Shown in pieces: positions 1 through 44,913 of a DNA stretch of 44,913 nt. The position numbers and the translations under genes are program-made. The notes beneath the pieces were generated by a model, which did not search any database, had not been told where the DNA came from, and was given only the letters and a program-made list of their open reading frames with translations. This DNA is from Lentisphaerota bacterium (GTDB lineage Bacteria; Verrucomicrobiota; Kiritimatiellia; RFP12; JAAYLN01), in NCBI GenBank assembly GCA_012521875.1, contig JAAYLN010000006.1:1-44913 (forward strand), given 5' to 3'. Each line of letters opens with the position of its first letter. Position 1 is the first letter of the stretch.

Positions 1-921
1 CAGTTGCATGTGGATACCTCTGATGAGTGGATCCGTTCGCATACGGGTATCGGCTGGCGTCACATCGCCGCACCCGGCCAACCCGCTTCCGACCTGGGGG
101 CGGCCGCTGCACGGGAGGCGCTGGAGCGTGCCAATGTCGATCCGGAATCGGTCGACATGATCATCGTCTCGACGACCACGCCCGACTATATCGGCTGCCC
201 CTCGACGGCCTGCATGATCCAGGACAAGATCGGGGCGGTCAACGCGATGGCCTTCGACATCACGGCGGCCTGCTCGGGCTACGTCTATGGCCTGGCAGTG
301 GCCAAGAGCATGATGCTCAACGGCATGGCACGGCGGACATTGATGATCAGCGCCGAGATTCTCTCGTGCTATACCGACTGGACTGACCGCAACACCTGCG
401 TGCTTTTCGGCGATGGTGCCGGAGCCACACTGCTGGAGCTTTCCGACGACACGGAGCGTGGCCTGCTCGACTTCCTGATGCGGGCGGATGGCAGCGGATG
501 GGAGCACATTGTGACGCGCAATGGCGGAAGCACCCACCCCTTCACCCGCGAAAACATGGCACACAGCGAACCGCCCATCATCGAGATGAAGGGCAAGAAG
601 GTCTATGCCTTTGCCATCAAGGCCCTGCCCGAGGTCATTCAGCAACTGGTCGACAATGCGGGCATCACACTGGACGACGTAAAGTGGATCGTGCCGCACC
701 AGGCCAACGGCCGCATCATCCAGGCGGCTGCCAACCAGATGAAGTTGCCCGAGAGCCGCTTCTACATGAATCTGGAGCAGCGCGCCAACACATCAAGCGC
801 ATCGATCCCCATCGCCCTCTACGATCTGGAGGCCGAAGGTGGTCTGGAGAAGGGCGACCTCGTATTGATTGTCGGTTTCGGCGGGGGACTGACGCTTGGC
901 GCCGCCCTGCTCCGCTGGTAA
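1..921 (+). CDS. fabH: Beta-ketoacyl-ACP synthase III (FabH), 5' end outside the window
   Basis: Condensing enzyme that starts type II fatty-acid synthesis by joining acetyl-CoA to malonyl-ACP in the cytoplasm. The frame is open from the first base and the family's N-terminal motif VDTSDEWI lies only a few codons in, so roughly the first 20-30 residues lie upstream and the TTG at position 4 is not the real start. Counting from that TTG, the thiolase-fold catalytic triad is complete: Cys90 (in TAACSGYVYG), His232 (in VPHQANGRII) and Asn262 (in RANTSSASIP). The C-terminal glycine-rich GFGGGLTLGA is also typical. fabF follows 19 bp downstream and fabZ overlaps fabF, so this is a fatty-acid operon. 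Identification is firm; only the start is missing. Confidence 0.95.
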   Translation, partial: QLHVDTSDEWIRSHTGIGWRHIAAPGQPASDLGAAAAREALERANVDPESVDMIIVSTTTPDYIGCPSTACMIQDKIGAVNAMAFDITAACSGYVYGLAVAKSMMLNGMARRTLMISAEILSCYTDWTDRNTCVLFGDGAGATLLELSDDTERGLLDFLMRADGSGWEHIVTRNGGSTHPFTRENMAHSEPPIIEMKGKKVYAFAIKALPEVIQQLVDNAGITLDDVKWIVPHQANGRIIQAAANQMKLPESRFYMNLEQRANTSSASIPIALYDLEAEGGLEKGDLVLIVGFGGGLTLGAALLRW

Positions 922-940
922 GGGCTGGTGAGGTTCAGGC

Positions 941-2206
941 ATGACAGATAAGAACATGCAGCGCAGGGTTGTCATCACGGGGCTGGGAACGGTCAATCCG
1001 GTCGGCAACGACATTGCCTCCTTCTGGGAAGGCATTCAGCAGGGACGCAGCGGCGTGGGCCGCATCACGCGTTTCGACCCCTCCGCCCTGGAGGTCAAGA
1101 TCGCCGCCGAGGTCAAGGACTTCGACCCTAACCAGTGGATGGATCCCAAGGCCGCCCGCAAGATGGCGCTCTTCTCGCAATACGCGGTGGCCGCGACGGC
1201 CCAGGCACTGCAGGATGCCGGACTTGACCGCGAGTCGATCGATCCCTACCGCACCGGCATCTACATCGGCAACGGCATCGGCGGCTACGAGAGCATCGAG
1301 GAGTCGATGGGCAAGTACTTCGCCCAGGGTCCGCGGCGCATCCTGCCCCTGACCGTGCCGCAGATCATCTCCAACGAGGCCGCCGGCAACATCGCCATGG
1401 CCTTCGGCATCAAGGGCTTCGCGCTGACCAGCGTGACCGCCTGCGCCTCGGGCACGGACGCCCTGGGGGCGGCGCTCGACATGCTGCGCGCCGGCCGCTG
1501 CGACGTCTGCGTCTCGGGCGGCACGGAATCGGCCATCACCGGCTTCGGCATCGGCGGCTTCCAGATCATCCGTGCGCTATCGACCAAGTACAACGACGCA
1601 CCGGAGAAGGCCAGCCGCCCCTTCGACCGCGACCGCGACGGCTTCATTATGGGCGAAGGCGCCGGCATCCTGATTCTCGAGACCCTCGAACATGCATTGG
1701 CGCGCGGCGCCAGGATCTACGCCGAGCTGGCCGGCTACGGCGTCTCGTGCGATGCCTACCACCTGACGGCGCCCGATCCCGAGGGCGAGGGTGGCGCGCG
1801 CGCGATCAGGCTGGCCCTGCAGGACGCGGGAGTCGCTCCGGAGGAGGTGCAGTACTACAACGCCCACGGCACCTCCACGCCGCTCAACGATCCGCTGGAG
1901 ACCAGGATGATCAAGGGCGCGTTCGGCGATCATGCCCGGAAGATGAAGATCTCCAGCACCAAAAGCATGACCGGGCACCTGATCGCCGCCGCGGGCGGGG
2001 TCGAGGCCATCGCCTGCACGCTGGCCATCCGAGACGGCTTCTACCCGCCGACCATCAACCTCGACAACCAGGACATCGAGGGTGGCTGCGATCTGGACTA
2101 TGTACCGAACACCGGCGTCCGGGGCGCGATTGATGTCGCCGTCTCGGGCTCGCTGGGCTTTGGCGGGCACAACGCCGTGGTGGTTATCAGGAAATACGTG
2201 GCATGA
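941..2206 (+). CDS. fabF: Beta-ketoacyl-ACP synthase II (FabF)
   Basis: Elongating condensing enzyme of type II fatty-acid synthesis; it extends acyl-ACP with malonyl-ACP. The 421-residue length is normal for the family. The Cys-His-His triad is present: Cys168 (VTACASGTDA), His309 (NAHGTSTPLND) and His346 (KSMTGHLIAAAGG). The C-terminal GSLGFGGHNA motif is intact. The start at 941 has a GAGG Shine-Dalgarno 7 nt upstream; an internal ATG at 956 gives a five-residue shorter product and cannot be excluded. It sits between fabH and fabZ, with its stop overlapping the fabZ start (ATGA), so translation of the two is probably coupled. FabB could be confused with it, but the size and motifs favour FabF. 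Confidence 0.95.
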   Translation: MTDKNMQRRVVITGLGTVNPVGNDIASFWEGIQQGRSGVGRITRFDPSALEVKIAAEVKDFDPNQWMDPKAARKMALFSQYAVAATAQALQDAGLDRESIDPYRTGIYIGNGIGGYESIEESMGKYFAQGPRRILPLTVPQIISNEAAGNIAMAFGIKGFALTSVTACASGTDALGAALDMLRAGRCDVCVSGGTESAITGFGIGGFQIIRALSTKYNDAPEKASRPFDRDRDGFIMGEGAGILILETLEHALARGARIYAELAGYGVSCDAYHLTAPDPEGEGGARAIRLALQDAGVAPEEVQYYNAHGTSTPLNDPLETRMIKGAFGDHARKMKISSTKSMTGHLIAAAGGVEAIACTLAIRDGFYPPTINLDNQDIEGGCDLDYVPNTGVRGAIDVAVSGSLGFGGHNAVVVIRKYVA

Positions 2207-2631
2207 GTACGGAAATTACAAAGTTTCTGCCGCATCGCAAACCCTTCCTCTTCGTGGATGAGGTCGAGACGCGTGACGATGGCGTGATCGTGGGATCCTA
2301 CCGTTTCACATCATCGGAGTTTTTCTTTGCCGGCCACTTCCCGGGCTTTCCGGTCGTGCCCGGCGTGATCCTGGTCGAGGCGATGGCGCAGTGCGGCGGT
2401 GCCGGACTGGTGCAGTCGGGCGCCATCCCCTACAAGTATCACTTTTTCATGGCAACGATGAAGGATATCAAGTTCCGGCGCAAGGTAGTTCCGGACGAGA
2501 CAGTACGCTTCGAGATACGCACTCTGCGGGTATCACATAAGATGCTGCGTCAGCAGGGACACTGCTACGTCGGCGACGAGCTGGCGGCGGAGGCCGAGTG
2601 GATGTGCGTCATCACCCCGCAAAGCGCCTAG
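2203..2631 (+). CDS. fabZ: 3-hydroxyacyl-ACP dehydratase (FabZ)
   Basis: Hot-dog-fold dehydratase that converts 3-hydroxyacyl-ACP to trans-2-enoyl-ACP. The 142-residue protein has the family signature [19 protein letters not shown], with catalytic His45 and Glu59. The N-terminal [13 protein letters not shown] is also characteristic. The ATG overlaps the fabF stop in an ATGA quartet. In some diderms fabZ sits with lpxD and lpxA; here lpxD is elsewhere in the window (30423-31478) and fabZ is with fabH and fabF, so its operon partners are fatty-acid rather than lipid A genes. Confidence 0.94.
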
Positions 2632-2666
2632 CACGGGTTTTTAGGATGTAAGCTGAAGGCATCTGA

Positions 2667-3896
2667 ATGAATCTGCTCTCTACCATGCGAACCATATGGC
2701 TCCCCCTGCTGCTACTGCTGGCCGCCGGGCTGCTGCCGGTGCCGGCGCGCGCCCAGCAGGCAGCGACTCCCCCGCCAGAAATGGCCGAGATGGCCCGCGC
2801 CTTCTACCAGCGCACCCGCGAGCTCTCGGCACAGTACGAAGAGTCGATCAAGACATTGCCCCAGCAGTATCAGCGCGACATCCAGGTGCTGCACGATCAT
2901 TTCCGCAAGCAGGGCAACCTCGATGGCGTGCTGGCAACGGACAAGGAGATGAAACGCTTCGCGGCCGCCCTCACGGCCGAGCACGACCCCTTCGAGCTGA
3001 CTCCCGAAATGCCGGCCGAGGCGATCGTTGCGGCCCCGGCGGAGCTGCGCCAGTTGCAGGAGCAGTACGTCGGCCGCTTCAAGGCCGCCGCAACGCACCG
3101 GCTGCGTGAAATCCGCGATCTCGCCACCAAGTATCTCGGCGGCCTGCAAAAGCTTCAGGTGGATCTGACCCGCGCCGGACGCATCGCGGAGGCCGTGGCC
3201 GTCAAGCAGGAGGCGGATCGTCTGCAAAAGGGCGTCGAGACTGGCAACCTGCTGCAGATCGTGGAGCAGAGGGCGCTGGGGAACCAGGCGGGGAGCAGCG
3301 ATGGCGTCACCAGGCCGGGATCCACCACCTCGTCGGATGCAACACCCGTTTACGGCAGTGTACCGAACTGGGCACGCTGGAACTATGTCGGCAGCAACCG
3401 CTTCGCACGCGAGCGTACCCAGTATACCAACCCCGATCTACCCGACGAACTGAACGTCACCTTCACCGAGCGCACGGGAAGGGGACGCTTCTGGGGACGC
3501 TGCAATTACGGCCCGCGGCAGGTCGGCATAGGCATCTGCAACTGGTTCGGCAAGGCGCTCGTCTGGAAGGTGCCCGACACCAGCACGATGACCGCCTCTT
3601 TTGTGCTCACCTCACAGCATCTCTCGGCCGGCCAGGATCACGGCCCCGCCGCCCAGCTTGCGGTACTGGCCAACGGCACGGTGCTGCGCGCCATCAATGT
3701 CAATCTCTTCGAACGCGAGACCACGCTGCGGGTGGTCAAGGATCCCCGTTCGGACCGCTGCGCGCTGCTCTGGCCGCGCGGCCGCATCACGGAGACCTTC
3801 GAACTGCCTGCCAACAGCGAAATCAGCCTGCTGCTCGGAGTGACCGTCCGCAATCCGGGTGAACTCTGCGACACCTCGCTGGCACTGCAGCCATAA
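2667..3896 (+). CDS. Exported protein with helical N-terminal half, function unknown
   Basis: I do not recognise a named family for this 409-residue protein. Residues 1-30 form a clear Sec signal peptide (hydrophobic run WLPLLLLLAAGLLPVP, then ARAQQ). Residues about 35-190 are charged and helical. They contain two similar helix segments, QGNLDGVLATDKEMKRF and AGRIAEAVAVKQEADRLQ, which look like a degenerate internal repeat of a type often seen in secreted PVC proteins (inference). A low-complexity linker around residues 205-220 leads to a C-terminal part (about 225-409) rich in aromatic and beta-forming residues that may be a globular carbohydrate- or wall-binding domain. It starts 35 bp after fabZ on the same strand, so it could be co-transcribed, although its product has no obvious link to lipid synthesis. 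Confidence 0.75.
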   Translation: MNLLSTMRTIWLPLLLLLAAGLLPVPARAQQAATPPPEMAEMARAFYQRTRELSAQYEESIKTLPQQYQRDIQVLHDHFRKQGNLDGVLATDKEMKRFAAALTAEHDPFELTPEMPAEAIVAAPAELRQLQEQYVGRFKAAATHRLREIRDLATKYLGGLQKLQVDLTRAGRIAEAVAVKQEADRLQKGVETGNLLQIVEQRALGNQAGSSDGVTRPGSTTSSDATPVYGSVPNWARWNYVGSNRFARERTQYTNPDLPDELNVTFTERTGRGRFWGRCNYGPRQVGIGICNWFGKALVWKVPDTSTMTASFVLTSQHLSAGQDHGPAAQLAVLANGTVLRAINVNLFERETTLRVVKDPRSDRCALLWPRGRITETFELPANSEISLLLGVTVRNPGELCDTSLALQP

Positions 3897-3934
3897 ATCC
3901 GCCCCAGTGGCGTGCAACCTCCAGAGCCGTAACC

Positions 3935-4402
3935 ATGTCAGAAACCACTCCACTCCAGATCGGCGCCGAGGGGGTCGATGTCGATGCCATCGTCCGCGAG
4001 CTGCGGGAACGCGTGGCGGAACGCCGCGCGCGCGGCGAGTACGACGAGGCCACCGTGGCCCGTGCCGAGCGCTTCAACCTCGCCAACCTCAAGGACGATG
4101 CCCAGTTTCTGGAGCGCTACCTGACCTGCCTGCGGCAGGCGGTGCAGGTGGACATCGACGACTTCGATATCGTCGAGCGCCGCGCGCGCCTCGCCCCGCT
4201 GCTGAAGCGCCTCAAGCGCGGCATCTGGTGCCTGCTGCGCTTCTATACCTACCGCCTCTGGTCGCAGCAGAACCAGATCAACGGCATGCTGCTGGCCGCC
4301 ACCGAGATCATCGCCACGCGCGACCAGGAGCGGCTGGACCGGATCGAGGCGCGTCTCAGCGAGATAGAGGCACGCCTCGACGCCGCCGGCAAGTCCTCAT
4401 GA
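3935..4402 (+). CDS. Hypothetical protein coupled to a glycosyltransferase
   Basis: A 155-residue soluble protein with no recognised catalytic motif. The N-terminal VDAIVRELRERVAERR and a following acidic stretch resemble small helical proteins found beside glycosyltransferases in polysaccharide clusters (inference from context). The middle (residues about 85-115) is basic and aromatic, LKRGIWCLLRFYTYRLW, and could lie on a membrane surface. The last 35 residues (RLDRIEARLSEIEARLDAA) form a short coiled coil. Its stop overlaps the start of the glycosyltransferase at 4399 (ATGA), which implies coupled translation and a shared role in glycan assembly. The Shine-Dalgarno is weak. Confidence 0.75.
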   Translation: MSETTPLQIGAEGVDVDAIVRELRERVAERRARGEYDEATVARAERFNLANLKDDAQFLERYLTCLRQAVQVDIDDFDIVERRARLAPLLKRLKRGIWCLLRFYTYRLWSQQNQINGMLLAATEIIATRDQERLDRIEARLSEIEARLDAAGKSS

Positions 4403-5613
4403 ACACCGCCCCGCATGACACCGCCCGCCGGCAACTGCCGCGGATCGCCTTTGTCGCGCCGCGCCTCGCAGTGGACGGCGCAGTGGGCGGGGCCGAGACG
4501 CTCCTCTTCAATCTGGCACAACTGGCCCGCGATGCCGGCTGCGACGTCACCTTCCTGACCACCTGCGCCCGCGACCACCACACCTGGGAGAATCTCCTGC
4601 CGCCCGGCGAGACGCGGCACGAGGGTGTGCGCGTGATCCGCTTTCCGGTCAATACGGACCGCGACATCGAGACCTTCCTGCGCATACAAGAGGCCATCTG
4701 CACCGGTACGGCGGTGAGCGATGCCGACGAGGAGCTGTGGCTGGCCAACAGCGTCAACAGCCGCGCGCTCGAGGAGCACCTGCGCACAAACACGGCCGCC
4801 TACGACCGCATCGTCACCGGCCCCTACCTCTTCGGCCTCACCGTCGCGGCAGCGGCGGTGGCGCCGGAACGCACGCTGCTGGTGCCCTGTCTGCACGACG
4901 AGCCCTTCGCGCGCGTGCGGCGCATTGCGCGTCTCTTCCGCGAGGTGCGCGGCTGCATCTTCAACACGGAGCCCGAACGCGAGCTGGCGGTACGGCTCTT
5001 CGGGGCGGAACTGACCGCCCCCGGACGTTCCGCCGAAATCGTCGGCTTCGCGCTTGAGCCGTTCAACTGCGACCCGGCGGGCGCCGCACGGCTGGGGGTG
5101 ACCGCGCCCTACATCCTCTACTGCGGACGCCGCGAACTGCTGAAGGGCACCCCGCTGCTGGTCGACTACTGGGCCGCCTTCCGGCGCATCACGGGGCGCG
5201 ACATCAAGCTGGTGCTGACCGGCAGCGGTACCGTTGATGTGCCCAATGGACTCAACGCGCACCTGATCGACCTGGGGTTTGTCAGCGAGCAGGCGAAGCA
5301 CGACCTCATGGCCGGGGCCGTGGCCTTTTGCCACGCCTCGGTCAACGAGAGCCTCGGCATCGTGCTGCTGGAGAGCTGGCTCGCGGGACGCCCCGTGCTG
5401 GTGCATGACCGCGGCGTGGTGCTCCGCGAGCAGACGCGCCGGGCACGCGGCGGCCTCTGGTTCCGCGACTACCCGGAGTTCCAGGAGTGCCTGAACCTGC
5501 TGCTCGACCAGCCGGAACTTGCAGCGGCCCTGGGCGCCGGCGGCCGCGAATTCACACTGCGCGAGTACGCACCCGCCGCCGTGCAGGCGCGGCTGCTCGA
5601 GGCGTTGCGCTAG
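4399..5613 (+). CDS. Glycosyltransferase, GT4-like (GT-B fold)
   Basis: Probable retaining glycosyltransferase that moves a sugar from a nucleotide donor onto an envelope or exopolysaccharide acceptor in the cytoplasm. The 404-residue protein has the GT-B pattern. In the N-terminal domain, GGAETLLFNLAQLARDAG is the usual acceptor-side motif. In the C-terminal domain there are ILYCGRRELLKGTPLLVDY, LVLTGSG and the E-x7-E signature in NESLGIVLLESWLAGRP. The frame is open further upstream to 3859, but that part only reads through the preceding gene out of phase. The ATG at 4399 overlaps the upstream stop (ATGA) and the homologous region begins there. The acceptor and donor cannot be told from sequence. 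Confidence 0.88.
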   Translation: MNTAPHDTARRQLPRIAFVAPRLAVDGAVGGAETLLFNLAQLARDAGCDVTFLTTCARDHHTWENLLPPGETRHEGVRVIRFPVNTDRDIETFLRIQEAICTGTAVSDADEELWLANSVNSRALEEHLRTNTAAYDRIVTGPYLFGLTVAAAAVAPERTLLVPCLHDEPFARVRRIARLFREVRGCIFNTEPERELAVRLFGAELTAPGRSAEIVGFALEPFNCDPAGAARLGVTAPYILYCGRRELLKGTPLLVDYWAAFRRITGRDIKLVLTGSGTVDVPNGLNAHLIDLGFVSEQAKHDLMAGAVAFCHASVNESLGIVLLESWLAGRPVLVHDRGVVLREQTRRARGGLWFRDYPEFQECLNLLLDQPELAAALGAGGREFTLREYAPAAVQARLLEALR

Positions 5614-5637
5614 ATCCAGCGAACAAGGAATTCGACC

Positions 5638-6366
5638 ATGGCAGAGGCTGTCAAAGTCAAGGACATCGGAGCGGGCGGCGGCGCCTTCCGCAAGTACTGC
5701 CGTCTGGTGCATGGCGACGTGGCGCTCTGGCGCGTCTTCCGCAACGAGCTGCTGGTGCTGCTCTTCTCCAACATTCCCGGCGCGCTGGGCATCGTCCTGC
5801 GGCGCATCTTCTACCCCTGCATGTTCCGCTCCTGCGGCGGCGGGGTGGTCTTCGGGCGCAGCGTCACCCTGCGCCACACGCACAAGATCGACCTGGGACG
5901 CGGCTGCATCATAGACGACTTCTCCCTGCTCGACGCCAAGGGCGAGACCAACAACGGCTTGTCGCTGGGCGCGGGTGTCTATGTCGGACGCCACTCGTCG
6001 GTCTACTGCAAGAACGGCGACATCGTGCTGGGCGACCGCGTCAACATCTCCTCCCACTGCACGCTCTTCTCCTCCAACCGCCTGCAGGTGGGGGAAGGCT
6101 GCATGATCGGCGCCTACTGCTACTTCCTCAGCGGCGGCGAGTACGACTACAAGGACGCCACCCCCTTCGCCGATCAGCTTGGCATGGGCACACGCGGCGA
6201 GCTCACCATCGGCGACGACTGCTGGTTCGGTACCCGCGTGACGCTGCTGGATGCCGCCTCGGTCGGCAAGCGCTGCGTCATCGCGGCCGGCGCGGTGGTC
6301 ACCAGGCCGGTGCCCGACCGCCGGCTTGCCATGGGCGTGCCGGCCCGAGTCATACGTGAGATATAG
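5638..6366 (+). CDS. Left-handed beta-helix acyltransferase (sugar O-acetyltransferase type)
   Basis: The 242-residue protein carries hexapeptide repeats (isoleucine-patch type) from about residue 78 to 235, for example IDLGRGCIID, LSLGAGVYVG, IVLGDRVNIS and LTIGDDCWFG. The end, ITRPVPDRRLAMGVPARVI in outline, is typical of acetyl-CoA-dependent sugar acetyltransferases. Residues about 30-65 contain a hydrophobic amphipathic region that may anchor the enzyme to the membrane. A good AAGGA Shine-Dalgarno lies 9 nt before the ATG. It follows the glycosyltransferase by 24 bp, so it probably decorates the same glycan. A succinyl- or longer-chain acyltransferase role cannot be excluded. Confidence 0.85.
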   Translation: MAEAVKVKDIGAGGGAFRKYCRLVHGDVALWRVFRNELLVLLFSNIPGALGIVLRRIFYPCMFRSCGGGVVFGRSVTLRHTHKIDLGRGCIIDDFSLLDAKGETNNGLSLGAGVYVGRHSSVYCKNGDIVLGDRVNISSHCTLFSSNRLQVGEGCMIGAYCYFLSGGEYDYKDATPFADQLGMGTRGELTIGDDCWFGTRVTLLDAASVGKRCVIAAGAVVTRPVPDRRLAMGVPARVIREI

Positions 6367-6418
6367 CCGGGGATACCACGCGCTAGTAAAGAACCGACCT
6401 GTCTGATGAATCAGTTTA

Positions 6419-6454
6419 CGACAAAGTTACCGAGAAAGCTCGCGACAAAGTGGC
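6419..6454 (+). repeat. Three 12-bp CGACAAAG units, followed by a GC-rich palindrome
   Basis: Three adjacent 12-bp units, CGACAAAGTTAC, CGAGAAAGCTCG and CGACAAAGTGGC, share the core CGACAAAG, which is the reverse complement of the CTTTGTCG core found in arrays throughout the window. At 6472-6493 lies a degenerate copy of the GC-rich palindrome (module A) seen complete at 13371, 25611, 33902 and 34810. The gap between the acyltransferase and the next gene (6367-6505) holds little else. Confidence 0.75.
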
Positions 6455-6505
6455 GTCTCTCACCCTTTCCAGCCGCCCCGCGGGGGCGGTGGCGTTAATG
6501 AAGAC

Positions 6506-7477
6506 ATGAAGCGTACCCTACAGTTCCTGGCCAAGGCCGCCGTCAGCGCGGGGCTAATATTCCTGCTCTACCGCCGCGTCGATCTCGCCGCACTGCGCGA
6601 ACATCTCCGCCACGCGAACCCCCTCTGGCTGGCGCTCTTCTTCGTGCTGCTGGCGGCCAATACGCTGATCAGCTCCATCAAGTGGCGCCTGCTGCTGGCC
6701 GCCGACAACCTTGTCCAGCCCCTGGGACGTCTCTTCGCCAGCCACCTGACCGGTTCCTTCTTCAACCTCTTCCTGCCCTCGAGCATCGGCGGCGACGCCT
6801 ACCGCATCGCGGATATCGGGCGGCACACCTCGGGCACCGCCCGTACCGCCGCCTCGATCCTGGCCGACCGCCTGACCGGCTTCCTGGCCCTCGCCATCTA
6901 CGGGCTGGTCTCCGCCTTCGTGGCGCGCGGCTCCATTCCCAACTGGAACGACCGCTTCCTGCTGCTGCCCGCTGCCGCCCTTGCGGGGCTCATCGTCCTC
7001 TTTGCGGCGCTGATCCAGCAGAAGTGGCTCCGCCGCATCGTCACGCGGCTTCCCCGGCGTCTCCGCGCACCGGTGCTGTCCGTGACAGACAAGATCCTCG
7101 ACTCGTTCCAGGCCTACTCGCAGCGCCCAGCCGTATGGTTCCAGGCGCTTCTGATCTCCTTCGTCTTCCAGGGCTGCGCCATCCTCGCCATCTTCTCGCT
7201 GGGACAGGCCCTCGGGCTCGGCGTGCCGCTGGCCCCCTTCTGCTTCTTCGTCCCCATTATCACGCTGATGGAGATGATCCCCATCTCGATCTTCGGCATC
7301 GGGCTGCGCGACACCGGCTACGGCTGGTTCATGCAGGCCGTCGGACGCGGGGCTAACGAGGCGGCCGCGCTCTCCATACTCTATGTCGCCGCCACGCTGC
7401 TCTACGTCTCGTTCGGCGGCCTGATCTTTGTCTGCCGCCGCCAGCCCCTGCCGGCGGCAAAACCAACTCGGGAGTAA
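6506..7477 (+). CDS. Integral membrane protein, YbhN / LPG-synthase N-terminal domain-like (flippase-like)
   Basis: A 323-residue polytopic membrane protein of the family containing YbhN, AglD and the flippase part of MprF (lysylphosphatidylglycerol synthase TM region). Family hallmarks visible are WRLLLAADN near residue 70, SFFNLFLPSSIGGDAYRI near 90-107 and ILADRLTGFLAL near 120-130. About seven or eight hydrophobic segments are present. Members are thought to move lipids or lipid-linked sugars across the inner membrane, so a role in exporting the product of the upstream glycosyltransferase is plausible, but that is inference from position. The Shine-Dalgarno (GAAGAC) is weak. The downstream gene starts 3 bp after its stop. 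Confidence 0.85.
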   Translation: MKRTLQFLAKAAVSAGLIFLLYRRVDLAALREHLRHANPLWLALFFVLLAANTLISSIKWRLLLAADNLVQPLGRLFASHLTGSFFNLFLPSSIGGDAYRIADIGRHTSGTARTAASILADRLTGFLALAIYGLVSAFVARGSIPNWNDRFLLLPAAALAGLIVLFAALIQQKWLRRIVTRLPRRLRAPVLSVTDKILDSFQAYSQRPAVWFQALLISFVFQGCAILAIFSLGQALGLGVPLAPFCFFVPIITLMEMIPISIFGIGLRDTGYGWFMQAVGRGANEAAALSILYVAATLLYVSFGGLIFVCRRQPLPAAKPTRE

Positions 7478-7480
7478 AGG

Positions 7481-8410
7481 GTGGAAAACGGCTACTTCGA
7501 CCTTCAGGTAAACGGCTACGGCGGCGTCGATCTCAATAGTGACGGCATCACCGACGACGAGATCGAGCAGATGTGCGCGCACCTCGCGGATGACGGAGTG
7601 GACGGCATCCTGGCTACCATCATCACCGCCCCGGTTCCCGACATGGTACGGCGCATTGCCAGAGTCGTGGCCGCCCGCGAGGCGCGCCCCGCCATCCGTC
7701 AGCGCATCGCCGGCATCCACATCGAGGGACCCTTCATCAACCCGGCGGCCGGCTACCGCGGCGCCCACGATGCGCAGGCGATCATTCCGCCCGCGCTGGA
7801 CGAGGTCAAGCGCCTCCACGACGCCTGCGGCGGCCTGTTGCGCATCCTGACGCTGGCACCCGAATGCGACGAGGGCTTCGCGGCCACCCGCTGGCTGGCC
7901 GGTCAGGGCGTGGTGGTCTCGGCCGGCCACTGCGACCCATCGCTCGAGACGCTGCAGGGCGCGGCCGATGCCGGCCTCACGCTCTTCACCCACACGGGCA
8001 ACGGCTGTCCCATGCTGATGCACCGCCACGACAACGTCATCCAGCGCGCGCTCGCGCTGCACGACCGGCTGACCCTCTGCTTCATTGCCGACGGCGTACA
8101 CATCCCCTTCTTCGCACTGGGCAACTACCTGCGCGCCTGCGGCATTGAAAACGCCGTTGTCGTCACCGACGCCATGCAGGCGGCCGGCATGGGACCGGGG
8201 CTCTACGGTATCGGCGCCTTCCAGGTGCTGGTAGGCGAGGATCTGGCCGCCTGGGCACCGGACCGCTCGCATCTTGTCGGCTCGGCCGGCACGATGAAGC
8301 GCACCGCCGCCAACCTGCGCGACAAGATGGGCCTTGCCGAAGAGGATGTGAGGCGGCTGACCTGCATCAATCCGCGGCGCGTGCTGGAGAGGTGCGCCAA
8401 GGGCGCGTGA
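7481..8410 (+). CDS. N-acetylglucosamine-6-phosphate deacetylase-like protein lacking the beta-sandwich domain
   Basis: Amidohydrolase-superfamily enzyme most like NagA, which removes acetate from GlcNAc-6-phosphate. It matches NagA through the TIM barrel: FDLQVNGYGGVD at the start, IHIEGPF (Glu82, metal ligand), VVSAGHCDP (His150), LFTHTGNGCP (His171) and VVVTDAMQAAG (catalytic Asp230). At 309 residues it is about 70 shorter than usual, because it begins at the first barrel strand and stops after the last helix, so the small beta-sandwich normally built from both ends is absent. The GTG start has GGGAG 7 nt upstream and lies 3 bp after the previous gene, so the short form is not a start-site error. 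The substrate may differ from that of NagA. Confidence 0.82.
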   Translation: MENGYFDLQVNGYGGVDLNSDGITDDEIEQMCAHLADDGVDGILATIITAPVPDMVRRIARVVAAREARPAIRQRIAGIHIEGPFINPAAGYRGAHDAQAIIPPALDEVKRLHDACGGLLRILTLAPECDEGFAATRWLAGQGVVVSAGHCDPSLETLQGAADAGLTLFTHTGNGCPMLMHRHDNVIQRALALHDRLTLCFIADGVHIPFFALGNYLRACGIENAVVVTDAMQAAGMGPGLYGIGAFQVLVGEDLAAWAPDRSHLVGSAGTMKRTAANLRDKMGLAEEDVRRLTCINPRRVLERCAKGA

Positions 8411-8456
8411 GGAAGCGACTGCACACTTAGTCGCCTTACGCCTACTCTTTCGTTTT

Positions 8457-8492
8457 CGACAAAGTGACCGACAAAGCTCGCGACAAAGTAGG
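8457..8492 (+). repeat. Three 12-bp CGACAAAG units
   Basis: Units CGACAAAGTGAC, CGACAAAGCTCG and CGACAAAGTAGG follow each other without spacers, the same layout as at 6419-6454. A single CACTTAGTCG (the A-variant core) precedes them at 8424-8433. They sit in the 218-bp gap between the NagA-like gene and the promoter of the methyltransferase gene. Confidence 0.75.
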
Positions 8493-8576
8493 GGCTGCGG
8501 TCTCACTCGCTCTCCATGCACCATCCGCGCGCCTCCCCTGTCCACTGGCCGATTACCGTCAACCACAACTATGTGT

Positions 8577-8605
8577 TTGAGACTCGCCTTCAGATTGCCT
8601 ATAAT
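8577..8605 (+). promoter_or_regulatory. Sigma-70-type promoter for the methyltransferase/nuclease pair
   Basis: TTGAGA (8577-8582) and a perfect TATAAT (8600-8605) are separated by exactly 17 bp. Transcription would begin near 8612, giving a leader of about 50 nt before the GAGGG Shine-Dalgarno and the ATG at 8662. An independent promoter fits the idea that the pair was acquired as a unit. Confidence 0.7.
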
Positions 8606-8661
8606 CGGTCTGAATTGATGCCACAAGAGTGACACAATCGTGTTTCGAGGGTATTATTAGC

Positions 8662-11600
8662 ATGGGCGCGAACATGGAAATATACAAGAGTCTGGACGCT
8701 GTGTATGCCCAGCCCCGACTCGCCGGCTACATTCGCGTTCTGGAACGAGCCTGGAGCGAGCTCGATCTCTCGTCTGTGCTCTGCGTCAATCATGTTCCAA
8801 CGCTCTACCGCATTGACAGCAAGAGTATTGTAGAGCCCGATACGCTTATTAAGCTGCATCGGCGGTTCTGGAATCAGGGTGTTGCTCGTGTCCTGCTCGT
8901 AGTTGACCCGAAAACCGCCTATCTCCTTTCCGGGCTCCAATGGCCACTTCAAGGAGGCCACCCCAAGATTACCGATCCGGATGACGCCGACTCACCGCTG
9001 CTGGATTTTCTAGAGCTTGCCACATTCTCGGAACAGGAACAGACAATCATCGAATCAGTCCGCACGGGCGATTTCTACCGGGTTTACAAAGATAAGTTTA
9101 AACAGACGCTGGCTGTAGATCAGTCCTTAACCGAGAACCTGATGAGCCTGCGCAACCACCTGATCCGTTCCGAAGGCGGGCCGAAGTTGCCGGATAATAT
9201 CGCCCATAATTTTATCTGCCGCTTGTTGTTTGTCTGCTATCTCGTGGATCGGGGCATTGTTACGCTTGATCGTTACCCCGGCTTGCATTTGCACGAAGCC
9301 CTGTTCAAGATTGGAGATGCGGCACGCGCGCGCGATTACTTATATAAATTGTTCAAACGGCTCAAGCACGAGTTCAATGGCAGCATGTTTGACGCCGATC
9401 TCGACGCCGAGAAGGAATATCTTACTGCAGAGCGTATCAAAGCCGTCATTGACTTGCTTCGAGGAGACGAACCGGACACCCGCCAGCCATCACTGGGTTT
9501 CTGGGCCTACGACTTCAAGTTCATCCCAATTGAAACGATCAGCGGCATCTACGAGGGGCTACTGCCAAGACGCGGCAAAAGGGATCAGGGCGTCTATTAC
9601 ACGCCGCGCTTTCTAGCCGAGTTTGCCATCGATGTCGCCATTGGCGACAATAAGGATTGGCATAAGCTCCGCTATCTGGATCCCTCCTGCGGATCCGGTG
9701 TCTTCCTCGTGACGCTGTTCAACCGCCTAGCCACCTGGTGGGAGATCGAGCACCGTGACCAGGAGGAGGATGCCAACTACAATGAGAGGAAGGATGATGC
9801 CCTGCGAAAAATCCTGCGCAACCAAATCTGCGGCATCGACCGTAATGAGCAAGCCGGCATGCTGGCATGCTTCAGCCTCCATGTGGCATTGCTCGACGCC
9901 TTTAGTCCGGCGACGATCAGTGAATACATTAAGCAATCGAAGTTCCGTAAGCTTCCCAAGCTTATGGAAAGCCCCCCGGCTCATGCGGACGACGAAAACT
10001 ATCTCCCGGTCATCCACACGCGTGACACCCTCAATCTTCAGACGGGTAATGACGAGGCTTTCAGGAACAGATTCGATGTGGTTATCGGCAACCCTCCATG
10101 GGGTGGTAAGGCACGGGGTTCGGGGGATATCGCGTTCCAATTTCTTGAAGGCGTAAAGCCGTTTACCAAACACGGCGGCAGCGCCTGTCTATTGCTCCCC
10201 TCGCGCCTCTTTCTCAACCTCAGCAGCAATGACTTTCAGGCGCAATGGCTTGCCAGAAACACGTTGCATCGCGTCGTCCAGTTGGCGGACTATAGATTTG
10301 TCCTCTTCTCCGAGGCGCAGTGCCCCTGCATGATTATAGCGTTCAGTCCCGAACCGCCAGCCAAGTCAACGCATGAGTTCCTGTACGACGCCCCCAAGTT
10401 CAACATCGCCTCACGGCGGCAGGGACTAGTGCTAATCAGCGAAGGGGATCGCAAGAGCGTTCCGCAGGCCAGGCTGCGGCAGGCTGCCGAACAGGGAATG
10501 GCGCCCATCACTTGGAAACGCCTTTTCTGGGGCACCCCGCGCGACCAGCGTTTTCTCAACCATCTGGATACATTCCCTCGCTTACGTGAGCGGTTTGCTG
10601 ATCGAAAGTCTGGCTGGATAAAGGGACAAGGATTCATCCCGGACAAACGCGACAGGAAGGGTGTTCTGCCACGTCGCTGGTGGGAGGATAGTCATCTTTT
10701 TCTCAATGCAAAATCCCGTCGGTTCGGAACAGACAACATCCTGTTTGAGCAGGATTGTGAACAGGTAGGCCACCAGTTTGAGGTGCTGTATCGTTCGCCA
10801 GACAGGGAGTTGTTCCTGCCGCCCGCGATTCTTTTCAACCAAGGGTTCACGAAGTTCGTCTATACCGACTTCCCGGTTCTCTTTCGCGATGCCATTCAAG
10901 CCATCCACGCCCCCGCCGGAGAGGAGGATCTGTTGCTATTTCTGCTGGCGTTCCTGCAATCCGATCTGGCCTTGTATTGCTGTTTCCACAACAGCTCGAT
11001 GCTTGGCATAGAACGCGATGTCGTGCGCTTGGAGGAGGTTCTCGATCTGCCGTTTCCTCTTCCTGCTGATGCCCCGTCAAAACAAGCCGCGCAGATCGTG
11101 CACAAGGTTGCCAACCGTTTGCGTGGTGAGAAGGCAACTCTACTGCGCCTGAAGCGGAATATGGATGACGCAGCATGGCTGGATGTGCGGGCGGCGCGAA
11201 CACCCGGTCTCAAGCAGTTCCTTGATGAGATGGTCTGCCAATATTTTGACCTTGCCGAGTCAGCGTGCTGGCTGATAGCCGATACGGTTAATGTGTTCAA
11301 GCCAAGCTCGACCCCGACTACTGCCGACAAGTTCGACCTGCCGACGCTTTTGCCGGTTCAAGAGGCGGGCGAGGTTTCGGGATATACCGACGGCCTGCAA
11401 GCCTATGCCGATGCCCTTGTTTCGACGCTCAACGGCTGGGCCGAAGAACAGAACTCCGGCTGGCGTGTCGCCGCGCAAGGTGGCGTCGATGCCGCGAGCG
11501 GGCTTGCGTTGGTTTCGCTCACCTTGGTTCGCACACCGGAACCATACCAGGATGTGCCACTGACTGGTTCAGTCTGGAGACGACTGTTCGACACTTTTGC

Positions 11601-11766
11601 CGAACAGAGGGTCATTGAGCGCTACGAGCGACGGATATTCGGTTTCGATGGCGACACCTTCCACGTGCTGCGCCCGATGTCGCTTGCGAACTGGACGCGC
11701 ACTGCCGCGCTCAACGATGCAGACGAACTGTTCGCCATGCTCCAGACAGGACGGAGGGCACACTGA
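8662..11766 (+). CDS. Large N6-adenine DNA methyltransferase (restriction-modification type)
   Basis: A 1034-residue class I SAM-dependent methyltransferase that probably methylates adenine N6. The core is clear: GVYYTP near residue 312, motif I DPSCGSGVF (340-348), CGIDRNEQAGMLA, and the catalytic motif IV VIGNPPWGG (NPPW at 477-480), followed by FTKHGGSACLLLPS. The N-terminal 300 residues are helical, and residues about 550-850 probably hold target recognition. I see no convincing nuclease motif within it. An upstream GTG at 8629 is possible, but GAGGG at 8647-8651 points to the ATG at 8662. Codon use is more AT-tolerant than in neighbouring genes, which suggests transfer. Its stop overlaps the next start (TGATG), so the two are probably made together. 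It resembles type IIG/BREX-like enzymes only in the methyltransferase core. Confidence 0.88.
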   Translation: MGANMEIYKSLDAVYAQPRLAGYIRVLERAWSELDLSSVLCVNHVPTLYRIDSKSIVEPDTLIKLHRRFWNQGVARVLLVVDPKTAYLLSGLQWPLQGGHPKITDPDDADSPLLDFLELATFSEQEQTIIESVRTGDFYRVYKDKFKQTLAVDQSLTENLMSLRNHLIRSEGGPKLPDNIAHNFICRLLFVCYLVDRGIVTLDRYPGLHLHEALFKIGDAARARDYLYKLFKRLKHEFNGSMFDADLDAEKEYLTAERIKAVIDLLRGDEPDTRQPSLGFWAYDFKFIPIETISGIYEGLLPRRGKRDQGVYYTPRFLAEFAIDVAIGDNKDWHKLRYLDPSCGSGVFLVTLFNRLATWWEIEHRDQEEDANYNERKDDALRKILRNQICGIDRNEQAGMLACFSLHVALLDAFSPATISEYIKQSKFRKLPKLMESPPAHADDENYLPVIHTRDTLNLQTGNDEAFRNRFDVVIGNPPWGGKARGSGDIAFQFLEGVKPFTKHGGSACLLLPSRLFLNLSSNDFQAQWLARNTLHRVVQLADYRFVLFSEAQCPCMIIAFSPEPPAKSTHEFLYDAPKFNIASRRQGLVLISEGDRKSVPQARLRQAAEQGMAPITWKRLFWGTPRDQRFLNHLDTFPRLRERFADRKSGWIKGQGFIPDKRDRKGVLPRRWWEDSHLFLNAKSRRFGTDNILFEQDCEQVGHQFEVLYRSPDRELFLPPAILFNQGFTKFVYTDFPVLFRDAIQAIHAPAGEEDLLLFLLAFLQSDLALYCCFHNSSMLGIERDVVRLEEVLDLPFPLPADAPSKQAAQIVHKVANRLRGEKATLLRLKRNMDDAAWLDVRAARTPGLKQFLDEMVCQYFDLAESACWLIADTVNVFKPSSTPTTADKFDLPTLLPVQEAGEVSGYTDGLQAYADALVSTLNGWAEEQNSGWRVAAQGGVDAASGLALVSLTLVRTPEPYQDVPLTGSVWRRLFDTFAEQRVIERYERRIFGFDGDTFHVLRPMSLANWTRTAALNDADELFAMLQTGRRAH

Positions 11767-12491
11767 TGAACTCCGCATCTCCCCCTCAATCCTGGCGAAT
11801 CAAACTGTTTCCCAAATCATATGTCCCCGTCCTGCTCCAGGACATCCTGGATGCCTTGCCCAGTCTCAAATCGCCGCCAGAAGATGTTACACGCCCAGAG
11901 GAGCACCTGAACCGACAACTTTATACCCTTCTCATGCGAAACCGGCGCTACTACAGCGGTCCGATAGAACCCAGTTACGAGCACTGGTTGCCGGATCTGA
12001 AGGGACGGGTTGACTTCTGTTTCAAGTGCGGTAAAGGAACAGAGACTTACTTTGCGGTCGAGGCCAAGCGACTCTTCATCACCTACCCAGGCGGGAAGAA
12101 GGCCGATCTGCTACAAGCCTACATTGACGAAGGGATGATGCGCTTCATCAAAGGCCGCTACGCCCCATTTCAGGAATCCAGCGCCATGCTGGCATACGTG
12201 TTTGACGCAACCTGTGCCGAGGCACGCAGCAGGGTCAAGGCCGCCATTGAAAACCGCCGTCACGAACTACGCCTGACGGCTGATTTCGGGACAAGTGCGC
12301 TCAAGGTAAAACCTCCTATCGACGAAACCCGCCACGTACTGGAATCAAAACCCTTTGTAATCTATCACATTTTCGCACAGCTATCCCCTCGACATGCGGA
12401 TAATCTTGGCGTCTTGGCGGTTAATCACCTGTGTGCGGACGGCACGGAAGTCGTTCATCCTGTCTCATCCGGGCATCGCGAAGAGCGATAG
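11766..12491 (+). CDS. Putative PD-(D/E)xK nuclease partner of the methyltransferase
   Basis: A 241-residue protein not recognised as a named family. Residues 83-101 fit a PD-(D/E)xK active site: Asp83 in RVDFCFKCG, a short hairpin, then Glu99-Ala-Lys101 in FAVEAKRLF. An earlier helix carries Glu45 and Glu46, a position where such folds often have an acidic residue. Its start overlaps the methyltransferase stop, so it is probably the cutting subunit of a two-gene restriction system or a modification-dependent defence pair (inference). The last 29 codons are odd: 12405-12422 is an exact 18-bp copy of a dispersed intergenic motif (CTTGGCGTCTTGGCGGTT), and the final 27 bp overlap the convergent protease gene. 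The native C-terminus may have been replaced by repeat read-through. Confidence 0.65.
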   Translation: MNSASPPQSWRIKLFPKSYVPVLLQDILDALPSLKSPPEDVTRPEEHLNRQLYTLLMRNRRYYSGPIEPSYEHWLPDLKGRVDFCFKCGKGTETYFAVEAKRLFITYPGGKKADLLQAYIDEGMMRFIKGRYAPFQESSAMLAYVFDATCAEARSRVKAAIENRRHELRLTADFGTSALKVKPPIDETRHVLESKPFVIYHIFAQLSPRHADNLGVLAVNHLCADGTEVVHPVSSGHREER

Positions 12492-13346
12492 CAGGCTGCT
12501 GGCGTTGAAGAGGGCGTGCATCACGATGGGTGTCAGCAGGTGCCCGGTCGCGATATAGCCCAGACCGCAGCCCAGGCCCACGCCCACTAGCGGCAGCAGG
12601 CTTCCGGCATGCATATGCAGCGCGGCGAAGAGTAGTGAAGACAGCAGCAGGGCGCGCCATGGTCGCATACCGTGACGCGCCAGCACGGGCAGCAGTATGC
12701 CCCGGAAGGCCACCTCCTCAACCACCGGCGCCACCACCAGCGCCGTAAAGATCACTACAACGACCCACGCCCAGCCGAGCTGGCCACCAGCCAGCCACTG
12801 CATCGCCTGTTGCTGCTCCAGCGGCCAGGCTATCCGTTGCAGTACGAGGGCGCCGCACAAGGCCAGCAGCCAGACCGGCATCAGCAGCATGATGCCCCCG
12901 CGCAGACCGGCACCAACGGCCGCGCGCACACTCTCCCGCCGGTCGCTGCCGGCCGCGCCCAAAAGCAGGCGCCAGCCATGCTCCGCATGGCGCATGCAAA
13001 CGGCAATCGCCAACACCATCAGGAGCGTCTGCAGCAAACTGCCCGAAAGCAACGAGAATAGCGAGGGCGGCAACGCTGCGGCCGCTGACTCAGGCTGCAG
13101 CATCTGCAGTGCCGTCAGCGCAAGTCCCCAGCCAAAGACCAGCAGCAGCGGCCAGACATCCAGGCCGGCGGCCGGCAAGGCCGCCAGCCGCTTGCTCACC
13201 CGCCGCCGAGCCGCGCCCCAGTCCGCGAACACCCGCACCAGTTGCTGCCAAAGCAGCACCACCCCCAGCATCCCCAGCACAAGGATGAGCCAGATGGCCA
13301 CCACGAACGGCGGCGCGGGGAGTTGAACTTCAGGGGTGAGGGGCAT
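12465..13346 (-). CDS. CPBP-family intramembrane metalloprotease (CAAX protease-like)
   Basis: A 293-residue polytopic membrane protein with the three CPBP (Abi/Rce1-like) motifs: EEVAFRG (Glu210, Glu211, Arg215), FAALHMHAG (His244) and HALFN (His277, Asn281). These form the glutamate/histidine active site in the membrane. Bacterial members process or modify small peptides and lipoproteins, or act in bacteriocin immunity; the substrate here is unknown. It has about eight hydrophobic segments. It converges on the nuclease gene with a 27-bp overlap. No Shine-Dalgarno is visible before the ATG, because 3 bp upstream the repeat motif GGGTTCAGGGTTCAG begins, so its original 5' region may have been displaced by the repeat element, or a later start may be used. 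Confidence 0.82.
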   Translation of the reverse strand: MPLTPEVQLPAPPFVVAIWLILVLGMLGVVLLWQQLVRVFADWGAARRRVSKRLAALPAAGLDVWPLLLVFGWGLALTALQMLQPESAAAALPPSLFSLLSGSLLQTLLMVLAIAVCMRHAEHGWRLLLGAAGSDRRESVRAAVGAGLRGGIMLLMPVWLLALCGALVLQRIAWPLEQQQAMQWLAGGQLGWAWVVVVIFTALVVAPVVEEVAFRGILLPVLARHGMRPWRALLLSSLLFAALHMHAGSLLPLVGVGLGCGLGYIATGHLLTPIVMHALFNASSLLSLFAMPG

Positions 13347-13352
13347 TATTAG

Positions 13353-13493
13353 GGTTCAGGGTTCAGTGGAGCCGCTGCCCTGCAGGGCGGCGGCAGTAGC
13401 AGTAGGCAGTAGCAGTAGGCAGTTATTGCGACCACACAGTGGCTCGCAATTTAGAGGGTAAAAGCGCTGCGCTGCCCTTTCGCCGCCCAGTGG
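13353..13493 (+). repeat. Composite repeat, copy 1: modules A, B and C
   Basis: The first part of a modular element seen again at 25611, 33651-33925 and 34365-34833. It starts with GGGTTCAGT. Module A is a 24-bp palindrome at 13371-13394 (arms GCCGCTGCCC and GGGCGGCGGC). Module B is a run of AGTAGGC-type heptamers with repeating CAGTAG (13395-13428). Module C (13429-13493) opens with a hairpin whose arms are ATTGCG..CCAC and GTGG..CGCAAT, followed by TTTAGAGGGTAAAAGCGCT. Open frames across it are read-through artefacts. Confidence 0.85.
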
Positions 13494-13584
13494 CACACCT
13501 TGTCTCAACACCTTGTCTCCACACTTTGTCTCCACGCTTTGTCGGCTACGCTTCGTCCCCCCACTTTGTCCCTACGCTTTGTCG
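13494..13584 (+). repeat. Module D: seven tandem 13-bp units
   Basis: Seven adjacent 13-bp units with no spacer, from CACACCTTGTCTC through CACACTTTGTCTC and CACGCTTTGTCGG to CTACGCTTTGTCG. The core is C(T/C)TTGTC. The period is not a multiple of three, so the array does not encode a repeated peptide. It directly follows module C, as in copy 2 at 25719-25834. Confidence 0.88.
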
Positions 13585-13760
13585 AAAGTCGTCTCCGGAG
13601 GCGGATACGGAGATCCGCCACAACGAAAAAGGCTCTGGGCGGGCGCGAGCCGCGGAGAAGTCTTGGGTAAGGGTTCACTTTGTCGTTTTGTCGGTAACTT
13701 TATCGGAAGCAGTCTCTGTTGGCGGACACGGAGGTCGGCCCGACAAAGCCGGGCGCTGGA
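13585..13760 (+). repeat. Degenerate CTTTGTCG units and small hairpins
   Basis: Near 13601-13617 GGCGGAT and ATCCGCC form a hairpin. At 13677-13711, CACTTTGTCG, TTTTGTCGGT and AACTTTATCGG are weak copies of the 12-bp array unit. A similar hairpin-like stretch with TCGG/CCGA follows near 13719-13745. The rest up to 13860 is unassigned. Confidence 0.5.
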
Positions 13761-13867
13761 GGTGTCGCGGGTTAGGTGCTATCATACCGTATCCCCGCCC
13801 CCACGGCCAACCCGAAACCCGAAAGCCGGGAGCCGAAAGCCGGGAGTCTCTTGCAAAACCATCGTGG

Positions 13868-13973
13868 CATGGGCGTCCCGCCCATGGATGGATCACGGGC
13901 AGGATGCCCGTGCCACATGCCCGCAGGCAAGGGTTCCGGCTGAAGCGCCCGTGGCATGGGCGTCCCGCCCATG
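13868..13973 (+). repeat. Three REP-like hairpins
   Basis: Perfect 8-bp stems with 3-nt loops: CATGGGCG-TCC-CGCCCATG at 13868-13886 and again at 13955-13973, and between them CACGGGCA-GGA-TGCCCGTG at 13894-13912. Such short palindromes resemble REP elements. No T-run follows on either strand in the right place, so they are not simple rho-independent terminators. Confidence 0.75.
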
Positions 13974-14012
13974 GCCGGATAAAAAAAAGATGAAAAAAGA
14001 GCGCTACACCTA

Positions 14013-14041
14013 TTGACTTGCGGTGTCAGAAAGTGTTTAAT
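14013..14041 (+). promoter_or_regulatory. Sigma-70-type promoter of the dcw operon
   Basis: TTGACT (14013-14018) and TTTAAT (14036-14041) are spaced by 17 bp. Transcription would start near 14048, about 15 nt before the chosen mraZ ATG at 14063. I saw no clear TGGGN direct repeats of the type MraZ binds in other bacteria. Confidence 0.65.
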
Positions 14042-14062
14042 GGTGGCACCAAAGGTCAAGAA

Positions 14063-14539
14063 ATGTCAGACGGAGACGACAAGGTTGTATCGCAGGGGCG
14101 CGCCGGTTCGCTACTGGGGCGTTTTCCCTGCCGTCTTGACCCCAAGCGGCGGATCACGATTCCGGCGACTTTCCGCAACCGCATGGGCAACCCTACCTAT
14201 GTCTACGTCCTCCCGGACCTCAACCGGCTCAACTGCCTCAACATCTTTCCGCCGGATGAGCTCGAGGCCCGTCTCGACAAGCTGCGTGCTTCGGCGCTGA
14301 CCGATAAGCGGGTCTCGGAGTTCGTGACCTGGGTAGGCTCGATTTCGGAGACGCTGGATGTTGATTCGCAGGGCCGCATCAGGATCTGCGATACCTTGCT
14401 TAACCGCATAGGCGTGAAGCGTGACCTGGCACTGATCGGAGCCTTCAACCGTATCCAGGTATGGGCGGAGGAGTCGGCACCGGCAGAGCAGGAAGCCTTC
14501 GAGAAGTTCGCCGATGCGGCCAGGGAGATAGGTTTTTAA
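14063..14539 (+). CDS. mraZ: MraZ, transcriptional regulator of the division/cell-wall cluster
   Basis: The first gene of the dcw cluster; MraZ is a ring-forming DNA-binding protein that represses its own operon in several bacteria. The 158-residue product has two AbrB-like halves: GRFPCRLDPKRRITIPATFR near residues 18-37 and TLDVDSQGRIRI followed by LALIGAFNRIQVW near 95-135. The start at 14063 has AAAGG about 9 nt upstream and puts the first AbrB motif at the usual distance. The longer frame from 14018 would begin within the promoter, before the predicted transcription start. rsmH follows 16 bp downstream, the conserved order. Confidence 0.9.
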   Translation: MSDGDDKVVSQGRAGSLLGRFPCRLDPKRRITIPATFRNRMGNPTYVYVLPDLNRLNCLNIFPPDELEARLDKLRASALTDKRVSEFVTWVGSISETLDVDSQGRIRICDTLLNRIGVKRDLALIGAFNRIQVWAEESAPAEQEAFEKFADAAREIGF

Positions 14540-14555
14540 CCATGCAGGTGGCACC

Positions 14556-15557
14556 ATGCATATTCCGGTCATGTTGCAGGAGACAGTAGACTGCCTGGCA
14601 GTCCGTCCCGGCGGCGTCTATCTGGACGCCACCCTGGGCGAGGCCGGCCATGCCGTCGAGATCCTGCGCCGTGCCGCTCCCGGGGGCCGTCTGCTGGGCA
14701 TCGACCGCGATCCGGTAGCCATCGCGCGCGCTTCGGCGCGCCTGCAGGAGGCAGCGCCGGGTGCCGCGGTCTGCGTGCAGGGCAACCATGCCGATCTGGG
14801 TGTACTGGCGGATGAGCACGGCTTTCCGGCGCTGGACGGCGTTGTGATCGACACGGGCGTCTCCTCGGGGCAGCTTGACGAGGCGGAGCGCGGCTTCAGC
14901 TTCATGCGGGACGGCCCGCTCGACATGCGAATGGATCCGACACGCGGCGAGACGGCCGCGGAGCTGCTGGCGCGCCTCGACGCGGAGGGGCTGGCGGAGT
15001 GTTTCCGCACGCTGGGCGAGGAGCCGGGCGCCATGCGGATAGCCCGCGCGATCATCCGCGAGCGCGAACGGCGGCCGATCACGACCACGCTGCATCTGGC
15101 GGAGGTTGTCACGCGCGCCCTTGGCGGGCGCGGCAACTACCGTCGGCATCCGGCCACGCGCGTCTTCCAGGCGCTGCGGATGGCCGTGAATGGCGAGCTG
15201 GAGGCGCTGGAGGCGGCGCTCGAGGCGGCGCTGACGCGCCTGCGTCCGGGTGGACGGATGGCCGTCATCACCTTCGAGAGCCTGAACGACCGCCTGGTCA
15301 AGCAGACCTTCACGGAGCACGTGGGACGCGAGATTTCGCTGCAGCAGGGCGGCTCGCGCTGGGAAGGGCGTCTGCCGCGCATGACCTGGGTCGCGCGCCG
15401 CGCCATGCGGCCCGCGGAAGAAGAGGTGCGCCGCAACCCGCGCGCACGCGGCGCCAAACTGCGTGCCGTCAGCCGCCCGGCAGGCGGCGAAGAGAGTTTT
15501 AGGGATCGGGTGCCCCAGAGCACCCTGAAGACAACTTACACAGGAGAAATTGTATGA
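14556..15557 (+). CDS. rsmH: 16S rRNA (cytosine-1402-N4)-methyltransferase RsmH (MraW)
   Basis: Methylates N4 of C1402 in the 16S rRNA P-site region using SAM. The 333-residue protein has the family start HIPVMLQETVDCL, the SAM-binding YLDATLGEAGHA (residues about 22-33), LLGIDRDPVA, DGVVIDTGVSSGQLDEAERGFSF in parts, and the C-terminal VITFESLNDRLVKQTF. Length is close to normal. Its stop overlaps the start of the ftsL-like gene (ATGA). The mraZ-rsmH-ftsL-ftsI order is the classic dcw arrangement. Confidence 0.95.
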   Translation: MHIPVMLQETVDCLAVRPGGVYLDATLGEAGHAVEILRRAAPGGRLLGIDRDPVAIARASARLQEAAPGAAVCVQGNHADLGVLADEHGFPALDGVVIDTGVSSGQLDEAERGFSFMRDGPLDMRMDPTRGETAAELLARLDAEGLAECFRTLGEEPGAMRIARAIIRERERRPITTTLHLAEVVTRALGGRGNYRRHPATRVFQALRMAVNGELEALEAALEAALTRLRPGGRMAVITFESLNDRLVKQTFTEHVGREISLQQGGSRWEGRLPRMTWVARRAMRPAEEEVRRNPRARGAKLRAVSRPAGGEESFRDRVPQSTLKTTYTGEIV

Positions 15558-15922
15558 GACTCACTAAAAGAACAAGGCGCAACCGCAAAAGAAAGCTCCA
15601 CTCCGCCGTATCAATGCCGCGGCGCTGGGCCAGTCTGCTGCTGGTGATGCTCGGCTTCGGCCTCATCTACGTGCTGGCCGACACCGCATGCCGTGGGATC
15701 AGCGAGAATATCCGCGCCCTGGAGAGCGAGCAGGAGGACATTGCCTTCAAGCTGCGCCGCGAGCAGAACCGCTGGAGCCTGATGACCACCAGTGATCAGA
15801 TCGAGCTTGCACTCAACCGTCATGGCCTGGACATGACACTGCCGCGTGGCGAGCAGGTCGTGCGCCTTGATGCCGCGTCCGGTGGCGACTACCGTCCGCG
15901 CGACCAGTTTGCCAACCGCTAG
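15554..15922 (+). CDS. FtsL-like small bitopic division protein
   Basis: A 122-residue protein with a very basic N-terminus (KRTRRNRKRK), one membrane segment near residues 27-45 (SLLLVMLGFGLIYVLAD) and a short periplasmic helix (ISENIRALESEQEDI) that can form a leucine-zipper-like coiled coil. FtsL is poorly conserved in sequence, and the call rests on this topology, the size and the position between rsmH and ftsI. In other bacteria FtsL joins FtsB and FtsQ to activate FtsWI at the septum. The start overlaps the rsmH stop. Confidence 0.75.
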   Translation: MRLTKRTRRNRKRKLHSAVSMPRRWASLLLVMLGFGLIYVLADTACRGISENIRALESEQEDIAFKLRREQNRWSLMTTSDQIELALNRHGLDMTLPRGEQVVRLDAASGGDYRPRDQFANR

Positions 15923-15963
15923 CATCATCGCCCGTCCCAATGGACGGGCGGCGGGGGAGAAAG

Positions 15964-17663
15964 ATGCCGGTGAAAGGCCAAAGGTTGCGCTTCTGGGCCG
16001 TACCCGCCCTGTTGCTCGGCTGGTACCTGCTGCTGGTCGTGCGGGCTGCCCACCTGCATCTGGGTGACCACACACCCCGCAATCGTTTTGTCTTGAAGCG
16101 CAGTCTGCCCGCCGCGCGCGGGTTCATATACGACCGCGCGGGGCGGCCGCTGGCCATTACACAGCCCGGCCGACGCATCTTTCTCGACTACTCCTGCCTT
16201 GCCACAAACCACAACGTGCCCAGGATCGCCTCGGTCGTCGCGGAGCTGACCGGGCGCGACACCGATGCGGTGCTGCTGGACTTCCGTTCGCGCCGCTCCA
16301 AGTACATGGTGCAGGGCATCAGCTTCGACGACCGCGCGCTTGAACTGGTGACCAACAAGACCATCTACAGCGGCGTGGGGCTGGAACGCGTGATGCGGCG
16401 GCAGTATCCGCTGGGACGTTGTCTCTCGCATGTCATCGGCTTCGTGAACCGGTATGAGGATGGGTTGGCCGGCATCGAGTGGCAGTACAACCGGTACCTG
16501 CGGGGAACAGACGGCTTCATCGAAAGCACGCGGGACGGCGACGGGTACGAAATCCGCTCGCGCCGCGCCACCACCGCAGACCCGATAGACGGTGCCCACG
16601 TCCACCTTACCATTGACCAGACGCTGCAGAAGAAGGCGGAGGAGATTCTGGCGGAGGGCGTGGCGCACGCCAATGCCGTCGGCGGGCAGGTCATCGTGCA
16701 GTTGGTCAAGACCGGCGAGATACTCGTCATGGCCGCGCTCCCCGACTTCGACCCGTCACACTACCGCGATGTGCCCTCGAAAGTCTGGAACAACCCCAAC
16801 ATCTGCTCAGTTTACGAGCCGGGCTCGACCATGAAGTCGATAATTGTGGCCGCCGCACTTAACGAGGGGCTTATCACACCCGACTCGGTCTTCGATGTCG
16901 GTCACGGCTCGTGGCACTATGGTGGCCATATTCTGCGCGACAAGGTCTACGGTCGCGTGGATGTGCGCACCATCCTGAAGAAGTCGAGCAACATCGGTGC
17001 CGCCATGATCGGGCTGCTACTGGGCAACCGGCGCATGGAGTGCTACCTGCGCGGCTTCGGTTTCGGCGAGCCGCTGGGCATCGATCTCCCGGGCGAGGCG
17101 CGTGGCCTCCTAAAGCCGTCCTCGCGCTGGTCAACGGTCACGCCAACCCGTATCGCGATCGGCCAGGGCGTCTCGGTAACCGCACTGCAGATGCTCAACT
17201 CCTACTGCACAATCGCCAACGGCGGGCACCTCATGCGTCCCTATGTGGTCTCAAAGGTTGTCTCCCCGAGCGGCGAGACGATCCTGCAAAACGGCCCGAC
17301 GGTTATCGGGCGCCCCATCCGGCCGGCAGTCGCCGCCCAGGTGCGCGAAATGCTCGTCTCGGTTACCGAGGGGGGCACGGGACGCCGCGCGGCCGTCGAG
17401 GGCTACACCATCGCCGGCAAGACCGGCACGGCGCAGCAGGTGGTCAACGGCGCCTATTCGCAGACCGACTACTGGGCCTCGTTCGTCGGTTTCGTGCCCG
17501 CCGAGGATCCCGTTTTCGGCATGCTCGTGGTCATCGACCGCCCCCGCGGTCTGCGGACGGGCGGTGCCGTCTCGGCCCCCGTCTTCTCGCGGCTGGCCCT
17601 CGTCGTGGCGCGCTATCTTGAACTACCCATCACGGCACCGTCGGACGCCGAGCTGGAGGCACT

Positions 17664-17667
<4 letters not shown>
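15964..17667 (+). CDS. ftsI: Division-specific transpeptidase FtsI (PBP3, class B)
   Basis: Septal peptidoglycan cross-linking enzyme working with FtsW. The 567-residue protein has one N-terminal membrane anchor (residues about 9-30), the class B dimerisation domain (ARGFIYDRAGRPLA near 51-64) and the penicillin-binding domain with all three motifs: S288-T-M-K, S341-S-N and K486-T-G. The ATG at 15964 is preferred because GGGGGAGA sits just upstream; a frame open from 15940 would add eight residues. Its stop overlaps the murE start (ATGA). No C-terminal PASTA domain is present. Confidence 0.93.
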
Positions 17668-19119
<1,452 letters not shown>

Positions 19120-19130
<11 letters not shown>

Positions 19131-20571
19131 AGTCACCACGCCCCTGCTGACGGATCAGCCCTTCGATCCGCATGAACTGGCTGCCTGGTGCGGCGGAACC
19201 TGGGATGCGCCACCGGAAATCATCCGCGGCGTGATGCACGACAGCCGCGCCATCCGTCCGGGCAACCTCTACGTGGCCCTGCCGGGCGCGACGGTTGATG
19301 GTCATGCCTTCGTGGCGCAGGCCTTGCAGGCGGGCGCTGCCGGTGCGCTGGTGCAGGCCGGCTGGCAGCCGGAAACCGCGGCGGATACATCACGGCACCT
19401 GCTGCGCGTGCCCGCGACGCTACCGGCGCTGATGGATCTCGGCCGAGGCTACCGCCGCGCCGTCGCCCCCTTCATGATCGGCGTCACCGGCAGTGTCGGC
19501 AAGAGCACGGTCAAGGAGTGGACGGCCGCGCTGCTGGCGAGCACCTATCCCACCGCCGCCACCTGCGGCAACTTCAATACCGACATCGGCCTGCCGCTCA
19601 GCCTGCTGCAGATGCCGCGTCAGACCGGGTACGGAGTCTTCGAGCTCGGCATCAGCCATCCCGGCGAGCTGCGTCCGCTCTGCGGCGTGCTGGAGCCCGA
19701 CGCGGCGATTATCAGCATGATCGGCCCGGTGCATCTCGAGTTCTTTGGCAAGATCGAGGCCATTGCCGATGAGAAGGCCGAGCTGCTGCGCGCCGTGCCG
19801 CAGTCGGGATTCGCCGTGCTGGATGCGGATGCACCGCTATTCGACTTCCTGCGGCTGCAGACGCGCGCACGCGTGATCACGGTGAGCCGCGCGGGTGCCG
19901 CGGCCGACTACCAGGCCACGGCGATTGATGCGCGCACGGGGAGTTTCCGCGTGCAGGGTGCGGCCGTGGACGGCGTGATCGAACTGCGGCTCGGCGTTCC
20001 CGGCGAGCACCAGGTGCTAAACGCGTTGCTGGCCGTGGCTGCGGCACGCGCCTGCGATGTACCGTGGGAGGCCATTGCCGAGGCCCTGCCGCGGCTGCCG
20101 CGCATGACCATGCGCTGGGAGCAGAGCGAGTGGCGCGGTGTGACGATTGTCAACGACGCCTACAACGCCAATCCCGTCTCCATGGAGGCCGCCATCAGGA
20201 CCTTCGCACGGGTGGCCGAGGGACACCGGCGGCTGCTGGTGCTGGGCGAAATGCGCGAGTTAGGCGACAATGCGGCGGCCTTCCATGCCGCGAGCGGTAC
20301 CGCCGTGGCGGCCAGCGGATGCGAGGTGCTCATAGCCGTGGGCGCTGCGGGCGCATGGATTGCCGAGGCCGCGCTTGAACACGGTTTTTGCGGAAAGATC
20401 GTGCGGGTGGCGGACGCCGATGCGGCGGGCGAGGCACTGGCCGCACTGGCCGTGCCGGGCGACTGGGTATTGCTGAAGGCCTCCCGCGGCGTGCATCTGG
20501 AGCGGGCGGTGGCACGCTGGCAGCAAGGCGTACCTGCCGAACCGGCGCGGAAGGATGGTGCTACGCCATGA
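19120..20571 (+). CDS. murF: UDP-MurNAc-tripeptide:D-Ala-D-Ala ligase (MurF)
   Basis: Adds the D-Ala-D-Ala dipeptide to complete the cytoplasmic pentapeptide precursor. The 483-residue protein has DSRAIRPGNLYVALPG in the substrate domain, the P-loop GSVGKST (124-130), GNFNTDIGLPLSLL near 150-163 and the C-terminal VNDAYNANPVSM. Size is normal. It overlaps murE by 11 bp and murD by 4 bp. In most dcw clusters mraY lies between murF and murD; here there is no room for it. Confidence 0.94.
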
Positions 20572-21911
20572 AGGATACGGCCAGATTCGTCCATCAGCGC
20601 GCCTGCGTGCTGGGGGGGGGCGTCAGCGGCATCGCCGCGGCACGGCTGCTGGCGCTGCATGGCGGGTGCGTGACACTGCTGGACGCGGCCCCGGAGGCGC
20701 AACTCACACAGGCACGCGAAGCGCTGGCGGGGAGCGGCGTGCTGCTGCGGGGCGGCGTGGGCGAGACGTTGCCGGACGAGCCCTTCACGCTCTGCATCGC
20801 CAGTCCATCGTTCGCGCCGGAGCACCCCTGGCTGCGTGCCTGCGCGGAGCGCGGCATCCCCGTGGCCGGCGAGATGGAGCTGGGCTACGCCTTCTGGCGT
20901 GGCAAACTGCTGGCGGTAACCGGCAGCAAGGGCAAGAGCTCGGTCGTGAAACTCTGTGCCGAGACCCTGACGGCCGCCGGGCTGGAAGCCGTGCCGGCCG
21001 GCAACTACGGCCTGCCGCTGAGCGCCTGCGTGCTGGATCACCCCGCCCTGCCGTGGGCAGTGGTAGAGGTGAGTTCCTTTCAACTGGAGCAGGTGGCGGC
21101 CTTCCGCCCCGATGTGGCGATCCTGCTGAACCTGCAGGCTGACCATCTGGACCGGCACGGTACAATGGAGACCTACGCGCGGCTCAAGTTCCGCCTCTTC
21201 GCGCAGCAGGGTGCCGGCGATCACGCGATGCTGCCGGAGGGGATGGATGTACCGAAGCCGCTGCCGCCCGGACTCGCGGTACAGACCTTCGGCAGCAGTG
21301 GCGATGCCTCGTGGCGCTACACGCCAGGCCGCATCACGGGCGAGGCCGGTGGTACAGCCGTCACACTGGATTTTGCAGGGACCTGGTTCGACAATCCGGT
21401 GCTCGGCAAGGCGGCGTCCGCCGCAGCCGGAGCCTTATGCGCCTGCGGCCTGATGCCCGCGCAGATCGGGGCCGGGCTGGCGGCCTTCCGCCCCCTGCCC
21501 CACCGCATGCAGCGCCTTGGCACGCACAATGGTGTGGTATATATTAACGACTCCAAGGCAACTAGTTTGACAGCACTGGCGGCAGCCCTTAATATGACAC
21601 TTGAACCAGTACGTCTTATCGCGGGCGGGCGCTTGAAAGAGTACGATCTGGACGCGGTAAAAGAGGTGCTGGCATTAAGAGTCAAAAAGGTTTATCTTAT
21701 TGGCGAATCGACCCATGCCCTATTGAAGGCATGGTCGCCGGTGGTTGATTGTGCCGACTGCGGCGACATGGCGAGGGCCGTGGCGCAGGCGGCACTCGAG
21801 GCGGCACCCGGAGAGGCAGTCCTGCTCTCCCCGGGGTGCGCCAGCTTCGACCAGTTTGACGGGTATGCGCAGCGTGGCGACTGTTTCGCCCGCCTGGTGC
21901 AGAGGTTGTAA
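20568..21911 (+). CDS. murD: UDP-MurNAc-L-alanine:D-glutamate ligase (MurD)
   Basis: Adds D-glutamate to UDP-MurNAc-L-Ala. The 447-residue protein starts with a Rossmann-like ACVLGGGVSGIAAARLL, has the P-loop TGSKGKSS (118-125), GNYG (145-148) where GNIG is commoner, VEVSSFQLE, and the C-terminal INDSKATS and LLSPGCASFDQFDGY. The frame is open upstream to 20388, but that reads murF in another phase; the ATG overlapping the murF stop (ATGA) is right. Bases about 21536-21715, inside the C-terminal domain, use more AT-rich codons than the rest of the gene (for example a run TATATATTAACGA), which is unexplained. Confidence 0.94.
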   Translation: MKDTARFVHQRACVLGGGVSGIAAARLLALHGGCVTLLDAAPEAQLTQAREALAGSGVLLRGGVGETLPDEPFTLCIASPSFAPEHPWLRACAERGIPVAGEMELGYAFWRGKLLAVTGSKGKSSVVKLCAETLTAAGLEAVPAGNYGLPLSACVLDHPALPWAVVEVSSFQLEQVAAFRPDVAILLNLQADHLDRHGTMETYARLKFRLFAQQGAGDHAMLPEGMDVPKPLPPGLAVQTFGSSGDASWRYTPGRITGEAGGTAVTLDFAGTWFDNPVLGKAASAAAGALCACGLMPAQIGAGLAAFRPLPHRMQRLGTHNGVVYINDSKATSLTALAAALNMTLEPVRLIAGGRLKEYDLDAVKEVLALRVKKVYLIGESTHALLKAWSPVVDCADCGDMARAVAQAALEAAPGEAVLLSPGCASFDQFDGYAQRGDCFARLVQRL

Positions 21912-21937
21912 AAGACGGCATGACGAGGAAAAGCGAG

Positions 21938-22909
21938 ATGAAGAGCAATGGTTTCACCAGGATTATTTTTGGCGTAGCCGCCGTGATCGGGTTCGGCCTG
22001 GTACAGGGCTGTTCCACGATCCATAGCGGCGGAGAGGCTGAGGACATGCGGTTGCGTCCGATGCCAGAGGCGCTCGAGCCGGCACCGATAGAGGTGGTGC
22101 AACCGGTCGTTATCGAGAGTCCAGTCGCCACTACGCGGCCCGTGACACCCCCCGCGCCAGTGGCGCGTCCCGAACTGACCACCTCCTATACCGTGAAGGC
22201 GGGCGACACCCTCTCCGGCATTGCCTACCGCTACAAGCTGCGCTGGCAGGATGTGGCGGCCGTCAACCCCGGCATCAACCCCAACCGCCTGCTGGTGGGC
22301 GAGGTCATCCAGCTTCCCGGCAAGGTGGATGTCGCCAAGCCCGCCCGTGCGCTCCCCGCCAAGTCCGCGGCCAAGGCAGCCGCCGGCGGCTACACGGTGA
22401 AGGCCGGCGACTCGCTCTCGGTCATCGCCCATCGCCACGGCATCAAGACCGCCGATCTCAAGAAGGCCAACAACCTGACGAGCGACAGCATCTTCGCCGG
22501 CCAGAAGCTGGTCATCCCAGGTGGCAAGACCACCGCGACGGTAAAGTCGCTCACGACGGCGAAGCCCCCGGCGCAGTCGCCCCAGCAGGTTAAGCAGCCG
22601 GCTCCGGTTGCACCGCCCACCCCGACGCTTGACGCGCTCGAGCTGCCGACGCCGGCCGCTCCGGTCATTGAAGCGCCTGCGGCACCCGATGCACCACCGG
22701 TTCCGCCCCTGCCTGCACCGACCGCTGCCAAGCCTGCGGAGACCACCGGTTACCAGACCCACATCGTGGCCAATGGCGAGGATCTATACTCCGTGGCCGT
22801 ACGCTGGTGCGTGAGCCTCGAAGCCCTCAAGGCCGCCAACAACCTGACGAGCCATGAGCTGACACCCGGCACCGTGCTGAAGATCCCGCCGGCACCGACG
22901 GACAACTGA
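21938..22909 (+). CDS. LysM-domain lipoprotein, peptidoglycan-binding
   Basis: A 323-residue exported protein. A signal peptide of about 24 residues ends in GLVQGC, a slightly atypical lipobox with Cys as the predicted lipidated residue. Three LysM domains follow, each beginning with the YTVKAGDTLS-type motif: at roughly residues 85-130, 150-195 and 270-320. They are separated by proline/alanine-rich linkers. LysM binds N-acetylglucosamine chains, so this protein probably tethers the outer or inner membrane to the wall at the septum (role inferred from position between murD and ftsW). There is no peptidase domain. The ATG at 21938 has GAGGA upstream; an ATG at 21920 would add six residues. 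Confidence 0.85.
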   Translation: MKSNGFTRIIFGVAAVIGFGLVQGCSTIHSGGEAEDMRLRPMPEALEPAPIEVVQPVVIESPVATTRPVTPPAPVARPELTTSYTVKAGDTLSGIAYRYKLRWQDVAAVNPGINPNRLLVGEVIQLPGKVDVAKPARALPAKSAAKAAAGGYTVKAGDSLSVIAHRHGIKTADLKKANNLTSDSIFAGQKLVIPGGKTTATVKSLTTAKPPAQSPQQVKQPAPVAPPTPTLDALELPTPAAPVIEAPAAPDAPPVPPLPAPTAAKPAETTGYQTHIVANGEDLYSVAVRWCVSLEALKAANNLTSHELTPGTVLKIPPAPTDN

Positions 22910-22929
22910 TTGACTAGGGAACCTGCGGC

Positions 22930-24057
22930 GTGCGGCGGACTGTCACACTCTTTCTTTGTGCGCTGGCCCTGCTCGTGACCGCAGGCCTCATCCTGGTCTA
23001 TAGCGCCAGCTCGACCTACTACCGGAACAGCCCCAACCATTTTGTGATACGCCAGGGAATCGCCCTGGCGTTGAGCCTGTGCGTGGGTATAGTGGTGGCG
23101 CGGATCGACTACCACTTCTGGTCGCGCCCCTGGGTTTTGACACTTATCACGATCCTGACGCTGGCCGGTCTTTGCGCGGTTTTTCTCTTTCCCGTAGTCA
23201 AGGGCAGCCGCCGGTGGATCGACCTCCGCATCTACAGTGTGCAGCCGAGCGAGTTCGCCAAGATCAGCATCCTGATCGTTCTGTCCACCTGGTTCGACCG
23301 CGTGGGGCCGCGATCATCCAGCTTCCTGCGCGGATTTCTTATCCCGGGGCTGATCGTGGCGGTGATGACGGCTCCCATACTCCTGGCACCCGACCTGGGC
23401 GCGACAGCGGTAATCGTGGTCGTGGCCGCCACGGTCTTTCTGGCGGCAGGCACGCGGCTGAGCTACATGTTCGCCTCCGTGCCGGTGGCAATCGGCGGAT
23501 TGGTGCTCATCCTGCTCAAGGACGCGCACCGCAGGGGGCGCATGATGGACTTTTTGGCCGGACTTTTCGGAAAGGATGGCGCACAGGCGTACCAGACGAT
23601 ACAGTCGCTCAATGCCTTTGTCATCGGCGGCCCCCTCGGCGTGGGGCTCAACAACAGCATCCAGAAGTACCGCTATCTGCCCGAGGCGCATACCGATTTC
23701 ATCTACGCCATCGCCGGCGAGGAGCTGGGCCTGGCTGCCTCGCTCATCATCATCCTGCTCTTCGGCATACTGCTGATCTGCGGCACCCGGATCGCCAGCC
23801 GCGCACCCGACCGCCTCGGGCGCTTCCTGGGACTGGGCCTGACGGTACTGCTCTGCTTCGAGGCGGGCTTCAACATGGGCATGGTCATGGGATGCCTGCC
23901 CACCAAGGGGCTGGCGCTCCCCTTCGTCAGCTACGGCGGCTCAAGCCTGATGGCCTCGATGATCGCCGTCGGGATGCTGCTCAACATCGCCCGGCAGAGC
24001 TTTGTGGCCGAAGCCGAAGCGCCATCCAGCATGCGCAACGCCTTGCAACACATCTGA
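22930..24057 (+). CDS. ftsW: SEDS glycan polymerase FtsW
   Basis: Septal peptidoglycan polymerase acting on lipid II with FtsI. The 375-residue protein is polytopic with family motifs KGSRRWIDL, QPSEFAKIS, APDLGATAVI, EAHTDFIYAIAGEELG (including the conserved Asp thought to be catalytic) and LPTKGLALPFVSYGGSSL. It starts with GTG. It is called FtsW rather than RodA because it lies in the dcw operon with ftsI and because a separate rodA is present at 39965-41170. murG and murC, often next, do not follow. Confidence 0.93.
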   Translation: MRRTVTLFLCALALLVTAGLILVYSASSTYYRNSPNHFVIRQGIALALSLCVGIVVARIDYHFWSRPWVLTLITILTLAGLCAVFLFPVVKGSRRWIDLRIYSVQPSEFAKISILIVLSTWFDRVGPRSSSFLRGFLIPGLIVAVMTAPILLAPDLGATAVIVVVAATVFLAAGTRLSYMFASVPVAIGGLVLILLKDAHRRGRMMDFLAGLFGKDGAQAYQTIQSLNAFVIGGPLGVGLNNSIQKYRYLPEAHTDFIYAIAGEELGLAASLIIILLFGILLICGTRIASRAPDRLGRFLGLGLTVLLCFEAGFNMGMVMGCLPTKGLALPFVSYGGSSLMASMIAVGMLLNIARQSFVAEAEAPSSMRNALQHI

Positions 24058-24088
24058 CAACCTAACCACACTTGATCGGAGATTAACC

Positions 24089-25345
24089 ATGGGCATCAGC
24101 CTCGGACTCGTAGGACTCGGCAGTTTCGGCTCCTGTTTCGCACCGCTCTTCAAGAACCACCCCTGGGTTGACCGCATCGGCCTGTGCGATACCGAGCCGG
24201 ACCGCGTGGCGCGCTTTTTCAAGGATCCCTTCTATGCCGACAAGGTCAGCGAGGCCGACTGCTTCTCGTCGCTCGACGAAATCTGCCGTGCCGATTTCGA
24301 TGCGCTCGTGATCATCACCCAGCCCTGGCTGCACGCGCCACAGTGCATCCAGGCCATGGAGAGCGGCAAGCACGTCTACAGCGCCGTGCCCATCATCAGC
24401 ATCCCCGACGACGACGAGACGCTCGACTGGTGCGACAAGCTGGTGGATACCGTCAAGCGTACCGGACAGCAGTACATGCTGGGCGAGACCACCTACTACC
24501 GTCCGCAGGCGCAGTTCTGCCGCCGCATGGCAAAGTCGGGCAGCTTCGGCGACTTTGTCTACGCCGAGGGCGAGTACTTCCATGACGTCGATAGCGGCTG
24601 CAACCTGCGCCAGGTCAACGCCTCGCGCGCCAACAGCAAGCCCGGACGCGAGTGGCAGGAACTGCGCCAGAAATACATCCGGGTCGGCCATCTCTCGGGC
24701 CCCATGCACTACCCCACCCACTCCACCAGCGGTCCCGTCTGCGTCATGAATGCGCACGCGGTCGAGGTCACGGCCTATGGCTACCGCAACCGCACAAACG
24801 ACCCCTTCTTTGCCGACAGCGCCTTCTCCAACGAGATGGCGCTCTTCCGCATGAGCAACGGCGCGACCGTGCGCATCTGCGAGATGCGCGAGACCCCCGG
24901 ATGTCCCGGCCATGAGAGCGAGACCTTCCGCGTCTTCGGCACCCTGGGCAGTTTCTCCGAGAACCGCTGGTGGAGCATCAAGCGTCCCGACTTTGCGAAT
25001 ATCGATCTCGAGGCACTGCCCAAGCCTGAGTACCGCGCCCTCAAGGAGCAGGAGATGTTCGATCCCCTGCCCCCCGAGGTCGAGCTGGCCTTCAAGCAGG
25101 CGTACAATCCGGAAAAGAGCATGGACGAGCTGCGCGAGAGCGACTTCCACCCCTGGGGCCATGGCGGCTCGCACCCCTATCTGGCCCACGAGTTCGTCTC
25201 GGCCGTGCGCGACAACCGCATTCCGGCAATCAACATCTGGGAATCCGTGCGCTACATGGCCATGGGCATTGCCGCCCACCGCTCCGCGTTGAAAGATGGC
25301 GAGACGCTGCCAGTACCGGACTGGGGCGATGCACCCTCGGCTTAG
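24089..25345 (+). CDS. Gfo/Idh/MocA-family oxidoreductase-like protein
   Basis: A 418-residue NAD(P)-binding protein of the Gfo/Idh/MocA family. The Rossmann motif is G9-L-G11-S-F-G14, followed by an acidic GLCDTEPDR. Where most family members have an E-K-P motif carrying the catalytic lysine, this one reads SGKHVYSAVPI, so the lysine is missing. Either the enzyme uses another residue or it acts on a different kind of substrate, or it is a non-redox relative. The start at 24089 (after GGAGA) is where homology begins; an upstream frame is open to 24002 but runs into ftsW. Location after ftsW suggests co-expression, not a division role. The substrate is unknown, probably a sugar derivative. Confidence 0.82.
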   Translation: MGISLGLVGLGSFGSCFAPLFKNHPWVDRIGLCDTEPDRVARFFKDPFYADKVSEADCFSSLDEICRADFDALVIITQPWLHAPQCIQAMESGKHVYSAVPIISIPDDDETLDWCDKLVDTVKRTGQQYMLGETTYYRPQAQFCRRMAKSGSFGDFVYAEGEYFHDVDSGCNLRQVNASRANSKPGREWQELRQKYIRVGHLSGPMHYPTHSTSGPVCVMNAHAVEVTAYGYRNRTNDPFFADSAFSNEMALFRMSNGATVRICEMRETPGCPGHESETFRVFGTLGSFSENRWWSIKRPDFANIDLEALPKPEYRALKEQEMFDPLPPEVELAFKQAYNPEKSMDELRESDFHPWGHGGSHPYLAHEFVSAVRDNRIPAINIWESVRYMAMGIAAHRSALKDGETLPVPDWGDAPSA

Positions 25346-25361
25346 TGAACCCCCAACTGCC

Positions 25362-25646
25362 ATGCAGGAAATCAAGCTCTTCGTGCTCCAGGGCTGCTCC
25401 TACTGCCACCGGGCACGCGAGATGATCGACGCCATTCTGGCCGAGCATCCCGAGTATGCCAAGGTGCCCCTCACGGTGATTGACGAGTGGCAACAGCCCG
25501 ACATTGCCGACAAGTACGACTACTACTACGTGCCCTCGATCTTCATCGGCGATGAGAAGCTGATGGAAGGCCCGCCCTCCCGCAAGGCCATCGAGGCAGC
25601 CTTCGCCAAGGCCGCCGCCCCGCGGGGCGGCGGCAGTAGGCAGTAG
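25362..25646 (+). CDS. Glutaredoxin/thioredoxin-like protein with a repeat-derived tail
   Basis: A 94-residue thioredoxin-fold protein with a C12-S-Y-C15 redox motif and a likely cis-proline at Pro58 (YYYVPSIFIGD). Small proteins of this kind reduce disulfides or glutathione adducts; the partner is unknown. It begins 16 bp after the oxidoreductase. The last residues (about 83-94, ending APRGGGSRQ) are encoded by the 24-bp GC palindrome at 25611-25634 and the start of the AGTAGGC module, so the tail comes from the dispersed repeat, not from the protein family. The unmodified domain ends near residue 82. Confidence 0.82.
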   Translation: MQEIKLFVLQGCSYCHRAREMIDAILAEHPEYAKVPLTVIDEWQQPDIADKYDYYYVPSIFIGDEKLMEGPPSRKAIEAAFAKAAAPRGGGSRQ

Positions 25647-25718
25647 GCTGTGGCAGTTATTGCGACCACACAGTGGCGCGCAATTTAGAGGGTAAAAGCG
25701 CTGCGCTGCGCCCAGTGG
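25611..25718 (+). repeat. Composite repeat, copy 2: modules A, B and C
   Basis: Palindrome A lies at 25611-25634, inside the end of the glutaredoxin-like gene. AGTAGGC heptamers (B) follow to about 25655. Module C (25656-25718) carries the same hairpin (ATTGCG..CCAC / GTGG..CGCAAT) and the same TTTAGAGGGTAAAAGCGCT stretch as copy 1, but it lacks a short CCTTTCGC segment present there. Confidence 0.85.
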
Positions 25719-25834
25719 CACACCTTGTCTCCACACCTTGTCTCCACACTTTGTCTCCACACCTTGTCTCCACACCTTGTCTCTACACCTTGTCGGTTAC
25801 GCTTCGTCCCGCACTTTGTCCCTACGCTTTGTCG
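25719..25834 (+). repeat. Module D: nine tandem 12-13 bp units
   Basis: Units CACACCTTGTCTC (25719, repeated exactly several times), CACACTTTGTCTC, TACACCTTGTCGG, TTACGCTTCGTCC, a 12-bp CGCACTTTGTCC and CTACGCTTTGTCG. The last three units match the last three of copy 1, while the number of CACACCTTGTCTC units differs, so the array expands and contracts at its CCTTGTCTC side. Confidence 0.88.
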
Positions 25835-25863
25835 ATTGCGACAGGAGAGCTGATGGGTTGATT

Positions 25864-25897
<34 letters not shown>

Positions 25898-25990
25898 AGA
25901 CCTCCGGCACTACCGGAACTGGCGACAGGTATCGACGGGTATCGACAGGTGGCGACATGATCGATGGCCATCTGCGAATGGTGTCCCAAT

Positions 25991-26050
25991 GTGGCGCGGA
26001 CATTCCTGTCTGCGCGGACATGCGAGGGCAGACAGGAATGTCTGCCCCAC
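25991..26050 (+). repeat. Paired REP-like hairpins, copy 1
   Basis: Left hairpin GCGGACA-TTCC-TGTCTGC and right hairpin GCAGACA-GGAA-TGTCTGC, separated by 14 nt between the larger arms; the two 23-bp arms also pair with each other apart from two mismatches. Copies with identical spacing lie at 28811-28870 and 34265-34324. Confidence 0.85.
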
Positions 26051-26099
26051 ACTGCCTGCCGTTTTTAAGCCTTTGCGGCTGTACTGGGACTGCCCGCTA

Positions 26100-26485
26100 A
26101 CTCAACCCCCATCGACCCCGGCCGACCCCCGTCGACCCCCGTCGAAGCTGATTGCCGACGGTGGCGCCCCCACCATCACCATCCTGCCAGAGCCACCCAC
26201 TCAAATCCGCGGACATCTGCGACATATGCGCCTGCAAAGCATGACATCTGCGGTTGAACCAATTCCCCTCTTGGCGTCCTTGGCGTCTTGGCGGTTCAAA
26301 ACATCATCCTCTAACAGCATCTCCCCTTCCGCGCAAATCCGCGAAATCCGTAGCTCTCCCCCTCCGCGCAAATCCGCGTCATCCGTAGCTCAAAAAACCA
26401 GTCGCAGCCACCGCATCGCGCATGATCCCGCGCGCAGCTCCCCAATCACAAATCTAAAATCAAATCCAAAATCTTCCCGCCCACC
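26100..26485 (+). repeat. Gene-free mosaic of short dispersed motifs
   Basis: No gene is supported here. It contains near-repeats of CCCCGTCGACC (about 26101-26145), a CTTGGCG motif at 26270-26297 (one mismatch in 28 to the reverse complement of 28605-28632) and two 27-bp copies of an AATCCGCG-containing motif at 26329-26355 and 26364-26390 that differ at two positions. The last 30 bp before the HNH gene are A-rich and otherwise plain. Confidence 0.65.
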
Positions 26486-26896
26486 CTACTTGTCGGACTC
26501 TTTCTCTTTGCTCTCCCCGTCAGACGGCAGCAGGGCATCCAGCGCGGCGAACTGGTTGAAGATCGAAGGTGCCAGCTCTTCACGCTGGGCTGTGCCACCC
26601 TCGTAGTGACCGGCGAGAAGGTTCTTCTCGTGCTCGTGGTCGTGGCAGTAGATGCAGAGCAACTCCCAGTTGCTACCGTCGGGCGGGTTGTTGTTGTGGT
26701 TGTGATCCCGGTGGTGGACAGTCAGCTCCTTGAGCCGCCGCCCCTCGAATTCGCGTCCGCAACTGGCGCAGACATGCGGCAGCAGCTTGAGCGCGCGCTC
26801 GCGGTAGCCATCGCGCCGCTCCTTCTGCTCGCGCCGCAACTCCGTCGTGATCTGTTCACGGCGTTCCGCATCGGCTGGTGGGCGCGGCCGCCTCAT
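26486..26896 (-). CDS. HNH nuclease, YajD family
   Basis: A 136-residue protein closely resembling E. coli YajD in pattern. It has two zinc-ligand pairs, C43-A-S-C46 and C81-I-Y-C84. Between them are LTVHHRDHNHNNNP and DGSNWELLCIYCHDHEH, which hold the HNH catalytic histidine (His61/His62), asparagine and second histidine. Such proteins are thought to nick or cut DNA; their role in the cell is unclear. The ATG at 26896 overlaps the citrate synthase stop (ATGA). The frame is open to 27037, but those residues are citrate synthase read in another phase. A 30-residue charged leader precedes the conserved part. Confidence 0.87.
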   Translation of the reverse strand: MRRPRPPADAERREQITTELRREQKERRDGYRERALKLLPHVCASCGREFEGRRLKELTVHHRDHNHNNNPPDGSNWELLCIYCHDHEHEKNLLAGHYEGGTAQREELAPSIFNQFAALDALLPSDGESKEKESDK

Positions 26897-28281
26897 GCGC
26901 GGATCCCGCTGGGTGCCGGCCCTATGGGCGCACGCTGCTCGAGCGGAACATAGCTGCGGCGCGGCGCCACGCTCTTGTAGGCCGGACGGATGATCTTGCC
27001 GCGGTTGGCCAGTTCCTCGATGCGGTGGGCGCTCCACCCGACGATCCGCGAGACGCCGAAGAGCGGAGTGTAGAGTTCCGGTGGAATCTCCAGCATCCGG
27101 TAGAGGAAACCCGAGTAGAAGTCGATGTTGGCGCTGACGCCCTTGTAGATCTTGCGATGGCGGCTAACCACCTCGGGAGCCAGACGCTCGACCGTGCGGT
27201 AGAGTTGCATCTCGTCATCCAGTCCCTTCTCATGCGCCAGCCGCTCCACCTGCTCGCGCAGGATCAGCGAGCGCGGGTCGGAGACGGAGTAGACCGCGTG
27301 TCCGACGCCGTAGATCAGCCCCGAGCGGTCGAAGCCCTCGCGGCGGACGAGCAGGTCGAGATAGCCCTCGACATCCTTCTCGTTGCGCCAGTCCTTCACC
27401 GTGCTCTTCAGATCGTCCATCATCCGCACCACCTTGCCGCTGGCACCGCCGTGGCGCGGTCCCTTCAATGCGCAGAGGGCCGCCGTGATGGCGGCGTAGG
27501 TGTCCGTGCCGGTGGAGGTGACGACATGCGTGGTGAAGGAGGAGTTGTTCCCGCCGCCATGCTCGGCGTGCAGCACCAGCGCCAGATCCAGCAACTGGGC
27601 CTCGAGCGGGGTGTAGTGTCCGTTCTTGCGCAGTATGTTGAGGAAGTAGGCGGCGGTGGGGAGGTCGGACGAGGGTTCGCGCAGCACCAGCGTCTTGCCA
27701 TGGTGGCGGTAGACGTAGGCACGGTAGCAGTAGGCCGCCAGCAGCGGAAAGACCGCGATCAGCCGCAGACACTGGCGCAGGACATTGGGAATATCGATGG
27801 CGTCGGGATTGTCGTCCAGCGTATAGAGCGACAGCAGCGACTGCGCCATGGCGTTCATGATGTCGCGGCTGGAGAGCTTGAGGATCGAATCCTGGACGAA
27901 GTCGTTGGGCAGTCCGCGGTTGGAGTAGAGCAGGCGCTCGAAGGAGCCCAGCGCCTCCGCATCCGGCAGTTCGCCGAAGAGCAGCAGGTAGGCGGTCTCC
28001 TCGAAACCGAAGCGTCCCTCCGACAAGAATCCGTTCGCGAGCTCGTTGATCCCGATGCCGCGGTAGATCAGGTTGCCGGGGCCGGTCATGGTGCCGTCTT
28101 CCGCCTCGGTGTTCGCGAGCACATCGCCGATCTCCGTGAGCCCGGCCAGCACGCCCTTGCCGTTCAGATCACGCAGGCCGCGCTTCACGTCGTACATGGA
28201 ATAGAAGGAGGAGTCCACCTGGCAACTGGTCTCGGCCATGGCGGCCAGCGGAGCAATAAGATCGGGATGTTGGGATGTCAT
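26893..28281 (-). CDS. gltA: Citrate synthase
   Basis: Condenses oxaloacetate and acetyl-CoA to citrate, the entry to the TCA cycle. The 462-residue protein has the catalytic residues in family order: His277 in GPRHGGAS, His328 in GVGHAVYS and Asp387 in ANIDFYSG, with PPELYTPLFGVSRIVGW in the C-terminal domain. LVLHAEHGGGN at 236-245 marks it as a divergent class found in some anaerobes and PVC bacteria. A 2-methylcitrate synthase cannot be excluded. The ATG at 28281 is preferred to the longer frame from 28449, because a promoter candidate at 28373-28401 lies between them. The Shine-Dalgarno is weak. Confidence 0.88.
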   Translation of the reverse strand: MTSQHPDLIAPLAAMAETSCQVDSSFYSMYDVKRGLRDLNGKGVLAGLTEIGDVLANTEAEDGTMTGPGNLIYRGIGINELANGFLSEGRFGFEETAYLLLFGELPDAEALGSFERLLYSNRGLPNDFVQDSILKLSSRDIMNAMAQSLLSLYTLDDNPDAIDIPNVLRQCLRLIAVFPLLAAYCYRAYVYRHHGKTLVLREPSSDLPTAAYFLNILRKNGHYTPLEAQLLDLALVLHAEHGGGNNSSFTTHVVTSTGTDTYAAITAALCALKGPRHGGASGKVVRMMDDLKSTVKDWRNEKDVEGYLDLLVRREGFDRSGLIYGVGHAVYSVSDPRSLILREQVERLAHEKGLDDEMQLYRTVERLAPEVVSRHRKIYKGVSANIDFYSGFLYRMLEIPPELYTPLFGVSRIVGWSAHRIEELANRGKIIRPAYKSVAPRRSYVPLEQRAPIGPAPSGIRA

Positions 28282-28372
28282 GGTTCTGTCTGCTTCACGC
28301 GCCGGATGCCGCTGGAAAGAGAGAGCCTGTCCCTCACGCGGCCGACCGGTAGGGGAATTCGCGTAAAAGAGT

Positions 28373-28401
28373 AATATATCATCCCCCTTCCTGACCGACA
28401 A
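28373..28401 (-). promoter_or_regulatory. Candidate promoter for citrate synthase
   Basis: On the minus strand TTGTCG (28401-28396) and TATATT (28378-28373) are separated by 17 bp. Transcription would start near 28366 and leave a leader of about 85 nt. The -35 hexamer TTGTCG also matches the TTGTCG part of the repeat core, so it could partly reflect the repeat family. Confidence 0.5.
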
Positions 28402-28439
28402 TACGCTTTTCGGCGGCACGGGCGCCGGCTGGAAGGTGA

Positions 28440-28690
28440 GAGACGCCACTTTGACGCGAGCTTTATCGGTAACTTTGTCGCCCTTGTCGCCTGCTGTCGA
28501 TTATTTCTCACAGAGGCACGGAGGCACAGAGGCGCGGAGGAGTTCTAAAGTTCGGAAGTTCTAAAGTTTGGCTGCCGCCTGTACCGAGCCGCCCTGCTGG
28601 TGTCGAACCGCCAAGACGCCAAGGCCGCCAAGGGGATTTGATTTAGATTTGTGATTTGCGACTTGTGACTTGTGATTTGGCAGTGGCTTC
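28440..28690 (+). repeat. CTTTGTCG units and other dispersed motifs upstream of citrate synthase
   Basis: About 28446-28500 holds CACTTTGACG, GAGCTTTATCGG, TAACTTTGTCG and CCTTGTCG, weak 12-bp units. At 28511-28542 CACAGAGGCACGGAGG repeats itself with small changes. AGTTCTAAAGTT occurs twice near 28542-28568. At 28605-28632 is the CTTGGCG motif in reverse. No gene is supported. Confidence 0.65.
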
Positions 28691-28810
28691 CCGTTCGCTC
28701 CCGATGCGCTCTGGAGCCCGCGGTCTCCGCGGTGCATTGATGCGGCGCATGATTGTCGTACGTTACCGCACGTTCCATCACCTATCCGCCTATGCGGGAA
28801 CTGCCCCAAT

Positions 28811-28870
28811 GTGGCGCGGACATTCCTGTCTGCGCACGTCCACGAGGGCAGACAGGAATGTCTGCCCCAC
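28811..28870 (+). repeat. Paired REP-like hairpins, copy 2
   Basis: Same structure and spacing as 25991-26050: left arm GCGGACA-TTCC-TGTCTGC, right arm GCAGACA-GGAA-TGTCTGC, 14-nt gap between the larger arms. The gap sequence differs, while both hairpins are unchanged. Confidence 0.85.
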
Positions 28871-28973
28871 ACTAGCACGTTCCATCGCTGCGGCTAGCCG
28901 GGACTGCGTCGCCGCACCTGTGCTGGCGCGCCTTTGCGGAAGCTTCCCAAAGACGCGACGACAATCGGCGACG

Positions 28974-29096
28974 GCCTATCATCCGGCGAAAAGACGCCTT
29001 ATTCCATGACTATGTCCCGCCCCTTCAGGGCTAGTCATTTTTTTGCCAGTTACCCAGGGCGTTGCCCTGGGCTGGTATATCGCGCCCCTTCAGGGC
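28974..29096 (+). repeat. Module H, copy 1 (two GCCCCTTCAGGGC hairpins around CCCAGGGCGTTGCCCTGGG)
   Basis: Begins GGCCTATCATCCGG, then GCCCCTTCAGGGC at about 29020, a T-run, the palindrome CCCAGGGC-GTT-GCCCTGGG with GCTGGTATATC, and a second GCCCCTTCAGGGC. The second copy is at 34134-34257. The frames it opens encode a GRCPGLVY-type peptide in two places, which is an artefact of the repeat. Confidence 0.8.
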
Positions 29097-29100
29097 TTTC

Positions 29101-29390
29101 ATCAACTTTGTCGCGAGCTTTGTCGTTAACTTTGTCGAAAGCTTAAGATTTAGCGGGTGGATGAAGTGTGCCGTTTAAGAGTGAGTTTAAGAGTGGGATT
29201 AAGTGGGTGCTGCGCGCCTACCACCTTGTCTCAACACCTTGTCTCCACACTTAGTCGCCGTACACTTAGTCGTCTTACACTTAGTCGCCGCACTTAGTCT
29301 TCCCTCTGTCTGTCCCTGAATTTCGACTAAGTGTTCGGACTAAGCGTGAAGCGACTAAGTGTGAGGACTAAGTGTGGGGGACTAAGTGTA
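29101..29390 (+). repeat. 12-mer array, module E and a large inverted CTTAGTCG array
   Basis: 29105-29140 has three 12-bp units (AACTTTGTCGCG, AGCTTTGTCGTT, AACTTTGTCGAA). Module E (29141-29220) carries TTTAAGAGTGAG-type 12-mers. Two 12-13 bp CCTTGTCTC units follow, then four units with the altered core CACTTAGTC (29246-29299). After a 24-bp centre, five units face the other way (CGACTAAGTG, 29323-29390). The two halves could form a long interrupted hairpin. No open frame here looks like a gene. Confidence 0.82.
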
Positions 29391-29457
29391 CCGCGAGTCG
29401 CACCAGAACAAGCTCAGGGTTCAGCGAACCGAAACGGCCGCCGTGTGGTGTCTCAGT

Positions 29458-30422
<965 letters not shown>

Positions 30423-30426
<4 letters not shown>

Positions 30427-31478
30427 GCTTCCTGTTTTCCTTCAAGTGCTGCCAGCCGGGCCTCCAGCTCGGCTATGCGTTCACGGATTTTGGTAATCTG
30501 ACGCGGCGCCAGCGAGATCGCGGCCGTCTCACGCATCGAGGTAGCAGGCGATCCTATCACATACTGCCCAGCGGGCACGTCGCGCGCTACGCCGGCCTGC
30601 GGACCGACCTGTGCGCCATCGCCGATGGTGAGGTGGCCCGAGAGGCCGGCCTGTGCCCAGATCATCACGCCGGAACCGACCTGCGTGCTACCGGCAATGC
30701 CGGCCTGGGCGATTACCCCGCTGCAATCGCCGATGCGTACGTTGTGGCCGATCTGCACCAGATTGTCGATCTTGACCTGATTGCCGATACGCGTCTCGCC
30801 GAAGCGCGCGCGGTCGATCGTCGCATTGGCACCGATCTCGACATCGTGGCCGATGACGACCGTGCCTGTCTGGGGGATCTTCTCGACGAGCGGCAACGCG
30901 CCAAGCTGCGGCGTGACGGTATAGCCGAATCCGTCGCTGCCCACAACAACGCCGCAATGCGCAATGAAGCGGTCGCCAATGCGGACACGCTCGCGGATCG
31001 AGACCTGCGGGTGGAGATGGCCATCGCAGCCAAGCTCGACCCCCTCGCCGATGAAGCACTGGGCCTCGATCACGGTACGGTTGCCAATGCGTGCGCCGGA
31101 CTCGATCACAGTGTACGGGCCGATATGGACAGCCTCGCCCAGCACGGCATCCGGCGCGATAATCGCCGTCGGATGGATACCCGGCAGACGCCGGGGGGCA
31201 GGCGGAGCGAAGAGCAGGGTCGCCTCTGTGAAGGCCTTGTCGGGGTTTGCCACGCGCAGCAGGGCACGGGCCGTAGTCTCGCCCTGCCACTTCTGATCAA
31301 CAATCACGGCGGTAGCCGCCGTCGTCGTCATCTGCTCGGCATAGCGTTTATTCGCCAGAAACGACAGGTCTCCCGCCTGGGCCTCGCTCAAGGCAGCCAG
31401 CCGCGACACCACGGCTCCGGCATCACCTTCGACAACCGCGTCGATCTGTGCGGCGATCTGCGCCACCGTCCACGTCAT
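30423..31478 (-). CDS. lpxD: UDP-3-O-acyl-glucosamine N-acyltransferase (LpxD)
   Basis: Third step of lipid A synthesis: N-acylation of UDP-3-O-acylglucosamine from acyl-ACP. The 351-residue protein has the N-terminal uridine-binding domain (LSFLANKRYAEQM) and a long left-handed beta-helix of hexapeptide repeats from about residue 100. The catalytic histidine is His245 in LVQIGHNVRIG, and SDGFGY near 181-186 is characteristic. A C-terminal coiled coil (IRERIAELEARLAALE) closes the protein. It lies just downstream of skp, as in many Gram-negative genomes, which supports an outer membrane with LPS. Confidence 0.94.
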
Positions 31479-31488
31479 ACCGTAGTCC

Positions 31489-32091
31489 TCACGGCTTCCC
31501 GGCTTCCGCCGACGGCTTCTCCGCCGCCTCGGGCCGGATGCCCAGCAGCGTCATGATATTGGTGGTGATGTTCAGCGGCGGCGCGGCATAGAGCACGCCC
31601 GAGACAGCACCAAGTTTCTCGCCCGGCAACTGCAGCACGAGGTCGATCTTCTTGGCTCTGGCATAGCCGGCAATCGCATCCTCGATTTCGGACGCGGTGC
31701 GCTTCAGCATGCGCACCTCCTGCTCGGTAAGCTGGCGCTGGAGCGCGCGCACCCTCTCGCTCATCTCGCGCTCGGCATTGAGCGCCGCGGTGCGCCGCTT
31801 CAACGCCTCATCCTCGGCCTTCTTCTTGGCCTTCTCGCTCAGGGCGGGGTTCTGCACCTCCTTGACAGCCTCTTCAAAGGCGTCACGTGCCTTCTCGAAG
31901 CGTTCCTTGAGTTCTTCCTTCTCGGCAGTGAACTCCTTGAGCGTCTGCTCCAGCAGCTTCTTGTCGGCCGCCGTGTTGGGGTGCAGACTTACCAGTTCTT
32001 CAAGATCGACCACGGCAATCGTGGGCGCCTGACCAAAAACCGTGCCCGCCAGACAAGCTGTGGCCAGCAGTATTAAAACGCAGTTTCGCAT
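31489..32091 (-). CDS. skp: OmpH/Skp-family periplasmic chaperone
   Basis: A 200-residue exported protein: signal peptide (residues 1-20, CVLILLATACLAGTVFG), the family start TIAVVDLEELVSLHP, and a long charged coiled coil from about residue 45 to 130, followed by the conserved IDLVLQLPGE-like strand. Skp forms a trimeric tentacle chaperone that carries unfolded outer-membrane proteins to the BAM complex. It has an unusually long C-terminal tail (from about 160). GAGGAG sits upstream of the ATG. lpxD follows 10 bp later. Confidence 0.88.
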   Translation of the reverse strand: MRNCVLILLATACLAGTVFGQAPTIAVVDLEELVSLHPNTAADKKLLEQTLKEFTAEKEELKERFEKARDAFEEAVKEVQNPALSEKAKKKAEDEALKRRTAALNAEREMSERVRALQRQLTEQEVRMLKRTASEIEDAIAGYARAKKIDLVLQLPGEKLGAVSGVLYAAPPLNITTNIMTLLGIRPEAAEKPSAEAGKP

Positions 32092-32199
32092 GATGACTCC
32101 TCAATCCCGCAACAAATTACGGTAAATTGGTATTGTGACAGGTGAGCCCCCGGAATACAAGCGGGAACTGGCCCAGGTGCGGACGGCGGACGGGGTTGA

Positions 32200-32410
32200 T
32201 TCAGGGGTTCAGGGTTCAGCCGCGCCACTGGCGACCGACGGTCGCCAGTTAGAACAGGCCAGAGACGCCACTTTGTCGCTTTGTCGGTAACGTTGTCGGT
32301 AACGTTGTCGAAAGCTAAGAGTAAGCGGGGTGGAATAAGACCAACATGCCGTTTAAGAGTGAGATTAAGAGAGGGTTTAAGTGGGTGCTTCGCGCTTACA
32401 CCTTGTTTCC
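32200..32410 (+). repeat. 12-mer units and module E upstream of skp
   Basis: GGGTTCAGGGTTCAG at 32204-32218, a GACCGACGGTCG-type hairpin near 32230-32245, CTTTGTCG/CGTTGTCG units at 32268-32313, then module E (about 32315-32398) with ATGCCGTTTAAGAG at 32346. One partial ACACCTTGTTTCC unit ends it. Confidence 0.75.
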
Positions 32411-32571
32411 ACAGAAGCGGCCGAGGTTGAGCATCCAGGCATTAGGTTTGATCCTTGCTGGATACTACTACGGTAGCGACGATCAAGCTGTAGAATTGGA
32501 CGATAATGCCCAGATATTTAAGCTCACGTAAAGGCGCGAAGGCGCGAAGAATGGGAACCGCGAATGGACTA
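32411..32571 (+). other. Short AT-richer unique segment between repeats
   Basis: Not matched by any repeat module found in this window, except for CGCGAAGGCGCGAAG near 32533. A 61-codon frame starts in module E at 32346 and runs to 32531 (ending near residues LILAGYYYG and DDNAQIFKLT). It could be a small gene or the remnant of one. I cannot decide from sequence and do not call it. Confidence 0.4.
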
Positions 32572-33591
32572 CTACCATATCCCCTTGCGCTTGAACTCGC
32601 GCATCATGGTGCTCAGCAGCGTGTAGGTGAGACCGGCATCCACCTCGCAACCCGCCCGCAGGCGCGTGTCTTCCGACTTAACCTGTATCGACTGCGCCAG
32701 CGTGGCCCATTGGGGGTCGGATTGCGCACGGTACGTCAGCATGGCCTGCATAGCAGTGAGAACTCCCGCCATGCTGGCCGCCGAGGCCTCGTCGGCCCCC
32801 TGTGCCACCATGTTGATGCCCAGGCGATCCTGCCTCATGCGCCCCATCTGGACCATGATAGCCTGCGCCTGCAGCAGCATGGCGCCATCGGGCACCAGTT
32901 CCATCAGGGCCGTACCGTCACGCGCCCCCAGCACCAGCAGCGCGGCGGGACTCGCACGCGTCATCCCGCCGAAGGCGCGGGTAGTATCCGGCGGCACACC
33001 CGGCCTGGCCAGCGCCCTGGCCACTGCCGCGACGCCTTCGGGGGTCTCCCCGACCAGCAGCCGCCGCTCGCCGGGAATGTGCAGAATGCAGGTTTCACCC
33101 GAACTGGCGCCCTCGTAGCGCAGGAGCTCCAGCCCCTGTACCGTCAGCTTGCGCAACCCCGGCAGCGTCTGGATGGTCTGCAGCAGCCTGGCGCGGTTCC
33201 ATGCGCCATCGATAATGGCCGTGGTGCCCTTGTCGCCGCCGAGCGACATCACCTGCACCCGGTACACATCGGTGGTCGCGTTGATCCCCGCGAGCTGCGC
33301 CAGCCCCTGCAACCGCTGGAAACGGGCACCGCCGAAGCGTCCCTCGCGCGACAAGCGCTGGAAGACGGGCAATGCCGCAAGATGCGCTGCCCGGGCGTCA
33401 ACCACCCATGCCGTACCCTCCGGCACACCCTCCAGCGAGACACCGCGCGCCTGCTGCTGGTTGCCCAGAACCGGCACCGAAAGCAGCAATGCCAGCGCCA
33501 TGCACCACCCACGTACCGCGAGAGAACGCAGATACCGTTCACCGCAGCGGTGCGCTCCAGCCGATACGTACTTAAAAGCCTTGTTAGTCAT
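32572..33591 (-). CDS. Exported protein of unknown function
   Basis: A 339-residue protein with a likely Sec signal peptide (basic RSLAVRGW, then CMALALLLSVPVLG, residues about 22-44). No catalytic motif is recognised. The mature part starts with ARGVSLEGVPEGTAWVVDARA and is rich in short helices and strands with many alanines. A repeated pattern of about 100 residues suggests two related domains (weak). A GGGAG Shine-Dalgarno lies 8 nt before the ATG at 33591. A longer frame to 33735 runs through module E and is not used. The gene stands alone on this strand. Confidence 0.7.
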   Translation of the reverse strand: MTNKAFKYVSAGAHRCGERYLRSLAVRGWCMALALLLSVPVLGNQQQARGVSLEGVPEGTAWVVDARAAHLAALPVFQRLSREGRFGGARFQRLQGLAQLAGINATTDVYRVQVMSLGGDKGTTAIIDGAWNRARLLQTIQTLPGLRKLTVQGLELLRYEGASSGETCILHIPGERRLLVGETPEGVAAVARALARPGVPPDTTRAFGGMTRASPAALLVLGARDGTALMELVPDGAMLLQAQAIMVQMGRMRQDRLGINMVAQGADEASAASMAGVLTAMQAMLTYRAQSDPQWATLAQSIQVKSEDTRLRAGCEVDAGLTYTLLSTMMREFKRKGIW

Positions 33592-33650
33592 TCGTGTTTC
33601 TCCCTGAATCCCGGGCTGAGACACCTCTTCAGGTGCCCATCTTTCGTGTT

Positions 33651-33925
33651 CGACAAAGTGTTGAGACAAGGTGTGGAGACAAGGTGTAAGTGCGAAGCAC
33701 CCACTTAAACCCACTCTTAAACTCTTAATCGGCACACTTAAACCACCCGCTTACTCTTCCGCTGCGACTATGATGGGACGAATGGGACGTAGGTACGACG
33801 GGATTTTCTCCACCCCATGCGCTCCCCATCTGCACGCGGCGGGGACGCCGCGTCTACCAGACGGCACTGCCTACTGCTACTGCCCACTGCCTACTGCCAT
33901 TGCCGCCGTCCTGCAGGGCAGCGGC
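33651..33925 (-). repeat. Composite repeat, copy 3: modules D, E, F, B and A (reverse)
   Basis: From left to right in the window: three units (CGACAAAGTGTT, GAGACAAGGTGTG, GAGACAAGGTGTA at 33651-33688), module E with a 4-nt deletion (33689-33775), module F with the hairpin CGCGGCG/CGCCGCG (33808-33862), the heptamers (33863-33901) and palindrome A at 33902-33925, ended by the complement of GGGTTCAGT. Module C is absent. It lies upstream of the exported protein gene. Confidence 0.85.
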
Positions 33926-33935
33926 AATACTGAAC

Positions 33936-34133
33936 CCTTACCCCTGCACAAACCGGAGGTTTATGCAAGCGTCTCCCGGTATATTAGTTATCCGCTTCCA
34001 ATACTGCAAGGTTTGTGTAATCGGATGGAGCGATGGAGCGAAAAAGCACCAACGGCGCGCCCCATCCCAGCCTAGTACTGGGGTGAAGCACTAGGACTGT
34101 CGGCGAATTGAGAAAACAAGGGCTGGAAGCCCG
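33936..34133 (+). other. Unassigned stretch between two composite elements
   Basis: No gene, promoter or clear repeat is visible, apart from short self-complementary stretches such as CCTAGTACTGG near 34071. Its base composition is closer to intergenic than coding. Confidence 0.5.
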
Positions 34134-34257
34134 GCCTATCATCCGGACATCAGCCCGTTTTCCCCGAACTATATCCCGCCCCTTCAGGGCTAGTCATTTT
34201 TTGCCCCTTTCCCCAGGGCGTTGCCCTGGGCTGGTATATCACGCCCCTTCAGGGCTG
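34134..34257 (+). repeat. Module H, copy 2
   Basis: Same order as 28974-29096: GGCCTATCATCCGG, GCCCCTTCAGGGC, T-run, CCCAGGGC-GTT-GCCCTGGG, GGTATATC and a second GCCCCTTCAGGGC. The centre is nearly identical, while the flanks have drifted. As in copy 1, a paired REP hairpin lies nearby. Confidence 0.8.
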
Positions 34258-34264
34258 CCCCAGA

Positions 34265-34324
34265 GTGGCGCGGACATTCCTGTCTGCGCGGGACTGCGCG
34301 GGCAGGCAGGAATGCCTGCCCCAC
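34265..34324 (+). repeat. Paired REP-like hairpins, copy 3, with compensatory changes
   Basis: The left hairpin is as in the other copies, but the right one reads GCAGGCA-GGAA-TGCCTGC where the others read GCAGACA-GGAA-TGTCTGC. One A-T pair has become G-C by changes on both sides, so the local hairpin is kept while pairing between the long arms is weakened by two positions. Confidence 0.85.
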
Positions 34325-34364
34325 ACTAGTCTGAAACACCATCAGCCGCTCTCTCTCTCGCTTT

Positions 34365-34833
34365 CGACAAAGCGTAGGGACGAAGTGCAGAGACGAAGCG
34401 TAGCCGACAAAGTGCGGAGACAAAGTGTGGAGACAAGGTGTTGATTGAGACAAGGTGTTGAGACAAAGTGTAAGTGCGAAGCACGCACTTAAACCCTCTC
34501 TTAATCTCACTCTTAATCGGCACGCTTAAACCACCCGCTTAATCTTCCGCTGCGGCTATGATGAGACAAATGGGACGCAGGTGTGGCGGTGCCGTTCTCC
34601 ACCCCATGCGCCCACATCTGCACGCGGCGGGGACGCCGCGTCTACCAGACGGCACTGCCTACTGCCACTGCCTACTGCCTCTGGCACCGGGCGGCGAAAG
34701 AGCAGCGCAGCGCTTTTACCCTCTAAATTGCGAGCCACTGTGTGGTCGCAATAATCGTCCCTGCCCACTGCCTACTGCCACTGCCACTGCCTACTGCCAC
34801 TGCCTACTGGCCGCCGCCCTGCGGGGCGGCGGC
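34365..34833 (-). repeat. Composite repeat, copy 4: fullest example, modules D to A (reverse)
   Basis: Eight D units (34365-34472, one with a 4-nt insertion), module E (34473-34555), module F (34597-34652), heptamers, module C with its ATTGCG/CGCAAT hairpin (34690-34756), heptamers again, and palindrome A at 34810-34833, which lies inside the 3' end of the TrmH-family gene. It shows every module in one place and gives the order A-B-C-B-F-E-D. Confidence 0.88.
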
Positions 34834-35601
34834 CTCCCACGCGCACCGCGCGGCATGCAGGGCGATGGCTGCCGCGCTGACCACATTGAGCGAGTTCTTG
34901 CGTCCGAAGACGGGAATGCGCACGCAGGCATCGGCCTGCGCCACAAGCTCCGCATCGAGACCGAAGCGCTCGTTGCCCAGCAGCAGGGCGCAGGGGAAAC
35001 TCCATTGGAACGCCGTCAATCCGGTGGCACCAGCGACCGTCTCCAGCGCCACGACGCACCGTCCACTGCGGCGCAGTTCCGCGAGCGCCCCGGCGGCACG
35101 CGCGGCGGAGCGCCACGGTACAAGCTGATCGGCACCCAGCGCCGCCTCGGTCACGTGCGGATGCTCCGGCGTGGCCGAGTAGCCGCAGAGCCAGAGCGCC
35201 TCCGCACCGAAGCACTCGGCAGTGCGGAAGAGTCCGCCGATGTTAAAGGCCGAGCGTAGCGAGTCGGCCACAAGAACCAGCGGCATGCGGGCGGCGGGAG
35301 GCTGTTCCGCCGGCGCGTCGCGGTCGAGGATCTGGACATCGGTGACGCGCCGCCGCGCCACCTCGCGCTCCACGGGCACGAGCACGCTCGTCAGGCGGGC
35401 GCGATCGGCTTCGGGATCGACCAGCCGGGCGAGCTGGCAGAGTCGCGGCACGGCGGTCTGCGCCTCCAGCCAGTGGCGGCACTCCAGCAGGGCGCGCCGG
35501 CGCGCGGCGAGATCATCCCAGCACGCCTCGATGGCCAGGAGACGCTTCAGCGCCTGCCTCCAGGCGCGCGCCGCTGTCGCCTCGTCCGGCATGGGCATCA
35601 C
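34804..35601 (-). CDS. TrmH-family (SpoU) RNA 2'-O-methyltransferase
   Basis: A 265-residue SPOUT-fold methyltransferase acting on tRNA or rRNA ribose. The three SpoU motifs are present: SLRSAFNIGGLFRTAECFGA (motif 1), CALLLGNERFGLDAEL (motif 2) and IPVFGRKNSLNVVSAAAIAL (motif 3, with Asn and Ser). The N-terminal 110 residues are helical and variable, and may bind RNA. The target cannot be named. The ATG overlaps the gspG stop (ATGA). The final residues (AAAPQGGGQ) are encoded by palindrome A of the composite repeat, a tail like that of the glutaredoxin-like protein. Confidence 0.87.
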   Translation of the reverse strand: MMPMPDEATAARAWRQALKRLLAIEACWDDLAARRRALLECRHWLEAQTAVPRLCQLARLVDPEADRARLTSVLVPVEREVARRRVTDVQILDRDAPAEQPPAARMPLVLVADSLRSAFNIGGLFRTAECFGAEALWLCGYSATPEHPHVTEAALGADQLVPWRSAARAAGALAELRRSGRCVVALETVAGATGLTAFQWSFPCALLLGNERFGLDAELVAQADACVRIPVFGRKNSLNVVSAAAIALHAARCAWEAAAPQGGGQ

Positions 35602-36071
35602 AGCGACGAGCTGCTCAGGTCGGCATCCAGGCCTTCACCGCCCGGCTGGCCGTCGGCGCCGTAACAGACGATCTCGAAGGGCTCGCGCGAACGGCCTGGC
35701 ACGAGGTAGAGGTAGTCGTTGTCCCAGGGATCGCGCGGCAGCGAGGTGCGGTCCAGATAGCCGCCCGGACGCCAGCGGGCGGGAACGGGCGGCGTTGTGG
35801 GCCTCTCGACGAGGGCCTGCAAGCCCTGGCGCTGGGTAGGGAGGGTGCCATTGTCGTCCAGATAGAGCTGCAGGGCGGTCTTGAAGGCGGCAAGGTCGCT
35901 CTTGGCGCGCGCCTGGCGCGCCTTGCCCGGCTCGTGGAGCAGATTGACCGCCACGACACCGGCCAGGATGAGCATGATCGAGACCGCTATCAGCAGCTCG
36001 ATTAGCGAGAAGCCATGGCGCCGCCTCTGCGGCGCACGCGCGATAACAAGGCGTTTCATGCTGCTTTCCAC
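35598..36071 (-). CDS. Type II secretion major pseudopilin-like protein (GspG)
   Basis: A 157-residue type IV pilin-like protein. The prepilin peptidase site is RRRHG-FSLIELL, with cleavage after Gly20, Phe21 as the first mature residue and Glu25 at position five. The hydrophobic helix IAVSIMLILAGVVAVNLL follows. The C-terminal part has GspG-like LPTQRQGLQALVE, and PRDPWDNDYLYLVPG matches the calcium-site loop region. No other secretion gene is in the window, so it may work with distant genes or act as a stand-alone pilin. The GTG start at 36071 has AGGAG 6 nt upstream; an ATG at 36059 is a possible alternative. Confidence 0.85.
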   Translation of the reverse strand: MESSMKRLVIARAPQRRRHGFSLIELLIAVSIMLILAGVVAVNLLHEPGKARQARAKSDLAAFKTALQLYLDDNGTLPTQRQGLQALVERPTTPPVPARWRPGGYLDRTSLPRDPWDNDYLYLVPGRSREPFEIVCYGADGQPGGEGLDADLSSSSL

Positions 36072-36080
36072 CGTAAGCTC

Positions 36081-38348
36081 CTAGATGTCGCGTATCCCGC
36101 GCATGCGCTCCCGCGGGGGCGTCGGGAAGGCGCGCAGCCAGGCGTAAAAGGCGATGCGGTACTTGTCCTCGCGCACGCTGCCGTCGTCACGCGTGAAACC
36201 TGGGTAGAAGCTGCCGCGCAGACGGAAGGAGATGCAATCAAGGTTGTACTGGATGTAGCCCGACTGCTCCTCGAGGCGCGAGGTCTCGGCCTCGTAGCGG
36301 GAGTAGATGTTGAACGACCACTTCTCGGAGAGCGCGAAGGTCAGGCTGCCGGCAAAGAGCGTGCTGTCCTCGGGACGGTAGAGCATCTGCCCGGCGGCCT
36401 CCCAGAGCTCGTTGTTCCAGAGGGTGACCCAGGTGTTGATCTCGTCGATATCCTCCTCCTCCACATCGTAAGCGCCGTCGAGCTGGAAGCGGATGCCGTC
36501 GACCGGACGGAAGCGGCTCTTGAGACCGATGGTGCGCAGGCCCGACTCGTCATTGGCATCCTCGATGTCGTATATGCCGTAGATATCGGCATCCAGCAGG
36601 ACGCGGATCGCGTCGCCGACGCGGCGCTGGACCTGGTGGCGGGTACCGAAGCGGACGTCGTGCCGCTTGTCGAGCTTGTCCACGCTGTCGAACTGCATGA
36701 GCTGCCAGGGGCGCAGGTTGGGTTCCGGCACGAAGGTGTAGTTCAGGTAGGGCTCGACGACGTGGCGGAAACGGTCGTCCACATCGCCATAGAGGCCGTA
36801 GGCCTTGAACGAGGCCTCGGCACCCAGCTCGAACATGCTGCGCAGCGCGGCACCGTCGTCGACGAGCGGCATGGCGGCGCCGTTGGTGACGCCGGGAGAG
36901 TCCATCATGTCCTCGAAGGTGTCGCCGTAGTAGGTGCCGCGGTAGGCGGCGCGCGGCACGAAGCTGATGAAGTTCAGCACCGTGCTGGGAAGATAGACCG
37001 CCTGGCGGGTATCCAACCGCAGGGTGTCGTAGGCCTCGGCCACGGTATTGGAGGGCTGGTCGTAGTCGGCGAACTCGCGCTGGAGCCAGCCGCCGCGGCT
37101 CTGGCTCTCGTAGTAGACGGGCGAGTCGAGGATGTCGGTACGGTAGACGTCGAACCAGGCCTCCGGCAACCGGTTGACGGTATCGTAGAACTCGTTGGCG
37201 CGGTGGTAGGCGCCGAGGCCGAAGCTGTAGCCGTCGCCGGTATGCGTGTAGGCGGCAAAGGAGTCGGGCTGCACGAGCTCGCGGTACTCGTCCTCGTAGA
37301 AGTCCTCGAGCAGGTAGCTGTCGCTCAGGTAACTGGTGCGCAGAGTCAGGAAGTCGCGCGGCGAGAGGGTGGAGTCGTGGCGGAAGGTGAAGCGGTAGCG
37401 CGAATCCTCGACGATGTCGCGCCGCGGGTCGCGGTCCCAGTCCTCGTCCATGGGCTTGTCGTCCGCGATGTAGTAGATCGAGACGAACCCCTTGTGGCCG
37501 GCATCGGGCGGGCCGAAATGCCAGGCCAGATCCTGCCCCAGGGCAAAGCCGCGCTCGGTGCGGTAGTCTATATGGGTCCGCGAATCGAGGCTGTCCTTGA
37601 ACTCGCCGCCGAAGTCGATGAGCTGGCGCTTGTAGGTTGCGAGCAGGAAGGCGCCCCAGTCCGACTCGTATCCCGGCTCGAAGCGCCAGCCGTAGTGCTC
37701 GTCGAGCTCGCGGCGCCAGTACGGCAAGTAGAAGAAGGGCACGCCCATGAAGTAGGGTGTGACGCCGGATAGCGCGACGTAGTCGTCCGGGCGCATCTCG
37801 GCCTTGCGGCCGCGCACGTGGTAGTGCAGGCGTCCGACGGGGTTGGTGCAGGTGGTGACAATGGTCTCGTGCATGGCATAGCTGCCGTCGGGCCGCCGCT
37901 TCGCCTCCTCGGCGATGACGCGGAAGGCGCCGTTGCTGTAGGTGCCCATCTGCAGATCGATGCGCGGGGTGAGTCCCTCGCCGGTCTTGAAGTTGTAGAC
38001 CAGCCGGTCCGTCCGCGTGGCCGCCTGGCCCTGGCGTATCAGGATCACGTTGCCTTCGGCCACGATATCGCCGGTATCCTTGTTCACGCGTATCCGGTCG
38101 GCCGTGATCTGCGTGTCGCCCTGGCGCACGGTGACATTCCCGGTGGCCGTCACCCACCCTTCCCGCGCGGCCGAGAAGTTGTCGGCCTGGATGTCGACCG
38201 GGGCTTCCCGCTCGGCACGCGAGGGCACAAGCCCCGCACCATGGCCCCGGGCCGCCCACAGGCCCAGAGCCAGTATGCACACGAGTCCAACAACTGCTCT
38301 ACGTACCGTCATAGCCTTCCTTCTGTTCATGCTGCCGTTGCGTCCCAT
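36081..38348 (-). CDS. lptD: LPS-assembly outer-membrane protein LptD
   Basis: Outer-membrane channel that inserts LPS into the outer leaflet with LptE. The 755-residue protein has a signal peptide (residues about 15-38), an OstA/LptA-like beta-jellyroll from about 50 to 170 (ADNFSAAREGWVTATGNVTVRQGDTQITAD in parts), and a long C-terminal barrel rich in alternating aromatic residues (PYFMGVPFFYLPYWRRE). Length fits the family. Its start overlaps the rng stop by one base (TAATG). Position in an operon with rod-shape genes couples wall and outer-membrane growth (inference). Confidence 0.9.
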   Translation of the reverse strand: MGRNGSMNRRKAMTVRRAVVGLVCILALGLWAARGHGAGLVPSRAEREAPVDIQADNFSAAREGWVTATGNVTVRQGDTQITADRIRVNKDTGDIVAEGNVILIRQGQAATRTDRLVYNFKTGEGLTPRIDLQMGTYSNGAFRVIAEEAKRRPDGSYAMHETIVTTCTNPVGRLHYHVRGRKAEMRPDDYVALSGVTPYFMGVPFFYLPYWRRELDEHYGWRFEPGYESDWGAFLLATYKRQLIDFGGEFKDSLDSRTHIDYRTERGFALGQDLAWHFGPPDAGHKGFVSIYYIADDKPMDEDWDRDPRRDIVEDSRYRFTFRHDSTLSPRDFLTLRTSYLSDSYLLEDFYEDEYRELVQPDSFAAYTHTGDGYSFGLGAYHRANEFYDTVNRLPEAWFDVYRTDILDSPVYYESQSRGGWLQREFADYDQPSNTVAEAYDTLRLDTRQAVYLPSTVLNFISFVPRAAYRGTYYGDTFEDMMDSPGVTNGAAMPLVDDGAALRSMFELGAEASFKAYGLYGDVDDRFRHVVEPYLNYTFVPEPNLRPWQLMQFDSVDKLDKRHDVRFGTRHQVQRRVGDAIRVLLDADIYGIYDIEDANDESGLRTIGLKSRFRPVDGIRFQLDGAYDVEEEDIDEINTWVTLWNNELWEAAGQMLYRPEDSTLFAGSLTFALSEKWSFNIYSRYEAETSRLEEQSGYIQYNLDCISFRLRGSFYPGFTRDDGSVREDKYRIAFYAWLRAFPTPPRERMRGIRDI

Positions 38349-39931
38349 TATGCACTTTTATGCTCGCCAACGGAATAGAGGACTTTGCCCGTGGCGTCGA
38401 GGATCTCGAACGACTCCGGATGCCGCAGCGGCTCGGACTTGAAGCTGAGGTGTCCCTTGTACTGCTGCTGCAGTTCCACCAGCATGGCCTCGTCCTCGCG
38501 GCGCAGGCGGTCGAGCACCGTTGGTGCCACAAGGATCTGCAGGTCGATCTCGCGTCCGTCCTTGCGGCACTTGCGCATGACGCCGGCGATCTGGCGCTGG
38601 ATGTCGGCGCTCAGGGCGAGCGCGGACTTGATCACGCCGTGCCCGCGACAGTAGGGGCAGTCCTCGTAGCTCTGCGCCAGCAGGCTCTCCTCCTGGCGCT
38701 GGCGGGTGAGTTCCATGATCCCCAGCTCGGAGATCGGCATCACATTGGTACGCGCCTTGTCGCGCTTGAGCGCCGCCTTCATCGCCTTGTAGACCGCTGT
38801 CTGGTGCTTGCGCGACTTCATGTCGATCAGGTCTATCACGACCAGCCCGCCGACATTGCGCAGGCGCAGTTGCCGCGCGACCTCCTCGACCGCCTCGAGA
38901 TTGACTTCGAGGATGGCCTCCTCCTGCGAGCCCTTGCCCTTGTGGCGGCCCGTGTTGACGTCGATAGCGATAAGCGCCTCGGTCTCGTCGAAGACGAGAT
39001 AGCCGCCGCACTTGAGGTTTACCTTGCGCCGGAAGGCCTCGTCGAGCTGGCCCTCGATGCCGCGGTTCTCGAAGATCGGCAACTGTCCGTCGTAGCACTG
39101 AATCAGGTTGCGCGCGTGGCGCGAGATGCGCGCGGCCACGCCGCGGATGCGCTCGTAGGACTCCCGGTTGTCGATGACCACGCGGTCGATGTCCTCGGTG
39201 AGCCAGTCGCGCACGACGCGCTCGATCAGGTCGGGCTCCTGGTAGACGCAGGCGGGTGCCTTGAGGTCGCGCATGTTGGCCTGCATATCCTGCCAGATGG
39301 CGAGCAGTCCGCGCAGGTCGCGCACGAAGGCGCTCTTGGAGGCTCCGGCACCGATGGTGCGGACGATCAGCCCGATCTCCTGTGGCAGGGGCAGGCGGTC
39401 GAGGATCTTCTTCAGGCGCTGGCGCTCCTTGGCATCGCCGATCTTGCGCGAGACGCCGCGCAGGTGGCAGCCCGGCATCATCACCAGATAGCGCCCCGGC
39501 ACGCTGAGGCTGGCGGTAACGCGCGGCCCCTTGGTGCCGATCGGACTCTTGGTGATCTGGACGGTGATCTCGGAACCGATCGGGAAGCGCTTGGTGATCT
39601 GCTCGTTCGTCAGGCGCTTGCGGCGCTGCGAACGCTGCGGCACGTCGTCATTCTCGCTCATGCGGCTCTCGTCGTCCGGGAACATGTCCCAGTAGTGCAG
39701 GAAGGCGTTCTTCTTGAGGCCGATATCCACAAAGGCCGCCTGCAGGTCGTGCTCCAGATTCTGGATACGTCCCTTGTAGATGCTCCCGACGAGGCGCTCC
39801 TCCATCGGGTGCTCCACCTGGAACTCCTCTACCTTTCCGTTTTCAACCACGGCCACGCGGGTCTCGAGTTTCTCCGCGTTCACAATGATCTCGCGCCTGG
39901 CCGCGTTTTTTCTCGTTAGCCACTTAAGCAT
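38348..39931 (-). CDS. rng: Ribonuclease G/E family endoribonuclease
   Basis: Single-strand-specific RNase acting in rRNA maturation and mRNA decay. The 527-residue protein has the S1 domain near residues 36-110 (RLVGSIYKGRIQN), the 5'-sensor region, catalytic aspartates Asp324 (AIDVNTGR) and Asp367 (VIDLIDMK), and the zinc-link C425-P-Y-C428. It lacks the long RNase E C-terminal scaffold, so the RNase G form is favoured. The ATG at 39931 has GGAG 6 nt upstream. A TTG at 39937 is less likely. It is 33 bp from rodA and overlaps lptD by one base. Confidence 0.93.
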   Translation of the reverse strand: MLKWLTRKNAARREIIVNAEKLETRVAVVENGKVEEFQVEHPMEERLVGSIYKGRIQNLEHDLQAAFVDIGLKKNAFLHYWDMFPDDESRMSENDDVPQRSQRRKRLTNEQITKRFPIGSEITVQITKSPIGTKGPRVTASLSVPGRYLVMMPGCHLRGVSRKIGDAKERQRLKKILDRLPLPQEIGLIVRTIGAGASKSAFVRDLRGLLAIWQDMQANMRDLKAPACVYQEPDLIERVVRDWLTEDIDRVVIDNRESYERIRGVAARISRHARNLIQCYDGQLPIFENRGIEGQLDEAFRRKVNLKCGGYLVFDETEALIAIDVNTGRHKGKGSQEEAILEVNLEAVEEVARQLRLRNVGGLVVIDLIDMKSRKHQTAVYKAMKAALKRDKARTNVMPISELGIMELTRQRQEESLLAQSYEDCPYCRGHGVIKSALALSADIQRQIAGVMRKCRKDGREIDLQILVAPTVLDRLRREDEAMLVELQQQYKGHLSFKSEPLRHPESFEILDATGKVLYSVGEHKSA

Positions 39932-39964
39932 GCTCAACTCCGTTTCCTTCGTCCGGGCTCCGCA

Positions 39965-41170
39965 TCAGTAGATGTCCACCTGCGCGCGCTCCCGGCGCGC
40001 ATGGACCGCCACGCTCTGTAGCAGGCCCGTGGCCACAATGGCCGTCAACATAAAAGTTCTGCCGTAGCTGATAAACGGCAACGGCAATCCGGTAACCGGC
40101 AGCAGCCCGATGGTCATCGCGATGTTGATGAACACATGGCAGAAGAACAGGGCTGCGACACCCGTGCCCAGCAGCCGGCCGGGGCCGTCCCGGCTGGCCG
40201 CCGCCACCTGCAATGCGGAGACGATAACCCCCGCATAGAGGAGCAGCACACACAATGCACCTGCATATCCAGTCTCCTCGGCCAGAACCGAGAAGATGAA
40301 ATCGTTGGCCGACACCTGCTGGGGCAGGTAGCCCAGCAGATTCTGGTCGCCCTTGAGGAACCCCTTGCCCCAGAGGCCGCCCGAGCCGATGGCGATCTGC
40401 GATTGCCGGCGGTTCCAGCCGCGGTTGAGCGGATCGCGGTCGGGGTAGAGCACGTCCACGATGCGGTCGCGCTGGTAGTCGCCCAGGAAGAAGGTGGCCT
40501 GCCGCGCGGCCCGGCGCAGGCCCGCGGGCGTCCCGGGGCTCTCCTGCAGCGTGATGGCGCCGACCACCAGCGCCACCGCCAGCAGGCCCGCCGCCACGGT
40601 GCCGAACCAGACCCGCGGCGCCGTGCCGGCCGCGAAAAGCATCAGCAGCAGCACGGGGCCGAAGACCAGCGCCGTGCCCAGATCGGGCTGCATCAGGATC
40701 AGGGCCACCAGCACTGCCGCCAGCAGCAGCGCCAGCAGGAACTCCCAGATGTCCTGCCGCGCCTCCGGCCGCCCCAGCATCTGTGCCAGCACCAGAATCA
40801 GCGCCAGCTTGGCAAGCTCCGAGGGCTGGAAGCCGAAGACCCAGCGCGTGGCACCCATGCGTGTATCGCCGAAGAGCAGCACCGCCACCAGCAGCAGCAG
40901 CGAAACAAGGTAGATGAGCCACGACCACCGCAGGATGTGGCGGTAGTCTATGTAGGCCATGGCCAGCACGACGAAGATCCCCGCGACCGCCGTCTTGGCA
41001 TGGCCGATGTACTGCGACTGCAGCTTGACGCTGTCGCGGATCGAGTTGGCGCTGTATATGAAGCAGACGCCGATAGCCATCAGGGCGATCACGCAGAGCA
41101 GCAGCGTCAGGTTCATGTGGCGCAGGCGCCCGAGCCCGAACGGCAGCCGGTCGATGAAGTCGCGCCTCAT
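39965..41170 (-). CDS. rodA: SEDS glycan polymerase RodA
   Basis: Lateral-wall peptidoglycan polymerase working with PBP2. The 401-residue polytopic protein has SEDS motifs ATRWVFGFQPSELAK, LMQPDLGTALVF, WNRRQSQIAIGSGGLWGKG, and ANDFIFSVLAEETG, which keeps the Asp thought to be catalytic but lacks the usual H-T before it. The last motif reads LPFISYGRTFML, where SEDS proteins normally have SYGGSS. The ATG at 41170 overlaps the mrdA stop (ATGA). A longer frame to 41707 runs through mrdA and is not used. Confidence 0.91.
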   Translation of the reverse strand: MRRDFIDRLPFGLGRLRHMNLTLLLCVIALMAIGVCFIYSANSIRDSVKLQSQYIGHAKTAVAGIFVVLAMAYIDYRHILRWSWLIYLVSLLLLVAVLLFGDTRMGATRWVFGFQPSELAKLALILVLAQMLGRPEARQDIWEFLLALLLAAVLVALILMQPDLGTALVFGPVLLLMLFAAGTAPRVWFGTVAAGLLAVALVVGAITLQESPGTPAGLRRAARQATFFLGDYQRDRIVDVLYPDRDPLNRGWNRRQSQIAIGSGGLWGKGFLKGDQNLLGYLPQQVSANDFIFSVLAEETGYAGALCVLLLYAGVIVSALQVAAASRDGPGRLLGTGVAALFFCHVFINIAMTIGLLPVTGLPLPFISYGRTFMLTAIVATGLLQSVAVHARRERAQVDIY

Positions 41171-42984
41171 GTCATGTCCTCCGCCGAGGGCGGCTGCTCC
41201 GGCAGCGTCTCCGCCGGCGCGATCTTGAAGATGTACTGCATGAGCTGCCGCACGATCGGTGCCGCGGTCAGCCCGCCCGACTCCCCGTCCTCGACGAGGA
41301 TCACCATGGCCACGGTCGGAGCGTCGAAGGGCGCGAAGGCGATCATCCACGTATGCTTGCGGCGCTGGCTGCGGGGGCCGTACTCGGCGGTTCCCGTCTT
41401 GCCGGCCATCCTGAGGCCCGGCACCGCCGCCCGCTTGCCGGTGCCCCGCGCGGCATGGATCACGTCCGCCATCCCCAGCCGCACCGCCGGCAGCGTCCCC
41501 GCCGGCAGCTCCACCCGGCGCCGGCACTCGCCCTCCGGATATGCCGGATCCACGACGAGCCGCGGACGCATCACGTAGCCGCCGTTGGCCAGTGCCGCCG
41601 TGTAGACGGCCATCTGCAGCGGCGTCACCAGCAGCATCCCCTGCCCGATCGAGAGGTTGGCCGTGTCGCCGGTGCGCCAGCCGTCGCGCTGCCGTTCGCG
41701 CTTCCACTCATCGCTGGGCACCAGGCCCGACCGCTCGCCCGGCAACCCGATCCCGGTGCGCTCGCCCAGCCCGAGCCGGCGCGACATGTCATGGATCGCA
41801 TCCAGTCCGATCTGCACGCCCAGCGCGCAGAAGAAGGGGTTGCACGACTGCTCGATGGCCTTGCGCAAGCTGATCATCCCATGCCCCGCGCGGTGCCAGC
41901 AGCGTATCTTTATCTTGCCGATGGGGTATTCACCGTCGCAGCCCAGCGTGATGTCCGGCGGGACGCCCTGCGCCAGCGCCGCCAGCGCCACGACCGGCTT
42001 GTAGATGCTGCCGGGGGGATAGACGCCCGAGACGGCGCGGTTCAGCAGGGGACAGCGCGGATCGGAGAGCAGGCGGTTCCAGTCCTTGTGCGAGATCGAC
42101 GGACTCATCTCGTTGGGATCGAAGGCCGGCAGGCTGGCCATCGCCAGCACGTCGCCGTTGCGCGGATCAATGATCACCCCCGCCGCGCGGTTGCCCTCCA
42201 GCAGGCGCTCGAGCTCCTGCTGCAGCGCAAGGTCGATCGTCAGGCGCACATCCTCCCCCGCCACGGCCGCACGGTTGGTCGTGCTGTGCTTGTAGCCGGT
42301 GACGTTGACGGTGATGAGCTGACCGCCGGGCGTGCCGGCCAGCCGGTCATCAAGCGCCATCTCGATCCCCGCGCGTCCGCGCATGCCCATGACGTCGTAG
42401 TGGAAGACCACGTCGTTGGTCATCACCGGGCGTTCGCGGCCCACGTAGCCGAGCAGGTGCGCGGCCAGCGTGCCGTACGGGTAGTGGCGCTGCGCCTGCA
42501 CGAGGATATCGAAACCGGGGGTGTAGACGGGGTTCTCGGCGAAGCGCGCCAGCGTCCGCGCGTCAACTCCGCGCCAGGCCGGCAGCGGCAGCGGCAGGCG
42601 CTTGTAGACGTGCTGCTCGATGTCGTCGCGTGTGATTTCCCGCGGAACCTGCAGATAGGCGGCCATGCGGTCGATCTCGGCATCGACGGCGTTGACCGTG
42701 TTGCTCCAGCGTCCGGGACGGCGCAGTTCCTCGAGGTAGACCGCGATGCAGTACTCGGGGCGGTTGTCGGCCATGCATACGCCGTGCCGGTCGAAGAGGC
42801 GTCCACGGGGCGCCGGCAGCAGCACGCGCCGGAGGCTCTGGCGCCGCTGCTCGCCCGAATAGACCGGCGAATTGCGCACCTGGACACTGTGCAGACGGGA
42901 GCCGAGCACCAGAAAACCGCCCAGCATCAGCAGCCCGATGCAGTAGATGCGCCAGCGTGGCATCTTATCGAGGTCATCCGGCAT
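41167..42984 (-). CDS. mrdA: Penicillin-binding protein 2 (MrdA), elongation transpeptidase
   Basis: Class B PBP that cross-links lateral peptidoglycan with RodA. The 605-residue protein has an N-terminal anchor (residues 11-30), the dimerisation domain (LPAPRGRLFDRHG near 56-68) and all three active-site motifs: S326-I-Y-K329, S380-C-N382 and K529-T-G531. The second motif is S-C-N, a permitted variant of S-x-N. Order mreB-mreC-mreD-mrdA-rodA is the classical rod-shape operon. It overlaps mreD by 11 bp. Confidence 0.93.
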   Translation of the reverse strand: MPDDLDKMPRWRIYCIGLLMLGGFLVLGSRLHSVQVRNSPVYSGEQRRQSLRRVLLPAPRGRLFDRHGVCMADNRPEYCIAVYLEELRRPGRWSNTVNAVDAEIDRMAAYLQVPREITRDDIEQHVYKRLPLPLPAWRGVDARTLARFAENPVYTPGFDILVQAQRHYPYGTLAAHLLGYVGRERPVMTNDVVFHYDVMGMRGRAGIEMALDDRLAGTPGGQLITVNVTGYKHSTTNRAAVAGEDVRLTIDLALQQELERLLEGNRAAGVIIDPRNGDVLAMASLPAFDPNEMSPSISHKDWNRLLSDPRCPLLNRAVSGVYPPGSIYKPVVALAALAQGVPPDITLGCDGEYPIGKIKIRCWHRAGHGMISLRKAIEQSCNPFFCALGVQIGLDAIHDMSRRLGLGERTGIGLPGERSGLVPSDEWKRERQRDGWRTGDTANLSIGQGMLLVTPLQMAVYTAALANGGYVMRPRLVVDPAYPEGECRRRVELPAGTLPAVRLGMADVIHAARGTGKRAAVPGLRMAGKTGTAEYGPRSQRRKHTWMIAFAPFDAPTVAMVILVEDGESGGLTAAPIVRQLMQYIFKIAPAETLPEQPPSAEDMT

Positions 42985-43495
42985 CGGATTCGACCTCCTT
43001 GCTGGGTGTCAGGTTGCCGGCCCGCAGATCTAGGTAGCGGCCCGCGCTCCGCGCAACCACGGTCGCCAGCGCGCCCCCCGGCGCCAGCAGCAGGGCGCCA
43101 GTAAGCGGCAGCGAGACGGGAATGATGGCGCCATTGCGGCGCAGCAGCAGCGCCTGCCACAGCGCCAGCAAGGGCGCGCCCACCGCCCCCACAAGCACCG
43201 CTCCACCCCACGAGGACAGCGGCATGACCTCCCGCAGACCGGCCATGATCAGCGCCATGAGCGCCAGAAAGACCGCCGAGGTGCCGGGCGACACCCCCCC
43301 AAGGGCATCCGTCAGGATGCCGGCCCACAGGGCCACCACCACCGCAGGCAGCAGGGGACGCTCGAGGGCGTAGTAGAAGGCCACCGCCGCCAGCAGCGGC
43401 ACCTTGAGCGGGTGGAAGGGAAAGGCCGGCAGCACGCATTGCAGCGCGGCCGCCGTGCCCAGCAGCATCACGACTACGGGCAGGTTGGTCATCAT
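42974..43495 (-). CDS. mreD: MreD-like rod-shape protein
   Basis: A 173-residue membrane protein with four or five hydrophobic segments. MreD is poorly conserved, so the call rests on its size, hydrophobicity and position between mreC and mrdA. A family-like LWAGILTDALGGVSPGTSA pattern sits near residues 56-74. It helps link the cytoplasmic MreB filament to the periplasmic synthesis complex. The ATG overlaps the mreC stop (ATGA). Confidence 0.82.
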   Translation of the reverse strand: MMTNLPVVVMLLGTAAALQCVLPAFPFHPLKVPLLAAVAFYYALERPLLPAVVVALWAGILTDALGGVSPGTSAVFLALMALIMAGLREVMPLSSWGGAVLVGAVGAPLLALWQALLLRRNGAIIPVSLPLTGALLLAPGGALATVVARSAGRYLDLRAGNLTPSKEVESDAG

Positions 43496-44349
43496 GGTGC
43501 CCCCCCTCCCGCAGCCATCGCATAGACCAGCGTCAGCGACGCGAAATCAACTGCCGGCATCACGTCGCCCATGCAGTAGAGACCGTTTGCATCCACCTCC
43601 GAATCGAGCAGGTAGCCCACCAGCAGCCCCGCAGGCAGTGTGCCACCGAGTCCCGAGGTGACCACCCGTGTCCGCGGCGGTAGTTCAACATCGCGCTCGA
43701 GATAGCGCAGGCGCATCGGCTCGATCACATGCAGCATCTCCGGGAGCGCATCGGAGCCGGCATTCCAGTCGGCGCCGTGGAGGATACCGCGCACCACGCC
43801 GGTCTCGGGATCGACCGGATCGAGCTGGCAGGCAATGCGGCTGTTGCGGTCGGTGATCAGGCGCACCTCGGCCGTCGAGGCCGTCAGATCGGTGATGCGG
43901 CCGACCAGTCCGTCGGCGGTCAGCACCGGGTCGCCCACGGAGAGTCCGTCGGAACGTCCCCGGCTGATGCGGATTTGCCGCCACCAGCCCGAGGAGCCAC
44001 CCGCGGAGAGCACCATGCAGGGAACCAGCCGCCCCGGCACGCGCGGCTTGAGGTCGAGCTGTCGCCGTAGCTCACGGTTCTCGACGGCGATACGTTCCAG
44101 CATCGCGGCGTCAAGGCGTAGCCGCTCCACCTCCGCCTCAAGGGCGCGGTTGCGCCGGGCGAGCCCGTCGGCCGTCCACAAACGCACGATCTGCCCCCAG
44201 ATCCGTGTGCGGATCCAGGCGGCACCGTTCTCAAGCGGATAGACACCTTCACGGGCAAGCCGGTGCATCCAGACGCGCGTACCGCCGATCATCAGCAGCA
44301 CCAGCGTCAGCAGCAGGGCGGTCACCCATGCTCTTGTCCCTCTAGCCAT
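43492..44349 (-). CDS. mreC: Rod-shape protein MreC
   Basis: A 285-residue bitopic protein: one N-terminal membrane segment (residues 8-26, VTALLLTLVLLMIGGTRVW), a coiled coil near 62-98 (RRNRALEAEVERLRLDAAMLERIA), and the periplasmic beta-barrel domain with SRGRSDGLSVGDPVLTADGLVGRI near 128-152 and TSGLGGTLPAGLLVGY near 235-250. It activates PBP2 by direct contact in other bacteria. It starts 61 bp after mreB, a gap with a short GGCCGC-type hairpin. Confidence 0.92.
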   Translation of the reverse strand: MARGTRAWVTALLLTLVLLMIGGTRVWMHRLAREGVYPLENGAAWIRTRIWGQIVRLWTADGLARRNRALEAEVERLRLDAAMLERIAVENRELRRQLDLKPRVPGRLVPCMVLSAGGSSGWWRQIRISRGRSDGLSVGDPVLTADGLVGRITDLTASTAEVRLITDRNSRIACQLDPVDPETGVVRGILHGADWNAGSDALPEMLHVIEPMRLRYLERDVELPPRTRVVTSGLGGTLPAGLLVGYLLDSEVDANGLYCMGDVMPAVDFASLTLVYAMAAGGGAP

Positions 44350-44410
44350 CCAACCCTATCCGGCCGCGGTCAGGCGGCCGTTGTCCAGGGGGAGGCGACA
44401 GCAGTTCGTA

Positions 44411-44913
44411 TCAGACCTTGCGCGAAGTCATCTTCGCAATCAGATTCAGCTCGTTCAGCACCACGCCGGTACCCTCGGCCACCGCACTGAGCGCATCATC
44501 GGCCCGGTGTACCGGCAAACCGGTCTGCTCCGCCACCAGGCGGTCCAGACCAACCAGCAGCGAACTTCCGCCCGCCAGCACCATGCCACGATCCACCAGA
44601 TCAGCCGACAACTCGGGCGGGCACTTCTCCAGCGTGATGCGGATCGCATCCACAATGGCGGTAATCGGTTCCTGCAACGCTTCTCGAATCTCCTCGGAGG
44701 TCACCGTCAGCGTCTTGGGAAGACCGGCCACCAGGTCGCGGCCCTTCACTTCCATGGTCTTCTCCTCGGCCAACGGGTAAGCCGAACCCAGCCTGATCTT
44801 GATCTCCTCTGCTGTCCGCTCCCCAATCATCAAATTATAGACGCGGCGCATGTACTGGACGATACACTCGTCCATCGCATCGCCGCCGACCCGGACACTC
44901 CGGGCATATACAA
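44411..44913 (-). CDS. mreB: Rod-shape actin homologue MreB, 5' end outside the window
   Basis: The frame is open to the window edge, with the family sequence RSVRVGGDAMDECIVQY at the border, so only the C-terminal half (about 166 residues of some 340) is seen. VYNLMIGERTAEEIK, VLAGGSSLLVGLD and the end ADDALSAVAEGTGVVL match MreB. MreB polymerises beneath the inner membrane and guides the elongation complex. It heads the operon that runs through to the TrmH-family gene. Confidence 0.94.
   Translation of the reverse strand, partial: VYARSVRVGGDAMDECIVQYMRRVYNLMIGERTAEEIKIRLGSAYPLAEEKTMEVKGRDLVAGLPKTLTVTSEEIREALQEPITAIVDAIRITLEKCPPELSADLVDRGMVLAGGSSLLVGLDRLVAEQTGLPVHRADDALSAVAEGTGVVLNELNLIAKMTSRKV

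What the first reader, a model, noticed from the sequence alone, without database searches (positions are those of the whole stretch)
13494..25834. Tandem 13-bp arrays with a CTTTGTC core and varying copy number
At 13494-13584 (7 units) and 25719-25834 (9 units) the arrays are spacer-free with a 13-bp period. The last three units match between arrays while the CACACCTTGTCTC units vary in number. Other sites (6419, 8457, 29105) use a 12-bp period with the same core. A constant core with a helical-turn-scale period is what a cooperative DNA-binding protein array would look like (inference).
Basis: partly seen in the sequence, partly recalled or inferred. Interest (0 to 1): 0.68.

Follow-up and report, generated by a model that had tools for sequence, protein, structure and literature searches.

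The report
Repeat arms of four-helix protein elements
The short repeated DNA blocks in this window are gene-less copies of the repeat "arms" that flank a small four-helix protein gene elsewhere in the same genome; the length of the repeat unit (about 7 or about 12-13 letters) follows whether that protein has one or two domains, which offers a testable explanation for puzzling short repeats seen in several bacterial phyla.

Summary
The arrays are real: 7 and 9 units, spacing almost always 13 bp, fixed tail, variable head. They belong to a genome-wide family (364 hits of a two-unit pattern, 0 of its reversed control; about one array per 6 kb) found patchily in class Kiritimatiellia only. They are not stand-alone. 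In the same genome (contig C236) the same sequences form inverted arms around a two-domain PF05635 gene (23S rRNA-intervening-sequence protein, IVP; Avd-like fold), and those arms match the arrays of the window while the gene matches nothing there. All 9 double-IVP genes found by protein search alone in 145 genomes have inverted array arms (control genes 6/361). Single-IVP genes have arms too, but with 7-bp units, also in Cyanobacteria and Bacteroidota; double-IVP arms have 12-14 bp units. Arm sequence drifts freely, unit length does not. One window array sits in a 136-bp insertion missing from two relatives. Best reading: ORF-less copies of an IVP element related in layout to rRNA intervening sequences. 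That IVP binds or moves the arrays is inferred; in some relatives IVP rides in ISKra4-type MITEs.

The parts
13494..13584 (+). 13-bp array, 7 units (module C), ORF-less arm copy
   Evidence: 87.8% identical over 74 bp to the upstream arm of the double-IVP gene G000:C236 and 84.8-87.3% to its downstream arms in inverted orientation
25719..25834 (+). 13-bp array, 9 units (module C), ORF-less arm copy
   Evidence: 87.8% over 82 bp to the C236 upstream arm; the intergenic gap that holds it is about 930 bp here and about 95 bp in the same-genus genome G001
13430..13493 (+). Shared leader before the array (GCGACCACACAGTGGCTCGCAATTTAGAGGGTAAAAGCGCTGCGCTG...)
   Evidence: Same sequence precedes the 25719 array and other genome copies
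25658..25718 (+). Shared leader before the array
13392..13423 (+). GGCAGTA/GCAGTA array (7 and 6 bp words)
   Evidence: the same words flank, in inverted orientation, the single-IVP gene of G000:C16
25632..25657 (+). GGCAGTA array
6370..6505 (-). 136-bp insertion between two genes, carrying a 12-bp array (6419-6450)
   Evidence: Genes are 0-3 bp apart in G001 (same genus) and G003 (same family); array 93.9% over 33 bp to the C236 arm
8439..8489 (-). 12-bp array, module A
   Evidence: 86% to the C236 arm
13678..13706 (+). Short degenerate module A copy (CTTTGTCGTTTTGTCGGTAACTTTATCGG)
28448..28480 (+). 12-bp array, module A
   Evidence: 90.9% to the C236 arm
29053..29097 (+). Acido-Lenti-1 RNA (RF01687), neighbouring module
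   Evidence: the same order of modules is found before the C236 double-IVP gene
29104..29137 (+). 12-bp array, module A
   Evidence: within the 234-bp match 29053-29286 to the C236 arm
29142..29221 (+). Module B (TTTAAGAGTGAG units, antisense-like)
   Evidence: arms of this type flank the double-IVP gene G011:C345
29222..29389 (+). Module C plus inverted pair of CTTAGTC arrays (29247-29299 sense, 29325-29389 antisense)
   Evidence: RNA fold of 29095-29400 z = -6.5; arms of CTAAGTG type flank the double-IVP gene G077:C36
32271..32413 (+). Modules A and B, ORF-less
   Evidence: 80.9% over 136 bp to the C236 arm
33645..33762 (-). Modules B and C, ORF-less
   Evidence: 86.9% over 122 bp to the C236 arm
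34212..34256 (+). Acido-Lenti-1 RNA (RF01687)
34325..34550 (-). Modules B and C with end tag GTGTTTCAGACTAGT (34325-34339)
   Evidence: 85.9% over 156 bp to the C236 arm; tag found 64 times in the genome with up to one mismatch

Best explanation
The arrays are ORF-less, dispersed copies of the inverted tandem-repeat arms of an IVP element. A complete element has the layout: tandem array - gene for a protein of the 23S rRNA-intervening-sequence family (PF05635, four-helix bundle, Avd-like) - the same array inverted. In this genome the complete double-domain element is on contig C236, and its arms match the arrays of the window. SHOWN: the layout at all double-IVP genes found; unit length about 7 bp for single-domain and 12-14 bp for double-domain genes; arm sequence drifts while unit length stays; hundreds of ORF-less copies in this genome; one window copy lies in an insertion absent from two relatives. 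INFERRED: that the IVP protein (related proteins form pentamer rings, and Avd works in an RNA-protein complex) recognises its arms as RNA or DNA with about one 6-7 nt unit per domain; that this link keeps unit length constant and lets element RNA or DNA be copied or moved; that ORF-less copies spread by using the protein or a transposase in trans; that unit number then varies by slippage or unequal exchange.
For: Genome-wide family: 364 hits of CTTTGTCGNNNNCTTTGTCG in G000, 0 of the reversed control; 43 arrays of at least 3 units in 228 kb of sampled contigs. Arms of the C236 double-IVP element match the window arrays at E from 1e-67 to 1e-7 while the ORF matches nothing there. 14/14 double-IVP genes have inverted arms (score 34-94; 12/14 at least 50) against 6/361 control ORFs at 50 or more, p about 1e-16; for the 9 genes found by protein search alone 9/9, p about 1e-14. 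In G077, G090 and G104 the arm motif occurs only at the double-IVP gene, so the pairing is not chance closeness to an abundant repeat. Single-IVP genes: inverted flanks in 16/24 against 18/180 controls, 42 of 58 periodic flanks at 7 bp; double-IVP: 21 of 23 at 12-14 bp. Independent phyla: 7-8 bp arrays, mostly inverted, around single-IVP genes on plasmids of Nostoc, Anabaena, Geminocystis, Stanieria, Riemerella, Gemmatirosa, Leptolyngbya. Insertion with empty site in two relatives. Fold: domains match XCC0516 (2GSC, TM 0.85 over the target) and Avd (4DWL, TM up to 0.80 over the target). Coxiella's 23S rRNA IVS has 2-3 tandem heptamers before its single-domain S23 ORF and terminal inverted repeats (PMC4990558).
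Against: No target-site duplication or transposase-bearing version was found for the G000 copies; the end tag gave no inverted pairs of IS length. The double IVP arose once, so the 12-14 bp rule rests on a single domain duplication. Some array-rich genomes show no double IVP (G015 none, G062 and G063 single only), though all are incomplete. Arms of G077, G090 and G104 are not dispersed. In G110 an IVP gene lies inside ISKra4-type MITEs and may only be a passenger. Background arrays in these genomes also have 7 or 12 bp periods, and some control loci were chosen for arrays. No binding or expression data exist.
Confidence: 0.66

Rival explanations
1. The repeats are ordinary MITE-like elements moved by IS transposases, and IVP genes are cargo that happens to sit in them.
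For: In G110, G077 and G010 the TIR GGGCGCATGGCAGTTCTG bounds 155-650 bp elements, some carrying a single IVP gene, with 9-10 bp target duplications at several sites; a 1998-bp copy (L289) encodes an ISKra4-family transposase (NF033572, 208.4 bits, cut-off 205). In VGWJ contigs CTTTGTCG arrays lie inside other long terminal repeats.
Against: The same IVP-plus-inverted-array layout recurs with unrelated outer sequence in many genomes and phyla, and unit length follows IVP domain number; cargo alone does not predict that. No such TIR and no transposase-bearing copy was found for the G000 family.
Confidence: 0.35
2. Cooperative DNA-binding array for a chromosome-organising or regulatory protein.
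For: Constant core, high copy number, intergenic position.
Against: Absent from most genomes of the same order (17 of 145 have it) and patchy even within the genus (7 against 364 hits); copies sit inside insertions; period varies 12-14 and is 7 in sister elements.
Confidence: 0.1
3. RNA structures acting as terminators or mRNA-stability elements.
For: Inverted arrays fold strongly as RNA (window 29095-29400 z = -6.5; 34315-34500 minus strand z = -4.1); often in intergenic gaps.
Against: The single-orientation array at 25719 folds worse than shuffles (z = +2.0); array strand does not follow gene direction (6419 and 8457 are on the minus strand between plus-strand genes, 25719 on the plus strand after a plus-strand gene). 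A side effect is possible, not the origin.
Confidence: 0.1
4. Neutral slippage of a simple repeat.
For: Unit number varies between copies (3 to 14).
Against: Slippage does not explain hundreds of separate sites with the same fixed tail, leader and neighbouring modules, nor inverted arms around IVP genes.
Confidence: 0.05

Closest known systems
23S rRNA intervening sequences (IVS) with S23/IVP ORF (Leptospira, Coxiella)
   Same: PF05635 gene between terminal inverted repeats; tandem heptamers of variable number just before the ORF in Coxiella (PMC4990558)
   Different: Here the elements are intergenic, not in rRNA; arms are multi-unit tandem arrays; a double-domain version has 12-14 bp units; hundreds of ORF-less copies
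Heptanucleotide repeats of Calothrix and Nostoc (STRR, name from memory) and GGGAATC repeats of Xanthomonas/Nostoc (PMC4692102)
   Same: Intergenic short tandem arrays, high copy, inverted pairs common in Xanthomonas; heptamers flank IVP genes on cyanobacterial plasmids here
   Different: Window arrays have 12-13 bp units; no IVP link is mentioned in the paper read
Avd of diversity-generating retroelements
   Same: Same four-helix fold (4DWL TM up to 0.80); homology of Avd and PF05635 noted in PMC10053308
   Different: No reverse transcriptase found by Pfam in the main ORFs of the 8.2-kb C236 contig; two fused domains
MITEs of ISKra4-type insertion sequences
   Same: Short copies with TIR and 9-10 bp target duplication, some with an IVP gene, in relatives
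   Different: The G000 family has no such TIR or duplication demonstrated
REP/REPIN palindromes
   Same: Dispersed, intergenic, palindromic pairs
   Different: Tandem 12-13 bp units; RAYT association was not examined

Membership tests
23S rRNA intervening sequence (IVS) element | Located inside a 23S rRNA gene | tested here: not met
   Window copies and C236 are intergenic among protein genes; Rfam finds no rRNA in the window or L191
23S rRNA intervening sequence (IVS) element | PF05635 / S23 ORF inside | tested here: met
   Met for G000:C236 and 13 other double-IVP loci; window copies lack the ORF
23S rRNA intervening sequence (IVS) element | Terminal inverted repeats forming a stem | tested here: met
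   Inverted arms at 14/14 double-IVP genes
23S rRNA intervening sequence (IVS) element | Excised from RNA by RNase III | not testable with these tools
   Needs RNA data
PF05635 / TIGR02436 four-helix bundle family (for the C236 protein) | Profile score over curated cut-off in both halves | tested here: met
   TIGR02436 70.2 bits against cut-off 24, 2 stretches; PF05635 85.5 bits against 33.8, 2 stretches
MITE | TIR plus target-site duplication plus an autonomous partner | tested here: inconclusive
   Met for the GGCGCATGGC family of G110; for G000 copies an end tag was found but no inverted IS-length pair or transposase partner, and no duplication was demonstrated
CRISPR array | Direct repeats separated by variable spacers | tested here: not met
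   Arrays are spacer-free
Diversity-generating retroelement (Avd) | Reverse transcriptase next to the Avd-like gene | tested here: not met
   Main ORFs of the C236 contig: Tad pilus proteins or no family, no RVT; only 8.2 kb examined
STRR heptanucleotide repeats | 7-bp unit | tested here: not met
   Window arrays are 12-13 bp; the neighbouring GGCAGTA words are 7 bp
REPIN | RAYT (Y1) transposase partner | not tested

The most novel reading that the evidence does not exclude
IVP/S23 proteins are the dedicated proteins of a cross-phylum class of small mobile elements, and they act as a ruler: each four-helix domain reads (or helps write) one 6-7 nt unit of its own arms whatever the sequence, so one domain gives heptamer arrays and two fused domains give 12-14-mer arrays. 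The unexplained excess of heptamer repeats in Nostoc, Xanthomonas and other bacteria would then be the footprint of these elements.
Probability: 0.3. Interest if true: 0.92.

Novelty: new variant of a known kind. Interest (0 to 1): 0.8.

Why it matters
Rehm et al. (PMC4692102) state that heptamer repeats are over-represented in many bacteria, that no detailed literature on them exists and that slippage had been proposed; the purpose and mobility of IVP/S23 genes have been open since the early 1990s (PMC4990558). A consistent link between IVP genes and inverted arrays, with unit length following domain number, ties the two puzzles together and makes both testable: by counting (unit length against domain number in all genomes) and by binding assays.

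Tried and rejected
First idea that IVP copy number explains array number across the order: rejected, PF05635 is in 119/145 genomes whatever the arrays. Expectation that every double-IVP motif is amplified in its own genome: rejected for G077, G090, G104. Idea that the end tag GTGTCTCAGACTAGT is the TIR of an IS in G000: no inverted IS-length pairs. Acido-Lenti-1 RNA as a general part of IVP elements: rejected, found beside arrays in G000 only, none in 20 other loci with IVP genes. Phage origin: no match of the double IVP in 50,697 phage records. Double IVP on plasmids: none. Literature for an existing IVP-heptamer link: none found in ten searches, apart from the Coxiella heptamers. A domain tree was built to see whether the double form arose several times: it did not.

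Full report
WHAT IS THERE. Both arrays are present as described: 7 and 9 units, core spacing 13 bp with single 12 or 14 bp steps. CTTTGTCG is 20-fold over-represented in the window, and arrays of at least three units do not appear in Markov simulations.

WHERE ELSE. The window is a contig of a 3.96-Mb metagenome genome, G000. A blastn search with one array gives 45 places in this genome although only 40 of 408 candidates were scored; the two-unit pattern gives 364 hits and its reversed control none. About one array per 6 kb is seen in contigs drawn evenly. In the order 17 of 145 genomes have the pattern, with large differences between near relatives; in the phylum 19 of 388, all in the same class. 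Named records show mostly Kiritimatiellia/Lentisphaerae/Verrucomicrobia bins; a few bear other labels, which may be misnaming. The same 12-mer CTTTGTCGYGAG occurs in many families of the class, often as an inverted pair with a short spacer.

THE PROTEIN. Among ORFs near arrays in 80 contigs, the family shared by most genomes was PF05635, 23S rRNA-intervening sequence protein, mostly in a tandem two-domain form, lying between inverted arrays or with an array as linker (DKARDK is the translated repeat). The window's own genome has one such double gene, on C236. It is preceded by an Acido-Lenti-1 RNA and modules A, B and C, and followed by inverted module C, with an ORF-less palindromic copy next to it. 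Its arms match the window arrays, 84.6% over 234 bp at 29053-29286 (E 1e-67) and 87.8% over 82 and 74 bp for the two reported arrays, while its ORF matches nothing in the window. So the window arrays are ORF-less copies of these arms.

IS THE LAYOUT GENERAL? A profile of the double IVP (A1) found nine full-length genes in 145 genomes (G077's is interrupted by masked bases). All nine have inverted arms with score at least 50; with five more from pattern-found contigs it is 14/14 with a score of 34 or more, 12/14 with at least 50, against 6 of 361 control ORFs (p about 1e-16, and 1e-14 for the nine). Arm motifs differ widely: CTTTGTCGCGAG, CACACTTCGTCC, GATCGTTGTCGC, CACTCTTGAACG, GGGTAAGTGTAGCC, GACTAAGTGTAGGA. 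In G077, G090 and G104 the motif is found only at the gene, so the association is not produced by abundant background repeats.

UNIT LENGTH AND DOMAIN NUMBER. Single-IVP genes of the order also have arms (inverted flanks 16/24 against 18/180), but with 7-bp units: 42 of 58 periodic flanks at 7; double-IVP flanks 21 of 23 at 12-14. Control flanks are periodic in 54/220 cases, mostly 7 or 12 bp, as expected in genomes full of these repeats. The best plasmid hits of a single IVP, taken without regard to repeats, show the same in other phyla: (CAGGGAA)n-IVP-(TTCCCTG)n in Nostoc, (GGGAGTA)n-IVP-(CTCCCTA)n in Nostoc edaphicum, AAGGTTT-type in Riemerella, 8-bp in Gemmatirosa and Leptolyngbya. Coxiella's IVS has 2-3 heptamers GACAGAT before its S23 ORF, variable between strains (PMC4990558). 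In G000 the GGCAGTA words that accompany the window arrays flank, inverted, a single-IVP gene on C16. The double form arose once, next to single forms whose arrays have 6-bp words, so the doubling of the unit is one event; what repeats independently is that the sequence changes while the unit length stays.

MOBILITY. The array at 6419 lies in a 136-bp insertion between two genes that are 0-3 bp apart in G001 and G003. The gap with the 25719 array is about 930 bp against about 95 bp in G001, filled with several repeat types. In other genomes of the order an IVP gene is the only ORF of short multi-copy elements with about 21-bp TIR and 9-10 bp target duplications; a 2-kb copy with the same TIR encodes an ISKra4 transposase. 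There, movement is explained by the transposase and IVP may be cargo. For G000 no such partner was found.

MECHANISM. Shown: layout, period rule, dispersal, insertion. Inferred: IVP recognises its arms. Support by analogy only: the modelled protein is two four-helix bundles joined by a disordered linker (pLDDT 84.7), each like XCC0516, which crystallises as a ring of five bundles (title of reference 25 in PMC10053308), and like Avd, which sits in a reverse-transcriptase RNA-protein complex (8UB7). A ring with about one 6-7 nt unit per domain would explain a fixed unit length with free sequence. This was not tested.

COMPARISON. It works like an rRNA IVS (IVP gene between inverted repeats with tandem words) but is not a member, since it does not lie in rRNA. 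It resembles the heptamer repeats of Nostoc and Xanthomonas, whose authors leave the origin open and mention no IVP. The helical-turn reading of the first stage is not supported.

LIMITS. All host genomes here are incomplete metagenome bins; exact ends of G000 copies are not settled; no within-species comparison was possible; the period rule was seen in one class plus twelve plasmid records and needs a full survey. The literature library holds open-access papers only, so an existing report of the IVP-repeat link in a subscription journal cannot be excluded.

Noticed in passing
window 29053-29097 and 34212-34256; L191 357-401; L031 8388-8432: Acido-Lenti-1 RNA (RF01687), function unknown, sits directly before the array modules in this genome, including the complete double-IVP element; not seen at 20 loci with IVP genes of other genomes.
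   Followed up: partly
window 13392-13423, 25632-25657, 33866-33898, 34654-34683, 34761-34809: GGCAGTA / ACTGCCT word arrays accompany the CTTTGTC arrays and match the inverted flanks of the single-IVP gene G000:C16.
   Followed up: partly
L289 744-2741 (G110:C21) and related L290-L307: ISKra4-family IS with TIR GGCGCATGGCAGTTCTG and dozens of 155-650 bp MITEs in G110, G077, G010, G029; some carry a whole or truncated IVP gene; 9-10 bp target duplications at several sites.
   Followed up: partly
G000, 64 sites such as window 34325-34339: Module end GGTGTCTCAGACTAGT, often followed by a GCCGCC hairpin and TTGGAACAGGTCAGAGACGCC: a separate palindromic linker that joins array modules.
   Followed up: partly
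window 25864-25957 and 26105-26473: Further repeat words in the same enlarged gap: CTCGTC x5.7, GCGACAGGTA, ACCCCCGCCG, a 35-bp repeat TCTCCCCCTCCGCGCAAATCCGCGAAATCCGTAGC.
   Followed up: no
L358, L360: Single-IVP genes with arms sit inside operons on cyanobacterial plasmids: between ribonucleotide reductase subunit genes, and between cas6 and cas4.
   Followed up: no
L054, L124: The array lies in frame inside the double-IVP gene and encodes the linker (DKARDKARDK); the 12-bp unit keeps the frame.
   Followed up: partly
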